Virus record (IMG/VR): IMGVR_UViG_3300036846_000690
Location: 1-44,848 of that record
Source: a virus
Length of the DNA: 44,848 bases
Reading direction: 5' to 3' (one strand)
Position numbers and translations under genes: made by a program. The notes under the pieces were generated by a model. The model was not told where the DNA came from. It made no database searches and saw only the letters and a list, made by a program, of their open reading frames with translations. Of this stretch, positions 1 to 44,848 are shown piece after piece; the first letter of the stretch is position 1, and each line of letters starts with the position of its first letter.

Positions 1-778
1 CAGCGAGGATCTTGTACTCAGCGCGATCCGCCGAGCCGTCCTGATCAGCGGGGTGCCCGATGCCCCAGCTAGCACAGTTCACAGCGAACGCAATGCCGGC
101 AGCCTTCAACGCCTGGGCAATGATGCCAGTATGCTGCCTCAGCATCGCCAGCCAATAGTCTTGGCTCCACCCATCGGGCGTGGTGCTGACGAACGACCGC
201 ATCGCCAGGTCATAATCATCGCCGAAGATGCCCTGGTAACCGTTCTCCTGCGCCCACTTGATAGCGTTCTGGGCCCACGCATTGCTCATGTCCTTGTTAG
301 AGAGGTCCAGTGCCCAGCCGCCATAGCCAGCGTTGTTCACCGGGTTACCCGCACTGTCCTTGAGATACCAGCCATTGTTCTGCACGACCTGACGAGGGAT
401 GCTTGAGTCGTAGCCAGCGCTGGTGCACAGCGAACGGTAGAAGTAATGGAATGTCTGGGGCAGGTCACGCGGAGCGCTGACGGCATTGAGGTCAGTCATC
501 AGCATGTCGAAGTGAGCCAGGTCGGATTGGGACGACGTGCCGTAGCTATTACCAGGCCTGCCGGTGCCGATGCCAGCACCCAGCTTCGTTGAGGGTGGAG
601 GTACGGGCATCATACCGATCTGCTCGAGGTCATGAAACGCCATGCCCCACTCGGTCGTGCTGCCGTCCGGAGGCTTGTACTTGCCAGCGGCGACGTTCTT
701 CTTCCACTGTGGGTAACTAACAGTGGTCTTGTGGAGATGCTCGACCGCGCTATCCCTGAGGTCAGTATCCTCGGACAT
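1..778 (-). CDS. GHL15-like glycoside hydrolase, C-terminus beyond window
   Basis: An open frame of 259 codons starts at ATG 778, preceded on the minus strand by a GGAAGGGG ribosome-binding stretch, and runs off the left edge without a stop. The protein resembles the hypothetical glycosyl hydrolase 15 (GHL15) TIM-barrel family: GWYLKD near residue 136, WALDLSN near 155 and an acidic strand end GIFGDDYD at 183-190, where the catalytic acids of TIM-barrel glycosidases usually sit. No signal peptide is visible. It would act on a polysaccharide, perhaps host envelope or capsule, but the substrate is not deducible. It is the last visible gene of the leftmost minus-strand unit. Family call is from remembered motifs only. 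Confidence 0.7.
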   Translation of the reverse strand, partial: MSEDTDLRDSAVEHLHKTTVSYPQWKKNVAAGKYKPPDGSTTEWGMAFHDLEQIGMMPVPPPSTKLGAGIGTGRPGNSYGTSSQSDLAHFDMLMTDLNAVSAPRDLPQTFHYFYRSLCTSAGYDSSIPRQVVQNNGWYLKDSAGNPVNNAGYGGWALDLSNKDMSNAWAQNAIKWAQENGYQGIFGDDYDLAMRSFVSTTPDGWSQDYWLAMLRQHTGIIAQALKAAGIAFAVNCASWGIGHPADQDGSADRAEYKILA

Positions 779-798
779 ACATGATCCCCTTCCCTGGG

Positions 799-1026
799 TT
801 AGGTTACTACGACCTTAGCGTCCGGGCCAATGCCGGCCTTCTGCTGCTCGATCATCGCCGTCTCGTACGGCTCGAGGATCGTGTTCACCGCGTCGATCAG
901 CTGCGGGAAGTAGGCAGATGAGTTGTTCTGGCGCGCGAGGATGAGTCCGTTACGGAACTGCACAGCCTCCTCGTAGTCGTCGATGAGGATGCTGAACTTC
1001 CTAGCCTTGAGTTCGAGGGTTGTCAT
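799..1026 (-). CDS. Hypothetical protein, 75 aa
   Basis: Not recognised. The ATG at 1026 follows a perfect AGGAGG six bases upstream on the minus strand. The protein is soluble, with a motif YEEAVQFRNGL and a helix-rich middle, and resembles short phage proteins of unknown role. It sits between the GHL15-like gene and a zinc-ribbon gene, in the same direction. Confidence 0.8.
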   Translation of the reverse strand: MTTLELKARKFSILIDDYEEAVQFRNGLILARQNNSSAYFPQLIDAVNTILEPYETAMIEQQKAGIGPDAKVVVT

Positions 1027-1035
1027 GACTGCCTC

Positions 1036-1215
1036 CTATGGCCTGGTAGGGACACCGTGCTTCTCACACTCCCAGTGGTCATCGAACCACAGCATGGGAT
1101 TGTAACAAGTGGGACACGGCTTGGGTTGACTAACATGCTTGCCCGTGCGGCTAATATACTTAGTGCCGACAACAGTCGCCGGCTTGCCGCTACCCCTAAT
1201 GCTAGTAGTACTCAT
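1036..1215 (-). CDS. Small zinc-ribbon protein, 59 aa
   Basis: Not recognised by family. ATG at 1215 has an AAGGAGA ribosome-binding site whose bases overlap the end of the next gene upstream. The C-terminal half holds CPTC followed by WECEKH about 14 residues later, a plausible zinc knuckle or half zinc ribbon. Together with the next gene it makes a pair of adjacent tiny Cys-pair proteins. Role unknown; nucleic-acid or protein binding is a guess. Confidence 0.75.
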   Translation of the reverse strand: MSTTSIRGSGKPATVVGTKYISRTGKHVSQPKPCPTCYNPMLWFDDHWECEKHGVPTRP

Positions 1216-1216
1216 G

Positions 1217-1420
1217 CTACTTCTCCTTAGTCAATGGTACATCGAACCCACAGCTATCGCACGCAAGAAAGTACTCGTCCACCTGGACGATCACCCCCTC
1301 ACCACACTGTGGGCACTTTCCCCCTACTTCTACCTCCGTCTGCGTCTTCTTCTTGGGCTTACCCTGCGGACGCCTCGCTTGATATGACGGACCTCCCATG
1401 GCTGATTGCTTCTCCTCCAA
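1217..1420 (-). CDS. Zinc-ribbon protein, about 67 aa
   Basis: The C-terminal half shows a zinc-ribbon pattern, CPQC (residues 36-39) then CDSC (54-57), after a basic N-terminus (KPKKK). The start is uncertain: ATG 1420 has only a weak AGGA upstream, whereas in-frame ATG 1399 has GGAGGAG but with long spacing. With either start it overlaps the 3' end of the 250-residue gene upstream by at least 70 bp in another frame. The cysteine spacing argues that this frame is real. Function unknown. Confidence 0.65.
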   Translation of the reverse strand: MEEKQSAMGGPSYQARRPQGKPKKKTQTEVEVGGKCPQCGEGVIVQVDEYFLACDSCGFDVPLTKEK

Positions 1421-2082
1421 CGTTGGTCCTGGTTCGTCATGTGGCAGTACTTACACTCAAGTATCTGCAACAGACGCTCCTTCCACACGTACTTCTGCTT
1501 CTCCTCAGACCACTCCTTACGCTCAGCGTGGAACGTTCGCCCATCACTCCTACGCCGAAAGCGCCGAGCAGTCATACAGTACGGACACCACTTCCACGGG
1601 CGCGGCAGTTTACCGACCAGCTCAGTAGGTATATCGTAACCCACCTGCCGACTGATCAGCGCCGCGTGTTTGTCCACGTACTGGGCCTTGGTAGCGATGA
1701 ACGCAATGCCGCCCAGAGCTGTGGCATGACGCTTACGCTTCCTCTTGCCAGAAGGAGACATCCATGTAACGTACCACGGATACTGATTCACCACCTGGGC
1801 GTACATCATGGGCCGCTTGACGCAGAGCCTTACACCTAGCGGCACCTTCCACGAGTGCTTACCCTGTCTATAGTAGCCATCCTCGCCTATACGCCCCTGC
1901 AGTTTCTGATGCCGAGCCTGAAGCTTCGCCTCGACCTTTTGCCCCAGCTTAGGATTGCTGAGTATATCAGCAGCAAGCAGACGACCAGTCACGCCCCCGC
2001 CATAGAGGTCGCTAGCAGATGTGATACGTCTCGTGGTCTCACGGACCTCGGCAACACGAGCTTTCTTTCTACGGTTAGTCAT
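1330..2082 (-). CDS. Hypothetical Cys-pair protein, 250 aa
   Basis: Not recognised. ATG 2082 is preceded by GAGGGG and overlaps the upstream stop by 8 bp. The protein is strongly basic. Two CxxC pairs, WCPYC near residue 167 and ECKYC near 209, flank an Arg-rich region and could bind one zinc ion as in zinc-ribbon nucleic-acid-binding proteins. It ends with a run of seven arginines, a tail that lies within the overlapping reading frame of the downstream zinc-ribbon gene. Confidence 0.7.
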   Translation of the reverse strand: MTNRRKKARVAEVRETTRRITSASDLYGGGVTGRLLAADILSNPKLGQKVEAKLQARHQKLQGRIGEDGYYRQGKHSWKVPLGVRLCVKRPMMYAQVVNQYPWYVTWMSPSGKRKRKRHATALGGIAFIATKAQYVDKHAALISRQVGYDIPTELVGKLPRPWKWCPYCMTARRFRRRSDGRTFHAERKEWSEEKQKYVWKERLLQILECKYCHMTNQDQRWRRSNQPWEVRHIKRGVRRVSPRRRRRRR

Positions 2083-2305
2083 TGTCTATCCCCTCGTCGT
2101 ATGCTTGACCGAACCACTGCGTCTCCTCAGTCATCTCACGCACAGTCACTGTCATTGCTTGGACTTTCTCTCGGAAGTTGTGCATCACCTCTTCCGGGAA
2201 TCTGTCCATCACCGCCGCGATCATGCCCACAGAGACGAGTAGGTCGATGCCCGCAAGGTTCAAGTCATGAACCGCCTCGTGCAGCGCTTGCTCAGGATTC
2301 TCCAC
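2075..2305 (-). CDS. Hypothetical acidic protein, 76 aa
   Basis: Not recognised. GTG start at 2305, preceded by AAAGGAG. Predicted all-helical, acidic, with AGIDLLVSVGMIAAV as a hydrophobic helix that is too short to be a convincing membrane span. First clear gene of the leftmost minus-strand unit; its stop overlaps the next start. Confidence 0.75.
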   Translation of the reverse strand: MENPEQALHEAVHDLNLAGIDLLVSVGMIAAVMDRFPEEVMHNFREKVQAMTVTVREMTEETQWFGQAYDEGIDND

Positions 2306-2381
2306 CTGTCTAAGTCTCCTTTGTTAGGATGGACTTCGTGGCTTAGTTGTCAAAGAACAGTCCGCAGGGCATGGATCTGAT

Positions 2382-2504
2382 TCATGAGTGAACCACGGGG
2401 GTCGAAAGGAATAAGCACCCCACTACACCGGCGCAGGATCTCCCTGCACACCACATCTCCCGCCCTGCGGGGTCACGCACAATCGCAGGATAGTAGTCGT
2501 TCAC
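2382..2504 (-). CDS. Possible 40-aa leader ORF
   Basis: A GTG-started frame in the minus-strand leader, with AGGAG only two bases from the start codon. Its three cysteines (MWCAG, SCAG, GCLF) and hydrophobic C-terminal part do not match a family I know. It may simply be untranslated leader. Confidence 0.25.
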   Translation of the reverse strand: MNDYYPAIVRDPAGREMWCAGRSCAGVVGCLFLSTPVVHS

Positions 2505-2531
2505 CTCTCCTGGTTTTTGTACGTCACGATT

Positions 2532-2542
2532 ACATCATATCA
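2532..2542 (-). promoter_or_regulatory. Extended -10 promoter, TGATATGATGT box
   Basis: On the minus strand the sequence reads TATGATATGATGT, containing TG-A-TATGAT, an extended sigma-70 -10 element without a matching -35. It faces the leftmost minus genes. The same 11-mer recurs at 43838-43848, also facing a minus-strand unit. Confidence 0.5.
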
Positions 2543-2612
2543 TATCCACATAATCCCTCACGCCGAAGAGTCTCGGGCTATAAATCCGTGCCGTAGAGTG
2601 GCCCCGCGAAAA

Positions 2613-2621
2613 TGTTATAAT
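2613..2621 (+). promoter_or_regulatory. Extended -10 promoter for primase-helicase
   Basis: TGTTATAAT at 2613-2621 is a perfect extended -10 (TGN-TATAAT). Transcription from about 2628 would leave a short leader carrying AAGGAGG at 2642-2648. This position decides the start of the next gene, because the longer upstream reading frame would begin before the promoter. Confidence 0.65.
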
Positions 2622-2654
2622 GAAATATCCCACGAACTCGTAAGGAGGCAGTTC

Positions 2655-4769
2655 TTGGAAAACCTCGATGACTTTATGAGCGAAGATTTTTTGGATCTTG
2701 TCTGGGGCAGTACTAAGGGTTGGGTAGATCTGCCCGCTAAGGTCGGCAAGTATTGGGTGCCCTGGCATCACAAGTGGACCGGCGAAGCTGGCACAGATAT
2801 CTCAGGCAGAATCGATGCATGTCTGCGCGACCGAGAGTCGCTCTACTTCTCAGTGGGCATCTTCAACCAACGCGGGAGGAACTTTGACGATCTTCAACCG
2901 CCACAGTGGCTATGGGCTGACCTGGACGAAATCGCTCCTCAGTCACTCGCTACATCGGGACTTCTCCCTACACTGGCATGGGAGTCTAGCCCGGGGCGGT
3001 TTCAAAGTCTGTGGCGACTCAACAAGAGAGTATCTATCGACTCATTCGACAAGCTCAATCAGGCACTATCCTATCATGCTGGCGCGGATCACGGAGGATG
3101 GGACCGCACCCAAGTCCTTCGCCTGCCCGGGACTAGGAACTATAAGTATCCCACCTCGCCCGAGGTCAAAATGCTCTGGTATCAGCCCGAGCTTTCGTAC
3201 AGTGCCGCCTATGTCTGGGACGTGGTTCGCGGCAGTCTACCTGTCGGACCTAGTGCCACAGGACATGGCGTATCGAATGCAATACCCCGGGCCATGCCCG
3301 CCCTGGCTAGAAGTCTCCTTCGTGTTCCATCCGACGCTGTGGTCGAAGGTGAGCGATCCTCAAAACTATGGCAGATTGAGTGCCTGCTTGCAGAAGCTGG
3401 ATGGGGTGAAGACGCAATCTATGCTGTGGTTAGCGAGTCCGCCTGGAACAAGTGGTCGGGTGTCGGTACAGGTGAACGTCGACTGAGATACGAGATCCGT
3501 AAGGCTCTGAGCCATGTGTCGAGAATGAAGGTGCTGAAGCGAAAGGAGAAAGATGACAAGGGACGAACGTCGTCGCCGTCTTCTCTTGACGGCTCAGGCG
3601 AGCGAGTGGTCGATAGATCTGGCGATGGAGCTGATGCTGGAGACGGTGATCGATACGGCGATGGCGATGATGACCGCGAACTTGCCTCCGCCGAAGACGT
3701 TCTGGTACTGCCGTGGGTGCGGTACGATTCATTCATGGCTATGGCTATGGAAGAACCCAGATGGCTCATAGAGAACCTCTGGACCGCTGGTAGTCATGGC
3801 ATCCTAGGCGGTGAGCCGAAGACGAACAAGACCACGCTTGCTCTGGGACTGGCAGTGGCTGTTGCGTCTGGGGCAAGTTTCCTCGGCGTGCCTGACTATC
3901 GCGTGCGGACACCAGGACCCGTACTGCTCGTGCAGGAAGAGAACGCTCCATGGATGGTGCAGGATCGGATGCGCAAGCTGGCCTGGCTCTCGGGACTGAT
4001 ACCTGACGGTGAAGTCAAGTTCCACCGCGCCTCGCGTGGTAGCCTGGGTCGAGAGACGATCACGCTCGAGTTCCCGAGCGACATACCGCTACGGTTGCTG
4101 AACAATCATGGTCTGGATCTGACGTACGAGGATCATCGCGAAGCGCTCTGGCGTGAGTGTGAGATGGTCAAGCCTCGCCTGGTAATCCTCGACCCGTTGT
4201 ATCTCATCTACGCCGGGGTCAACTTCAACGAAGCTCACGCGCTAGCACCTCACCTACAATGGCTACTGGCGCTGAGGAATGAGTTCGACTGTGCGGTGAT
4301 CGTTGTTCACCACTATAAGAAGCAGCGGCAAGACTCTCCGAGCCGCGGTGGGCAGCGTCTCATGGGTAACGCTACACTCCACGGTTTCCTCGATTCAGCA
4401 CTCTACACGGAACGCATGGAGGACCGAAAGTCGAACGGCAAGAAGGGCATGTACTACACCCGGGTAGAACGAGAGTTTCGCTCAATGGAACCACAGAGTG
4501 CATTGGAAGTGGGCATCAAGCTCGGGCAACCGGGAGACCTTGAGATGAAGGTTGAAATCGGTCGTTGGGATCTTCAAAGAACTATTGAGGATCTTGTGAC
4601 GGAGCGAGAGGGGATGACGGTCAATCAACTTGCCGAGGAGTTGGGCATCACTCGCTTTGTCGCTCTCGGTCGGTGTCGGGATTCGTCAGTACTAGAGGTA
4701 ATCGAAGGGCGTCGAGGCCGTGGCCTCTCTCATCGGGTGGTACCACAGAGTAATGGGCACGTCGAGTGA
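2655..4769 (+). CDS. Primase-helicase fusion (RepB-like prim-pol + RepA-like AAA ATPase)
   Basis: TTG start at 2655 lies six bases after AAGGAGG; 704 residues. N-terminal archaeo-eukaryotic-type primase of the RepB group: WADLDE near residues 88-93 (metal-binding acids), WESSPGRFQ near 109 and DRTQVLRLPGTRN near 150-162. A flexible Asp/Gly/Ser linker (about 304-345) joins a RecA-fold RepA/AAA-25 helicase: Walker A GEPKTNKTT (386-394), Walker B RLVILDPLY (507-515), sensor VVHHYKK (549-555) and RGGQRLMG near 563. A small C-terminal helix-turn-helix (TVNQLAEELGITR) follows. It should prime and unwind DNA at the phage fork, working with the UDG-polymerase encoded at the other end of the window. 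No separate DnaB-like helicase was seen. Confidence 0.88.
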   Translation: MENLDDFMSEDFLDLVWGSTKGWVDLPAKVGKYWVPWHHKWTGEAGTDISGRIDACLRDRESLYFSVGIFNQRGRNFDDLQPPQWLWADLDEIAPQSLATSGLLPTLAWESSPGRFQSLWRLNKRVSIDSFDKLNQALSYHAGADHGGWDRTQVLRLPGTRNYKYPTSPEVKMLWYQPELSYSAAYVWDVVRGSLPVGPSATGHGVSNAIPRAMPALARSLLRVPSDAVVEGERSSKLWQIECLLAEAGWGEDAIYAVVSESAWNKWSGVGTGERRLRYEIRKALSHVSRMKVLKRKEKDDKGRTSSPSSLDGSGERVVDRSGDGADAGDGDRYGDGDDDRELASAEDVLVLPWVRYDSFMAMAMEEPRWLIENLWTAGSHGILGGEPKTNKTTLALGLAVAVASGASFLGVPDYRVRTPGPVLLVQEENAPWMVQDRMRKLAWLSGLIPDGEVKFHRASRGSLGRETITLEFPSDIPLRLLNNHGLDLTYEDHREALWRECEMVKPRLVILDPLYLIYAGVNFNEAHALAPHLQWLLALRNEFDCAVIVVHHYKKQRQDSPSRGGQRLMGNATLHGFLDSALYTERMEDRKSNGKKGMYYTRVEREFRSMEPQSALEVGIKLGQPGDLEMKVEIGRWDLQRTIEDLVTEREGMTVNQLAEELGITRFVALGRCRDSSVLEVIEGRRGRGLSHRVVPQSNGHVE

Positions 4770-4829
4770 CGAAAAAAAACGCTGGTCTAACCCTAGATAT
4801 CCTAATGCTTTCGCACAGCACTACACACT

Positions 4830-4857
4830 ACACCGCACTACGAAGTAGTGCAGGTGT
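4830..4857 (+). terminator. Strong stem-loop after primase gene
   Basis: ACACC-GCACTAC, loop GAA, GTAGTGC-(A)-GGTGT forms a 12-bp stem with one bulged A. No T-tract follows, so it may be an attenuator or mRNA-end stabiliser rather than a classic intrinsic terminator. Confidence 0.5.
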
Positions 4858-4876
4858 GTGTGTGTGTGCGCGCGCG
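4854..4876. repeat. Alternating GT/GC tract
   Basis: A 23-bp uninterrupted purine-pyrimidine alternation, (GT)n followed by (GC)n, lies between the primase gene and the next gene. Such tracts can adopt left-handed Z-DNA under negative supercoiling and are prone to length change. Confidence 0.8.
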
Positions 4877-4905
4877 ACGGAGATGTTTCTCTTAGGGAGT
4901 GAACT

Positions 4906-5100
4906 TTGACGACGCCCTTGAGTGATGCTCAAATCGAGCAACGCCGAAACGCCTCGAAGCACGCTGCTGATGAGAAGGTGTTGCGGGAACGTTGCAAGTA
5001 TGGGCACAAGTTTACCAAACGGAATACGTACTTCTCGCCGAGTGGGAAACGGGAATGTCGTGCGTGCCGAAGACGTCGAGCCAAAAAGAGAGTGAGGTAA
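4906..5100 (+). CDS. Small Cys/His zinc-binding protein, 64 aa
   Basis: TTG start at 4906 after AGGGAG. The protein is very basic and contains CKYGHKFT near residue 30 and CRACRRRR near 52, a CxxxH...CxxC arrangement reminiscent of HNH-related or recombination-endonuclease-VII-like zinc folds that have lost the catalytic part. It may bind DNA or RNA. It lies between the primase gene and a gene of unknown function, in the same direction. Confidence 0.7.
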   Translation: MTTPLSDAQIEQRRNASKHAADEKVLRERCKYGHKFTKRNTYFSPSGKRECRACRRRRAKKRVR

Positions 5101-5104
5101 AGCG

Positions 5105-5605
5105 ATGAGCGAAGAGTTCATCATGCGTCCAACCGAAGACGTGGTAAGGCACTTGGGCCTTGAGAGATCTGCCGAGTTCGAGGCAGGGCGAATGGCAATG
5201 GCACTTGAGTGCATCACTGTGGTCAGAGCGATCGAGGGGAATCCGCTACTGAGGTCAGACGTATCGGCGGCTGTCGTTAGCGTCCTTGAGACGTTGCTCG
5301 TCGATCAGGGGTTGACTAACGCATACGAGGTGTATGACGCCCTGAGTCGCGCACGGCGTCCTACTTTCGTGCCCGTTCCTTCGCTCGTAGGTAACGCTGA
5401 CGCTGACGACGCGCCTTCGCCGGATCAGGCATCTCTATCTGACGGTTCTTCTTCTCCTGACGAAGTTCCTGGGCAAATGCAACTTCCTGTTGATAAGCTT
5501 CGAGCACTTGCTGAGGCACATCGAAGTCAGACGATGGATGACGACGCCACAGATTCGCCATCGGAACTGATCGTCGAAGAACCTGAAGAAACGTCGACCG
5601 AGTGA
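5105..5605 (+). CDS. Hypothetical protein, 166 aa, with disordered acidic tail
   Basis: Not recognised. ATG 5105 follows GAGG within the previous stop. Residues 1-85 look helical and folded (VRHLGLERSAEFEAG, VVSVLETLLVDQG). The rest is Ser/Asp/Glu/Pro-rich and probably disordered. That tail is encoded opposite the 3' end of the convergent minus-strand gene: the two coding regions overlap by 245 bp. The N-terminal part is not overlapped, so at least that part is coding. Confidence 0.65.
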   Translation: MSEEFIMRPTEDVVRHLGLERSAEFEAGRMAMALECITVVRAIEGNPLLRSDVSAAVVSVLETLLVDQGLTNAYEVYDALSRARRPTFVPVPSLVGNADADDAPSPDQASLSDGSSSPDEVPGQMQLPVDKLRALAEAHRSQTMDDDATDSPSELIVEEPEETSTE

Positions 5606-5756
5606 TATAGATCTCCCCGCTATAGGGGTACGAGGTCTTGAGGCGGACGTATCCCGGTGCGAACTCGACGGTGAGGTGCTGAACGCCGTTGTCGAACCTC
5701 ATCTGTGGATAGTGTCCGTGCTTGCGAAAGTACCTATCGAACTTGTGCCTTTTCAC
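5361..5756 (-). CDS. Hypothetical basic protein, 131 aa
   Basis: Not recognised. The GTG start at 5756 has a perfect AGGAGG seven bases upstream, which is why I prefer it to the ATG at 5867. The N-terminal half is beta-rich with many aromatic residues (QHLTVEFAPGYVRLK, SYPYSGEIYITRS). The C-terminal third is a basic helix rich in Arg, Lys and Gln. It converges with and overlaps the 3' end of the plus-strand gene. It is the last gene of the 5.4-8.3 kb minus block. Confidence 0.7.
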   Translation of the reverse strand: MKRHKFDRYFRKHGHYPQMRFDNGVQHLTVEFAPGYVRLKTSYPYSGEIYITRSTFLQVLRRSVPMANLWRRHPSSDFDVPQQVLEAYQQEVAFAQELRQEKKNRQIEMPDPAKARRQRQRYLRAKERARK

Positions 5757-5792
5757 GGGCTTGCCTCCTGCGTACGTTCTTGCGCGTATCGA

Positions 5793-5816
5793 TGCGTGAT
5801 GCGGTGCGTGATACGG
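5793..5816. repeat. 12-bp tandem repeat, possible operator
   Basis: TGCGTGATGCGG is followed directly by TGCGTGATACGG (one mismatch), 37 bp upstream of the GTG of the 131-residue gene. Head-to-tail 12-bp spacing could place two protein half-sites on nearly the same DNA face. Confidence 0.45.
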
Positions 5817-5929
5817 GCGTCTGTAGGCGACCAGATCGCATCGGTACGTGTGTGCGCATACATGCACACATGCTCGGGATGACGAAACCTTGGACGCCAG
5901 TGGTGTATGGGGACATGGGGCGCATAGAA

Positions 5930-5961
5930 ATGGCGGGCACCTGTAAGAGCGTACCCGCCAT
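5930..5961 (-). terminator. Intrinsic-terminator-like hairpin
   Basis: ATGGCGGG and CCCGCCAT form an 8-bp stem with a 16-nt loop just downstream (minus sense) of the polyampholyte gene and are followed by TTTCT. A weak terminator. A second inverted repeat TGTGTGC/GCACACA lies at 5849-5870 in the leader of the next gene. Confidence 0.45.
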
Positions 5962-5992
5962 CGCTACACCTCGGCCGAAATGTAGACGAGTG

Positions 5993-6577
5993 CTACTTCC
6001 GGGTCTTCTTCTTCTTCGGTGCCGGCTCGGCGGCCTCAGCAGCCGGCGACTTCTTCTTCTTCGGCGTGTCGGCCTTCTTCCCGACGCGCTCCTTCAGTTC
6101 CTCGAGCCGCTTGTCGCGGGACTCGAGCAGGGCATCGCGTGCCTCGTCGAGGTCATCGAACTCCATCGAGGTGAGGGCTGCGTCGATGGACTCCCACTCG
6201 TAGCGGTTGTTCTCGTTCTTGGCGATCTTGTCGATCCCCTTCTGACGGAGCAGCACCCGGAGCTCGCGACCGTTGACGGTCTTCTCCTTGGTCGACAGCG
6301 CTGCGGCGAGTTCGTTGACACCGACGGTCGTCTTCGAGGACTTTGACTTCTTGGTCTTGGACTTCTTGGCGACCTTCTTCTTGGGCGCCTCGTCGTCTTC
6401 GTCCTCGTCTTCGTCATCCTCGTCTTCGTCCTCTTCCTCAGTGTCTTCGTCCTCGTCTTCGTCATCCTCATCGGCGAGGTCGTCCAGATCGAGCTCCTCT
6501 TCGTCGTCGAGCTCTTCGACCTCCCCCTCGGTCTCGACTTCCTCGACCTCGACCTTTGCCTTCTTCTTTGCTGCCAT
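5993..6577 (-). CDS. Polyampholytic helix-turn-helix protein, 194 aa
   Basis: ATG 6577 with AGGAGG at good spacing. Lys-rich N-terminus, then about 55 residues of nearly pure Asp/Glu (roughly residues 10-65), a Lys-rich segment, and a folded domain with ELAAALSTKEK and GRELRVLLRQKG followed by YEWESIDAAL. The domain resembles a small phage DNA-binding fold seen again in the lone regulator at 10995-11198. The C-terminus is Lys/Ala/Pro-rich (KKKKSP, PKKKKTRK), like histone H1 tails. I infer a nucleoid- or genome-binding protein, but its target is unknown. The acidic tract is encoded by a long TCG/TCC/TCT repeat in DNA. Confidence 0.7.
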   Translation of the reverse strand: MAAKKKAKVEVEEVETEGEVEELDDEEELDLDDLADEDDEDEDEDTEEEDEDEDDEDEDEDDEAPKKKVAKKSKTKKSKSSKTTVGVNELAAALSTKEKTVNGRELRVLLRQKGIDKIAKNENNRYEWESIDAALTSMEFDDLDEARDALLESRDKRLEELKERVGKKADTPKKKKSPAAEAAEPAPKKKKTRK

Positions 6578-6657
6578 CAGTATTGCCTCCTTAGCATTAC
6601 ATGGACCTCGCTCGTGGGACAAAGCGTGTCAGCAGCGAGGAAACTGACACACATACT

Positions 6658-6834
6658 TTACATGCCTGGGTCGCGTTTGTCAACTGCCAACTCCAGACCC
6701 TCGATGCGCGTGATGAGGATTCTTTGGAGATAACTGATGACGATTTGCGCCGTACGCAGCTTCATCGAGATCTCTCGGAGTCCGCTGGCAACCTCAATCT
6801 GATCTTGGGGTGTAATGATCTCAGCGAACGTCAC
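6658..6834 (-). CDS. Hypothetical protein, 58 aa
   Basis: Not recognised. The GTG start at 6834 overlaps the upstream stop as GTGA, implying translational coupling. The protein is a likely amphipathic helical hairpin (EVASGLREISMKLRTAQI, YLQRILITRIEGLELAV). No motif; possibly a small regulator or inhibitor. Confidence 0.65.
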   Translation of the reverse strand: MTFAEIITPQDQIEVASGLREISMKLRTAQIVISYLQRILITRIEGLELAVDKRDPGM

Positions 6835-7061
6835 TGCGGCTCAATCTCTGAGTCTTGGAACTCACCGTTCATCTTGTTGACAAGGTCCTCGGCTGCGTGT
6901 GACCATCGGATTGCACCCTCGAGATCCTCGAATACTGCATGGACACCGGCGTAGAACTTACCGTCGTGTTCACGGATCTCTTCGTCAATCTCCTCGATCA
7001 TCTCATGCAGCCAGTGACTGTCATCTGGCGGCTCAGCCCAATCGTACGGTGTCTCGGTCAT
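6831..7061 (-). CDS. Hypothetical acidic protein, 76 aa
   Basis: Not recognised. ATG 7061 overlaps the stop of the upstream gene as ATGA. Strongly acidic and aromatic N-terminus (WAEPPDDSHWLHEM) with helical remainder. No cysteines or metal motif. One step in a ladder of overlapping small genes. Confidence 0.75.
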   Translation of the reverse strand: MTETPYDWAEPPDDSHWLHEMIEEIDEEIREHDGKFYAGVHAVFEDLEGAIRWSHAAEDLVNKMNGEFQDSEIEPQ

Positions 7062-7243
7062 GGTGATTGATGCCTCGCTCCCGTTACAATGGCGTAGTTG
7101 TATTCAGTCCACCTCGTGTGTTCGGTGAGACTCGAGTACAAGTTTTCGGCGAGGTCGACGCAGCTCATGTTGCTGTCCTCGTCGTAGTGCGTGAAGTACA
7201 TCGCGAGGAGCTCCAACAAGACCTTGGCAGCACCCTCGCTCAT
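7058..7243 (-). CDS. Hypothetical protein, 61 aa
   Basis: Not recognised. ATG 7243 overlaps the upstream TGA (ATGA). Acidic, helical (AAKVLLELLAMYFTHY). Overlaps by four bases on both sides, so translation is probably coupled through three consecutive genes. Confidence 0.7.
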   Translation of the reverse strand: MSEGAAKVLLELLAMYFTHYDEDSNMSCVDLAENLYSSLTEHTRWTEYNYAIVTGARHQSP

Positions 7244-7395
7244 TCCTTCACCGACTGTGGGTGTGCGCGCTTGAGGGCTTCGTGTAGATCCCGTCTGGGC
7301 GTGTCAGGTGGCATCCACTTAGTCTGCGCTTCGCCGCATGAGCATGTTACCCGTACGCGACCGCGGGCGTATGTGTATGAGACTTTGTGTGCCAT
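7240..7395 (-). CDS. Hypothetical protein, 51 aa
   Basis: Not recognised. ATG 7395 shares a base with the upstream TGA (TGATG). Starts with a basic beta-like segment (HKVSYTYARGRVRVTC) containing TCSCGEA, a CxC motif, and ends in a helix with two histidines. A metal site is possible but not shown. Confidence 0.65.
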   Translation of the reverse strand: MAHKVSYTYARGRVRVTCSCGEAQTKWMPPDTPRRDLHEALKRAHPQSVKE

Positions 7396-7649
7396 CAGTC
7401 GACCTGATTTGGGTTGAGGAAGATGATGCGCAATCCCTCGGGCGTGAATGCATAGGTGAGGTGATACTCACCGGATTCGAGCGATGCGACTGCCTTGCCC
7501 CGTGCGTCCTTCGTCTCGATGAGCAGCGCTGGCCCAGCAGACTTCGATGGGTAATACGTGGCGAACGGGATGCCCTCGACGAGCAGCATGTGGATGAAGT
7601 CGTACACCGTCTTGGGCTTCACAGCCTCGGTTACCTTCTTACTTGCCAT
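7395..7649 (-). CDS. Hypothetical protein, 84 aa
   Basis: Not recognised. Start chosen at ATG 7649 because AAAGGAGAGTC precedes it directly; the longer upstream frame lacks such a site and would run through the neighbour. Mixed alpha/beta, neutral, ending in a beta-rich segment (GEYHLTYAFTPEGLRIIFL). Same leader sequence as the next two genes upstream. Confidence 0.75.
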   Translation of the reverse strand: MASKKVTEAVKPKTVYDFIHMLLVEGIPFATYYPSKSAGPALLIETKDARGKAVASLESGEYHLTYAFTPEGLRIIFLNPNQVD

Positions 7650-7824
7650 GACTCTCCTTTCGGATCCTTGTGATTTTGGTTGCATGCCTACGCCTCGCCC
7701 AAGCCTTTGCGTAACGATCCGCAGTAGCCTTGTTGGGCGCATAGAATACATGAATAGCACTGCCTTGATGCTTACCGCTTGGGAATACAACGCGGTATCG
7801 GAATGGGGTAAGTCGGTTACGCAT
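7639..7824 (-). CDS. Hypothetical basic protein, 61 aa
   Basis: Not recognised. ATG 7824 shares one base with the upstream TAA and has AGAAGGA in front. Basic, with FRYRVVFPSG then a helix ATADRYAKAWARRR; resembles a small beta-alpha domain. Its 3' end overlaps the next gene by 11 bp. Confidence 0.7.
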   Translation of the reverse strand: MRNRLTPFRYRVVFPSGKHQGSAIHVFYAPNKATADRYAKAWARRRHATKITRIRKESHGK

Positions 7825-8021
7825 TAGATCCTTCTGATCATCCCACCATCAGGGAAGATGTAGAGATCGTTGTATAGGTGTGTCTCGGTTGCGAGTCTGA
7901 GACGGATTGAACCATCAGCCTTCTCACCTGGGATCTTACCTGACGTGATGTTGACGCCGATGTAACGACCATCACGTACCATCTTGGCGATGGTCTTGAG
8001 TTGTTCCTTGCTCAGGTACAT
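7824..8021 (-). CDS. Hypothetical protein, 65 aa
   Basis: Not recognised. ATG 8021 with AAAGGAGAGTC. N-terminal helix (LSKEQLKTIAKMV) then beta-strand-rich remainder. No motif of known function. Confidence 0.75.
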   Translation of the reverse strand: MYLSKEQLKTIAKMVRDGRYIGVNITSGKIPGEKADGSIRLRLATETHLYNDLYIFPDGGMIRRI

Positions 8022-8031
8022 GACTCTCCTT

Positions 8032-8277
8032 TCAGACTCTGACGTTGCCCTCGTTGCCCTGGTGCTGATCGAAGTCCCAGATTGACTTCGCGTTACGGCA
8101 CTGTGGCACGAAGTACCGATTGAGATCCTCGCCCTGATAGATCAGACCGTAGGCGATACCTCCGTTGAACATGTTGTTGTACTGCACGATCCGCACGACC
8201 CGATCATCGTCGCCCGGGTAGAACCCGTTGCCCTTGATGATAGCGTCAACGATTTCTCGACTGTCGACTGTTGCCAT
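8032..8277 (-). CDS. Hypothetical protein, 81 aa
   Basis: Not recognised. Start at ATG 8277, directly after AAAGGAGAGTC; a longer upstream frame to 8349 would include the promoter at 8319-8329. The sequence is mixed alpha/beta with no motif. First gene of the minus block transcribed away from the 8.3-8.6 kb control region. Confidence 0.75.
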   Translation of the reverse strand: MATVDSREIVDAIIKGNGFYPGDDDRVVRIVQYNNMFNGGIAYGLIYQGEDLNRYFVPQCRNAKSIWDFDQHQGNEGNVRV

Positions 8278-8318
8278 GACTCTCCTTTCATCCCTCGTTG
8301 GTGATTGATGCATTACCC

Positions 8319-8329
8319 ACATGATATCA
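8319..8329 (-). promoter_or_regulatory. Minus-facing TGATATCATGT promoter box
   Basis: On the minus strand TGATATCATGT contains TG-A-TATCAT, an extended -10. It lies 42 bp upstream of the ATG at 8277. The identical 11-mer in the opposite orientation drives the plus genes. Confidence 0.5.
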
Positions 8330-8403
8330 AATCCACGTACCTCATGCACCGTCTCCGGGACCGGTCACAAACTATTTACTATCCTAAAGGCCGGCAACTA
8401 TGC

Positions 8404-8415
8404 CCAGTATACTGG
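8404..8415. promoter_or_regulatory. Perfect palindrome CCAGTATACTGG
   Basis: A 12-bp perfect palindrome midway between divergent promoters, with TATACT readable on both strands. It could be an operator or a bidirectional -10 without good -35 hexamers. Confidence 0.4.
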
Positions 8416-8529
8416 ACACCGTAAGTGGCTGTAGAGACCATGCGATAACATTGTGTACGCGCGTAGGCGAACGAGGCCGTATGAGGGACCTTGTTGATAC
8501 ACCTTTTACTTACCTTATGGCCTATGTAG

Positions 8530-8560
8530 TTGTGCGCGGACGCGGGACGTGATATCATGT
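8530..8560 (+). promoter_or_regulatory. Promoter TTGTGC-N17-TATCAT with TGATATCATGT box
   Basis: TTGTGC (8530-8535), 17-bp spacer, TATCAT (8553-8558) with extended TGA. The following leader (GATGAACACCACG...GAAAGGAG) is partly repeated after the promoter at 9272. Confidence 0.6.
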
Positions 8561-8602
8561 AAGCATGAACGATGAACACCACGAACTGAAAGGAGCTCTA
8601 CT

Positions 8603-8848
8603 ATGTTCGCTCAACTCATCACCATGCCCATCCCCTATGAACTCAATATCGACCAACTGGTGCTCGAACGAGGTACGGAGAGGGCTCACCTCGGTGAATC
8701 TCTGCAATGGTTGGTAGATGAAACCCCAACCAATGAGGAAGAATGCGCAAGGATCCTCTTGGCTGCGGTCGAGACTTACTACAACTCTGAAGGGGCTTAC
8801 ACTCTCGCTTCATGCCTCGAAACCGCGATGATCTGGGAAAGGGGCTAA
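8603..8848 (+). CDS. Hypothetical protein, 81 aa
   Basis: Not recognised. ATG 8603 follows GAAAGGAGCTCTACT. Acidic, helical, with an ERGTERAHLGESLQW segment. First gene of the short plus block 8.6-10.3 kb; expression expected early because its promoter box matches those of the replication-side units. Confidence 0.75.
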   Translation: MFAQLITMPIPYELNIDQLVLERGTERAHLGESLQWLVDETPTNEEECARILLAAVETYYNSEGAYTLASCLETAMIWERG

Positions 8849-8849
8849 C

Positions 8850-9200
8850 ATGAGCATGAACCGCGACGAATACGGGGTCCTCGAGTCGAACCCCATCAAC
8901 GATGACATCCGCGCTACGCGCGATGCCATTGACTACGACAACCCTGTGTGGTTGGATGACACACGCCTCGCTCGCATCACGCGCTTGCGCCTCGTGTCCG
9001 ACCCAGGATTCCCGATGTGGGACCTGTCGTATTGCTACGGAGAACTCAAGGACGGCACTCCCGTGTACGTCAATCTTCCGCAACATCAGTTCTCCAAGCG
9101 CAACTTGAAGGGCGACCTGATCGCCATGTGCAAGGAGCTCAAGGTCTACGCCAAGGGCTTGGGCTTGCTCGACGACTCTGTCATCTCAAAGCTGATCTGA
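8850..9200 (+). CDS. Hypothetical protein, 116 aa
   Basis: Not recognised. ATG 8850, AAAGGGG upstream, only one base after the previous stop. Contains LARITRLRLVSDPG followed by YCYGELKDGTPVYV, a beta-hairpin-like segment, and a C-terminal helical stretch. Such proteins are common and unnamed in actinophages. Confidence 0.75.
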   Translation: MSMNRDEYGVLESNPINDDIRATRDAIDYDNPVWLDDTRLARITRLRLVSDPGFPMWDLSYCYGELKDGTPVYVNLPQHQFSKRNLKGDLIAMCKELKVYAKGLGLLDDSVISKLI

Positions 9201-9214
9201 AGGGGGGGGGAGAA

Positions 9215-9274
9215 ATGTTTATATACCTCGTACAATCCTCTTGGCCTAAGCAGAACCCTGGGTTGCGTGGATGA
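9215..9274 (+). CDS. Possible 19-aa leader peptide
   Basis: ATG 9215 follows a run of nine G (9202-9210) that could act as a ribosome-binding site. The stop TGA is the first three bases of the promoter box at 9272. The peptide contains FIYLVQSSW. It may be a leader peptide or chance. Confidence 0.2.
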   Translation: MFIYLVQSSWPKQNPGLRG

Positions 9275-9282
9275 TACGATGT
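9272..9282 (+). promoter_or_regulatory. TGATACGATGT promoter box with repeated leader
   Basis: TG-A-TACGAT extended -10. The downstream leader (GATGAACG..ACACCACG...GAAAGGAG) matches the leader after the 8550 promoter at most positions, so the promoter and leader module appears duplicated. Confidence 0.45.
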
Positions 9283-9326
9283 ATGTGATGAACGTAACAC
9301 CACGTCAACCGAAAGGAGTTCTTCCT

Positions 9327-9836
9327 ATGCATTCCGATGACACCGAGCGGAACACGATGAACGAAGATCTGCCCCCGCTCAACACTCCGATGCCGACTGA
9401 CGACACGGCAATCGCGTCGTCATGGGGCGCTGACCGTGACACTCCGTTGGGCTCCATGATTGATCGCGTTACGGGGTCGCTTGATGACAAACTCCCCGCT
9501 CCGCCTGTGATCCTCAAGGCCGACATCGACAATATTACTCCCGAGCAGGGCCTCGAGGTTCTCCGGGCTGTTCGTCGTTGCCTCATGATGCAACTCCTGC
9601 ACCAGGAAACCCACGAGCATATGCTCGACGATTGCGGGGACTATCTCACAGCCGCAACGGAGAACTGGGCGCGACTGTACGATTCCATGTGGTGCAACGA
9701 CTTCACGGGATCTCTCGATGAGGTCAAGCTCTTCCTCAACGACTTCGTCGCCGACGAGGCCGATTCAAAATACCCGCGCCTTGCGTGTGATGGCGATGTG
9801 CGTTTTGCCATCGTAACCGACGCCGACCCCGACTGA
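9327..9836 (+). CDS. Hypothetical acidic protein, 169 aa
   Basis: Not recognised. Start at ATG 9327 after GAAAGGAG; the frame extends upstream to 9267 but that would start inside the promoter. Disordered Asp/Thr/Pro-rich N-terminus (about 60 residues) followed by a helical part (EQGLEVLRAVRRCLMMQLLH). Preceded by its own promoter, unlike its neighbours. Confidence 0.75.
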   Translation: MHSDDTERNTMNEDLPPLNTPMPTDDTAIASSWGADRDTPLGSMIDRVTGSLDDKLPAPPVILKADIDNITPEQGLEVLRAVRRCLMMQLLHQETHEHMLDDCGDYLTAATENWARLYDSMWCNDFTGSLDEVKLFLNDFVADEADSKYPRLACDGDVRFAIVTDADPD

Positions 9837-9838
9837 CG

Positions 9839-10015
9839 ATGCGCCGATACATTGCCATTGCTGTATGTGTGTGGTTGTTCCTGTTGTGGAACTCGTCAAA
9901 CCAACAAACGCAGGCCTCGATCATGAACATGGCACTGTGGATCGTATTGGCATGTCTCACGTTTCACTTCCTTACAGCCCTCGTGTACGCAATCAACCGA
10001 TGGAGGAAATCATGA
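9839..10015 (+). CDS. Two-span small membrane protein, 58 aa
   Basis: ATG 9839, two bases after the previous stop, ending with TGA overlapping the next ATG (ATGA). Predicted membrane spans at about residues 5-18 (AIAVCVWLFLLW) and 31-50 (ALWIVLACLTFHFL), with a basic C-terminus NRWRKS. Small two-span proteins of this kind can be holins, but nothing else proves it and the gene is far from the hydrolase genes. Confidence 0.65.
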   Translation: MRRYIAIAVCVWLFLLWNSSNQQTQASIMNMALWIVLACLTFHFLTALVYAINRWRKS

Positions 10016-10284
10016 CCGAAGCTGAATACCAATCCAAGCTCGACCGTTGCCGAGAACTGTTCGATCACGCGAAGTCCGACTGTACGGATCCCGACTGCGA
10101 AATCCATAACCCATGGATGCAGGAAGACGAGGCTGAAATGATGCTCGCCTGTGCGTATTTCGTGGCTGGCGCACAACGTGCCCACGGCTTTCTGAGCTCG
10201 CAGCTCGATGAGATGCACGAACGCGCCAACGACGAACTGACCTCGATCCTGCAAGCCCCCGAGAGAATGGAAGAGATCTGGTAG
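10012..10284 (+). CDS. Hypothetical acidic protein, 90 aa
   Basis: Not recognised. ATG 10012 overlaps the previous stop and has GGAGG six bases upstream, inside the membrane-protein gene. Contains CTDPDCEIHNPW, a CxxxxC-x-x-H cluster, in an otherwise helical, Asp/Glu-rich sequence. Last gene before the late promoter. Confidence 0.75.
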   Translation: MTEAEYQSKLDRCRELFDHAKSDCTDPDCEIHNPWMQEDEAEMMLACAYFVAGAQRAHGFLSSQLDEMHERANDELTSILQAPERMEEIW

Positions 10285-10293
10285 GCTCTCGGG
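10258..10293 (+). terminator. Hairpin at end of early plus block
   Basis: CCCGAGAG (10258-10265) pairs with CTCTCGGG (10286-10293) across the stop codon of the preceding gene. Only ATTTC follows, so termination would be inefficient. Confidence 0.35.
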
Positions 10294-10333
10294 ATTTCAA
10301 AGGAGCTACCGTTTCCTAACCACGTATTCTCAT

Positions 10334-10362
10334 TTGACAAGTCCTTTAGGAGAGTGTATACT
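10334..10362 (+). promoter_or_regulatory. Consensus sigma-70 promoter, leaderless start of late operon
   Basis: TTGACA (10334-10339), exactly 17 bp, TATACT (10357-10362). The A of the ATG at 10370 is eight bases after the -10, the usual transcription start, so the mRNA should begin at or next to the start codon. This also excludes an upstream TTG start, which would be part of the -35. Confidence 0.8.
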
Positions 10363-10369
10363 GATCTAC

Positions 10370-10819
10370 ATGGCTTCAAGATCAGTGGCTCGGGCCAAAA
10401 AACTTCCCACCGTTGTTTTTAGAGACGGAAACGGAGCCTTAGAGTCCACATTGACGCTCGAACAGGTCCGTTTGCGCTGTGCAGAGCTCTTGGCCGCGGG
10501 TTTCAACTCAGAACAGGTCGGAATCGCGATGGCCAAGCATCTTTCCCCAACAGCCAATCCACGAAGCGCCAAGCATAAGCTTCGGAGATGGATGCACAAC
10601 GACAAGCAGTTCCGCGATCTGATCTATGAGGCCGCGGTGACTAGGTTGGATTTGGCATCGCCGGACATTCTAAATGGCCTGAAACGTAGCGCGGTACGAG
10701 GTCGAGTAGACGCAGCACGTTTCGCCCTCGAGATTACAGGGCGCCATACCTCAACGGAGCAATCCGTGACTCAAGTCTCTGTGGTCCTGAACAACATTCC
10801 GAGGCCAGAGCATGAATGA
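10370..10819 (+). CDS. Probable terminase small subunit (phBC6A51-type helix-turn-helix)
   Basis: 149 residues from ATG 10370, apparently translated from a leaderless mRNA. The N-terminus is basic, followed by a helix-turn-helix-like segment (FNSEQVGIAMAKHL... KHKLRRWMHNDKQFRDL) and VDAARFALEITGRH, a motif frequent in phBC6A51-type and small-terminase proteins. The small subunit recognises concatemeric phage DNA and hands it to the large subunit, here encoded 2.5 kb downstream. The assignment rests on this motif and on position at the head of the packaging/structural operon; a plain DNA-binding regulator is the alternative. Confidence 0.65.
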   Translation: MASRSVARAKKLPTVVFRDGNGALESTLTLEQVRLRCAELLAAGFNSEQVGIAMAKHLSPTANPRSAKHKLRRWMHNDKQFRDLIYEAAVTRLDLASPDILNGLKRSAVRGRVDAARFALEITGRHTSTEQSVTQVSVVLNNIPRPEHE

Positions 10820-10865
10820 GCTACGCCCAGTCGCAGATCCATTTAGCTCGGAGAGCTACGCCCAG
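10818..10865. repeat. 13-bp direct repeat after terS
   Basis: GAGCTACGCCCAG occurs at 10818-10830 and 10853-10865, a 35-bp pitch, in non-coding DNA directly after the terS-like gene. Position suggests a candidate pac/cos-region element; function is unproven. Confidence 0.6.
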
Positions 10866-10950
10866 CTCAAAGGCCACATAGAACCCGATAGCGAACTCCA
10901 AGTGGCCGCGCCCAGACTCCACTCCGCTCCACGAACGTTCGTTCGCGCGA

Positions 10951-10988
10951 CGAATGGGGATCGGCCGTTTCCGACCGATCCCCGTTCG
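10951..10988. terminator. 14-bp stem bidirectional terminator-like hairpin
   Basis: CGAATGGGGATCGG pairs with CCGATCCCCGTTCG around a 10-nt loop (one T-G wobble). It lies just past the stop of the minus-strand regulator and after terS, so it could end transcripts from either side. There is no clear T-tract. Confidence 0.55.
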
Positions 10989-10994
10989 CATTCG

Positions 10995-11198
10995 CTACTT
11001 CTTCGCCTCGGTCGCAACGTTCTTGGCGAACGCCTTGCGAGCGGCGACAGCGACCGACTCGGGAATGATCCAAGATGTGTTCTTCGCCTCGGCCATGCGC
11101 GTATGATTTTTGCGCAGGTAGTTGCGGAGAACCTTGGGATCGATGCCGATTTCGGCAGCGAGTTCCTTCGGCGCATACGTTTTCTTGGAAGCGGCCAT
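10995..11198 (-). CDS. Lone minus-strand helix-turn-helix regulator, 67 aa
   Basis: ATG 11198 has AAAGGA five bases upstream. The protein begins with a Lys-rich stretch and holds KELAAEIGIDPK followed by LRNYLRKN, then SWIIPESVAV: a compact DNA-binding fold common in actinophages and similar to the domain of the polyampholyte protein at 5993-6577. It is the only minus-strand gene in the 8.6-34.6 kb plus block and is bracketed by a strong hairpin and a palindrome-rich promoter region. I infer an autoregulated repressor or switch protein, perhaps controlling late transcription. It could also be a small nucleoid protein. Confidence 0.75.
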   Translation of the reverse strand: MAASKKTYAPKELAAEIGIDPKVLRNYLRKNHTRMAEAKNTSWIIPESVAVAARKAFAKNVATEAKK

Positions 11199-11211
11199 GT
11201 GTGTGTCCTTT

Positions 11212-11267
11212 CGCATATGCGATCGATCATTCGATCACATACACAGAGTAGCGCATATGCGCATATG
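11212..11267. promoter_or_regulatory. Paired CGCATATGCG operators
   Basis: The perfect palindrome CGCATATGCG occurs at 11212-11221 and 11252-11261, exactly 40 bp apart (about four helical turns), with a further overlapping GCATATG to 11267. TCGATCA is tandemly repeated between them (11223-11237). The first copy begins 14 bp upstream of the regulator ATG. Confidence 0.65.
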
Positions 11268-11286
11268 TTTTGTTCGGAGTTTGTAA

Positions 11287-11336
11287 ACATTCGTTCGTTC
11301 GCATTCGAATGTGTTGCCGTTGATGACAACGTTGTC
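11287..11336. promoter_or_regulatory. CATTCG/CGAATG cluster and palindromes upstream of regulator
   Basis: CATTCGTTCG near 11288 (CGAACGAATG on the minus strand), palindrome CATTCGAATG at 11302-11311 and palindrome GACAACGTTGTC at 11325-11336 lie in the divergent space between the regulator and the next plus genes. The decamer CGAACGAATG reappears twice at 43821-43876. Confidence 0.6.
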
Positions 11337-11380
11337 GTGCGTGACAACAACGCCCCTGCCGACGTGTGAAGGAGGAATCG

Positions 11381-11440
11381 ATGGCGTTGACGATTTTTTA
11401 TGAGCGCAGCGAGAAGGCTGTACTAGATTCCGCGGTATGA
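11381..11440 (+). CDS. Possible 19-aa peptide
   Basis: ATG 11381 has an ideal AAGGAGG seven bases upstream and stops at 11440. The peptide contains TIFYERSEKAVL. No family known. The good ribosome-binding site argues for translation, the length argues for caution. Confidence 0.4.
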   Translation: MALTIFYERSEKAVLDSAV

Positions 11441-11460
11441 AGACCACGTGAGTGGAGACT

Positions 11461-11580
11461 ATGCCAGCTAAGAGCCAAGCTCAGCGCCGATGGGCATTCG
11501 CAGTCAAGGGTGCCGCGTGGGCGAGACGCCATCACTTCGACAACAAGGGAGCGCTTCCCAAGAGGAAGAGGAGAAAGTAA
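11461..11580 (+). CDS. Short basic phage protein (DUF3008-like), 39 aa
   Basis: ATG 11461 after GGAG. The N-terminus PAKSQAQRRWAF and the segment WARRHHFDNKG match a family of very short basic phage proteins of unknown role (PAKSxAQxR start). It ends in KRKRRK and its stop overlaps the next ATG. Likely DNA- or RNA-associated, or a minor virion component. Confidence 0.75.
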   Translation: MPAKSQAQRRWAFAVKGAAWARRHHFDNKGALPKRKRRK

Positions 11581-11864
11581 TGCCGACGGGCAGAGCTGTC
11601 CACTATCAGATCTACGACTGGGATGACCTCAAGGAGGGCGTAACACTCGATCCTCCTGAGGCTGCCCATCGCGTCTACCTGCTCGCGGAAGGTGGGCCGG
11701 TGAGGTACATCATCAGCGCTGATGGTGAACGTCCGACATCCTCTGTGGGCATGCCGCTGATCCCCGAGTTTCCCGAGGAGTTCGACTGTGACTTGCAGTA
11801 CGTCCACCTTCGGGCGGGCGCGCAAGATGTACGGCTTCATGCCTACTACTACAGCAGCGCTTAG
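11580..11864 (+). CDS. Hypothetical beta-rich protein, 94 aa
   Basis: Not recognised. ATG 11580 overlaps the preceding TAA; AGGAG is upstream. Alternating strands (VHYQIYDWDD, VRYIISADG, QYVHLRAGAQDVRLHAYYY) suggest a small beta-sandwich. In the cluster of small genes between the regulator and the terminase. Confidence 0.7.
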   Translation: MPTGRAVHYQIYDWDDLKEGVTLDPPEAAHRVYLLAEGGPVRYIISADGERPTSSVGMPLIPEFPEEFDCDLQYVHLRAGAQDVRLHAYYYSSA

Positions 11865-11874
11865 GGGGGGAACC

Positions 11875-12036
11875 ATGATCGCACAACCCATCCGCTCCAT
11901 CATCCTCTACGTCCTGGCCATCGTGCTCTTCGTCTGTGCCGCGCTCATCTACCTGCACTGGATCTTCAACTCCGGTAACGCTCCTGGCGTGGCCTGCTTC
12001 GGTCTCGCCGCCTTCGCAGCAGCACATCTCCCCTAG
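11875..12036 (+). CDS. Two-span small membrane protein, 53 aa
   Basis: ATG 11875 follows GGGGGG; the longer frame upstream lacks support. Spans at about residues 8-28 (IILYVLAIVLFVCAALIYL) and 37-52 (ACFGLAAFAAAHL). Possible holin or membrane-associated accessory protein; not assignable further. Confidence 0.65.
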   Translation: MIAQPIRSIILYVLAIVLFVCAALIYLHWIFNSGNAPGVACFGLAAFAAAHLP

Positions 12037-12044
12037 GAGGGGTA

Positions 12045-12242
12045 GTGGGGAAAGTCGACAAGATCCAGCGCCTCATCGACCAAGGTGCCACACCGGGTGA
12101 ACGCGCAGCAGCCAGAGAGGCAATGAGGAGAGTCAAGGCAGTTCAGCCGCCTGCGGCTAGCTCTATTCCAGTAGTCACCGTCTTCGTCAACGGCGCAGGC
12201 ATCAGTCACCTATTCGTAGAGGTGTTCCATGAGCAAAGGTAA
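12045..12242 (+). CDS. Hypothetical protein, 65 aa
   Basis: Not recognised. GTG 12045 after AGGAGGGG. N-terminal helices (KIQRLIDQGATPGERAAAREAMRRV) recall the start of DUF2786 proteins, but the rest differs. Overlaps the next gene by 14 bp. Confidence 0.6.
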   Translation: MGKVDKIQRLIDQGATPGERAAAREAMRRVKAVQPPAASSIPVVTVFVNGAGISHLFVEVFHEQR

Positions 12243-12414
12243 AGCGAGAATCAACATCAAGCCCAGCAAGCAGGGTAGCCTCAGACGAGCCACCAAGACG
12301 AAGAAGGGCAAGAACATTCCAGCCTCCACTCTACGACGCCTCAAGAAGTCCGGCAGCCCAGCCATGAAGAAGAAGGCGAACTTCGCGATCAACGCAAGAA
12401 AGTGGAAGCGATGA
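12229..12414 (+). CDS. Small basic protein, 61 aa
   Basis: ATG 12229. Very Lys/Arg-rich; the segments GSLRRATKTKKGKNIP and KKKANFAINARKW are typical of a widespread short phage protein of unknown function. Probably binds nucleic acid. Stop overlaps the next ATG as ATGA. Confidence 0.75.
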   Translation: MSKGKARINIKPSKQGSLRRATKTKKGKNIPASTLRRLKKSGSPAMKKKANFAINARKWKR

Positions 12415-12539
12415 AGAAGAGGCGCGGATTCAAGAGGCACACTCCAGTACCCTGGGCTGGCGCGAAGCCCCGCAGCACAAGCATCGCACGTCCAACGAAC
12501 GTGTTCCGCAAGCCACGAAAGAGAGGTTACGGTGTCTAG
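12411..12539 (+). CDS. Small basic protein, 42 aa
   Basis: Not recognised. ATG 12411 overlaps the previous stop. Composed largely of Arg, Lys, Pro and Gly (RGFKRHTPVPW, FRKPRKRGYG); disordered and probably nucleic-acid-binding. Coupled to both neighbours. Confidence 0.55.
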   Translation: MKKRRGFKRHTPVPWAGAKPRSTSIARPTNVFRKPRKRGYGV

Positions 12540-12765
12540 CACAACCCTTGATACTGTGGGCGACAGCGAGGATCAGCCGGGTAACGCTCCGACTGGCAAG
12601 GGCGGCGCAGCAACAGGCACTCCCGGCGTCCCCAGTGGTTGTCCCGACGTGTCCCCACCCGCAGGCACGTCCACCGGTAGTCAGCCCAGGCCCACACCTC
12701 CGGCTGGCAGCTCCACCAACAATCAGCCTCGGCCCGAGGATTTCATGGGCGGCGGCGAGTACTAG
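12532..12765 (+). CDS. Low-complexity Pro/Gly/Ser/Thr protein, 77 aa
   Basis: GTG 12532 with GAGAGG upstream, overlapping the previous gene by 8 bp. The sequence is almost entirely Pro, Gly, Ser, Thr and Gln with two near-repeats of PPAG(T/S)S(T)...QPRP. A linker-like or surface-exposed virion protein is possible. An alternative frame exists, so the call is tentative. Confidence 0.5.
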   Translation: MSSTTLDTVGDSEDQPGNAPTGKGGAATGTPGVPSGCPDVSPPAGTSTGSQPRPTPPAGSSTNNQPRPEDFMGGGEY

Positions 12766-12768
12766 GCC

Positions 12769-13158
12769 ATGGGCGCTTACTCGCAGGACATAATCGCTAA
12801 GGGCTCACGGCTCTTCAGTGACCGCGTCGTGGCAGCACCTCTTGCTACGGGTGCGTCCACAACCTACGACGTGGAGTGCAGCGGCTCTGACTTCCTCGTG
12901 GTGCAGGGCGATCTGACAGGCGCGGCGATTGGGGACCTGGCGGTGGGCGTGCAGCCGTTCGAGGAGGACAACGTCACGCTCAGCGGGGCGATTCTCGTTC
13001 CGGTGCAGGCGCCAGCGAACGTCTTCAACGCGGGCCATGTCTACTCCTACGCCAAGTATGACATTACAGCTGTGGGCAGAGTGCGTGTCTTCTGGAAGAA
13101 CAACAACGCTGGTGCGCAGACGCTGACTCGCGGCTCCTGGCGGTGCACCGGCTGGTGA
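12769..13158 (+). CDS. Probable small structural protein, 129 aa
   Basis: Not recognised by family. ATG 12769 soon after the previous stop. Beta-rich throughout (STTYDVECSGSDFLVVQGDL, TLSGAILVPVQ, AVGRVRVFWKNN), like head-decoration or head-fibre proteins. It immediately precedes the terminase region, so a virion role is likely but inferred from position and fold pattern. Confidence 0.7.
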   Translation: MGAYSQDIIAKGSRLFSDRVVAAPLATGASTTYDVECSGSDFLVVQGDLTGAAIGDLAVGVQPFEEDNVTLSGAILVPVQAPANVFNAGHVYSYAKYDITAVGRVRVFWKNNNAGAQTLTRGSWRCTGW

Positions 13159-13161
13159 GGT

Positions 13162-13338
13162 ATGAGCAATGTTCGGCGGCAGGCGATCCTGATAGCTCTG
13201 GCGGTGTTGCTGTTGGTGTTGGCGATCATCGTTTTCGCCACAGCGAAGGACTGGGATCTTAGGGCGCTTGCTGCGATGGGCTTGATCGGTGGTATTGCAG
13301 TTGTGATCGTTTCACTACCGGAGAATGGCAAAAAATGA
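13162..13338 (+). CDS. Two-span small membrane protein, 58 aa
   Basis: ATG 13162, ending in TGA that overlaps the terminase ATG (ATGA). Two hydrophobic segments (about residues 8-26, ILIALAVLLLVLAIIVF, and 36-51, ALAAMGLIGGIAVVIV) joined by a charged loop with KDWD. Topology fits a small holin or membrane anchor, but the position next to terL is not typical for lysis genes. Confidence 0.7.
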   Translation: MSNVRRQAILIALAVLLLVLAIIVFATAKDWDLRALAAMGLIGGIAVVIVSLPENGKK

Positions 13339-14873
13339 GCACTCGTGAGGTATCACTTGCCTACGACCCGAACCCGAAGCAGGGTGAGTTTCATGGTATG
13401 GCCGCTAAGTACAGAGGCTTCTGTGGTGGGTGGGGTAACGGCAAGACCACAGCGGGGTGTGTGGAGACGTTCGTGCGTCTGATGGAGTTCCCGAACACCG
13501 AGTGTATCATCGCCCGCAAGACTCGGCCGGAGCTCAAGTCTACCACTTGGCAGATGTGGGTGCACGGCGACACGCAACCGCATGGGTGGCATGGGGTGCC
13601 TAAGGAGTGTATTCGGCTCTATAACAAGTCCGACCTCTACATGGAGCTTATCAACGGTTCCCGTATCCATGGCATTCCGCTCGACGACCCGAAGAAGATT
13701 GAGAACTACAACCTCGGATTCTTCTGGATCGATCAGGCGGAGGAGATAGAGGAGGACATTTTCCTCAAGTTTCACGGCCGTCTTCGTCAGCATGAGGCAC
13801 CACGTGAGGGACTGCTTACATTCAACCCGAACGGACACAACTGGCTGTGGCAGCGATTCATCAATCCCCATCGGCTGGACAGTTATGAGCGCCGATATAG
13901 TTGTGTCGAGGCTACGCCGTTCGACAACCCGAACCTGCCGGAGGACTACCTGGAGCAGTTTGAGAACCTGCCCAAGCATTGGTATGATCGCTTTGTCATG
14001 GGGTCTCATGAGGTGTTCGTTGGACAGATTTTCGTGGACTTCAATCCCAGCGTACATCTCATCAAGCCGTTTAGGATCCCCAGCACGTGGGAGCGATGGC
14101 AGTGTTACGATCCTGGTATCCGACACGAAGGCGCACTCTCGTGGTTGGCTCGTGACCCAGCGGGCAACGCCTACTACTACCGAGAGGTGTTGGAGACCGG
14201 CCAGGACGTTTCCTGGTGGGCTGCTACGTGTTTCGAGGAGGAGCACCTCGATGATTGGGGCGGCGCCGATGAAGACATCTGGCGCCGACTCGTTGGGCGG
14301 GAGGCGATGATACGTACCCAAACTGATGGTCGGACTGTACTCGATCTGATGAACGACTACGGATGGTATCCGGAGTTCGCTGATCGGGATCCGAGTGCTC
14401 GCATCTCTCGGATTACCGAGTACCTCCGTCCGCAGCTTGGTCATCGCCACCCGTTCGGCGAGGAATCTATGCCGATCTACTCTAAGGAGGAGCCGGACAA
14501 GCTGTTGGGTCATGGCAGCCCGCGCCTCTACATCTTCGATGACTGTGATAAGATGCGGGACTACCTGCCGCAGTATCGTTGGCGGCCGCAGCGCAATAAC
14601 TTCACCGAAGAAGACAGCGCTGAGAAGCCGCGTAAGAAGGACGATCACAACATCGACAATCTCGGGCATATCCTCGTGGCGATGGACGATAGCCTGCCTG
14701 AGTCGACGAGCGCGTCGTTCACTGACGCTGTGGGCATTGTCAACAGGTCAGCTCAGAACGAGGCTCGTGAGCTGGACGAGCACTTTGAGGCGGAGCTTGC
14801 CGCTGCCATGATGAGTGCGCCGTACACCGGGCCGAATAGATCACTACGACGAATGCAGGAGGCGAGTCGCTGA
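13335..14873 (+). CDS. terL: Terminase large subunit
   Basis: 512 residues, the usual size. The ATPase carries Walker A GGWGNGKTT (31-39), Walker B FFWIDQAEE (129-137) and the coupling motif LLTFNPNG (160-167). The C-terminal RNase H-like nuclease begins around QCYDPGIRHEG (257-267) and its later acidic residues include VAMDDS near the C-terminus. The enzyme cuts concatemeric DNA and pumps it into the prohead through the portal encoded 0.8 kb downstream. It starts inside the previous stop (ATGA) and ends in TGATG shared with the next gene, so expression is coupled. Confidence 0.95.
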   Translation: MSTREVSLAYDPNPKQGEFHGMAAKYRGFCGGWGNGKTTAGCVETFVRLMEFPNTECIIARKTRPELKSTTWQMWVHGDTQPHGWHGVPKECIRLYNKSDLYMELINGSRIHGIPLDDPKKIENYNLGFFWIDQAEEIEEDIFLKFHGRLRQHEAPREGLLTFNPNGHNWLWQRFINPHRLDSYERRYSCVEATPFDNPNLPEDYLEQFENLPKHWYDRFVMGSHEVFVGQIFVDFNPSVHLIKPFRIPSTWERWQCYDPGIRHEGALSWLARDPAGNAYYYREVLETGQDVSWWAATCFEEEHLDDWGGADEDIWRRLVGREAMIRTQTDGRTVLDLMNDYGWYPEFADRDPSARISRITEYLRPQLGHRHPFGEESMPIYSKEEPDKLLGHGSPRLYIFDDCDKMRDYLPQYRWRPQRNNFTEEDSAEKPRKKDDHNIDNLGHILVAMDDSLPESTSASFTDAVGIVNRSAQNEARELDEHFEAELAAAMMSAPYTGPNRSLRRMQEASR

Positions 14874-15199
14874 TGCACTTGGTGGAGACAATGACAATGG
14901 CGCCGAACACCTGTATGCTGTGCGGGCGTGGCAATACGCCAGACGGTAGGACAGGGCAGGTTGGCCCCTTTATCGACCTGGGACTGGACTATAACTGGGG
15001 CGATTCTGGGTACTTCTGTGAGGACTGTGGCGGCAAGGTGGGAGCGATTTTGGGGTGGATTTCGCCGCAGACGAAGAAGGACTTGGACGCTCAGATCAAG
15101 GGTTTGAGGCGCAAGATCCATGACCTGGAGGGTGAGATTGACATGCGCCGCACACGTGAGCGCACTGAGCTGCGAAGGGCGAGGGCGGTTCGGTCGTAA
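14873..15199 (+). CDS. Zinc-ribbon plus coiled-coil protein, 108 aa
   Basis: ATG 14873 overlaps the terL stop. CMLCGRG (residues 14-20) and CEDCGG (about 49-54) form a classic four-Cys zinc ribbon, followed by a charged helical stretch (DAQIKGLRRKIHDLEGEIDMRR) likely to be coiled-coil. Function unknown; its place between terminase and portal suggests a DNA-packaging accessory. Confidence 0.75.
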   Translation: MHLVETMTMAPNTCMLCGRGNTPDGRTGQVGPFIDLGLDYNWGDSGYFCEDCGGKVGAILGWISPQTKKDLDAQIKGLRRKIHDLEGEIDMRRTRERTELRRARAVRS

Positions 15200-15639
15200 T
15201 GCTTTGGGCTGCTCTAATAGTGGGCGCGATCATTGTGATCGTATCCCTGACGGTGCTGGGTCTGATCGCTTTGAAAGCGCTTTCAAGCGCCGCAGAAGTG
15301 AGCCGCGTGTTCGGTGACGCGCATCAAGCGACACTAATGTCTCTCGAGCGGACCCATGACCGCAATATCAAGCAGAATGACGGGGTCCTTGATCGCTTCA
15401 TGGCTCTGGATTTCTCGGTCTTCAAGGCGTATCAGAGCGCTGAGATTGCTGAGGAGGGCGGCTTTATCGACCCGAACGAGGGTGAAGAGGAGGGTTCGTC
15501 GCGTACTTACATCGGTGATGGGCGCTATATCGATCACTCCACAGCTGTGGCGGATCGTCTGAAGGCTTTGGCCAACGAGGAGGCGTTGATGGCTGAGGAC
15601 TTTGACGATGAGTTCATCGCGCGAGAGGATGCCAGGTGA
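15199..15639 (+). CDS. Membrane-anchored hypothetical protein, 146 aa
   Basis: Not recognised. ATG 15199 overlaps the previous TAA. One strong N-terminal span (about residues 2-28, AALIVGAIIVIVSLTVLGLIAL), then a soluble acidic domain with EGEEEGSS and DHSTAVADRLKALA. An inner-membrane or virion-associated role is possible. Confidence 0.7.
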   Translation: MLWAALIVGAIIVIVSLTVLGLIALKALSSAAEVSRVFGDAHQATLMSLERTHDRNIKQNDGVLDRFMALDFSVFKAYQSAEIAEEGGFIDPNEGEEEGSSRTYIGDGRYIDHSTAVADRLKALANEEALMAEDFDDEFIAREDAR

Positions 15640-17837
15640 GAATCGGCGAGGCGAAATCACAGACTGATCTATTGGCTGCCCTCAAGACGGCGCGTGACTA
15701 TCGCGCTATGCTTCGCCGTCCGCACGAGGTGATGTGGTGGAACAATATCGCCATGGTTTCGGGCGACCATCACGCGCAGTACGATCCCAACAAGGCGCTG
15801 TTCGAGGATCGCGATCCCAACTGGACGCTCGCCATGAGCTCTAAAAAGCCGCGTATCGTGGTGAACCATAGCTTGAGCGTTGCGCGTACTGAGCTGTCTA
15901 AGCTCTCGAAGAGTCGTCCGATCATGGACGTGATTGCCAACAGTGATGCGCCTGAGGACATAGCTGCCACGAAGGTGGCGAAGAGCGCGCTTGACTATGC
16001 TGAGTGGAAGTTCAAGCTCCAGAAGCTGCGCCGTGCTGCCTGGTGGTGGATGTTCAACTGCGGTGTCGGGGCCGTCTACTGTGGTTGGGATCACCTCGAC
16101 GACAGTGCGGGCACGTTCAAGTTTCTCATTGACCCTGAGACGAATGAAGCGACGTTCAGTCCTACCCGTCACAAAGAGATCCAGCAGATGGTGGATGATG
16201 GTGACCTCGAGGAGCTGCCGACGGATGAGTATCCGCTGGGTGAGATTGAGTACAAGGTGTACTCGCCCTTCCAGCTGTACCCTGATCCGGCAGCGCTTGA
16301 CTTCCAGGAGATCAATGACCTCATTACCACAGAGGTGGTGGATATCGATGTGCTTATCGGCATGTACGGCAAGCCGGCAACACGTCTGAATCCTGAGGAG
16401 ACTCACCTGGGTACCATGGAGAAGTTGATGATGGACCGAGTTGGTGCGGTCAATCCTGTGTATGACTCCTACGACAAGGATGGGTGCTATGTCCATTCTT
16501 ACTGGCTATCGCCCGACTACTTCCGTGGCAATCCGTTCCTCAAGAACGGTGTCTTTTTCCGGTGGGCTCAAGATGTGGTGCTCGACATCTCGCCTGCATT
16601 CCCGTTCCAGGATGGGCGGATACCGTTCTCCTTCTACGAACACATTCCCAGCACTACGAGTATCTGGCCTGACACCAACATCAACCAGATCCGGGGTCTG
16701 AATCTGGAGGTCGATAAGACCACGTCGCAGCTGATCGAGGGCAAGGACTTCATGTCCAATCCCATGTGGTTGCTGGCGACGCAGCACAAGATCAAGGGAG
16801 AGATCCGTAACGTTGCAGGAGGCATGGTTCGATATGTCCATGTGCCAAACATTCCGCCACCCCAGCCAGTTCAGGGGCTTACCCTACCGCCCGCGATTGA
16901 CAACCTCCTGGCCGGGCTCCGCGAGCAGATCCTCGACGTATCTGGTCAGTCTGAAGTATCGAGGGGTAATGTGCCAACAGGGGTGCGTTCAGGCGTGGCC
17001 GTCGCCTATCTGCAGGAGGAGGACGACACGAAACTCGGCCCCACCATTGAGAACGCTGAGATGGCTACAGCACTCCTCGGTTCGCTCACGCTCAGCCGAT
17101 TCGGTCAGTTCTACACTGTGAACCGAATCATCCGCTGGAAGAAGGACACGACCAAGTTCGATGCCATCAAGTTCAAGGGTGCTGACCTGAAGAACAACAC
17201 TGACGTTGTGACTCAGGAGGGCAGCGCGATGCCTAAGAGTAAGGCTGCGCGCCAGCAGTATACCCTCGAGCTCGTACAGTTGGGCGTCCTCACCGATCCC
17301 AAGGAGATCAAGGAAGAGCTTGATTTGGGTGCGGGTGAGCCCGATAACAACGACAAGAACATTGCGCAGGCCGACCGTGAGAACGATATCATGATGTACG
17401 GCCAGCAGCTGGGCATGTTCAAGATCCCCGATGGCAACGATCAGGCTGAGATGGACAAGATGGTTTCGGCTGCTGTGCCGGTGAAGGCGTGGATGAATCA
17501 CCAGCTGCACATCGACCGCCATACGTCGAGGATGATGGACGAAGACTTTGACAAACTGCAGGTGTCTCACCCGGGCATTGTGCGGCTGTTCGACGAGCAT
17601 ATCGCCTTGCATCAGCAGATGCTGCAACAGCAGCAACAGCAGGCCATGCAGATGCAGCAAGCCGCTAAGGGCGCCCCAGGTGAAGTCGGTGGGACACCTG
17701 CAGGACAGCAGGCGCTACCTGGCAACATCAACGAGAGCAGATCTGTGACCGCAGTACCGGACGTGATTGGCGGTGGCATGACGCAGCTTGACGCGCGAAT
17801 GGTCCGCCAGCATGGTGGTACGCAGGGCGGTCGTTAG
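15636..17837 (+). CDS. Portal protein
   Basis: 733 residues from GTG 15636 (GTGA overlap with the previous stop). Length, composition and position directly after terL identify the portal of a podovirus-type phage. Recognisable portal features are SKLSKSRPIMDVIANS near residue 86-101, the tryptophan-rich RRAAWWWMFNCGVGA segment and LDVSGQSEVSRGNVPTGVRSG near the middle, the latter typical of the large P22/T7-like portal group. The C-terminus is a Gln-rich coiled segment (MLQQQQQQ) followed by Gly/Pro-rich sequence, as in portals with a barrel or crown extension. The dodecamer forms the DNA gate and binds the adaptor encoded at 22705. Confidence 0.88.
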   Translation: MRIGEAKSQTDLLAALKTARDYRAMLRRPHEVMWWNNIAMVSGDHHAQYDPNKALFEDRDPNWTLAMSSKKPRIVVNHSLSVARTELSKLSKSRPIMDVIANSDAPEDIAATKVAKSALDYAEWKFKLQKLRRAAWWWMFNCGVGAVYCGWDHLDDSAGTFKFLIDPETNEATFSPTRHKEIQQMVDDGDLEELPTDEYPLGEIEYKVYSPFQLYPDPAALDFQEINDLITTEVVDIDVLIGMYGKPATRLNPEETHLGTMEKLMMDRVGAVNPVYDSYDKDGCYVHSYWLSPDYFRGNPFLKNGVFFRWAQDVVLDISPAFPFQDGRIPFSFYEHIPSTTSIWPDTNINQIRGLNLEVDKTTSQLIEGKDFMSNPMWLLATQHKIKGEIRNVAGGMVRYVHVPNIPPPQPVQGLTLPPAIDNLLAGLREQILDVSGQSEVSRGNVPTGVRSGVAVAYLQEEDDTKLGPTIENAEMATALLGSLTLSRFGQFYTVNRIIRWKKDTTKFDAIKFKGADLKNNTDVVTQEGSAMPKSKAARQQYTLELVQLGVLTDPKEIKEELDLGAGEPDNNDKNIAQADRENDIMMYGQQLGMFKIPDGNDQAEMDKMVSAAVPVKAWMNHQLHIDRHTSRMMDEDFDKLQVSHPGIVRLFDEHIALHQQMLQQQQQQAMQMQQAAKGAPGEVGGTPAGQQALPGNINESRSVTAVPDVIGGGMTQLDARMVRQHGGTQGGR

Positions 17838-17866
17838 GTATCCACTAAACACGCGAGAGGAGGTAT

Positions 17867-18433
17867 ATGTCAACCGAAGTTACATTCACAACCGAAGAGC
17901 TGCAGGCCATGAACCGGTCGGAGCTCGATACGGTCGCCGAGGCGAGGGGCCTCGATCCCGCCGACTACAGCAACAAGACCGACGAGATCACTGCCATCGA
18001 GGAGGCGCAGGCCGATCAGACAACCAGCGACGACGACGAGATCACCTCCACTGAGGTCGCGACTACCGACTCAGGCGAAGTCGAGCCAGCTGACTACGCC
18101 ACCGGGGGCGAGACGAGGGAAGTCGATATCGCTGATATCCCCGAGGAGGACAACCCCGACGAGCACGTGCTCCTGTCCGCTGAGTCCTGGGTTATCCTGG
18201 GCGAGTACGAGAGCGTGCCCGACTGGGCAGTGGGCAAGCCCGCCGCTGTCATGAGCGCGCCCATCTCCAAGAAGGTCGACGACAACGGCACAGAGCTGTA
18301 CGACTACACCGCTCCGGATGCGGTCATCACGGTCCGCGAGCGGTCGCAGGGTGCCACGTTCAGCGTGCCGCTCGACACGGTGCAGGAGGTCTATCCGGTC
18401 GGTGGCCGATCCACTGTGGTCAACTTCCCGTGA
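17867..18433 (+). CDS. Hypothetical structural protein with SAP/HeH-like N-terminus, 188 aa
   Basis: ATG 17867 with GAGGAGG three bases upstream. The first 35 residues (EELQAMNRSELDTVAEARGL) fit the helix-extended-loop-helix pattern of SAP/HeH domains. The middle is acidic and disordered. The C-terminal part (ESWVILGEYESVPDWAVG) looks beta-rich. Between portal and scaffold, so probably a minor virion or assembly protein. Confidence 0.65.
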   Translation: MSTEVTFTTEELQAMNRSELDTVAEARGLDPADYSNKTDEITAIEEAQADQTTSDDDEITSTEVATTDSGEVEPADYATGGETREVDIADIPEEDNPDEHVLLSAESWVILGEYESVPDWAVGKPAAVMSAPISKKVDDNGTELYDYTAPDAVITVRERSQGATFSVPLDTVQEVYPVGGRSTVVNFP

Positions 18434-18720
18434 GCGGCAATCTCCACAACGCCAACAACGCTCTGAAGTTCCTCGAAGGGAAGGGGATTGACACTAGCGC
18501 AGGGCGCATGTTCCTCGCTAGCGATGTGGAGGCAGCGATGGACATGGCGTTCGACAGCAAGCTCGAAGCGGCTACAGCGCCGAAGCCGAAGACGATGGCG
18601 CAAGCAAAGCGAATGGTCCGCCAGGACGATGAGCTGATGGCACAAATGAAGGGCGGTCGCAGTTCTGAAATCGCGGGCGCCGCAATCTCTGCCGGTCCCG
18701 ATCCGCTGTCGAGAGCGTAA
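18430..18720 (+). CDS. Hypothetical protein, 96 aa
   Basis: Not recognised. GTG 18430 overlaps the previous stop (GTGA). Predominantly helical, with a charged C-terminal half (MAQAKRMVRQDDELMAQMKG). Likely an assembly or scaffolding accessory given its neighbours. Confidence 0.6.
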   Translation: MSGNLHNANNALKFLEGKGIDTSAGRMFLASDVEAAMDMAFDSKLEAATAPKPKTMAQAKRMVRQDDELMAQMKGGRSSEIAGAAISAGPDPLSRA

Positions 18721-18743
18721 AGCGTAGGACCAGAAGGAGAATC

Positions 18744-19661
18744 ATGAGTTCAGGGGCAGATCTAACGGCTGAGGTTCGTAGGCGGATGGCGGAAGATGGA
18801 GTCGATATGTCTGCCACAGTGCCCGTGAACGATCAGTCTGGGAGCCCAGTACAGGGTACCGGAGGAGAGCAGACGTCCACCCCAACCCCGACCACTTCAC
18901 CCGCGGGGGTGTCAAACACCGACGGTCAGCAGCAGGGTGGGCCGCCTGAAACGATCCCGTACTCGAGGTTTACGGAGGTAAATGGCCGTCTCCAGGAGCT
19001 GAAGCCTTACGAGGTTCTTCAGCAAATGGGGATCGATCCGGACTCCGCGGTTCGATTGGTTTCCTTTGAACAAGCCTATATGGAGGACCCACGCGGTACG
19101 TTGTCATCCCTCATCGACCAGCAGTCCGACTTGCCCGAGACGCAGAAGACCGCCTTGAAGGCTCTCCTGAGCACGAGCGAATCTGCGTCGGACGGTGCGG
19201 GACCTAAGGACGGCGAGGAGGGCGACACCGTGAAGCTCCCTGCAGAGGCTTCGGAAGCGCTGGATTACGTTCGTGAACTCAAGCGCGAGCGCGAGGACGC
19301 GAACTCACAACAGCGGCTTCAGTACATCGAAAACCACTGGCGACAGCAGGATGAGCAGGATGGCATCAAGGCTTCTGACCGGCAACGTCTTCTCTACATT
19401 CAGAGCGCCGCTGGGTCTGATCAGCAGTTCAAGACCCTCGAGGATCTTTCGGATGCAGCGAGGGCAATGTTCTTGGAGGACCAGGATGTCAATCTGGGTG
19501 CTGCTGTGCAACATCGAGGAACGGGAACGCCCCGAACGGTACCCTCTAGTGGGCTTCCGGGTACGCCCCCTCTCGTGCCGAAGAGCATGAAGGAGGCCCG
19601 GCAGTTGATTGAGGCAGATATCAAGGCGGGTCGTTTCCCCGATCTGCAACCGGGAGGTTAG
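18744..19661 (+). CDS. Probable scaffolding protein
   Basis: 305 residues, ATG 18744 with AGAAGGAG upstream. Highly charged, helix-rich and low in aromatic residues, with a Pro/Thr/Gln-rich N-terminal third, the motif YSRFTEVNGRLQEL (about residues 73-86) that is frequent in phage scaffolds, a long charged helix (EALDYVRELKREREDANSQQRLQYI) and a C-terminal basic segment (KSMKEARQLIEADI) that could contact the coat. It directly precedes decoration-like and capsid genes, the usual order. Scaffolds shape the prohead and leave before DNA packaging. Confidence 0.8.
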   Translation: MSSGADLTAEVRRRMAEDGVDMSATVPVNDQSGSPVQGTGGEQTSTPTPTTSPAGVSNTDGQQQGGPPETIPYSRFTEVNGRLQELKPYEVLQQMGIDPDSAVRLVSFEQAYMEDPRGTLSSLIDQQSDLPETQKTALKALLSTSESASDGAGPKDGEEGDTVKLPAEASEALDYVRELKREREDANSQQRLQYIENHWRQQDEQDGIKASDRQRLLYIQSAAGSDQQFKTLEDLSDAARAMFLEDQDVNLGAAVQHRGTGTPRTVPSSGLPGTPPLVPKSMKEARQLIEADIKAGRFPDLQPGG

Positions 19662-19665
19662 AGAA

Positions 19666-20016
19666 ATGGGAAACTGTGTCGTCCAGGATGAAGGTGCTAC
19701 TCTGCCTGGGGCGGCGAAACCCGCACGGACGGTTCTCGGAGACCGTCGTGCAGCTTTCATCGATGTACAGATGAGTGCCGCCTACGCTGCAGGTGGAGAT
19801 ACGCTCGATCTTTCGGGTATCTTCAAGCTGGGCGTCGACTTCTGTGATATCGAGGCTGTCACGGTGGGGGCAACATCGTATCGCCCCGAGTACGTCCGAG
19901 GGACAACGCCGGCCAACGGCAAGCTCAAGGTCTACAGCGGTGTGGGCGCTGGTAACGCTGAGGCAGCAGGTGACCTCCACACGGTCACATTCCGAGTCAT
20001 GGCAATCGGTAAGTGA
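19666..20016 (+). CDS. Probable head decoration protein, 116 aa
   Basis: Start at ATG 19666 with GGGAGG upstream; the longer frame lies within the scaffold gene. A small beta-rich protein (FIDVQMSAAYAAGGDTLDLSG, LHTVTFRVMAIGK) directly before the capsid gene, matching the place and size of decoration proteins that stabilise expanded heads. The call is by position and fold pattern, not by motif. Confidence 0.65.
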   Translation: MGNCVVQDEGATLPGAAKPARTVLGDRRAAFIDVQMSAAYAAGGDTLDLSGIFKLGVDFCDIEAVTVGATSYRPEYVRGTTPANGKLKVYSGVGAGNAEAAGDLHTVTFRVMAIGK

Positions 20017-20345
20017 CTATGGCTAGTAATCACCCACAGGTTGTTCGTCATAGGAAGCGAATGGGGTCCGACCCCGTGTATGCAGAGAAATACCGTATAC
20101 GGGCTAGGAGGTTGAAGTACAAGCGGAAGTACGGTATCTCTGAGGAGATCCGCGACCAGATGGCCGCAGATCAGGGGTATCGTTGTTTGGTCTGCAAGCA
20201 GAAAGCTCCCCTGTGCGTCGATCACGACCACGAGTCAGGTGTAGTCAGGGGCTTGCTGTGCAAGCAGTGCAATACTGGCATCGGCATGTTCAGGGACAAC
20301 CCTGTTCTCTTGAATCATGCCATCAAATACCTGATGGGGAGGTGA
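20013..20345 (+). CDS. Recombination endonuclease VII-like nuclease
   Basis: 110 residues (GTG 20013; ATG 20019 is an alternative). The C-terminal half has the Endonuclease VII zinc and catalytic pattern: CLVC (58-61), VDHDHESG (69-76) and LLCKQCN (81-87). The family resolves branched DNA or acts as a free-standing homing-like nuclease. Its insertion between decoration and capsid genes, with a GTGA overlap with the former, looks like a nuclease gene that invaded the structural operon. A packaging role, trimming branched concatemers like T4 gp49, is the alternative. Confidence 0.85.
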   Translation: MTMASNHPQVVRHRKRMGSDPVYAEKYRIRARRLKYKRKYGISEEIRDQMAADQGYRCLVCKQKAPLCVDHDHESGVVRGLLCKQCNTGIGMFRDNPVLLNHAIKYLMGR

Positions 20346-20348
20346 GAG

Positions 20349-21644
20349 GTGGCAACTCAGACTACTACAAGTGCTGACCAGATCCTGCAGAACTATTATC
20401 TACCGGTGGTACGGGAGATGTTGAACCAGCGTGCCATCCTGCTCTTCGGCTACTCGCCGGCGGAGCTAGAGGCTGGCTCGGGCACGATGAACGCCACGAT
20501 GGGCGAGACGATGAACTACTCCGGCATCTCGAAGGATGCGGAGATCGTCGAGTTCGCCGGTCGCCAGTGGGTCATCGCTGTCCACACGGGCCGCAACGAG
20601 TCGGGTACGGCACGCGCCGAGGGTGGCGTCCTGCCGGTGCCTGGCATCCAGAGCTGGAACGACCTGATCGACAAGGTCAAGAAGCTCTACAAGACCATCC
20701 AGCTGTCGGGCTTCTCGATGGAAGTCACGGAGCGGTCGGTCGGGGCGTATCTGCGCCTGCTCGAAGGCGAGACCGTCGGTGCGGTGAACGACCTTCGCAA
20801 GGACATGAACCGCCAGGGGTTCGGGGATTCCTCGGGCATTCTGGCGAACATCACCGCGAAGGGTACCAACACCATCACCGTCGACTCGCTGCAGTACCTG
20901 CGCGTGGGCATGTTCATCGACTTCATGAACTACGCCACGCTTGCTGTGGTCGGCACGCCGAACGTGCAGATCACGGCCATCGCTCCCGCCACTCGTGTGG
21001 TGACCTATGGCGGAGCGGATCAGTCGTCGTCGATCACTGTGGGCACACACGTGCCTGTGGTGAACGGCAACGGTGGCCTCGAGCTCAACGGGCTCATCAA
21101 GATCACCCGGTCCGATCTGACGCAGAACTACGCGCTGCACGGCATCGACTCGTCGGTGGCCGGCAACGGGTGGTGGCAGGCGAACCAGGCGAACGGCAAC
21201 AACACCACCTTCGACGAGGACGTCGGGCAACTCTTGCTCGACCAGATCGGTGCTCGCGGGTGGGAGACCGAGTTGCTGTTGACGACTCGTGGTGTTCGGC
21301 GCCGCTACGTCAACACGCTCAAGGCGCAGAAGCGCTGGAACGACGCCAACGCCGGCACCATGCACGGCGGGTTCAAGTACATCGACTACAACGGGCTGCC
21401 CCTCGTCTTCGACGACGACTGCCCGAAGCAGTACATGTTCTTCCTGCGCCCCTCCGACCTCCTGTGGGTCCAGCTGAACGGCAACGACTTCCGCTGGATG
21501 AACAGGGATGGGGCGATCCTCAGGAAGGTCGAGACGACAGATCTCGATGCCTACAAGGCGACGCTCTACAAGTACTGCGACATGGGTTGCATGAGGCGCG
21601 AGGTTCAGGGCGTCATCTACAACCTGGCAGACGACATTCCGTAG
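20349..21644 (+). CDS. Major capsid protein (HK97-like fold)
   Basis: 431 residues from GTG 20349. The first gene after scaffold and decoration, of capsid length, with high GC third positions typical of highly expressed genes in this genome. GINITIAL features: LPVVREMLNQRAIL at the N-terminus, then RSVGAYLRLLEGE in the likely spine-helix region, GFGDSSGILANI in the P-domain, and LLTTRGVRRRYVN followed by FDDDCPKQYMFFL in the A-domain. No N-terminal delta domain is obvious, consistent with a separate scaffold. Strong codon bias makes long false frames on the antisense strand. Confidence 0.85.
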   Translation: MATQTTTSADQILQNYYLPVVREMLNQRAILLFGYSPAELEAGSGTMNATMGETMNYSGISKDAEIVEFAGRQWVIAVHTGRNESGTARAEGGVLPVPGIQSWNDLIDKVKKLYKTIQLSGFSMEVTERSVGAYLRLLEGETVGAVNDLRKDMNRQGFGDSSGILANITAKGTNTITVDSLQYLRVGMFIDFMNYATLAVVGTPNVQITAIAPATRVVTYGGADQSSSITVGTHVPVVNGNGGLELNGLIKITRSDLTQNYALHGIDSSVAGNGWWQANQANGNNTTFDEDVGQLLLDQIGARGWETELLLTTRGVRRRYVNTLKAQKRWNDANAGTMHGGFKYIDYNGLPLVFDDDCPKQYMFFLRPSDLLWVQLNGNDFRWMNRDGAILRKVETTDLDAYKATLYKYCDMGCMRREVQGVIYNLADDIP

Positions 21645-21666
21645 GCATCGTTCAAAGGAGGCACCA

Positions 21667-22197
21667 ATGACAGTAGTTGTCAGAGATGTCCGCAAGGTCG
21701 TGGTCATCGAATGGGACCTCGATCTTGTGGTCGGCAAGACCGCCTCAGTCCAGGCAGACGGCAAGGAGCTGCGCGTTGTCCCCAACAGGGGATACACGAA
21801 CGTCTTCTATCCGCTCGACTGGACGGGGTCGACCGACTTCACCATCAGGGGGTCCTCGCGAGGTGAAGACACAGGCACCATCGAGGTTTCGGGAGAAGAG
21901 GAGAGCTCGGGTCCAGACGAACCGATCATCCCGCCCGAGACCGAGACACCACCCGACGGAGGAGGTAACGTGGGTATCAGCAAGCACGATTTCATCGTGG
22001 TCAGCGATATGGGCGGCACTCCTCCGGGTTCACAGGCCAAGGAGTTCGTCGGTATCGCTCTGCAGGACAGCGCCGAGGTCGGCGACACGATCTCCGTGCA
22101 GGTCAACTGCGACGACGCAGAGAACGGCTTCGGCTGGGACACCGGCGTGTCAATCCAGTTCCTCAAGGATCTGGGAGAAGGAAAGGTAGGTGCGTAG
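21667..22197 (+). CDS. Two-domain head-associated protein with internal start, 176 aa
   Basis: ATG 21667 follows AAAGGAGGCACC. Residues 1-75 form a beta-rich domain (VVVIEWDLDLVVGK, STDFTIRG). A Glu/Pro/Gly linker (about 76-100) leads to a second beta-rich domain. A strong GGAGGAGG lies before an in-frame GTG at 21970 (residue 102), so a second 75-residue product starting with the C-terminal domain may be made. Position after the capsid gene suggests a head fibre or decoration protein. Family not recognised. Confidence 0.7.
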   Translation: MTVVVRDVRKVVVIEWDLDLVVGKTASVQADGKELRVVPNRGYTNVFYPLDWTGSTDFTIRGSSRGEDTGTIEVSGEEESSGPDEPIIPPETETPPDGGGNVGISKHDFIVVSDMGGTPPGSQAKEFVGIALQDSAEVGDTISVQVNCDDAENGFGWDTGVSIQFLKDLGEGKVGA

Positions 22198-22253
22198 CCG
22201 AGGAGCGTAGGACATAACGTCAAGCGTCAGACGGATCAAGGACTAGGTGAACG

Positions 22254-22718
22254 ATGGAGCTAAGGGCACTCAGAAGCTGGTATACTCACCGCGACGGTTG
22301 GGTTACGCTAGAGGACGATGTCCTCTCCATCGTTCGCCAAGTCCGAGACCTCTTCGGTGATCGCATCACTGTGGAACTGAACCCACAGAATGGTGACTAC
22401 GTCTTCGTCGAGCACTGCGATGACCTCACGGATCGATTGATCTTCACGACCCAGGAGCTCGATGGTAGGTGCATAGATCGATTGTTGCGTGCAGACAGTC
22501 AAGCGCGTACACACGAAGATCCGTACGATGCTGCTGAGCGCGCCCAGGACGATGAGCAAATCGCTCGTGACGATCAATACCGCCAGTACATCGGTGAGGC
22601 GGGCGAACACCTCGTCCATGCACTCAAGAAGGAAGGTAAGGCGCCTCGCTTGCCGCTGTCGAAGTCAATGTATATTCCCGCCAAGGCGGAGAAGGAGCTT
22701 GAGAATGCCGACCGGTAG
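22254..22718 (+). CDS. Hypothetical protein, 154 aa
   Basis: Not recognised. ATG 22254 with AGGTGAACG in front. N-terminal alpha/beta part (LSIVRQVRDLFGDRITVELN), then charged helices rich in Asp, Arg and Gln. In the head-to-tail connector region, and may be a minor head protein or an assembly factor. Confidence 0.65.
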   Translation: MELRALRSWYTHRDGWVTLEDDVLSIVRQVRDLFGDRITVELNPQNGDYVFVEHCDDLTDRLIFTTQELDGRCIDRLLRADSQARTHEDPYDAAERAQDDEQIARDDQYRQYIGEAGEHLVHALKKEGKAPRLPLSKSMYIPAKAEKELENADR

Positions 22719-23373
22719 CGGACAGCTAGAGCTTCAGGATTACGATGCCGCGCTGATCGCTCGTGGCTTCGATGCCTTCCAACAGGGTGAGCGATACCAG
22801 ATGATAAACCTTGGCTATCGCTACGTCGCTCGTCAGTTCCCGTGGTCGTGGGAGCAGACCTCACAGTCTTACTCTGTGTCAGGCGGCTCACCGGTCATCG
22901 CTACGGGTAGCGGGTTGCCAAATGGCATCGACTCCATCATCGGGGTCGATCTTGCGTCTGCGCCAGGCCCACGCAAACTCGAGGCTGAGACTCAGATCAG
23001 GTTCGAGACTCGCTGGCGTTACCTCGATATGACTCAGCAGCAGAACTGGGGTCAGGTGGCCAGGTACTACTACTTTGACGGTCAGATCCTCGCACTGCCA
23101 CCGAATCAGGCTGCTGCTACGTATAAGGTTTACTACCGCCAATACCTACCGGACATGGTGAACATCTCTGACACCACAGTGATGCCTCAGATCTACGACG
23201 AAATCATTCTCGATGCTGCATTGGTGAGATGTCATCGCCGCGCGCACGAGCTCCAACTTTCCGCTGAGGCACAGGCACGTGTGGATGCAGCAATCAACGA
23301 TATGCTGCAGGACGACGTCTGGGATATGGAGGAGCTCCAGGAGCGAACGCTTCCGGACAATCAGTGGTGGTAG
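22705..23373 (+). CDS. Head-tail adaptor protein, 222 aa
   Basis: Start at ATG 22705 with GAAGGAG upstream; the longer frame lies within the previous gene. The N-terminus (LQDYDAALIARGFDAF, YRYVARQFPWSWEQ) matches the helical adaptor proteins that ring the portal in podoviruses (gp4 of P22, gp11 of T7 class). The C-terminal helices (YDEIILDAALVRCHRR) fit the portal-binding bundle. It should connect the portal to the gp10-like hub encoded downstream. Confidence 0.75.
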   Translation: MPTGSGQLELQDYDAALIARGFDAFQQGERYQMINLGYRYVARQFPWSWEQTSQSYSVSGGSPVIATGSGLPNGIDSIIGVDLASAPGPRKLEAETQIRFETRWRYLDMTQQQNWGQVARYYYFDGQILALPPNQAAATYKVYYRQYLPDMVNISDTTVMPQIYDEIILDAALVRCHRRAHELQLSAEAQARVDAAINDMLQDDVWDMEELQERTLPDNQWW

Positions 23374-23600
23374 ATCCGAAGACGATAACGCGGCTTCAGG
23401 TTCAGGACTGGATCGATGAGTGGGTTGATGATGATTCAGGCGACAAGCCTAGCCTCCCGAACTTCATCCGTAAGAAGGTGGAGGAGAATGTTGAGGATCC
23501 GGTGATTATGCAGGCTCAGGGTGAAGACCTCGTTCCGGTGGATTTCGCAGAGAAGATAATCGACGACCTCCCGAGCTACAATGTCCCCCCAGGTATCTGA
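23364..23600 (+). CDS. Hypothetical small connector-region protein, 78 aa
   Basis: Not recognised. GTG 23364 overlaps the adaptor gene by 10 bp, and its own end overlaps the hub gene by 20 bp. Acidic and helical (LQVQDWIDEWVDDDSGD). A completion or chaperone role is possible from position only. Confidence 0.6.
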   Translation: MVVDPKTITRLQVQDWIDEWVDDDSGDKPSLPNFIRKKVEENVEDPVIMQAQGEDLVPVDFAEKIIDDLPSYNVPPGI

Positions 23601-25143
23601 GCTCAAAGAACTGAGTCTCGCCACTCAGGGTTGGCAGGGCGGTATCAATATCCGTGATTCACTTGCCCAGCTCGCACCCAACGACCTGAGGCGTAGCGAG
23701 AACGTCACCTTCGACAGCGCTGGTGGATTGAGCAAGCGCGCGGGTACGACGTCCTACGGACCGGTTGGGGCTGGCACGGAGCGCGTGATATCGTGCTACA
23801 CGTTCTATCGTGGTTCGGCTACGCCCCAGGTGTTAGTCCATACGAGCGCGGGCATCATGTACTACACCACCAATGCCACGTCCAACCCCATCACGTGGAC
23901 GGTGATCGTCTCTGGCTTGAGTACGACACAGGCTGCATCGTTCGAGACTGAGAACTCGAAGTGTTACTTCGCTGAGGGCACGGTGCTGGGACAATGGGAT
24001 GGAGCGGTATATACAGTTATATCAAGCGCGCCCGCCGGCATCTGCTTCCTGCGCGTATGGAAGGATACTATGTGGGCTGCGGGCTTGCTCAACCCCGACC
24101 GCGTATACTCCTCGAGCGCAGGTGATCCGACTACGTGGCCGGCAGCGAACTTCGTTGATATCCTCCACGGCGATGGTGACTCAATCACGGCGCTTGCCAG
24201 CGATGGGCTCTACATGATTGTCAGCAAGCATCGCCGCATCCAGGTCATCACGGATCCCGCTCAGTTCGTCAACCGTACTGCGGACTGGGAGAAGGGCAGT
24301 GAGTCTCACTTCGGCTGGGTGCATCTGGAGGACAAGTTGTACTTCCTCAGCCGCCTGGGTATCTGTTGGTGGCAGGGTGACTCCGCCGCCAAACTGATCT
24401 CCTACAAGATCGACCCGCTCTTCGATCCGAACGTCCTCAACCTCAACATGCTCCAGAAGAGTTGGGCGTATACCATCGGGTCGAAAGCTGGGTGGGCAGT
24501 CCCCGAGGCGGGCAACGGATTGCCGACACTCATCATGGAGTACTATCCGCGGTTGGGGCCGATCTATCAGATCTCTGGGTCAATCGGACCGGGGCCGTGG
24601 ACGTTTCATCGCATGCCGGTCTCGACGTTTACCACAGTGCGCCAGGGCAGTACAGAGGCCTTGTACGGCGGCAGTCCGAGCACCAATAAGTTCATGAAGT
24701 GCTTCGACGGCGTAGGGCAGGACGACGGCGTATCGTTCTTCTCCACTGTGGAGGGCGCGCCTATGCTGATCGACAGTCCAATCTTCGAGAAGTACTTCCG
24801 CCGGATGCATGTGGTGGGCAATGGTAAGATGAACCTTCAGCTCAAGCGCGACTACGGCACTGGCGTCTACCAAACGATCCCGATAGACTTCACATCGTCC
24901 TCAGAGATTTGGGGCTCAGGTAACTGGGATACTGGTGTGTGGGGCCCCGACTCAGTTATCAAGGAGGAGATCTTCGACCTCGACGCCTACGCCAAGATCA
25001 TCTCCATCTGTGTGTCTGACGTAGATATCAACATCGGGGCGAACACGCTGCCTGTAGGTAGCAGGAACGTCCCAGTCACCCAAGGTGCTTGGTCGTTGTA
25101 CTCAGTGACCTTCGATGCCATCCTACTTGGAATGAGGGGCTAA
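23581..25143 (+). CDS. Tail hub / stabilisation protein (P22 gp10-like beta-propeller)
   Basis: 520 residues, ATG 23581. N-terminal LATQGWQGGINIRDSLAQL followed by ENVTFDSAGGLSKRAGTTSY is typical of podovirus tail hub (gp10/gp12-class) proteins, which start by describing fixed input segments and then form a beta-propeller. Repeated aromatic strands (VLGQWDGAVYTVI, MWAAGLLNPDRVYSS, YFLSRLGICWWQGD) fit propeller blades. The hexamer extends the portal-adaptor channel and anchors the fibres encoded next. No catalytic motif. Confidence 0.8.
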   Translation: MSPQVSELKELSLATQGWQGGINIRDSLAQLAPNDLRRSENVTFDSAGGLSKRAGTTSYGPVGAGTERVISCYTFYRGSATPQVLVHTSAGIMYYTTNATSNPITWTVIVSGLSTTQAASFETENSKCYFAEGTVLGQWDGAVYTVISSAPAGICFLRVWKDTMWAAGLLNPDRVYSSSAGDPTTWPAANFVDILHGDGDSITALASDGLYMIVSKHRRIQVITDPAQFVNRTADWEKGSESHFGWVHLEDKLYFLSRLGICWWQGDSAAKLISYKIDPLFDPNVLNLNMLQKSWAYTIGSKAGWAVPEAGNGLPTLIMEYYPRLGPIYQISGSIGPGPWTFHRMPVSTFTTVRQGSTEALYGGSPSTNKFMKCFDGVGQDDGVSFFSTVEGAPMLIDSPIFEKYFRRMHVVGNGKMNLQLKRDYGTGVYQTIPIDFTSSSEIWGSGNWDTGVWGPDSVIKEEIFDLDAYAKIISICVSDVDINIGANTLPVGSRNVPVTQGAWSLYSVTFDAILLGMRG

Positions 25144-25844
25144 TGACAGCATACAACGTTATCGGCGCCGCGACCATGGTTGGAGGTCAGCCTGAGGACG
25201 TGTCGCAAGTTCTAGCAAACTTCAACGCCATCGCCAACGTCATCAACGGCAACCTCGACAATGCCAACATATCACCAGCTGCTGGCATTACTCTGAGCAG
25301 GTTGGGTCAGTCTGGGGCTGCTACGAACAACGTCCCCATTTGGAATGGAACGGCATGGGTGCCGGGTACATCGGGGGTGGGTGCAGGTGTGGCTGGGGAT
25401 CGTTATGTGACTAAGGGTGGCGTGGGTGCTTGGGCACGACCCCAGGCTATAAGTGTCTCGCCGGGCGATCCCGGAGGTACCCTCAGCCCTACTCAGGTGA
25501 TGATGGGTATGGGTGGTGTAGTTCAGCTTACACCCGCAGTCTCAGGCACTGTGATCGTTGACTGGTGGGTCCGAAACATCACAGGAGGTGGGTTCGGTAA
25601 TCCCGCCTCTGGCAACCTTCGCTATGGTTCGGGGGGTGCACCTGGAAATGGTTCAGCTCTCACCGGCACTGTGGCTGGTAATACTATCGTAGGCGGAGAT
25701 GCGCCGAATCCCAGGCGACTTGTCGCTAAGATTGCGGGGTTGACTGTAGGCACTACGTACTGGTTTGACTTGGCGTTGAGCACCCCCAACAACAACGCTA
25801 CGGCTGTCGTTCAGGAGAACACGGTGACAGTGTTGGAGATGTAG
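25143..25844 (+). CDS. Tail fibre or tail appendage protein, 233 aa
   Basis: ATG 25143 overlaps the hub stop (TAATG). N-terminal NFNAIANVINGNLDNANI is typical of fibre attachment regions. The rest is Gly/Ala/Thr/Asn-rich beta structure. It ends with a stop overlapping the next GTG. Likely a fibre subunit or connector carrying the collagen-like fibres. Confidence 0.75.
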   Translation: MTAYNVIGAATMVGGQPEDVSQVLANFNAIANVINGNLDNANISPAAGITLSRLGQSGAATNNVPIWNGTAWVPGTSGVGAGVAGDRYVTKGGVGAWARPQAISVSPGDPGGTLSPTQVMMGMGGVVQLTPAVSGTVIVDWWVRNITGGGFGNPASGNLRYGSGGAPGNGSALTGTVAGNTIVGGDAPNPRRLVAKIAGLTVGTTYWFDLALSTPNNNATAVVQENTVTVLEM

Positions 25845-27130
25845 TGGCAACGCAGCAAATCTTCTTCCCGATCATTCCCAAGAAGGGTAGTGATTGGTGG
25901 CCGGTCTGGTATAACCTGCAGTGGCTGGCGCAGAACTACGCTTCGGGGTTGCCAGGGCCACCTGGTCCTACAGGGCCAACCGGTCCTCCTGGTCCTTCTG
26001 GTCCATCGGGCCCCGCAGGTCCTACTGGCGCAGCAGGTAGCATGTGGTATGAGGGTACGACAGTACCTGCCTCGGGGCTCGGTGTCAACGGCGACCTCTA
26101 TCTGAGGACAACAACGGGCGATGTTTACCAGAAGGCTAGCGGCGCTTGGAGTATCGTTGGTAACATCATGGGTCCAGCTGGAGCGACGGGTGCAACAGGT
26201 CCAGCTGGCCCGACTGGTCCGATGGGTCCTGGTACTTACCCCGACACGACTGGGAAGCTCAACGACGTACTGACAGTCAGCACTGACGGCGCAGCGCCTA
26301 CATGGCAGCCGACCGCTCCCAGTGGTTCGACAATCACCTACATCGGCGCGTACGACAACGCTCACACCTACCACGATGGTGACTATGTGATCGGCGCTGA
26401 TGGGATCACCTACCAGTGTGTCAAGGAGGGCACAGTTGGTGTAACGCCCACTCCGTTCGGTACTTCGGGTTACGGCGTTCCTACGCCGGTGGTCAATGGC
26501 CAGTGGGTCAAAGGTGTGAGTGGTATCCCGGTCTGGAGTGCAATCGCCCCATCAGATGTTGGGTTGCCGAAGATCACGACGAGTGCGTTCTCGGCTGGCC
26601 CGCCTGCGAGCCCAGCAAACGGCGATATCTGGAACGCGACGGGAGTTGACGGTGGCGGTGCTGTCTGGACATTCGCTTACAACGCAGGCTCGTCTTCTGC
26701 GTACAAGTGGGAGTTCATCGGTGGCACGCCGTTCACGACAATCGCTGGCGCGAGCGGTCTAATCAACGCGGGCTACGCGGTTTCCGCGCCGAACTGGTAC
26801 TCGCCAGGCTCCGGCTACAACTACACGATTGCGCGGCCAGGCGACTACCTGCTGCGCGATGGTGTTGCGACGGTCGGGAGCGCTACGGTAGCGGCGTATG
26901 CGCTTGCCGGGTTCTTCAAGAACGCTGCGGCGCCGACGCTTTACGCGCACGTCCCGTTCACTGCACAGGGCATCGCTGCCGACGCATCGGTCACCCTTCC
27001 CTGTCCTGCGTGGATATTCACTGGCTGCGTTGCTGGTGACGTGGTTGGGGTTGCTGTCGCGACGGCAGCGAACGCCACGATCACGTTCAGCTCGCTCTCG
27101 TTCTCGCTCCAGCCGAAGCGCATCTCATGA
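25844..27130 (+). CDS. Collagen-like tail fibre with CBM-like module, 428 aa
   Basis: GTG 25844. After a 34-residue anchor come two collagen Gly-X-Y tracts (about residues 35-65 and 110-130), which trimerise fibres. A carbohydrate-binding-like segment follows (YIGAYDNAHTYHDGDYVIG, about 166-184, like CBM5/12), then the module VPTPVVNGQW...GIPVWSAIA (211-235) that recurs in the next gene, and a C-terminal jelly-roll-like tip (about 290-428). It should bind host surface glycans. Overlap ATGA with the next fibre gene. Confidence 0.85.
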   Translation: MATQQIFFPIIPKKGSDWWPVWYNLQWLAQNYASGLPGPPGPTGPTGPPGPSGPSGPAGPTGAAGSMWYEGTTVPASGLGVNGDLYLRTTTGDVYQKASGAWSIVGNIMGPAGATGATGPAGPTGPMGPGTYPDTTGKLNDVLTVSTDGAAPTWQPTAPSGSTITYIGAYDNAHTYHDGDYVIGADGITYQCVKEGTVGVTPTPFGTSGYGVPTPVVNGQWVKGVSGIPVWSAIAPSDVGLPKITTSAFSAGPPASPANGDIWNATGVDGGGAVWTFAYNAGSSSAYKWEFIGGTPFTTIAGASGLINAGYAVSAPNWYSPGSGYNYTIARPGDYLLRDGVATVGSATVAAYALAGFFKNAAAPTLYAHVPFTAQGIAADASVTLPCPAWIFTGCVAGDVVGVAVATAANATITFSSLSFSLQPKRIS

Positions 27131-27831
27131 GCACTCGTACTGTTCCCGATCCCGCGACTACTAAGTGGGTGCCAGTTGGGCCCGGCCCGTCGAGCGGCAT
27201 TCCGACTCCAGTTGTCAACGGTCAGTGGATCAAGGGCGTAGGTGGCATTCCCGTCTGGTCAGCAATCGCCCAGGCCGATCTACCGCTGCCGTTCCAGGCT
27301 CAAGAGGCGCAGGCTCCCAGCAACGATGCGAACCAGGCCCAGAACAGCGGATGGTATCGGCTCGACACTGGGGCTGCAAACAGCCCTAACTCGGGCCTCT
27401 ACTGGCACCTGTTCGTCCTCAATATGTACGGCAACCAGTTGCGGCAGACGGCCTACGTGATGGGTGACCAGTCGACGGTGGTCGGGAAGCAGGACACCTA
27501 CACCCGACGCTTCGACACCGGAGCTGGAGTATGGACAGCCTGGGTGCCGAGGGGAGTCGCTCGTGTCGCCGGGATCGTCAACCAGAACGGCACTATCAAC
27601 CAGGGGACGGGATTCACAGTTGCTCATCCGACCACTGGTCAATACACGATTACACTCACCGTTGCGATCAACCCACAACCGGTCTGGATGGTGACCACGA
27701 TGGCGTCGTCCACTGTTGTGGGTGCCAGCCCAGTCAGTCCAACCGTGTGTACCGTTCTTTTGACCACCCCTTCTGCTTGGGTCGATCAGGGATTCTACTT
27801 CGTCGCCTTCGACCCATCGGCGGCTCCATAA
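27127..27831 (+). CDS. Receptor-binding fibre with pyocin-knob-like domain, 234 aa
   Basis: ATG 27127 inside the previous stop. Residues 24-48 repeat the PTPVVNGQW..GIPVWSAIA module of the preceding fibre. Residues about 72-140 (SGWYRLDTG...LYWHLFVLNMYGNQLRQTAY) look like the pyocin knob domain, followed by a beta-rich tip with a helix-poor C-terminus. Probably a second receptor-binding protein mounted on or alternating with the collagen fibre. Confidence 0.8.
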   Translation: MSTRTVPDPATTKWVPVGPGPSSGIPTPVVNGQWIKGVGGIPVWSAIAQADLPLPFQAQEAQAPSNDANQAQNSGWYRLDTGAANSPNSGLYWHLFVLNMYGNQLRQTAYVMGDQSTVVGKQDTYTRRFDTGAGVWTAWVPRGVARVAGIVNQNGTINQGTGFTVAHPTTGQYTITLTVAINPQPVWMVTTMASSTVVGASPVSPTVCTVLLTTPSAWVDQGFYFVAFDPSAAP

Positions 27832-27849
27832 GAAAAAGGAGGTGAATGG

Positions 27850-28758
27850 ATGAGTTCTATGGCACTCGCTCCGAATCCGCAGCTCTCCGCGGGCGGAGGA
27901 ACGATGGCGAATGGTATGATAAGTGCCGCGCCAACCGATGATCCGAACTATCAGGTCGATCCCATTCAGCAGTTCGGTGTCCCGTCGGGATTCGGCCTGC
28001 CCATGCAGATCGGACTGCCGAGTCAATCGTCTCCGCTGGGTCAATATACCGATTCGCAGTACTTGTCAGACGATTCGGCGCTGAGGGCTCAGATCGGCCA
28101 GCAGTACGCACAGATCCTTCAGCAGCTGGGCTACATGGATCCGAACTCTGGCAGTGTCATTCCAGGCTCTGTGGTACAGGACGCCAACATTCAGGCGGCT
28201 CAGGAGCAGCAGGCCGAGCAAGACGCACTACGATCCACTGTGGGACAGATGCAGAACGCGGGCACACTGTTCTCGGGGTATCGTGGGACTGCGACGCTGC
28301 AGGCGCTGTACCCGCACCAGCAGAACATCGCTCAGCTTGGGCTCAACACTCAACGGACGTTGAACGATCTCTACAACCAAGCGCAGAATCTGGTGACCAA
28401 CTACAACGTCCAGAACCAACAGAACCTGAGCTCTGCGGCACAGCGTAACCTACAGAACATCATGAACGCCCAGATGCTCGGTGGTGGCGGTGGGGGCGGC
28501 GGAGATGGTGGGTCCACAGACGTCACTAGCACTGGCGGATACATCAGCACGGGTCAGTCGGCCTTGAACGAGCAGGGTAACCCGTCAGGCGTGACGCCGC
28601 TACAGGCGCTACAGAATCAGGGCATGACGCATCAGTTGGCCGTCCAGAACGTCAACAAGCCGGTTCAGAACCTGCCTGGAAACTTCGCGCCGGCTGCGCC
28701 TAAGACTGCGATCAATCCCTACGCTGGTCAAGTTGCGAGGAATGTGAGGGTCGGCTAA
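27850..28758 (+). CDS. Internal virion (ejection) protein A, 302 aa
   Basis: ATG 27850 with AAAGGAGG. Rich in Gln, Asn, Ala and Gly with long low-complexity helices (QQYAQILQQLGYM, QQNIAQLGLNTQRTLNDLYNQAQNL) and an eight-Gly run. This composition and the place after the fibres fit the smallest of the podovirus ejection proteins. It would be ejected ahead of DNA to build a channel through the envelope. Confidence 0.7.
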   Translation: MSSMALAPNPQLSAGGGTMANGMISAAPTDDPNYQVDPIQQFGVPSGFGLPMQIGLPSQSSPLGQYTDSQYLSDDSALRAQIGQQYAQILQQLGYMDPNSGSVIPGSVVQDANIQAAQEQQAEQDALRSTVGQMQNAGTLFSGYRGTATLQALYPHQQNIAQLGLNTQRTLNDLYNQAQNLVTNYNVQNQQNLSSAAQRNLQNIMNAQMLGGGGGGGGDGGSTDVTSTGGYISTGQSALNEQGNPSGVTPLQALQNQGMTHQLAVQNVNKPVQNLPGNFAPAAPKTAINPYAGQVARNVRVG

Positions 28759-30386
28759 TGGCAATCGAACTGAACGGCGGTGGTGCCGGCATCGCTGCTG
28801 CTGCACAGGCGGCGGCGAAGTCTGCGGCTACGAAGACCACTGGTAAGACAACAACGACCAAGGCGGCACCGAAGGCAACGGTGAAGGCTGCCACTCCCTA
28901 CAGCACGGCGCTGGGTCAGGCTCAGTCTCAGGCTGCCACTGAGGTTGCTGGGCAGGTTGCACCGCTACAGGGTCAGGTTACGCAACTCACGAAGCAGGGT
29001 GGCCAGGAGCAAAGTGCGCTGGGCTCTGAGTTCAATCAGCTCTTGCCCTACGCGCAACAGGCTGCTGCGTACACGGGACAGTTCAATCAGATGGCGTCGA
29101 GCGATGCCAACGCTATCTTCCAGCAGGCGGGCTCGCAGATGAACACGATGCAGCAGAACGCCGCCGCTCAAGCCCAACGTCTCGCGCAGCAAACAGGAGG
29201 GCCGGTCAGCACGGGTACGTTCACTGCAGGCCTCGATCCGTTCACGACCGCCACCGCAGAATCAGGTGCTGTGGGACGGCTCACAGGCCTCGAGCTGGGT
29301 ACGCTTGGCACCGATCAAGCCACCCAGTTCAGCGGGCAGGTGTTGCCGGCGATGGAGATGGAGCAGCGTCGTACTGCCGCGGCGGATATCACCAACAAGA
29401 TAGATGCCATCAAGACCCAGATCTCCACCATCGAGGGCACTAAGTCGAAGCTTGTCAATGCCAAGTTGCCTGCACTGTTGGCAGCGCAGCAGAACTTCCA
29501 GCTCAACAAGGAGAAGATGGCCCTCGATAAGTCCAACGCTGAGCATAACTGGCAGAACACCAAGCGCGCCCTCGACCAGAGTGGAGCGAAACTGGCGCTG
29601 GCGAGCAGGGTGGAGACCTTCAACGAGGGTGTCGATACAGCGAAGTTGGGCCAAGAGGGAGTGAAGCTCAAGATCACGGCGGCTCAGGTCGACAACGAGG
29701 CCACGCATATGTCGAACGAGGATGCGAACGCTGCCGCCAAGCTGGGCCTCTCCAAGGAAGAGTACATCTTGAAGGAGCATCAGTACGCCGTCTCCGATAG
29801 CATCGCGCAGCAGAGGGCGGACAACCAGTCACAAAGCAACCTGGTTCACTTCATCGATGGCTTCGTCGGCGGCACCAGTAGCAATAAGCCAGTCTCGGTC
29901 ACTCAGAAGCACATCTTGAACCCCAACGACCCACTCGTGCAGGCAGCGATGCATTACTCGGGGCTAGCCGCCGCCACTGGCAAGAAGCCGCCGGCGAACG
30001 TGTTCTACGACCCGAAGACCAAGCAGTGGTACACCTACACGAAGACTACGATGACCCCGTCTCAGTTTGCGACGCAGCATGGTGGCCATGGTTCACCCAT
30101 GTCTGACCCCAACGCTTTGTACCGCGTCATGCGTCAAGCGCTACCAAACAGTGACCCGAAGATGCTTCAGAACCTCATTCGCGTGAAGCTCGGCATCCCC
30201 AGCTGGAAGCCTGGTCAATCTGCTGCTGCGCCAGCCACTCAGGACCTGGCGAAGTTGACGCTACCGAAGCTGACTGACGTAGCCGTCCAGCACGGATTCA
30301 AGCCCTCGCCGGTTGCTGCTACACGTCAGCAGTTGATCGACTACATCCACGCCCACCACGAGGTGAGAAGTGCCGCCGCTGCCTAA
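28758..30386 (+). CDS. Internal virion (ejection) protein B, 542 aa
   Basis: ATG 28758 overlaps the previous stop. Ala/Lys/Thr-rich N-terminus, then extended Gln-rich helices (roughly residues 50-330) and a C-terminal SAP/HeH-like segment (LPKLTDVAVQHGF...ATRQQLIDYIHAH, about 490-535). Ejection-protein-like composition. The SAP-like end may contact DNA in the capsid. Confidence 0.75.
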   Translation: MAIELNGGGAGIAAAAQAAAKSAATKTTGKTTTTKAAPKATVKAATPYSTALGQAQSQAATEVAGQVAPLQGQVTQLTKQGGQEQSALGSEFNQLLPYAQQAAAYTGQFNQMASSDANAIFQQAGSQMNTMQQNAAAQAQRLAQQTGGPVSTGTFTAGLDPFTTATAESGAVGRLTGLELGTLGTDQATQFSGQVLPAMEMEQRRTAAADITNKIDAIKTQISTIEGTKSKLVNAKLPALLAAQQNFQLNKEKMALDKSNAEHNWQNTKRALDQSGAKLALASRVETFNEGVDTAKLGQEGVKLKITAAQVDNEATHMSNEDANAAAKLGLSKEEYILKEHQYAVSDSIAQQRADNQSQSNLVHFIDGFVGGTSSNKPVSVTQKHILNPNDPLVQAAMHYSGLAAATGKKPPANVFYDPKTKQWYTYTKTTMTPSQFATQHGGHGSPMSDPNALYRVMRQALPNSDPKMLQNLIRVKLGIPSWKPGQSAAAPATQDLAKLTLPKLTDVAVQHGFKPSPVAATRQQLIDYIHAHHEVRSAAAA

Positions 30387-33300
30387 GCTCGGTCAGGGTA
30401 TCAAGGGTGGGTTGTCTGCGATGCCGGGATTTCCCCAGTCTCCAGGGATCCCTCTAGTGCCGCCAGGTGCGCATGTAGGGCCGCCGGTGCACGAACCGAT
30501 CACACCGGCCTCTGTGGGCGAAGCGTCTACTCTACTACCTCCGCCGGCTGCACCGACATTCCCAGCGCTGACGTTGCCTCATGCTGGTGGCGGTGTTCTG
30601 TCCTCTATGGGCATGACACATCTCCACCTCGCGCAGGCGCACTCAGAGAACAACGCCATCAAGGTGCTGTACAACCCAGCTCTTCTCAAGAACATAGATC
30701 CAGGTACGAGGGCGATCCTTGACAAGCCGACACCCCGTGTCAAAGCCGTGTTGGATAGTGATCCAGCGATCAAGTCTAACTACCACACTGTGGTACTGCC
30801 GCTGATGCACCAGAATGATCCTGTAGCTCCGAAGAATCTTTCGTTGAAGCAGAAGGATCAGATCATGCACAAGCTCACTGGCGGTCAGATTACACCACAG
30901 CAGGCTGAGCAAGCGGGTGTAGGTGGGGGTACTGGAGGTAAGATTCAGCAAATCATGACGGAAGCCTCACAGCAGTTGCATGGTCTAGGCCCTGGCCTGT
31001 TGAAGTTGACCGGAAACCTCGCTGAGGAGGGGTACAACGACGTAGCCCATCCGATGAACCACGATCCCTCGATGCATCCCTTCAGCGGAGACGTCAAGAA
31101 TATCCTCCATCAGTTTGCTGCTTCTGCTCACCCCATCAAACAGTGGCAGCAAGACCCACTCGGACTGATCGAGAATGCAGCGATCATCCCCTCTGCCGGC
31201 GCGGGTGTAGCTACACGGGCGGCTGAGTTGACTCGCGCTGGTGAGCTAGCGAAGGCTGGTGGCATCAGCAAGGGTGCACAGGTCGCTAAGACACTGATGC
31301 GACCACAGCCGATGGATAGGTCGATCACAGCGCAGTTCGGGTCTGACACGGGTGGTGGTCTAAACATCAAGCCGCCTGCCTACAAGTCCTCTTTGGGTGG
31401 CCTCATTCAGAGTAAGGTGCTCGACCCGCTGCTCGAACGGCACATGACGCACCCTGGGCCAGCTGCTCGTGTGGTTGAGAAGTACGCCGGTAGCTCGTCA
31501 CTCACCCCGTTTGCGGCGGTCAATCGCTACGGCCGTAAAGTCCGTCAGTCGATGGAGGATCAGGCACGTATCAAGGCCGGTGCATTGTCCGCACGTATGC
31601 CTGAGGAGCAGGCGGGTAACCTCGCTCGCGGCACGACGTTCTACGACACGTGGCGTCAGCTGTTCGAGTCAGGCGCCCATCCCGACGAGGCAGCACTTCA
31701 GCCGTGGCGTGACTGGGAGGCGATCAAGAAGCCGCCTCAGGTGCCTGAGACTCGACCGGAGTACATCACAGCCCAGCACCTCAAGGATCATCCATTCCTC
31801 TCGCGTAACGAGAGTCAGTTGGCCCAGGAGTTTACGAGTCAGGGCAGTCACATGATCCCGAATAGGAACTCACCTGACCTCGAGGCGAATCCCGACAACT
31901 ATCGTCTGGTGCCTAAGGGTCTCATCGACTCCATGAAGCCCTACGCGCCTGGTACGGGTACAGTTGCCAAGGGTTTCAACGCCATGGATCGAGGCACTCA
32001 GCTCATCCGCTCGGGTCGATTCCTCACACCAGCTTATGCACTGTGGGCCGCGCAGAACGGATTGCTTCACGCCTCACAGGCTGGCGCCTTTGTCTTCCGT
32101 AACGCCCATCAGCTACGTAGTGAGTGGCCACACCTGAGTGACGAGGTGAAGGGTGCTATCGATGGTGGTACTGGCAAGGGTATTGCTCGTGGTGGTAACG
32201 TAGGTGGCGCGAGTGCGTTGCCTGAAACGGGTAAGTGGACTCGCCTGAACAAATCTGCCCAGACCTTCTGGCATAAGTTTGACGACCAGTGGGCTAGGCG
32301 TATGTCGGCGATCCACGAACTCAACTCCGCCGGGTACCACAATGCCTCTGACTGGGAGAAGCTGTATCAGAAGAACCCCAAGAAGTTCCAGACCATCATG
32401 GCGCAGAGCAATCGTGAGGCGATCAACTACTCCGAGATGACGCCGGCTGAACGAGGATCGCTCCAGAAGCTGATGACAGCGTATGGTTGGACACGAGGGG
32501 CATCGACCTATGCAGCGCGCTTTCCCATGATGCACCCCATCCAGGCAGCTGCAGGCTTGAAGGTCGCCAACGTCGGTACACAGGCGGTCGACAAATACTA
32601 CGCTCAGCACGGCGGAATGCCTCCTGAGTATCTGTCCGAAAGCCTGCCCATCCCGGGCAGCAAGTATGTCGTTCCTACCTCGTGGCTATCGCCTAGTGGT
32701 ACGCTGGGCAATGTCATCAGCGAGGTGCCAGGCCTCACTCACGGTCAAACACAGTCGCTCTCCGGTGAGTTGGCTCCCGTCCCCAGCGCGATCATGCAGG
32801 AGATCACCGGGGCGAATCAGTACAACCAGCCCTTCCAGGGCAATCAGCGATTCTTGGGCCCCATAACCCAAGCAATCTCACGCTACAAGCCACTCGGTAT
32901 CGGCGAGTCAGCCCTGCCGGGCTTGCAGAAGAAGGGTGGTACGTTTGCTCAAAGTCTGCCGATGACCGGGGCGAAGTTCGCAGGCGCGCCTATCCAGGAG
33001 TTGAAGAACCCGACGCAGACTGCTGGCCTCGGTGAGAAGGACTTCGAGCAGTCGCTCGCACCAACGGACAAGATCAAGTTCCAGTACACGCAGCAGGTGA
33101 ACAATCTGCCGTCTGAGCTGGCGCTCTACAAGAAGGTCACTGGGTCGGCACTCGACGGCAACACACTCAGCCGCCTCAAGTCCGACTATGACGCTGTGGA
33201 ACAACGCGACCTCTTCCAGTACTCCTACGCCTCACAGCACCAGGCGAAGACGTGGAAGGCGTTGCCGCCGCTCACGAAGCTTGCGGGTACACTGGACTGG

Positions 33301-33495
33301 ATGGCGCATCACGGGTTCTCCAATGCTCAGGTGGCATCGGCTCATCATCTGGGCACACACTTGACCAACGACAAGGAGGTCGAGTCTCTTGTCAACTCAC
33401 TGTGGCAAAGCACGGGCATTGGTTACGTCGCAAGTCAATGGAAGAACGCGGTGAAGGGTATGCGCCCACCGGTTCTAACACCTGGCAATGGCTAG
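30370..33495 (+). CDS. Large internal virion (ejection) protein C, 1041 aa
   Basis: GTG 30370 overlaps the previous gene by 17 bp. The largest protein of the window; Pro/Gly-rich N-terminus then mostly helical, with [32 protein letters not shown]-type amphipathic helices and no catalytic motif that I recognise. Size and position as last ejection-like gene before the peptidoglycan hydrolase recall T7 gp16, although the lytic domain here sits in the following separate gene. It probably forms the DNA-translocating tunnel. Confidence 0.75.
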
Positions 33496-34597
33496 CGCTA
33501 GCGGACAGATTCAGTACACCCCGAGCATGCTGCAGGGTATGGCGCAGCGTGCGGCGTTGGGTGCGGGACTATCTCAGGATCAGGTGCCCTTGTTCATGTC
33601 CCTGATTCACCAGGAGTCTGGCTGGAATCCGGATGCTGTTTCGCCTGCGGGCGCAGTAGGGCTGGGTCAGTTGATGCCACAGACGGCGGCGGGGTTGGGC
33701 GTGCAGAATCCGTCCGATCCTGTGCAGAATCTTCGAGGCGCTGCGATGTATCTCAAGCAGCAGCTCAACACATTCGGGGGAGACCCCCGGCTTGCGCTTG
33801 CCGCATACAATGCCGGCCCCGCAGCGGTACGTAAGTACGGGGGAATCCCGCCCTACCAGGAGACACAGAACTACGTCAACAGTATCTTGAGCAACACGAA
33901 GACTTCGCCCAGTCCAACGGCCAATATCCCACAGGAGACGGGTTCGCCACTTGCGCCTCAAGCCCAGACTCAGAATGTGCCTCAGCCCGGTGGTGGGGTG
34001 CCATTCGTTGGTGGCCAGGCGATGTTGCAGAACCTCAATCGCAATGCCGACCTCGGGGGTACTGCCAACATACTGAAGGGCATTGGTGGCATATCGCCGT
34101 TCGTCCTCAAGTCACTAGGCTCAGACATACAGCTCCCCTCTGTGGCAGAGGTGAAGGGCGTACAGGATCAGCGACAGAACTTCAACTTCAAGCTGCCCCA
34201 GGACCAGCCGGTAACGAAGCAGGCTGCTGGTGCCGTGGCGCTGTGTCGTGAGTATCTGGGTACGCCTTATGTGTGGGGCGGCGAATCATCTAAGGGTTTC
34301 GATTGCTCTGGGCTTCTTCAGTACGTCTGGGCGAAGCAGGGCGTTAGTATTCCACGGACAACCTACGATCAGTTTCAAAAGGGCCAGCGAGTACCCCAGG
34401 GTAAGCTGCAGCCCGGTGATGCAGTCTTCTTCAAGGGCAGTGACTCCATCGTACGCGGTGGCGTGACACTGCCTGGTCATGTGGGCATGTATATCGGGAA
34501 CGGTCAGATCATTCAGGCGCCACACACCGGCGCGACTGTAGAGGTCACACCGCTCAAGGATATGTCTGGGTACATGGGAGCGAGAAGGTATCACTAG
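33488..34597 (+). CDS. Virion peptidoglycan hydrolase: SLT + NlpC/P60
   Basis: 369 residues, ATG 33488. N-terminal soluble lytic transglycosylase domain (about 20-135) with catalytic Glu43 in [18 protein letters not shown] (55-64) and AAYNAGP (105-111). A linker leads to a C-terminal NlpC/P60 cysteine peptidase: Cys273 in FDCSG, His331 in GHVGMY, and His346 as likely third residue. One enzyme cuts the glycan strand, the other the peptide stem. As the last gene of the structural operon it is more likely carried in the virion for genome entry than used as the endolysin, which I place at 38101. Confidence 0.9.
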
Positions 34598-34602
34598 AAC
34601 TG

Positions 34603-34690
34603 GGGCTGCGCCCCGATGGTGCTGCCGGAAGCGAGGCCGGTAGCCTGCGGGTCCGTCGTTAGGCCTCCTGGCGGCGGACCCCATTCTTCC
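34603..34690 (+). ncRNA. Structured 3' region with three stem-loops
   Basis: After the last late gene, three successive stems are visible: GGGGC/GCCCC (34603-34615, loop TGC), CTGCCGG/CCGGTAG (about 34623-34645, one G-U), and GGGTCCG/CGGACCC (about 34650-34682). No open reading frame with a ribosome-binding site covers them. They precede the terminator. This may be a small structured RNA released from the late transcript, or just a protective mRNA end. Confidence 0.35.
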
Positions 34691-34692
34691 AT

Positions 34693-34733
34693 AGGAAAGC
34701 CCCGGTCAGATAGGATACGGCCGGGGCTTTCCT
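34693..34733. terminator. Bidirectional intrinsic terminator of late operon
   Basis: AGGAAAGCCCCGG pairs perfectly with CCGGGGCTTTCCT (13 bp) around a 15-nt loop. It sits between convergent transcription units, so it should stop the 24-kb late transcript and the minus-strand block. Confidence 0.85.
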
Positions 34734-34826
34734 GTCACATGTTGCTCGAATCAGGGGAACACTAGTAGCACGTCATACGGGACTCCCTAGGACGAAGGAA
34801 CGGTGTGTCATGTGTCGCACATCAAG

Positions 34827-35171
34827 TCAGTATACGCCGCAAAGTACTGATGAGTTAGGCCACTGACTATTGCAGTGCCAGCAACGACCATTCGCCAACC
34901 AAATCTTGAAGGCGACTAGTAACTGCTGAGCGGGCGTGGCGAGTGCAGGGTCGTTGGGATACCCTCGAGGCGCATGTGCCTGCCAGGTACCAACGTCGAT
35001 TTGCATACCGCCATGGTCGTTTGACTGGGCACCAGTGTAGGTAGTGGTAGCATGCCAGTCAGTACTCTCGTGGCTGTGGATACACATGGCTTGATGATGC
35101 CACCATGCTGGCCATGGATCATGATCTCTTTGGGCCGTGGCCCCATGTGTGACATATAAACCCACGATCAA
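34827..35171 (-). CDS. Rpf-like transglycosylase, about 114 aa
   Basis: Residues 25-110 match the transglycosylase-like (resuscitation-promoting-factor) lysozyme fold: MCIHSHESTDWH with catalytic Glu35, NDHGGMQIDVGTW (51-63) and a C-terminal WLANGRCWHCNSQW. The family cleaves peptidoglycan and is characteristic of Actinobacteria and their phages, the best host hint here. The start is uncertain: TTG 35171 or GTG 35165, neither with a Shine-Dalgarno, and both inside the upstream gene. No signal peptide. Role could be endolysis together with the M23 enzyme. Confidence 0.8.
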   Translation of the reverse strand: MIVGLYVTHGATAQRDHDPWPAWWHHQAMCIHSHESTDWHATTTYTGAQSNDHGGMQIDVGTWQAHAPRGYPNDPALATPAQQLLVAFKIWLANGRCWHCNSQWPNSSVLCGVY

Positions 35172-35487
35172 ACAGAGTAGGTATTTCAGGGGATGTCCTT
35201 TCCTCGCAGTACGACAGAAGCTTCCTGCCCTGCTCGACCGTCTCGATGATGGCAGCTATCCCGCCACCCTTATAGATTTCGCCGAGCGCTACGACCTGTG
35301 CTGGCCGTAGGGGTTCTCCAGGCATCTTCACTTCTGCCCCGATAAACTGACCTCTGTAGCACAAAAGGAGGTCAGGTATACCCACGGCCTGAAACGGGTT
35401 GTCTCCGCCATGGATCTTGAAGCAGGCAGCTCCGCGTTTGCGGAACATGTCCTGCAGCTTCTTTACGAGTTTGGCCTCGGGCTGCAT
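35119..35487 (-). CDS. VRR-NUC domain nuclease, 122 aa
   Basis: ATG 35487. Matches the VRR-NUC type PD-(D/E)xK fold: FKIHGGDNPFQAVGIPDLLLCYRGQFIGAEVK would read as the catalytic core, with IPDLL (Asp) and AEVKMPG (E-x-K), followed by QVVALGEIYKGG. Such small phage nucleases can resolve branched DNA or process ends. It has no obvious ribosome-binding site; a long inverted repeat lies just upstream. Overlaps the next gene by 53 bp. Confidence 0.8.
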   Translation of the reverse strand: MQPEAKLVKKLQDMFRKRGAACFKIHGGDNPFQAVGIPDLLLCYRGQFIGAEVKMPGEPLRPAQVVALGEIYKGGGIAAIIETVEQGRKLLSYCEERTSPEIPTLFDRGFICHTWGHGPKRS

Positions 35488-35495
35488 GAGAATAG

Positions 35496-35547
35496 GTGGG
35501 GTCTGACCGCCGGGGTTGCGTCATGCGGGGCAGCGATCAGACCCCAC
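35496..35547 (-). terminator. 11-bp inverted repeat upstream of VRR-NUC gene
   Basis: GTGGGGTCTGA and TCAGACCCCAC form an 11-bp stem with a 30-nt GC-rich loop, nine bases before the VRR-NUC ATG. It may end the DUF669 transcript or control translation of the nuclease, which lacks a clear ribosome-binding site. Confidence 0.5.
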
Positions 35548-35569
35548 GTTGGCCCCGCTAGGGCCTACC

Positions 35570-36193
35570 TTAGATCTCGTCTACGTCTACGTCCTCGAGT
35601 TCTTCGGTGCGCTTGGACTTCTTCTTTGTGCCCTTCTTCTTCTTGGGCTTGGCGGGAGGCTCGTCGTCTTCTTCTTCATCTTCGACATCCTCCTCATCAT
35701 CCTCATCTTCGACTTCGTCGTCATCCTCATCCTCATCTTCGTCGTCGCTGGCACCCTCGAGCTGACTCTTGGGACGGATATCCGCTAGCACGGACTTGAT
35801 GACCTCCTTCTCGTTCGCGCCACCCTCGTCCCTGATGTAGCTGTCATCCTCTGTGGTACCAGCGAAGATCTTGCCGTAGATGGAGGTGGGGTCGAAGTCG
35901 AGTACCTTGCCTGCGACGTTTCTACCCGTGCAGGCAAAGACGAGGTTGCGAAGGTTCCAGAGCGCTTCAGGCTTCAGCGAGGTGTAGTGGTACAATGTCT
36001 TGCCCTTGTACTTGGGCGAGACACACTGCATCTGCCACGAGATACCACGAGCGCCCGAGCTCTCGTTCTTGCGGGCCTCGTGCTTGATGACCTTGAAGAG
36101 GAAGTCGCCCTCCGGAAACCGGAAACTCCGTCCGCCTGAACGGATCTCCTTGTCGACTCCCTTGAAGTTGATACGCATTGTCTTACCAGCCAC
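35570..36193 (-). CDS. DUF669-like ssDNA-binding protein with acidic tail, 207 aa
   Basis: GTG 36193 overlaps the upstream TAG by one base. Residues 1-120 follow the DUF669 pattern of phage ssDNA-binding-like proteins: RINFKGVDKEIRSGG, FPEGDFLFKVI, ISWQMQCVSPKYKGKTLYH, LWNLRNLVFACTG. Then comes an Asp/Glu tract of about 35 residues (about 146-180) and PKKKKGTKKKSK. Acidic tails in SSBs recruit partners. DUF669 genes commonly sit beside Sak4-like ATPases, as here. The tail composition and coding DNA resemble those of the 5993-6577 protein. Confidence 0.8.
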   Translation of the reverse strand: MAGKTMRINFKGVDKEIRSGGRSFRFPEGDFLFKVIKHEARKNESSGARGISWQMQCVSPKYKGKTLYHYTSLKPEALWNLRNLVFACTGRNVAGKVLDFDPTSIYGKIFAGTTEDDSYIRDEGGANEKEVIKSVLADIRPKSQLEGASDDEDEDEDDDEVEDEDDEEDVEDEEEDDEPPAKPKKKKGTKKKSKRTEELEDVDVDEI

Positions 36194-37005
36194 TACGCCT
36201 CCTTGGTTTGGTAGATCCTCTCAATCATTTCCGACATGTCCGGGGCATCGATGTACTCACCGAACACGTGGTTACGATCTTTGCTAACGTACCGTTCACT
36301 GTCGGCGAACATGAGGCGCGTTCTAACCTCTCGCCGCTTGGTGCCTTTCCCCTTGTTTCTGACCCAGACTTCCTTCTTGGTCATGAGGCCGATTGTGCCC
36401 ACAGAGCCTGTCAGTACTTTCTGGACCTGTGGACTGACCTCAGGCGTGAGTTTGATGTACGTCTCGTCATCCTCTGCCTCTACCTCATTGGAGCGAACGT
36501 GAGCCAAGAAGATCACATTCATAGGCAGGTTACGGAAGTTGATGATCTGGGTTTTCATCAGCTGTCCTACCTTGCCCCATGCCTGACGGGTGGGCATATC
36601 GGGATCGCGGCTAGCGTCACGACTCGCCTCGTCACCCAGTACGAAGTTCATGCAGATGTTCTGTAGGTTGGTGACGTGATCGATGACCACTGTCTGGAAG
36701 TCGTGATTGCCCGACTGTAGATACCAGTAGACATCGTTCAGGTCGTTCCAGTTGTCGAGCCAGTAGTACCTCGGGTCAAGGTCGTTGCGGACACTGTCTT
36801 GGCCCTGGTCGTTTACGTCGATGATGAGCGGCTCAGGTGCACTGGCAGCGAGTCTCGTCTTGCGCGTGCCCGGCTCACCGTAGATGAGAAAACGCTGACG
36901 ACGCGGCGCCTTACTTGCCCGCTTGATTCGTTTCTCCACTCGCTCCGCGAGGGCTGCGTGGTCAGCATCTGAGCGGGGTGCACGACTACGTTGTCTTCTA
37001 GCCAC
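36193..37005 (-). CDS. Sak4-like RecA-fold ATPase, 270 aa
   Basis: GTG 37005 after AAGGAG. Walker A GEPGTRKT (43-50), IIDVNDQGQ near 61-69, Walker B TVVIDH (105-110) and VIFLAHVRS near 162-170 identify the AAA_24/Sak4 group of phage RecA-like ATPases. Members promote single-strand annealing recombination with a cognate SSB, here the DUF669-like protein encoded immediately downstream. Basic N-terminal 30 residues. Part of a recombination set with the Cas4-like nuclease upstream. Confidence 0.85.
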   Translation of the reverse strand: MARRQRSRAPRSDADHAALAERVEKRIKRASKAPRRQRFLIYGEPGTRKTRLAASAPEPLIIDVNDQGQDSVRNDLDPRYYWLDNWNDLNDVYWYLQSGNHDFQTVVIDHVTNLQNICMNFVLGDEASRDASRDPDMPTRQAWGKVGQLMKTQIINFRNLPMNVIFLAHVRSNEVEAEDDETYIKLTPEVSPQVQKVLTGSVGTIGLMTKKEVWVRNKGKGTKRREVRTRLMFADSERYVSKDRNHVFGEYIDAPDMSEMIERIYQTKEA

Positions 37006-37006
37006 A

Positions 37007-38101
37007 TTACTCCTTGAGTAGGTCGGGTTGGAATCCTGAGTAGCGCTCGTCGTCGAAGGTGAAGTCGTGGTCGATCATGTCCTCGATATCGAGACCCGCG
37101 AACTCAGCAGTACACAGCTCGTGGTACTCACAACCCCATCGGCAGCTGTAGAAATACGACCGCGGTGGATTGTCGAGGTCTCGACGCTCAATGTCCCTGA
37201 CTGTGGCAAGGAACTCATCGAGGGCTTGTTCGATCTTCTCATCCTCAACGGGGATGGGCACTTGACGATACCACATCCACTGACGGTCCCTGAGTTGAAC
37301 GAGCTTGCCCTTGTAGACACGCTTCGCCCACTCTTTCCATTGACTGCCGTGTGCGTCCTTGATAGCCTGGATATACGTATAGTAGTCGGTGTCGAGGCTG
37401 CCCCTCTGGGTGAGTGTACCCGCCGCACCGTAGGCACTACTACGCTTCAGGACGTATGGGATCGTGGGCGGTTTCGTGCGGAGATAGTTATACACGAAGC
37501 CCCTGATATCATAGCCCTTCTGCCTCAACGCCCAGACGTACATACAGTTCTGTGGAGACATCATCCGCTCGTCATCAGAGGGGATATTCTTCACGTTCTT
37601 GTGGTCCCTGATCCATAGCCCGCCCCAGTCGTGATCCTCTACGAGCAGGTCGATCTGCCCCTTGAAGGGGGTCTGTATGCCGAACTCCTTGAGCGACACC
37701 TCAACTACGAACTCGATAGCGGGCTTACCGTTGTCGAGTGTCGCCACAGTGTAGCGTCCTTCTGTCTTCTTTTCCTCACGAAGGTAGCCGAGAAACAGGT
37801 GCTCACACTCACCGGGCAGATCACCCAGCATCTCTTTCTCCTCCTCGAACAGGGCGTTGAACTGCTTGGTCAGCCTCTTGTGAACCTTCTTCCACCCCTT
37901 CGTCTTCGCCCCAGCCACCTCCCGTAGATGCGCCTCCATGAGTTTGTGCATCCACGACCCCTTCTCAAGTCCCTTGCTCTTGACCTTCCTCACCATTTCC
38001 AGCTCCGGTGCGAGGCCAAGCTGACCAGCGGTGTCGTAGCGATAGCTGTACTGCTTCTGACACCGACGGAACTGCTTGATCCGAGACTGGTTGTATGCCA
38101 T
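37007..38101 (-). CDS. Cas4/AddB-type PD-(D/E)xK nuclease with 4Fe-4S cluster, 364 aa
   Basis: ATG 38101 overlaps the upstream TAA. RecB-family nuclease signature: GSWMH (His52), GQIDLLVED (Asp151), RDHK (166-168, the ExK position with Asp and His), and QNCMYVW (Gln184, Tyr188). Cys14 plus CRWGCEYHELC (Cys320, 324, 330) form the CX3CX5C Fe-S cluster typical of Cas4 and AddB nucleases. It should act as a 5' to 3' exonuclease that makes single strands for the Sak4/SSB pair. No CRISPR genes are nearby, so an adaptation role is not suggested. Confidence 0.88.
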   Translation of the reverse strand: MAYNQSRIKQFRRCQKQYSYRYDTAGQLGLAPELEMVRKVKSKGLEKGSWMHKLMEAHLREVAGAKTKGWKKVHKRLTKQFNALFEEEKEMLGDLPGECEHLFLGYLREEKKTEGRYTVATLDNGKPAIEFVVEVSLKEFGIQTPFKGQIDLLVEDHDWGGLWIRDHKNVKNIPSDDERMMSPQNCMYVWALRQKGYDIRGFVYNYLRTKPPTIPYVLKRSSAYGAAGTLTQRGSLDTDYYTYIQAIKDAHGSQWKEWAKRVYKGKLVQLRDRQWMWYRQVPIPVEDEKIEQALDEFLATVRDIERRDLDNPPRSYFYSCRWGCEYHELCTAEFAGLDIEDMIDHDFTFDDERYSGFQPDLLKE

Positions 38102-38964
38102 TACAGTGGGTGCCCTGCGTCGAGTTGCGCACCGATCAGCGGTGCTCCGTGAGTGTAGTTGTCGTGGTGCGACATCTGCTCCCCAGTACCCCAGAGCCGT
38201 TCGACGTTGATCCCAGTGTGAACGTGAGGCGCTTCAGGGTGTGGGGCAACTGTACCGATTGTCTCGCCCTGATAGAACTGCTCACCTACTGTGGGCGATA
38301 CGGCGAGATGACCGAACCACCAACGCAGTCCGGAATGTCCGTCGGCGTAGAACGCCATGCCATGAGACGCAGTCCCAACGCGGGTTACAGTCAACGACTC
38401 AGGTGCAAGCACCCGGCGACCTGCGTACCAGACAGAGTCGAATGCTGGATAGTACGACAAGCCGCTGGTTTCGTGTGTCAGATCGTATTCCCTCACGCTG
38501 GGTCCGCCTTCTTCGATGGGCCCGAGATTGATCTTCGACAGCTCCTTGCCGTTGAACATCTCCCACGCCTCATCGATGAGCTTCGCGGCAGTTGCGTCCA
38601 TCGCCATCTCGCCCTCGTGTGGGCCTGTCGGCACCCTGATCGAGCGCAGCGTGTTGAACGTGTTCTTACCTACGAAGCCGGTGGGTTCGATGTTCTGCTG
38701 ACGTTGTACGCCGGCGACGCCCGTCTCACTAACGTTACCGCTGCGGCCGTGTGAGAAGGCGTTGCTGAAGGCTTCGTCGAAGTTCGATGCTGGTCCTAGC
38801 CAACGACCTGCACGCCATACAGTTCGCTTGTACGCTACGACATCTGGTCCGTCCACAGATGGTGTCTTGCCTGGTGCTGAGTCCGGCGGATAGAGTGGGC
38901 GTGGGAATCCCTTGACCTTCACCATCGGCCCACCCTTGTACGGCTGCTCCCACCAGTTCGTCAT
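38101..38964 (-). CDS. M23 metallopeptidase with peptidoglycan-binding domain, probable endolysin
   Basis: 287 residues from ATG 38964, which overlaps the upstream stop (ATGA) and has GGGAGG in front. Residues 80-107 look like a PG_binding_1 repeat (GVAGVQRQQNIEPTGFVGK). The C-terminal M23-like peptidase shows DLTHETSGLSYYPAFD (His164, Asp176), VLAPE, WWFGHLAV (His219), GETIGTVA and PHVHTGI (His247/249). It cleaves peptide cross-bridges. No signal peptide, so release would need a holin, not identified with certainty. It lies among replication genes, unlike the SLT/NlpC enzyme in the late operon. Confidence 0.82.
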   Translation of the reverse strand: MTNWWEQPYKGGPMVKVKGFPRPLYPPDSAPGKTPSVDGPDVVAYKRTVWRAGRWLGPASNFDEAFSNAFSHGRSGNVSETGVAGVQRQQNIEPTGFVGKNTFNTLRSIRVPTGPHEGEMAMDATAAKLIDEAWEMFNGKELSKINLGPIEEGGPSVREYDLTHETSGLSYYPAFDSVWYAGRRVLAPESLTVTRVGTASHGMAFYADGHSGLRWWFGHLAVSPTVGEQFYQGETIGTVAPHPEAPHVHTGINVERLWGTGEQMSHHDNYTHGAPLIGAQLDAGHPL

Positions 38965-39119
38965 TGTTCCTCCCTCACCTCGATGATCGGCTTCCCATCG
39001 AATGTGCGGATGCGCCACACATGACCCACCTTGATAGCACGCAGCCGCCCTTCACGACACCACTTAGCTACTGTGCGGGGCTTGACTCGCAGAAACTTTG
39101 AAACTTCCCTAGGAGTCAT
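38961..39119 (-). CDS. Excisionase/MerR-like helix-turn-helix protein, 52 aa
   Basis: ATG 39119 with GAAGGA five bases upstream; an earlier ATG at 39152 lies within the promoter box. The sequence TPREVSKFLRVKPRTVAKWCREGRL is a standard HTH_17/excisionase fold and KVGHVWRI completes the wing. No integrase is present, so a regulator of transcription (or of replication) is more likely than an excisionase. Confidence 0.82.
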   Translation of the reverse strand: MTPREVSKFLRVKPRTVAKWCREGRLRAIKVGHVWRIRTFDGKPIIEVREEQ

Positions 39120-39152
39120 GAGTCCTTCTTTGGGTGTCGTTGTCACTGTCAT

Positions 39153-39161
39153 ATCATATCA
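39153..39161 (-). promoter_or_regulatory. Minus-facing TGATATGAT promoter box
   Basis: On the minus strand TG-A-TATGAT, an extended -10 of the same family as those at 2532, 8319, 8550 and 43838. It lies between the polymerase stop and the HTH gene, so the HTH and endolysin genes can be transcribed separately from the polymerase. Confidence 0.5.
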
Positions 39162-39168
39162 CAACTCC

Positions 39169-41646
39169 CTATGACTCAATCAGTTTGTCCATCCCTAGTC
39201 CCGATGCGTCCGGCGTGCCCTGCCATTGCTGGCCGTAGTCAATGTCAGCTACGATGGGTACGACGGGGTCGAAGCCGAACACCTTCTTCAGCGGCAGGTT
39301 CTCCATGACTTCCTTGATGATCGGCGCGTAGTACGCAGCTCTATCCTCACGTATCTGAAAGAAGATAGCGTCGTGTAGGGTGCCAACCATGAACGCTTCC
39401 TGTGGGTCAAGGATCTCGTGCAGCTTTATCATGGAGAAGAGCATCAGATCATTCGCTGTGCCCTGGACAGGCGAGTTGATAGCTTGACGCTCAGCCTCCA
39501 TTCTAACTCCATTGTCCTGAGAGAGAATATCAGGTAGATGGCGGATCCGACCAAGTGGCGATACAACACGATGGTAGTTATGAGCAACGCGGCGTTGTCT
39601 ATCATGCCAAGCCACCAGATCAGGGAAAGTGTCGAAGTAAGCGTGTCTTGCCTCTTCTGCCTCAGCGAGGGACACCTCCAGATCGTAGTTCTCAAATGCG
39701 TACTGTTGGAACTTACGGGGATACATCCCATAGAGGAATCCGAAGTTCACCGACTTCGCTAGCTTTCTCTCCTCCTTCGTCACCAAAGATCCAGGTTTCC
39801 CAGTCAAGTTCATAGCCATCACCATGTGCAGATCCTCGCCCGCTAGGAATGAGCGCCTCATCTTTCTCTCCTGAGCGCAGTGGGCAGCGATGCGCAACTC
39901 GATTTGCGAGTAGTCCGCTTGGACGAAAACCCACCCCGGAGGAGCACCTATGACACCACGTATGAATGTATCTCTCGGTACCTGTTGCAGGTCGCCAGAC
40001 AATCTCCCAGTTACTGTCCCGTACAGCTTGTACGTTGTGTGGAGGCGCGAGCGCGAATCCAACTTCGTAGACCACGGTAGCAAGTAAGTCCTCAGCCACT
40101 TCAGCTCCAATGTTCGATACTCTAGTAGTGCCTTGACTGCCGGGTGTGAGTGATAATGTAGAAGTACAGCCTCGCGCGTTGAAGGCGCCCCTGTCGCTGT
40201 CGTCTCGATAGGGGATAGCCCGAGCCCCTTTGCAGAAAAGAGCCACTTACCGACCTGCTGAGTGGAGTTGAAGTTGAACCCTTCGCTCCGTCGGCCTGGT
40301 GTGATGCCGAGCTTCTTCTCCCACTTCTTCGGAAGATGGTCATAGAGAATCTCCTTCCGCTTGCCTATCTCACCCTGTAGGATAGATACCCTATCCCACA
40401 TCAGATCCTGATTCACATACATGCCCACAGTCTCTACCTCTTGAATGACGTGGGATGCGGGCATCATTAGCTTGATGAACAGGCGAGTCAGTCTTGGTTG
40501 CTGTAGTAGCTCAGTACGTACTCGTTGGTAGATCTGGTGAGTGTAGCCCACGTCAAACCCGTTGTACTGGCAGATCTTCCTGAGAGGTTCGCCCATAATC
40601 TTCTCTGGCTTGAGCTCCACCATACCCTTGTACTCATCAGCGCCGATGACATTCTGAGATAAGAAGCCGAGGTTCTTAGGCCTGTTCTCATCAAGAAGGT
40701 GAGCAGCAAGCATGATATCAAACTGATGGCGCAGGTAAACTCCGGCTCCGGCAAGTTGGGCATTGTCATGCTTACCATTTTGCGCCACGAGTTTGTGTCC
40801 GTGTCTTCGAAGCCCAGGGGCAAGATAGCGTAGTACGTCTTTCCACTTGCGTCGAAACGGACTCTCAGGGTGAGATAGGGGGATGACGTAAGTGTTCTCA
40901 CCGTCCAATGAAACGCCCAGACAGACGATGTCCCACTCAGATTCCCACGGCCTTCCACGGTTTTCAACGTCATAGCTTATCACCGTGCCCTCCGGGGCGT
41001 CCATGAGCATGTTCTTGACCTGCTCAAGCCCCTTTAGTGTTCGTACCATCTTAGGTCTGACAGAAACTGCTCGGAACTGTCCCGACACCATGCGGGCAAA
41101 GCGTCGAATATCTTCGGAAAAAACTGTACCTTGTCCGGGGTTACGTAGAACATATGCTGGATGTATAGTTGCCATGACTTCTGCCGAGGACCAAGCGGCA
41201 TCACGGATATCCAGCCTAACACCACGCTTAGTAGTGATTCCCGACTTTCGAGCAACGACTTGAAGGGCGGTGTTTCCGAGGAGGAGAACATGAGATGGAA
41301 CCAGTGCGGCTGCCTCTCTCTCCAGATACTGACGGCAAGCCTCCCACTCGATTCGGCTAGGTCTACGGTTGTCGTCGGGGCGACACTTGACCACGTTAGT
41401 GACATAAACCTGGTCTCTCTCCAGTCCAGCATCTTTGAGCGCGAGGTCCAACAGTTGACCGGCTGCCCCTGAAAAGACCCTGCCTGTACGAGCCTCGTTT
41501 GCACCTGGTGCCTCCCCGATTATCATGATCTTGCTGTCCTTAGGACCACTGCCCATGACACAGACCCGCTCCGTACCCTCATGTAGCGCACAGTCCGTGC
41601 AGTCGTGGTCAGCGAGGTAGTCTAGCTCACTGTGGTATGATGACAT
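39169..41646 (-). CDS. Family A DNA polymerase with N-terminal UDG-like domain, 825 aa
   Basis: Residues 1-190 resemble family-4 uracil-DNA glycosylase: Cys16, Cys19, Cys88 and Cys104 for a 4Fe-4S cluster, GEAPGANEARTG (44-55) and IHPAY (161-165). A DnaQ-like 3'-5' exonuclease follows with YDVEN (Asp226, Glu228), AQNGKHD (Asn290, Asp294) and YNGFD (Tyr361, Asp365), apparently intact. The polymerase has motif A DYSQIELR (578-585), motif B R627-K631-F635-Y639 (Phe at the E. coli Phe762 position) and motif C LHDA (757-760), where the usual HDE glutamate is Ala. No 5' nuclease domain. Replicative polymerase; the UDG part may read or stall at uracil. ATG 41646 overlaps the dCMP deaminase gene by 25 bp. 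Confidence 0.92.
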   Translation of the reverse strand: MSSYHSELDYLADHDCTDCALHEGTERVCVMGSGPKDSKIMIIGEAPGANEARTGRVFSGAAGQLLDLALKDAGLERDQVYVTNVVKCRPDDNRRPSRIEWEACRQYLEREAAALVPSHVLLLGNTALQVVARKSGITTKRGVRLDIRDAAWSSAEVMATIHPAYVLRNPGQGTVFSEDIRRFARMVSGQFRAVSVRPKMVRTLKGLEQVKNMLMDAPEGTVISYDVENRGRPWESEWDIVCLGVSLDGENTYVIPLSHPESPFRRKWKDVLRYLAPGLRRHGHKLVAQNGKHDNAQLAGAGVYLRHQFDIMLAAHLLDENRPKNLGFLSQNVIGADEYKGMVELKPEKIMGEPLRKICQYNGFDVGYTHQIYQRVRTELLQQPRLTRLFIKLMMPASHVIQEVETVGMYVNQDLMWDRVSILQGEIGKRKEILYDHLPKKWEKKLGITPGRRSEGFNFNSTQQVGKWLFSAKGLGLSPIETTATGAPSTREAVLLHYHSHPAVKALLEYRTLELKWLRTYLLPWSTKLDSRSRLHTTYKLYGTVTGRLSGDLQQVPRDTFIRGVIGAPPGWVFVQADYSQIELRIAAHCAQERKMRRSFLAGEDLHMVMAMNLTGKPGSLVTKEERKLAKSVNFGFLYGMYPRKFQQYAFENYDLEVSLAEAEEARHAYFDTFPDLVAWHDRQRRVAHNYHRVVSPLGRIRHLPDILSQDNGVRMEAERQAINSPVQGTANDLMLFSMIKLHEILDPQEAFMVGTLHDAIFFQIREDRAAYYAPIIKEVMENLPLKKVFGFDPVVPIVADIDYGQQWQGTPDASGLGMDKLIES

Positions 41647-42068
41647 CTCACCCCCGCAGCTTCTAGTAGTTCCCGGCCCGACGGGTCACGATACCCCTCG
41701 AGATAGTACACAGCTTGGATGCCTGCAGCGATCAGCAATCGAGCACAATCGACGCAAGGTGTGAGTGTAACGTACAGCGTTCCCCCGTCTGTAGAGATCC
41801 CCTGACGCGCTGCAAACGCCAGTGCATTCGCTTCTGCGTGCGTCGCATTGCGGCAACCCATCTCTGGTTCGTTGTGCTTGAACTTAGGTGCCCAGCCGTG
41901 GTTGTTCTCTTCGCAGTGGGGCATGCCTGGTGGCGCACCATTGTAGCCCCAGGTGACACATCGACCATCGTGAGTGATGACAGCCCCGACCTTCTTACGA
42001 TCACACGTACCGAGCTGAGCGAGGTCGCCGGCGATCAGCATGAAGACTCTGTCCTTCTTAGTAATCAT
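41622..42068 (-). CDS. Deoxycytidylate (dCMP) deaminase
   Basis: 148 residues; start at ATG 42068, which overlaps the upstream stop (ATGA), rather than the much longer frame that runs into the neighbour. Zinc site HAEA (His77, Glu79) and PCVDC (Cys105, Cys108). The N-terminal part (AQLGTCDRKKVGAVI, WGYNGAPPGM) matches the dCMP deaminase group. The reaction is dCMP to dUMP plus ammonia, normally feeding dTMP synthesis. Sitting between a ThyA-like enzyme and a UDG-fused polymerase, it sets the dC/dU pool of the phage. Confidence 0.92.
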   Translation of the reverse strand: MITKKDRVFMLIAGDLAQLGTCDRKKVGAVITHDGRCVTWGYNGAPPGMPHCEENNHGWAPKFKHNEPEMGCRNATHAEANALAFAARQGISTDGGTLYVTLTPCVDCARLLIAAGIQAVYYLEGYRDPSGRELLEAAGVRCHHTTVS

Positions 42069-42838
42069 CTCGACCTCAACTGGTGCTTGTCGCCTCGGTG
42101 AACGTGGAACGAGTACGCAGTGAAGTAGAGATTGCCGGGCTTCACGTCCTCCCACACATCGTCCTTGAAACGTAGCTCGTCCAGCACCCACTGACACAAC
42201 CGCCCAGCCATGTAGACGTCGTCGCGGAAGTGTCGCACAGCATCGCAGCTACGGATTGGATACCACAGATGGAGGAGATTCTCCCGATTGAGGAAGTGGT
42301 AGTGCAGCGTGCAGGGAATGCGTCCGCCGTGGACTGCACCCGTATCTTCGGGGAAGAAGATGGGGAACGTCGCCTGCCTCGTGAGTGGGTGTAGATGCAG
42401 CAGGGAGATAACATCGTCGAGGTCCCCGTAGTGATATCTGACCCCCATCATGGTGCGGAACTTAGGCACCGAGTCACGAGGCCAGAAGCGCTCGCTGTAT
42501 GTGTGGCTGAACATACCATCGTACATCGTAGACTCAGTCTGCTCATGCCACCAGGGCCAATACTGCAGGCTCTGATGCGGGTTACGCGGTACCCTACCGA
42601 CACGCTCCTTGAACTCGAGGTCCGCCCACGGCATGCTGGGATCGCACTCATCGAGCAGGTCTGCCTGAGTCGCGGGGATAGGTGCAGACCACGATAGATT
42701 CACCACCTCATCTGTGGTCAGATCGGGCTTACCCTCAGTGTTATAGCCCTGCCAGTGGCCTGTGTTCACCTCCTTTCCGTACGCTAGGAGGTTATTGATC
42801 GAGCCTTCGATGGCATTACTCAGGCGAGGGAAATCCAT
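42065..42838 (-). CDS. ThyA-superfamily enzyme with Asp at the dCMP-selecting position
   Basis: 257 residues. ATG 42838 gives a seven-base spacing to GGAGG (42841 is the alternative). Thymidylate-synthase landmarks: LTRQATFPIFF (152-162), catalytic Cys176 in IPCTLHYHF, Arg196 in PIRSCDA and YSFHVH (242-247). Cys to Arg spacing is 20 as in E. coli TS (146 to 166). The residue matching Asn177 is Asp207 (Arg plus 11). Asp there is characteristic of dCMP hydroxymethylases and switches TS variants to dCMP. So the likely substrate is dCMP, giving methyl- or hydroxymethyl-dCMP. The dUMP enzyme remains possible. Confidence 0.8.
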   Translation of the reverse strand: MDFPRLSNAIEGSINNLLAYGKEVNTGHWQGYNTEGKPDLTTDEVVNLSWSAPIPATQADLLDECDPSMPWADLEFKERVGRVPRNPHQSLQYWPWWHEQTESTMYDGMFSHTYSERFWPRDSVPKFRTMMGVRYHYGDLDDVISLLHLHPLTRQATFPIFFPEDTGAVHGGRIPCTLHYHFLNRENLLHLWYPIRSCDAVRHFRDDVYMAGRLCQWVLDELRFKDDVWEDVKPGNLYFTAYSFHVHRGDKHQLRSR

Positions 42839-43038
42839 CATCGACCCTCCAGTGCCTTCATGAGCGGTACTACCGAGTCTGTCAGTCGCCCTAGGTATGA
42901 CCCATGGGCATTGAACACCAACACCTCGCCTCCGGTAAACCCGAACCGAGATCGCACCTCGGCTGGGTCTACACACACTGACGGGTACGTCTCGGGGTCG
43001 TTGGGATCGAACGTGACTAGCTCAACTCTTAGGTGCAT
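42838..43038 (-). CDS. Hypothetical protein, 66 aa
   Basis: Not recognised. ATG 43038 with GGAG nine bases upstream is chosen over the first in-frame ATG at 43053, which has no ribosome-binding site. Contains LVTFDPNDPETYPSV and GGEVLVFNAHGSYLGRL, a small beta-rich domain. Coupled to the ThyA-like gene (TGATG). Confidence 0.65.
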   Translation of the reverse strand: MHLRVELVTFDPNDPETYPSVCVDPAEVRSRFGFTGGEVLVFNAHGSYLGRLTDSVVPLMKALEGR

Positions 43039-43219
43039 TGTGCTTTGCTCCATATCCGTAGTGGTAGTCGTAGTATGTCCGACAGCAGTTCGCCGAACAG
43101 AATGGATCCTTGACGGCGACGGCGAGTGCTGGTCGCGTATTGCCGCAGGTGAAACACTTGCCGTTCGCCTTGACGGGCGGGTCACGTGGGTCCTTCTCCT
43201 TCCGCTTCCTAGTTACCAT
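43022..43219 (-). CDS. FCS-type zinc-finger-like protein, 65 aa
   Basis: ATG 43219 with GGGGAGG. Basic N-terminus, then CFTCGN (residues 22-27) and FCSANCC (39-45), an arrangement like FCS/MYM zinc fingers (CxxC...FCS..C). A small nucleic-acid- or protein-binding module of unknown role in the modification cassette. Confidence 0.75.
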   Translation of the reverse strand: MVTRKRKEKDPRDPPVKANGKCFTCGNTRPALAVAVKDPFCSANCCRTYYDYHYGYGAKHNAPKS

Positions 43220-43577
43220 TGTCCTCCCCGATCAGTGTCCACTCGTCGCCGTCCTTCGTGTAGCGCGAGTCCTTGTGACGGTTGAGATGCGACCGCACAG
43301 TGTTCACGTCTACGGACAGCCTCTCGGCAATCGCCGTAGGTGTTGCTGAGCCGCCAGCCTCACGCATGGCAACGATGACCTCCTCCATGGTGAGTCGAGT
43401 GCCGCTGCCGATGGAACCTGTCGTGCCACGCTCGTTCAATAGCGTAGCGCGCGTGCGCTTGAGGCGGTTGAGCTCGTCGATGTGCGGCTGCACCTTCGCG
43501 AGCATCTTCTCCTTCTTCTTGATTTGCTCATCGAGCACGTCGAGCACCGCCTGTTGCGGGATACTGACCTTCTGCAT
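43209..43577 (-). CDS. Coiled-coil winged-helix protein, 122 aa
   Basis: Start at ATG 43577 after AAAGGAGATGTC. Residues about 10-50 form a charged coiled coil (VLDEQIKKKEKMLAKVQPHIDELNRL spans it). Residues 63-115 are a winged helix (TPTAIAERLSVDV, TVRSHLNRHKDSRY, DEWTLIG). Likely a dimeric DNA-binding regulator, perhaps of this operon. Confidence 0.78.
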   Translation of the reverse strand: MQKVSIPQQAVLDVLDEQIKKKEKMLAKVQPHIDELNRLKRTRATLLNERGTTGSIGSGTRLTMEEVIVAMREAGGSATPTAIAERLSVDVNTVRSHLNRHKDSRYTKDGDEWTLIGEDNGN

Positions 43578-43623
43578 GACATCTCCTTTAGCCTTCTGCA
43601 ATGGAAGCCCCCTTTTTTTGCCC

Positions 43624-43788
43624 TTACTCCTTGGTCCGAATCATTACCTCGAACCTTTCAGGATGGATGAGCGCCTCGATCAACACGTCGGTCTCATCAA
43701 TCTCGCCGACGAAGTCGAACTCTGGAAACTCATCACGGGCCTCCTCGATCAGGGCCTTGATCCTCATCCTGATTTCGTGGGCATCCAT
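43624..43788 (-). CDS. Hypothetical acidic protein, 54 aa
   Basis: Not recognised. ATG 43788 with GGAGG five bases upstream. Acidic, helical (HEIRMRIKALIEEARDEF, DVLIEALIHPE). First gene behind the operator-rich promoter at 43838. Confidence 0.75.
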   Translation of the reverse strand: MDAHEIRMRIKALIEEARDEFPEFDFVGEIDETDVLIEALIHPERFEVMIRTKE

Positions 43789-43820
43789 CGTAACCTCCAT
43801 TGTCAGGGTTCATACGCAAT

Positions 43821-43876
43821 CGAACGAATGCGCACACACATCATATCAAACCCAAACGTTCGAGGTCGAACGAATG
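43821..43876. promoter_or_regulatory. Operator-like region: two CGAACGAATG copies and an inverted repeat
   Basis: CGAACGAATG occurs at 43821-43830 and 43867-43876, 46 bp apart, and brackets the promoter box. An inverted repeat CGTTCGA-GG-TCGAACG spans 43857-43872. The first copy covers the predicted transcription start, the second the -35 region. Confidence 0.65.
43838..43848 (-). promoter_or_regulatory. Minus-facing TGATATGATGT promoter box
   Basis: Extended -10 TG-A-TATGAT on the minus strand, identical in 11 bases to the box at 2532-2542. No -35 match. It should drive 43788 down through the ThyA-like, deaminase and polymerase genes. Confidence 0.55.
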
Positions 43877-43882
43877 TCCAGG

Positions 43883-44716
43883 CTAGTAGAGGGGCCCCAG
43901 GGTCAGCTGGTCGAGCGTGACGGATGGCAGGTAGTCCTCGTTGATGTACTCGATGTAGCGCCGACGCACCCTACGGAGCGGACCGTACTTCTCCTCAATC
44001 AGTGGCTTACCGTTCTCCGTGTCGGTGACGATCTTGTCCCACCATTTGCCGACGAGCTTCATGGTTGGGTACTTGAGGCGCAGGCGCTCGTTCTCTAGGT
44101 CGTGAATGAACTCCTGCTTGTAGAGGAAGGGGAGGGACTTGAAGCCATGGAACTGGAGGCTATCGATGTACCACCGAAACTGAAAGGCATCGAGAGGAAC
44201 GTCAACTCGCTCCCCAATCTCTCGGGCAAGTACTGACGCAAGTGCCAGGTCAAGACCTCCGATATAAGCGACGTAGGATACTCGACTGTGCATGGAGATA
44301 GTAGGTCCCCCAGTCTCTCCAGCGTATCGCCGATTACCTCGATAAGTGAAGCCGAGCATACAGTTACCCCACCGATGCTTCTTGGCCTCTCTCGTGACTG
44401 CCGCACAAGGCATCTGTGTAACCACGCCTTTCGCCCCTTCGCCAACAGCAATATCCGCTGCCCGGTCAATGAAGGCTCGTGTGTCAGAGAGATCGAGATA
44501 CTGTCGGACGAGGCGTGTCCATCGCTGTCGATTGAGCCACAGATCACGGCCAAGATCAATGTCGAAGTCCATCGAATCTGCAAGTAGTAGGTTGTCGTAT
44601 GAGATAGTGTCAGCCGAACCCACCACGCTGATTCGTCCGTTGTCGAGTGTCCCACGCCACATCCTCCAGACTGTCTTGCGCCACAGGTCGGACATTGTCG
44701 GGTAGCGGACGATCAT
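43883..44716 (-). CDS. Second, divergent ThyA-superfamily-like protein, 277 aa
   Basis: ATG 44716 overlaps the upstream stop (ATGA). Not a clear family member, but landmarks line up with the other ThyA-like gene: Cys119 in WGNCMLGFTY, Arg145 in HSRVSYVAY, Asp156 in GGLDLAL (Arg plus 11, the E. coli TS Asn177 position) and SLQFHGFKS farther on. Cys to Arg spacing is 26, explained by a six-residue insertion. The C-terminal 100 residues are helical and basic. I infer a nucleotide C5-modifying enzyme or an inactive partner. Without a profile search this remains tentative. Confidence 0.5.
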   Translation of the reverse strand: MIVRYPTMSDLWRKTVWRMWRGTLDNGRISVVGSADTISYDNLLLADSMDFDIDLGRDLWLNRQRWTRLVRQYLDLSDTRAFIDRAADIAVGEGAKGVVTQMPCAAVTREAKKHRWGNCMLGFTYRGNRRYAGETGGPTISMHSRVSYVAYIGGLDLALASVLAREIGERVDVPLDAFQFRWYIDSLQFHGFKSLPFLYKQEFIHDLENERLRLKYPTMKLVGKWWDKIVTDTENGKPLIEEKYGPLRRVRRRYIEYINEDYLPSVTLDQLTLGPLY

Positions 44717-44848
44717 TCAGTTAGCTCCTTCAGCTTATCGAGCGCTTCCTGGTCGTGTTGATCCCTCGCCAGCCGTTCGTAGGCAGCGAGTGGGTGATCG
44801 GGCGGGAAGATGAACTGACCATCGACCCACGGATGATGCACACCCGGC
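44713..44848 (-). CDS. Partial gene running off the right edge (C-terminal 44 aa)
   Basis: The minus-strand frame is open from the window edge to a TGA at 44713-44715, overlapping the next ATG. The visible end (VDGQFIFPPDHPLAAYERLARD, then LDKLKELTE) has no recognisable motif. It belongs to the same operon. Confidence 0.7.
   Translation of the reverse strand, partial: PGVHHPWVDGQFIFPPDHPLAAYERLARDQHDQEALDKLKELTE

Follow-up and report, generated by a model that had tools for sequence, protein, structure and literature searches.

Paired thymidylate synthase-fold proteins with a cytidylate-type aspartate suggest nucleotide-level cytosine modification in actinobacterial and proteobacterial phages

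The viral DNA analyzed here (IMG/VR record IMGVR_UViG_3300036846_000690, 44,848 nucleotides, hereafter the window) contains a run of minus-strand genes, among them those for two proteins that we call A and B (Table 1). A Shine-Dalgarno-like sequence lies 5' of both start codons, while promoter and terminator scans stayed at the level of shuffled sequence. The initial annotation had pointed to residues C176, R196 and D207 of A, with spacings of 20 and 11, and to R145 and D156 of B, with a spacing of 11. All of these residues are present, but the strand has to be corrected: the genes are read from the minus strand, and the plus strand has stops.

Table 1. Features of the A/B locus, in window coordinates
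Feature	Coordinates	Strand	Length	Remarks
DNA polymerase I with N-terminal UDG-superfamily domain	39169..41646	minus		PF00476 9.5e-81, PF03167 5.8e-36
dCMP deaminase	41622..42068	minus		PF00383 4.2e-21; phrog_174 8.6e-51; starts with ATG at 42068, shortly before A ends
Protein A gene	42838..42065	minus	257 aa	Member of the thymidylate synthase superfamily; triad C176/R196/D207; His147 and Asp169 sites occupied by T177 and D199, respectively
Overlapping pair of short ORFs in the B-A interval	42838..43219	minus		43022-43219 Cys-rich, DksA-like E 0.18; 42838-43185
Small HTH-like ORF in the B-A interval	43209..43577	minus		Weak HTH matches
Protein B gene	44716..43883	minus	277 aa	Predicted thymidylate synthase-fold protein of phrog_13667; invariant Y73, C119, R145, D156
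3' end of gene upstream of B	44717..44848	minus		Cut by contig end

Only 132 bases separate B from the end of the contig on its upstream side; in the closest relatives, a thymidylate-kinase-like and a MazG-like gene are located further upstream. Isolates usually show the order kinase, dUTPase_2 or MazG-type pyrophosphatase, B, A, dCMP deaminase and DNA polymerase I, followed by a Cas4-like nuclease and a RecA/Sak4-like ATPase. The kinase of this cassette is a dNMP kinase, and the same arrangement is seen in Muddy, Huwbert, Zuko, Shrew, Serbin, P744 and others. The stretch that holds the small HTH-like and Cys-rich ORFs in the window is occupied in two of the closest relatives by small HNH-endonuclease-like ORFs near B (L053:5199-5618, L053:6448-6780 and L054:6656-6955). 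The UDG-superfamily domain on DNA polymerase I is also found at two other loci (L067 and L071), and was not detected in the Muddy polymerase. A lysin-like ORF with weak PG_binding_1 and metallo-endopeptidase matches lies among the replication genes (38101-38964, minus strand), and in Cozz and Feastonyeet a 'lysin B' is located between A and the deaminase.

Protein A is a divergent member of the thymidylate synthase (TS) superfamily. It matches phrog_160 (thymidylate synthase) with an E-value of 1.6e-21, and although Pfam gives no match for A or B of the window, 52 of 54 relatives of A match PF00303 (best 1.5e-11). Among the PDB matches of a profile built from these 54 relatives, MilA (1.2e-7) and AfhB (6e-7) come ahead of TS, and T4 dCMP hydroxymethylase is also matched (2.4e-5). 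The first-ranked Lactobacillus casei TS entry for the same profile is 1njc, which according to its title is the N229D variant with dCMP, and the AfhB family is matched with an E-value of 8.5e-12. The AlphaFold model of A (pLDDT 92) finds MilA (2.1e-11), T4 dCMP hydroxymethylase (4.5e-11) and also TS in Foldseek searches. In VIA comparisons, AfhB (Z 19.8-19.9), MilA (19.6) and TS (about 19) are all tied. In the tree, A forms a clade of its own with support of 100/99, distinct from the families of T4 and AfhB; one TS row sits on a long branch, so we take only the separateness of A from this tree.

Protein B belongs to phrog_13667, a family of unknown function. It has no meaningful match in Pfam or NCBIfam, and Pfam likewise gives none for 40 of its relatives. 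The AlphaFold model (pLDDT 93.7) nevertheless matches MilA (1.8e-5) and AfhB (2.4e-5) in Foldseek, and in VIA it aligns with AfhB at Z 14.6 over 186-187 residues at 3.3-3.6 A, with MilA at Z 14.3 and with TS at about 11. Searches of a viral structure library with the same model returned the dCMP hydroxymethylase gp42 of Acj9 (7.6e-6), and the named matches there were mostly thymidylate synthases and dCMP hydroxymethylases. An uncharacterized protein of Pseudomonas phage PMBT14 was matched at 1e-7. This phage has a gene of another, distant B branch in proteobacterial phages, which we call B2. Profiles of B1 and B2 retrieve members of the other branch (1e-7 and weaker), and their alignment has a probability of 98.9%. 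Profile comparisons of B with A, with the AfhB family and with the T4 family found nothing, and no sequence relation of B to A or to any TS was detectable. The assignment of B to the TS superfamily is for this reason based on structure and motif, and the predicted fold makes B a putative TS-fold protein. A search for relatives of B in bacterial genomes gave none.

Both families have kept their putative active-site residues. C176, R196 and D207 are unchanged in 65 of 65 homologues of A, and Y73, C119, R145 and D156 in 50 of 50 homologues of B, although the latter diverge to about 10% identity and average 30% in pairs. Conservation of both triads is far beyond chance. C119, which the initial annotation had not named, is likely the nucleophile of B. 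Its distance to R145 is 26 residues in the window, where a loop is inserted, and about 19-21 in most relatives, compatible with the phosphate-binding Arg that follows the Cys by about 20 residues in the TS superfamily, as it does in A. In both AlphaFold models, the motif lies in the same secondary-structure register. The Cys immediately precedes a strand (178-185 in A, 120-126 in B), the Arg is within the next strand (188-199 and 139-148) and the Asp occupies position four of the helix after that (204-225 and 153-171). By this register and by sequence alignment, the site of TS Asn177, the residue expected of a dUMP-using ThyA, holds Asp in every homologue of A and B. The earlier proposal of two ThyA-like enzymes with a dCMP-type Asp is thus borne out, as far as predicted folds can tell, and both models match the TS-fold cytidylate enzymes AfhB and MilA best when ThyA and dCMP hydroxymethylases are included in the search.

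Asp at the Asn177 site is the mark of cytidylate enzymes (PMC5175136, PMC6400193). With D207 in A and D156 in B, both families have the equivalent of Asp179 of T4-type dCMP hydroxymethylases. They resemble T4 gp42 in fold, Cys nucleophile and a similar setting of nucleotide genes; a further likeness is a Thr directly after the Cys. A alone shares the folate-contacting Asp (Asp171 equivalent), which is D199 in A (64 of 65 homologues) and is replaced by Y148 in B (Tyr, Glu or Ser in the family). In contrast, the hydroxymethylase signature that has been proposed, Asp145 three residues before the Cys together with Ser94 (PMC6400193), is missing from A. The Asp145 equivalent (Asp or Glu expected), which is Asp in 57 of 57 members of the T4 family, is Arg173 in 65 of 65 homologues of A and Trp116 in 40 of 50 homologues of B, and in sequence alignment the Ser94 position (two before the Tyr, where Ser or Thr is expected) is His112 in 65 of 65 homologues of A. 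A differs from gp42 also in forming its own clade, B in lacking sequence similarity. Candidates in A for the equivalent of the catalytic Glu60 are E/D73 or E78, the alignment being unsure here, and the equivalents of Gly173 and Phe176 in A are His and Asp.

The other cytidylate enzymes are likewise similar only in part. AfhB, the 5-hydroxy-dCMP synthase of Mosigvirus (PDB 9iqu, 9iqc), shares the Asp at the dCMP site, and is tied with MilA as the top-ranked structural match of A and B. Its family has Glu three residues before the Cys, Thr two residues before the Tyr and Asn at the folate position, where A has Arg, His and Asp; B, which resembles AfhB in structure only, has Trp at the first of these positions and Tyr, Glu or Ser at the last. 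The CMP 5-hydroxymethylase MilA has the corresponding Asp186, but accommodates ribose with Ala176 and Lys133, whereas A has Ser197 (59 of 65) and Arg154, the opposite, deoxy-type pair. In the MetaGPA study (PMC8670742), Asp177 and changes at His147 were characteristic of TS genes from phage contigs carrying modified cytosine. Position 147 of A is Thr or Ser, and A shares with those genes also the co-occurring dCMP deaminase domain. That study, however, followed Pfam PF00303 and a carbamoyltransferase; as family B is without Pfam match, a Pfam-based scan would miss it.

A and B are nearly always found together. Among 107 records with A in a phage collection, B1 occurs in 85 and B2 in 18, which implies a B gene in 103 of the 107, as matched by tallies of organism names (an exact fit) rather than record by record; the other four are distant A matches without B. 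Over 48 loci with both genes, distances in A and B correlate (Mantel r 0.67, 0 of 2000 permutations, uncorrected for phage relatedness), as expected for a cassette that is inherited together. Family B spans actinobacterial and proteobacterial phages. Contigs of large phages (118-434 kb) present a different picture: A is there, but B was detected in 0 of 17 records, with a positive control of 6/6, and three A-bearing contigs of this kind that were searched contain a strong ThyA match. Some carrier phages have a separate ThyA or ThyX, as exemplified by Huwbert, which has A, B and a ThyA with Asn. B-type genes can also occur twice at one locus, in tandem before A (L045, 6053-7983) or on either side of it (L048, 7090-10467). 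At one locus (L028:97-929), the B gene just before A appears as two ORFs, by frameshift, sequencing error or real split.

Since both TS-fold families have the cytosine-selecting change, the phages probably build modified cytosine into their DNA, and we regard modification at the mononucleotide level as the best reading and a reasonably probable one. From conservation, predicted fold, gene order and co-occurrence, we infer the following scheme. A and B would be two distinct enzymes that both bind dCMP; their conserved Cys would attack C6 of the base, and the Asp in place of Asn177 would recognize and protonate N3 of cytosine. The cassette would act on mononucleotides and be arranged as in T4: the dUTPase_2 or MazG-type pyrophosphatase would draw down dCTP and thereby provide dCMP, to which A and B would add a group at C5; the TMP-kinase-like enzyme would phosphorylate the modified dCMP on its way to the triphosphate, which the phage DNA polymerase I would incorporate. 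A, which has kept the pterin-contacting Asp, would most likely carry out a one-carbon (folate) step, and B a non-folate step at C5 or a second step on the product of A. We have less confidence in this division of labor than in the general scheme, and the motifs argue more strongly for dCMP as the probable substrate than for any particular product. In its most specific form, A and B would jointly make a so far undescribed cytosine modification by a two-enzyme route at the nucleotide level, with B as a new TS-superfamily branch that works without folate, and this would hold for many phages of actinobacteria and proteobacteria, Muddy included; this we put forward tentatively, as a possibility that falls short of a probable conclusion. 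The initial annotation had proposed 5-methyl- or 5-hydroxymethyl-dCMP, possibly made in two steps or by a heteromer, and modified cytosine in the phage. This stands in part: the triads, the TS-fold cytidylate matches and the gene context fit, but A is without the hydroxymethylase signature and B without the folate Asp.

Several observations also speak against this scheme. Genes for dCMP deaminase and dUTPase-type enzymes also fit a supply of dUMP and dTMP, A lacks Asp145 and Ser94, and B lacks a detectable sequence relation to A or any TS. The pair could be an unusual thymidylate synthase that makes dTMP from the dUMP provided by its neighbors, a reading to which the thymidylate-kinase-like gene and the database label of A as thymidylate synthase would lend themselves. 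We give it little credence, in view of the Asp for Asn in all homologues of both families and of the ThyA or ThyX that some carriers have in addition; the presence of a ThyA besides A in Huwbert and in the large-phage contigs searched indicates that A is not simply the thymidylate synthase of the phage. In the literature consulted on the carrier phages we found no restriction digests or base analyses; the restriction described in PMC11604996 relates to phage BPs and not to Muddy.

With AfhB ranked first among the structural matches of both models, the main rival reading is that A, B or both hydroxylate dCMP at C5 with a flavin, as AfhB does, which would make the base 5-hydroxycytosine, perhaps decorated later. 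The PDB titles of AfhB entries read dCMP hydroxylase and monooxygenase with dCMP and FAD, and the 5-hydroxy-dCMP synthase has been described as a TS-superfamily member (PMC13390438). The match of the A profile to the AfhB family and the lack of a folate Asp in B, as in AfhB with its Asn, point the same way. However, the Z-scores of MilA are tied with those of AfhB, A has Asp at the folate position and Arg and His for the Glu and Thr of AfhB, and no sugar-transfer gene was recognized among the scanned ORFs, so that we consider 5-hydroxylation unlikely, if worth keeping in mind. ORFs of the early regions of the window gave no clear match to glycosyltransferases or other decorating enzymes; an ORF open at the contig edge (2-778, minus strand) has a GHL15 glycosyl-hydrolase match (5.8e-7) and is not an obvious modification gene. 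Active sites of TS are completed by arginines from the other protomer. B could therefore be an obligate partner subunit instead of a separate catalyst, with mixed sites in A-B heterodimers. The tight pairing and correlated divergence of A and B would be explained in this way, as would the absence from B of an obvious Arg-Arg pair around the Arg126/127 site and the Arg-Gln in A. A purely structural partner would not, however, need an invariant Cys, Arg and Asp, and some loci have two B genes. Moreover, the large-phage contigs suggest that A need not require B and that an obligate heteromer is not general, which makes this model improbable in our view.

If true, the presence of modified cytosine would affect restriction, defense systems, phage engineering and sequencing, in particular for the therapy phage Muddy, one of about a hundred sequenced phages for which it is predicted. 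Many of the predicted carriers can be grown in laboratory strains. The chemistry of the TS superfamily would gain a branch, and phrog_13667 and its distant kin gain a predicted fold and a likely substrate. Both the Asp rule and TS-like dCMP enzymes of phages have been described before. What appears to be new, as far as our analysis shows, is that a family without annotation, which nearly always occurs as one of a pair, can putatively be placed in the TS fold, complete dCMP-type triad included, that this family is spread over phages of actinobacteria and proteobacteria, and that A apparently deviates from each of the two known active-site signatures. Some B2 members in deposited records have been labelled 'pyrimidine hmase synthase' automatically, and part of the TS-type assignment has therefore already been made by annotation pipelines.
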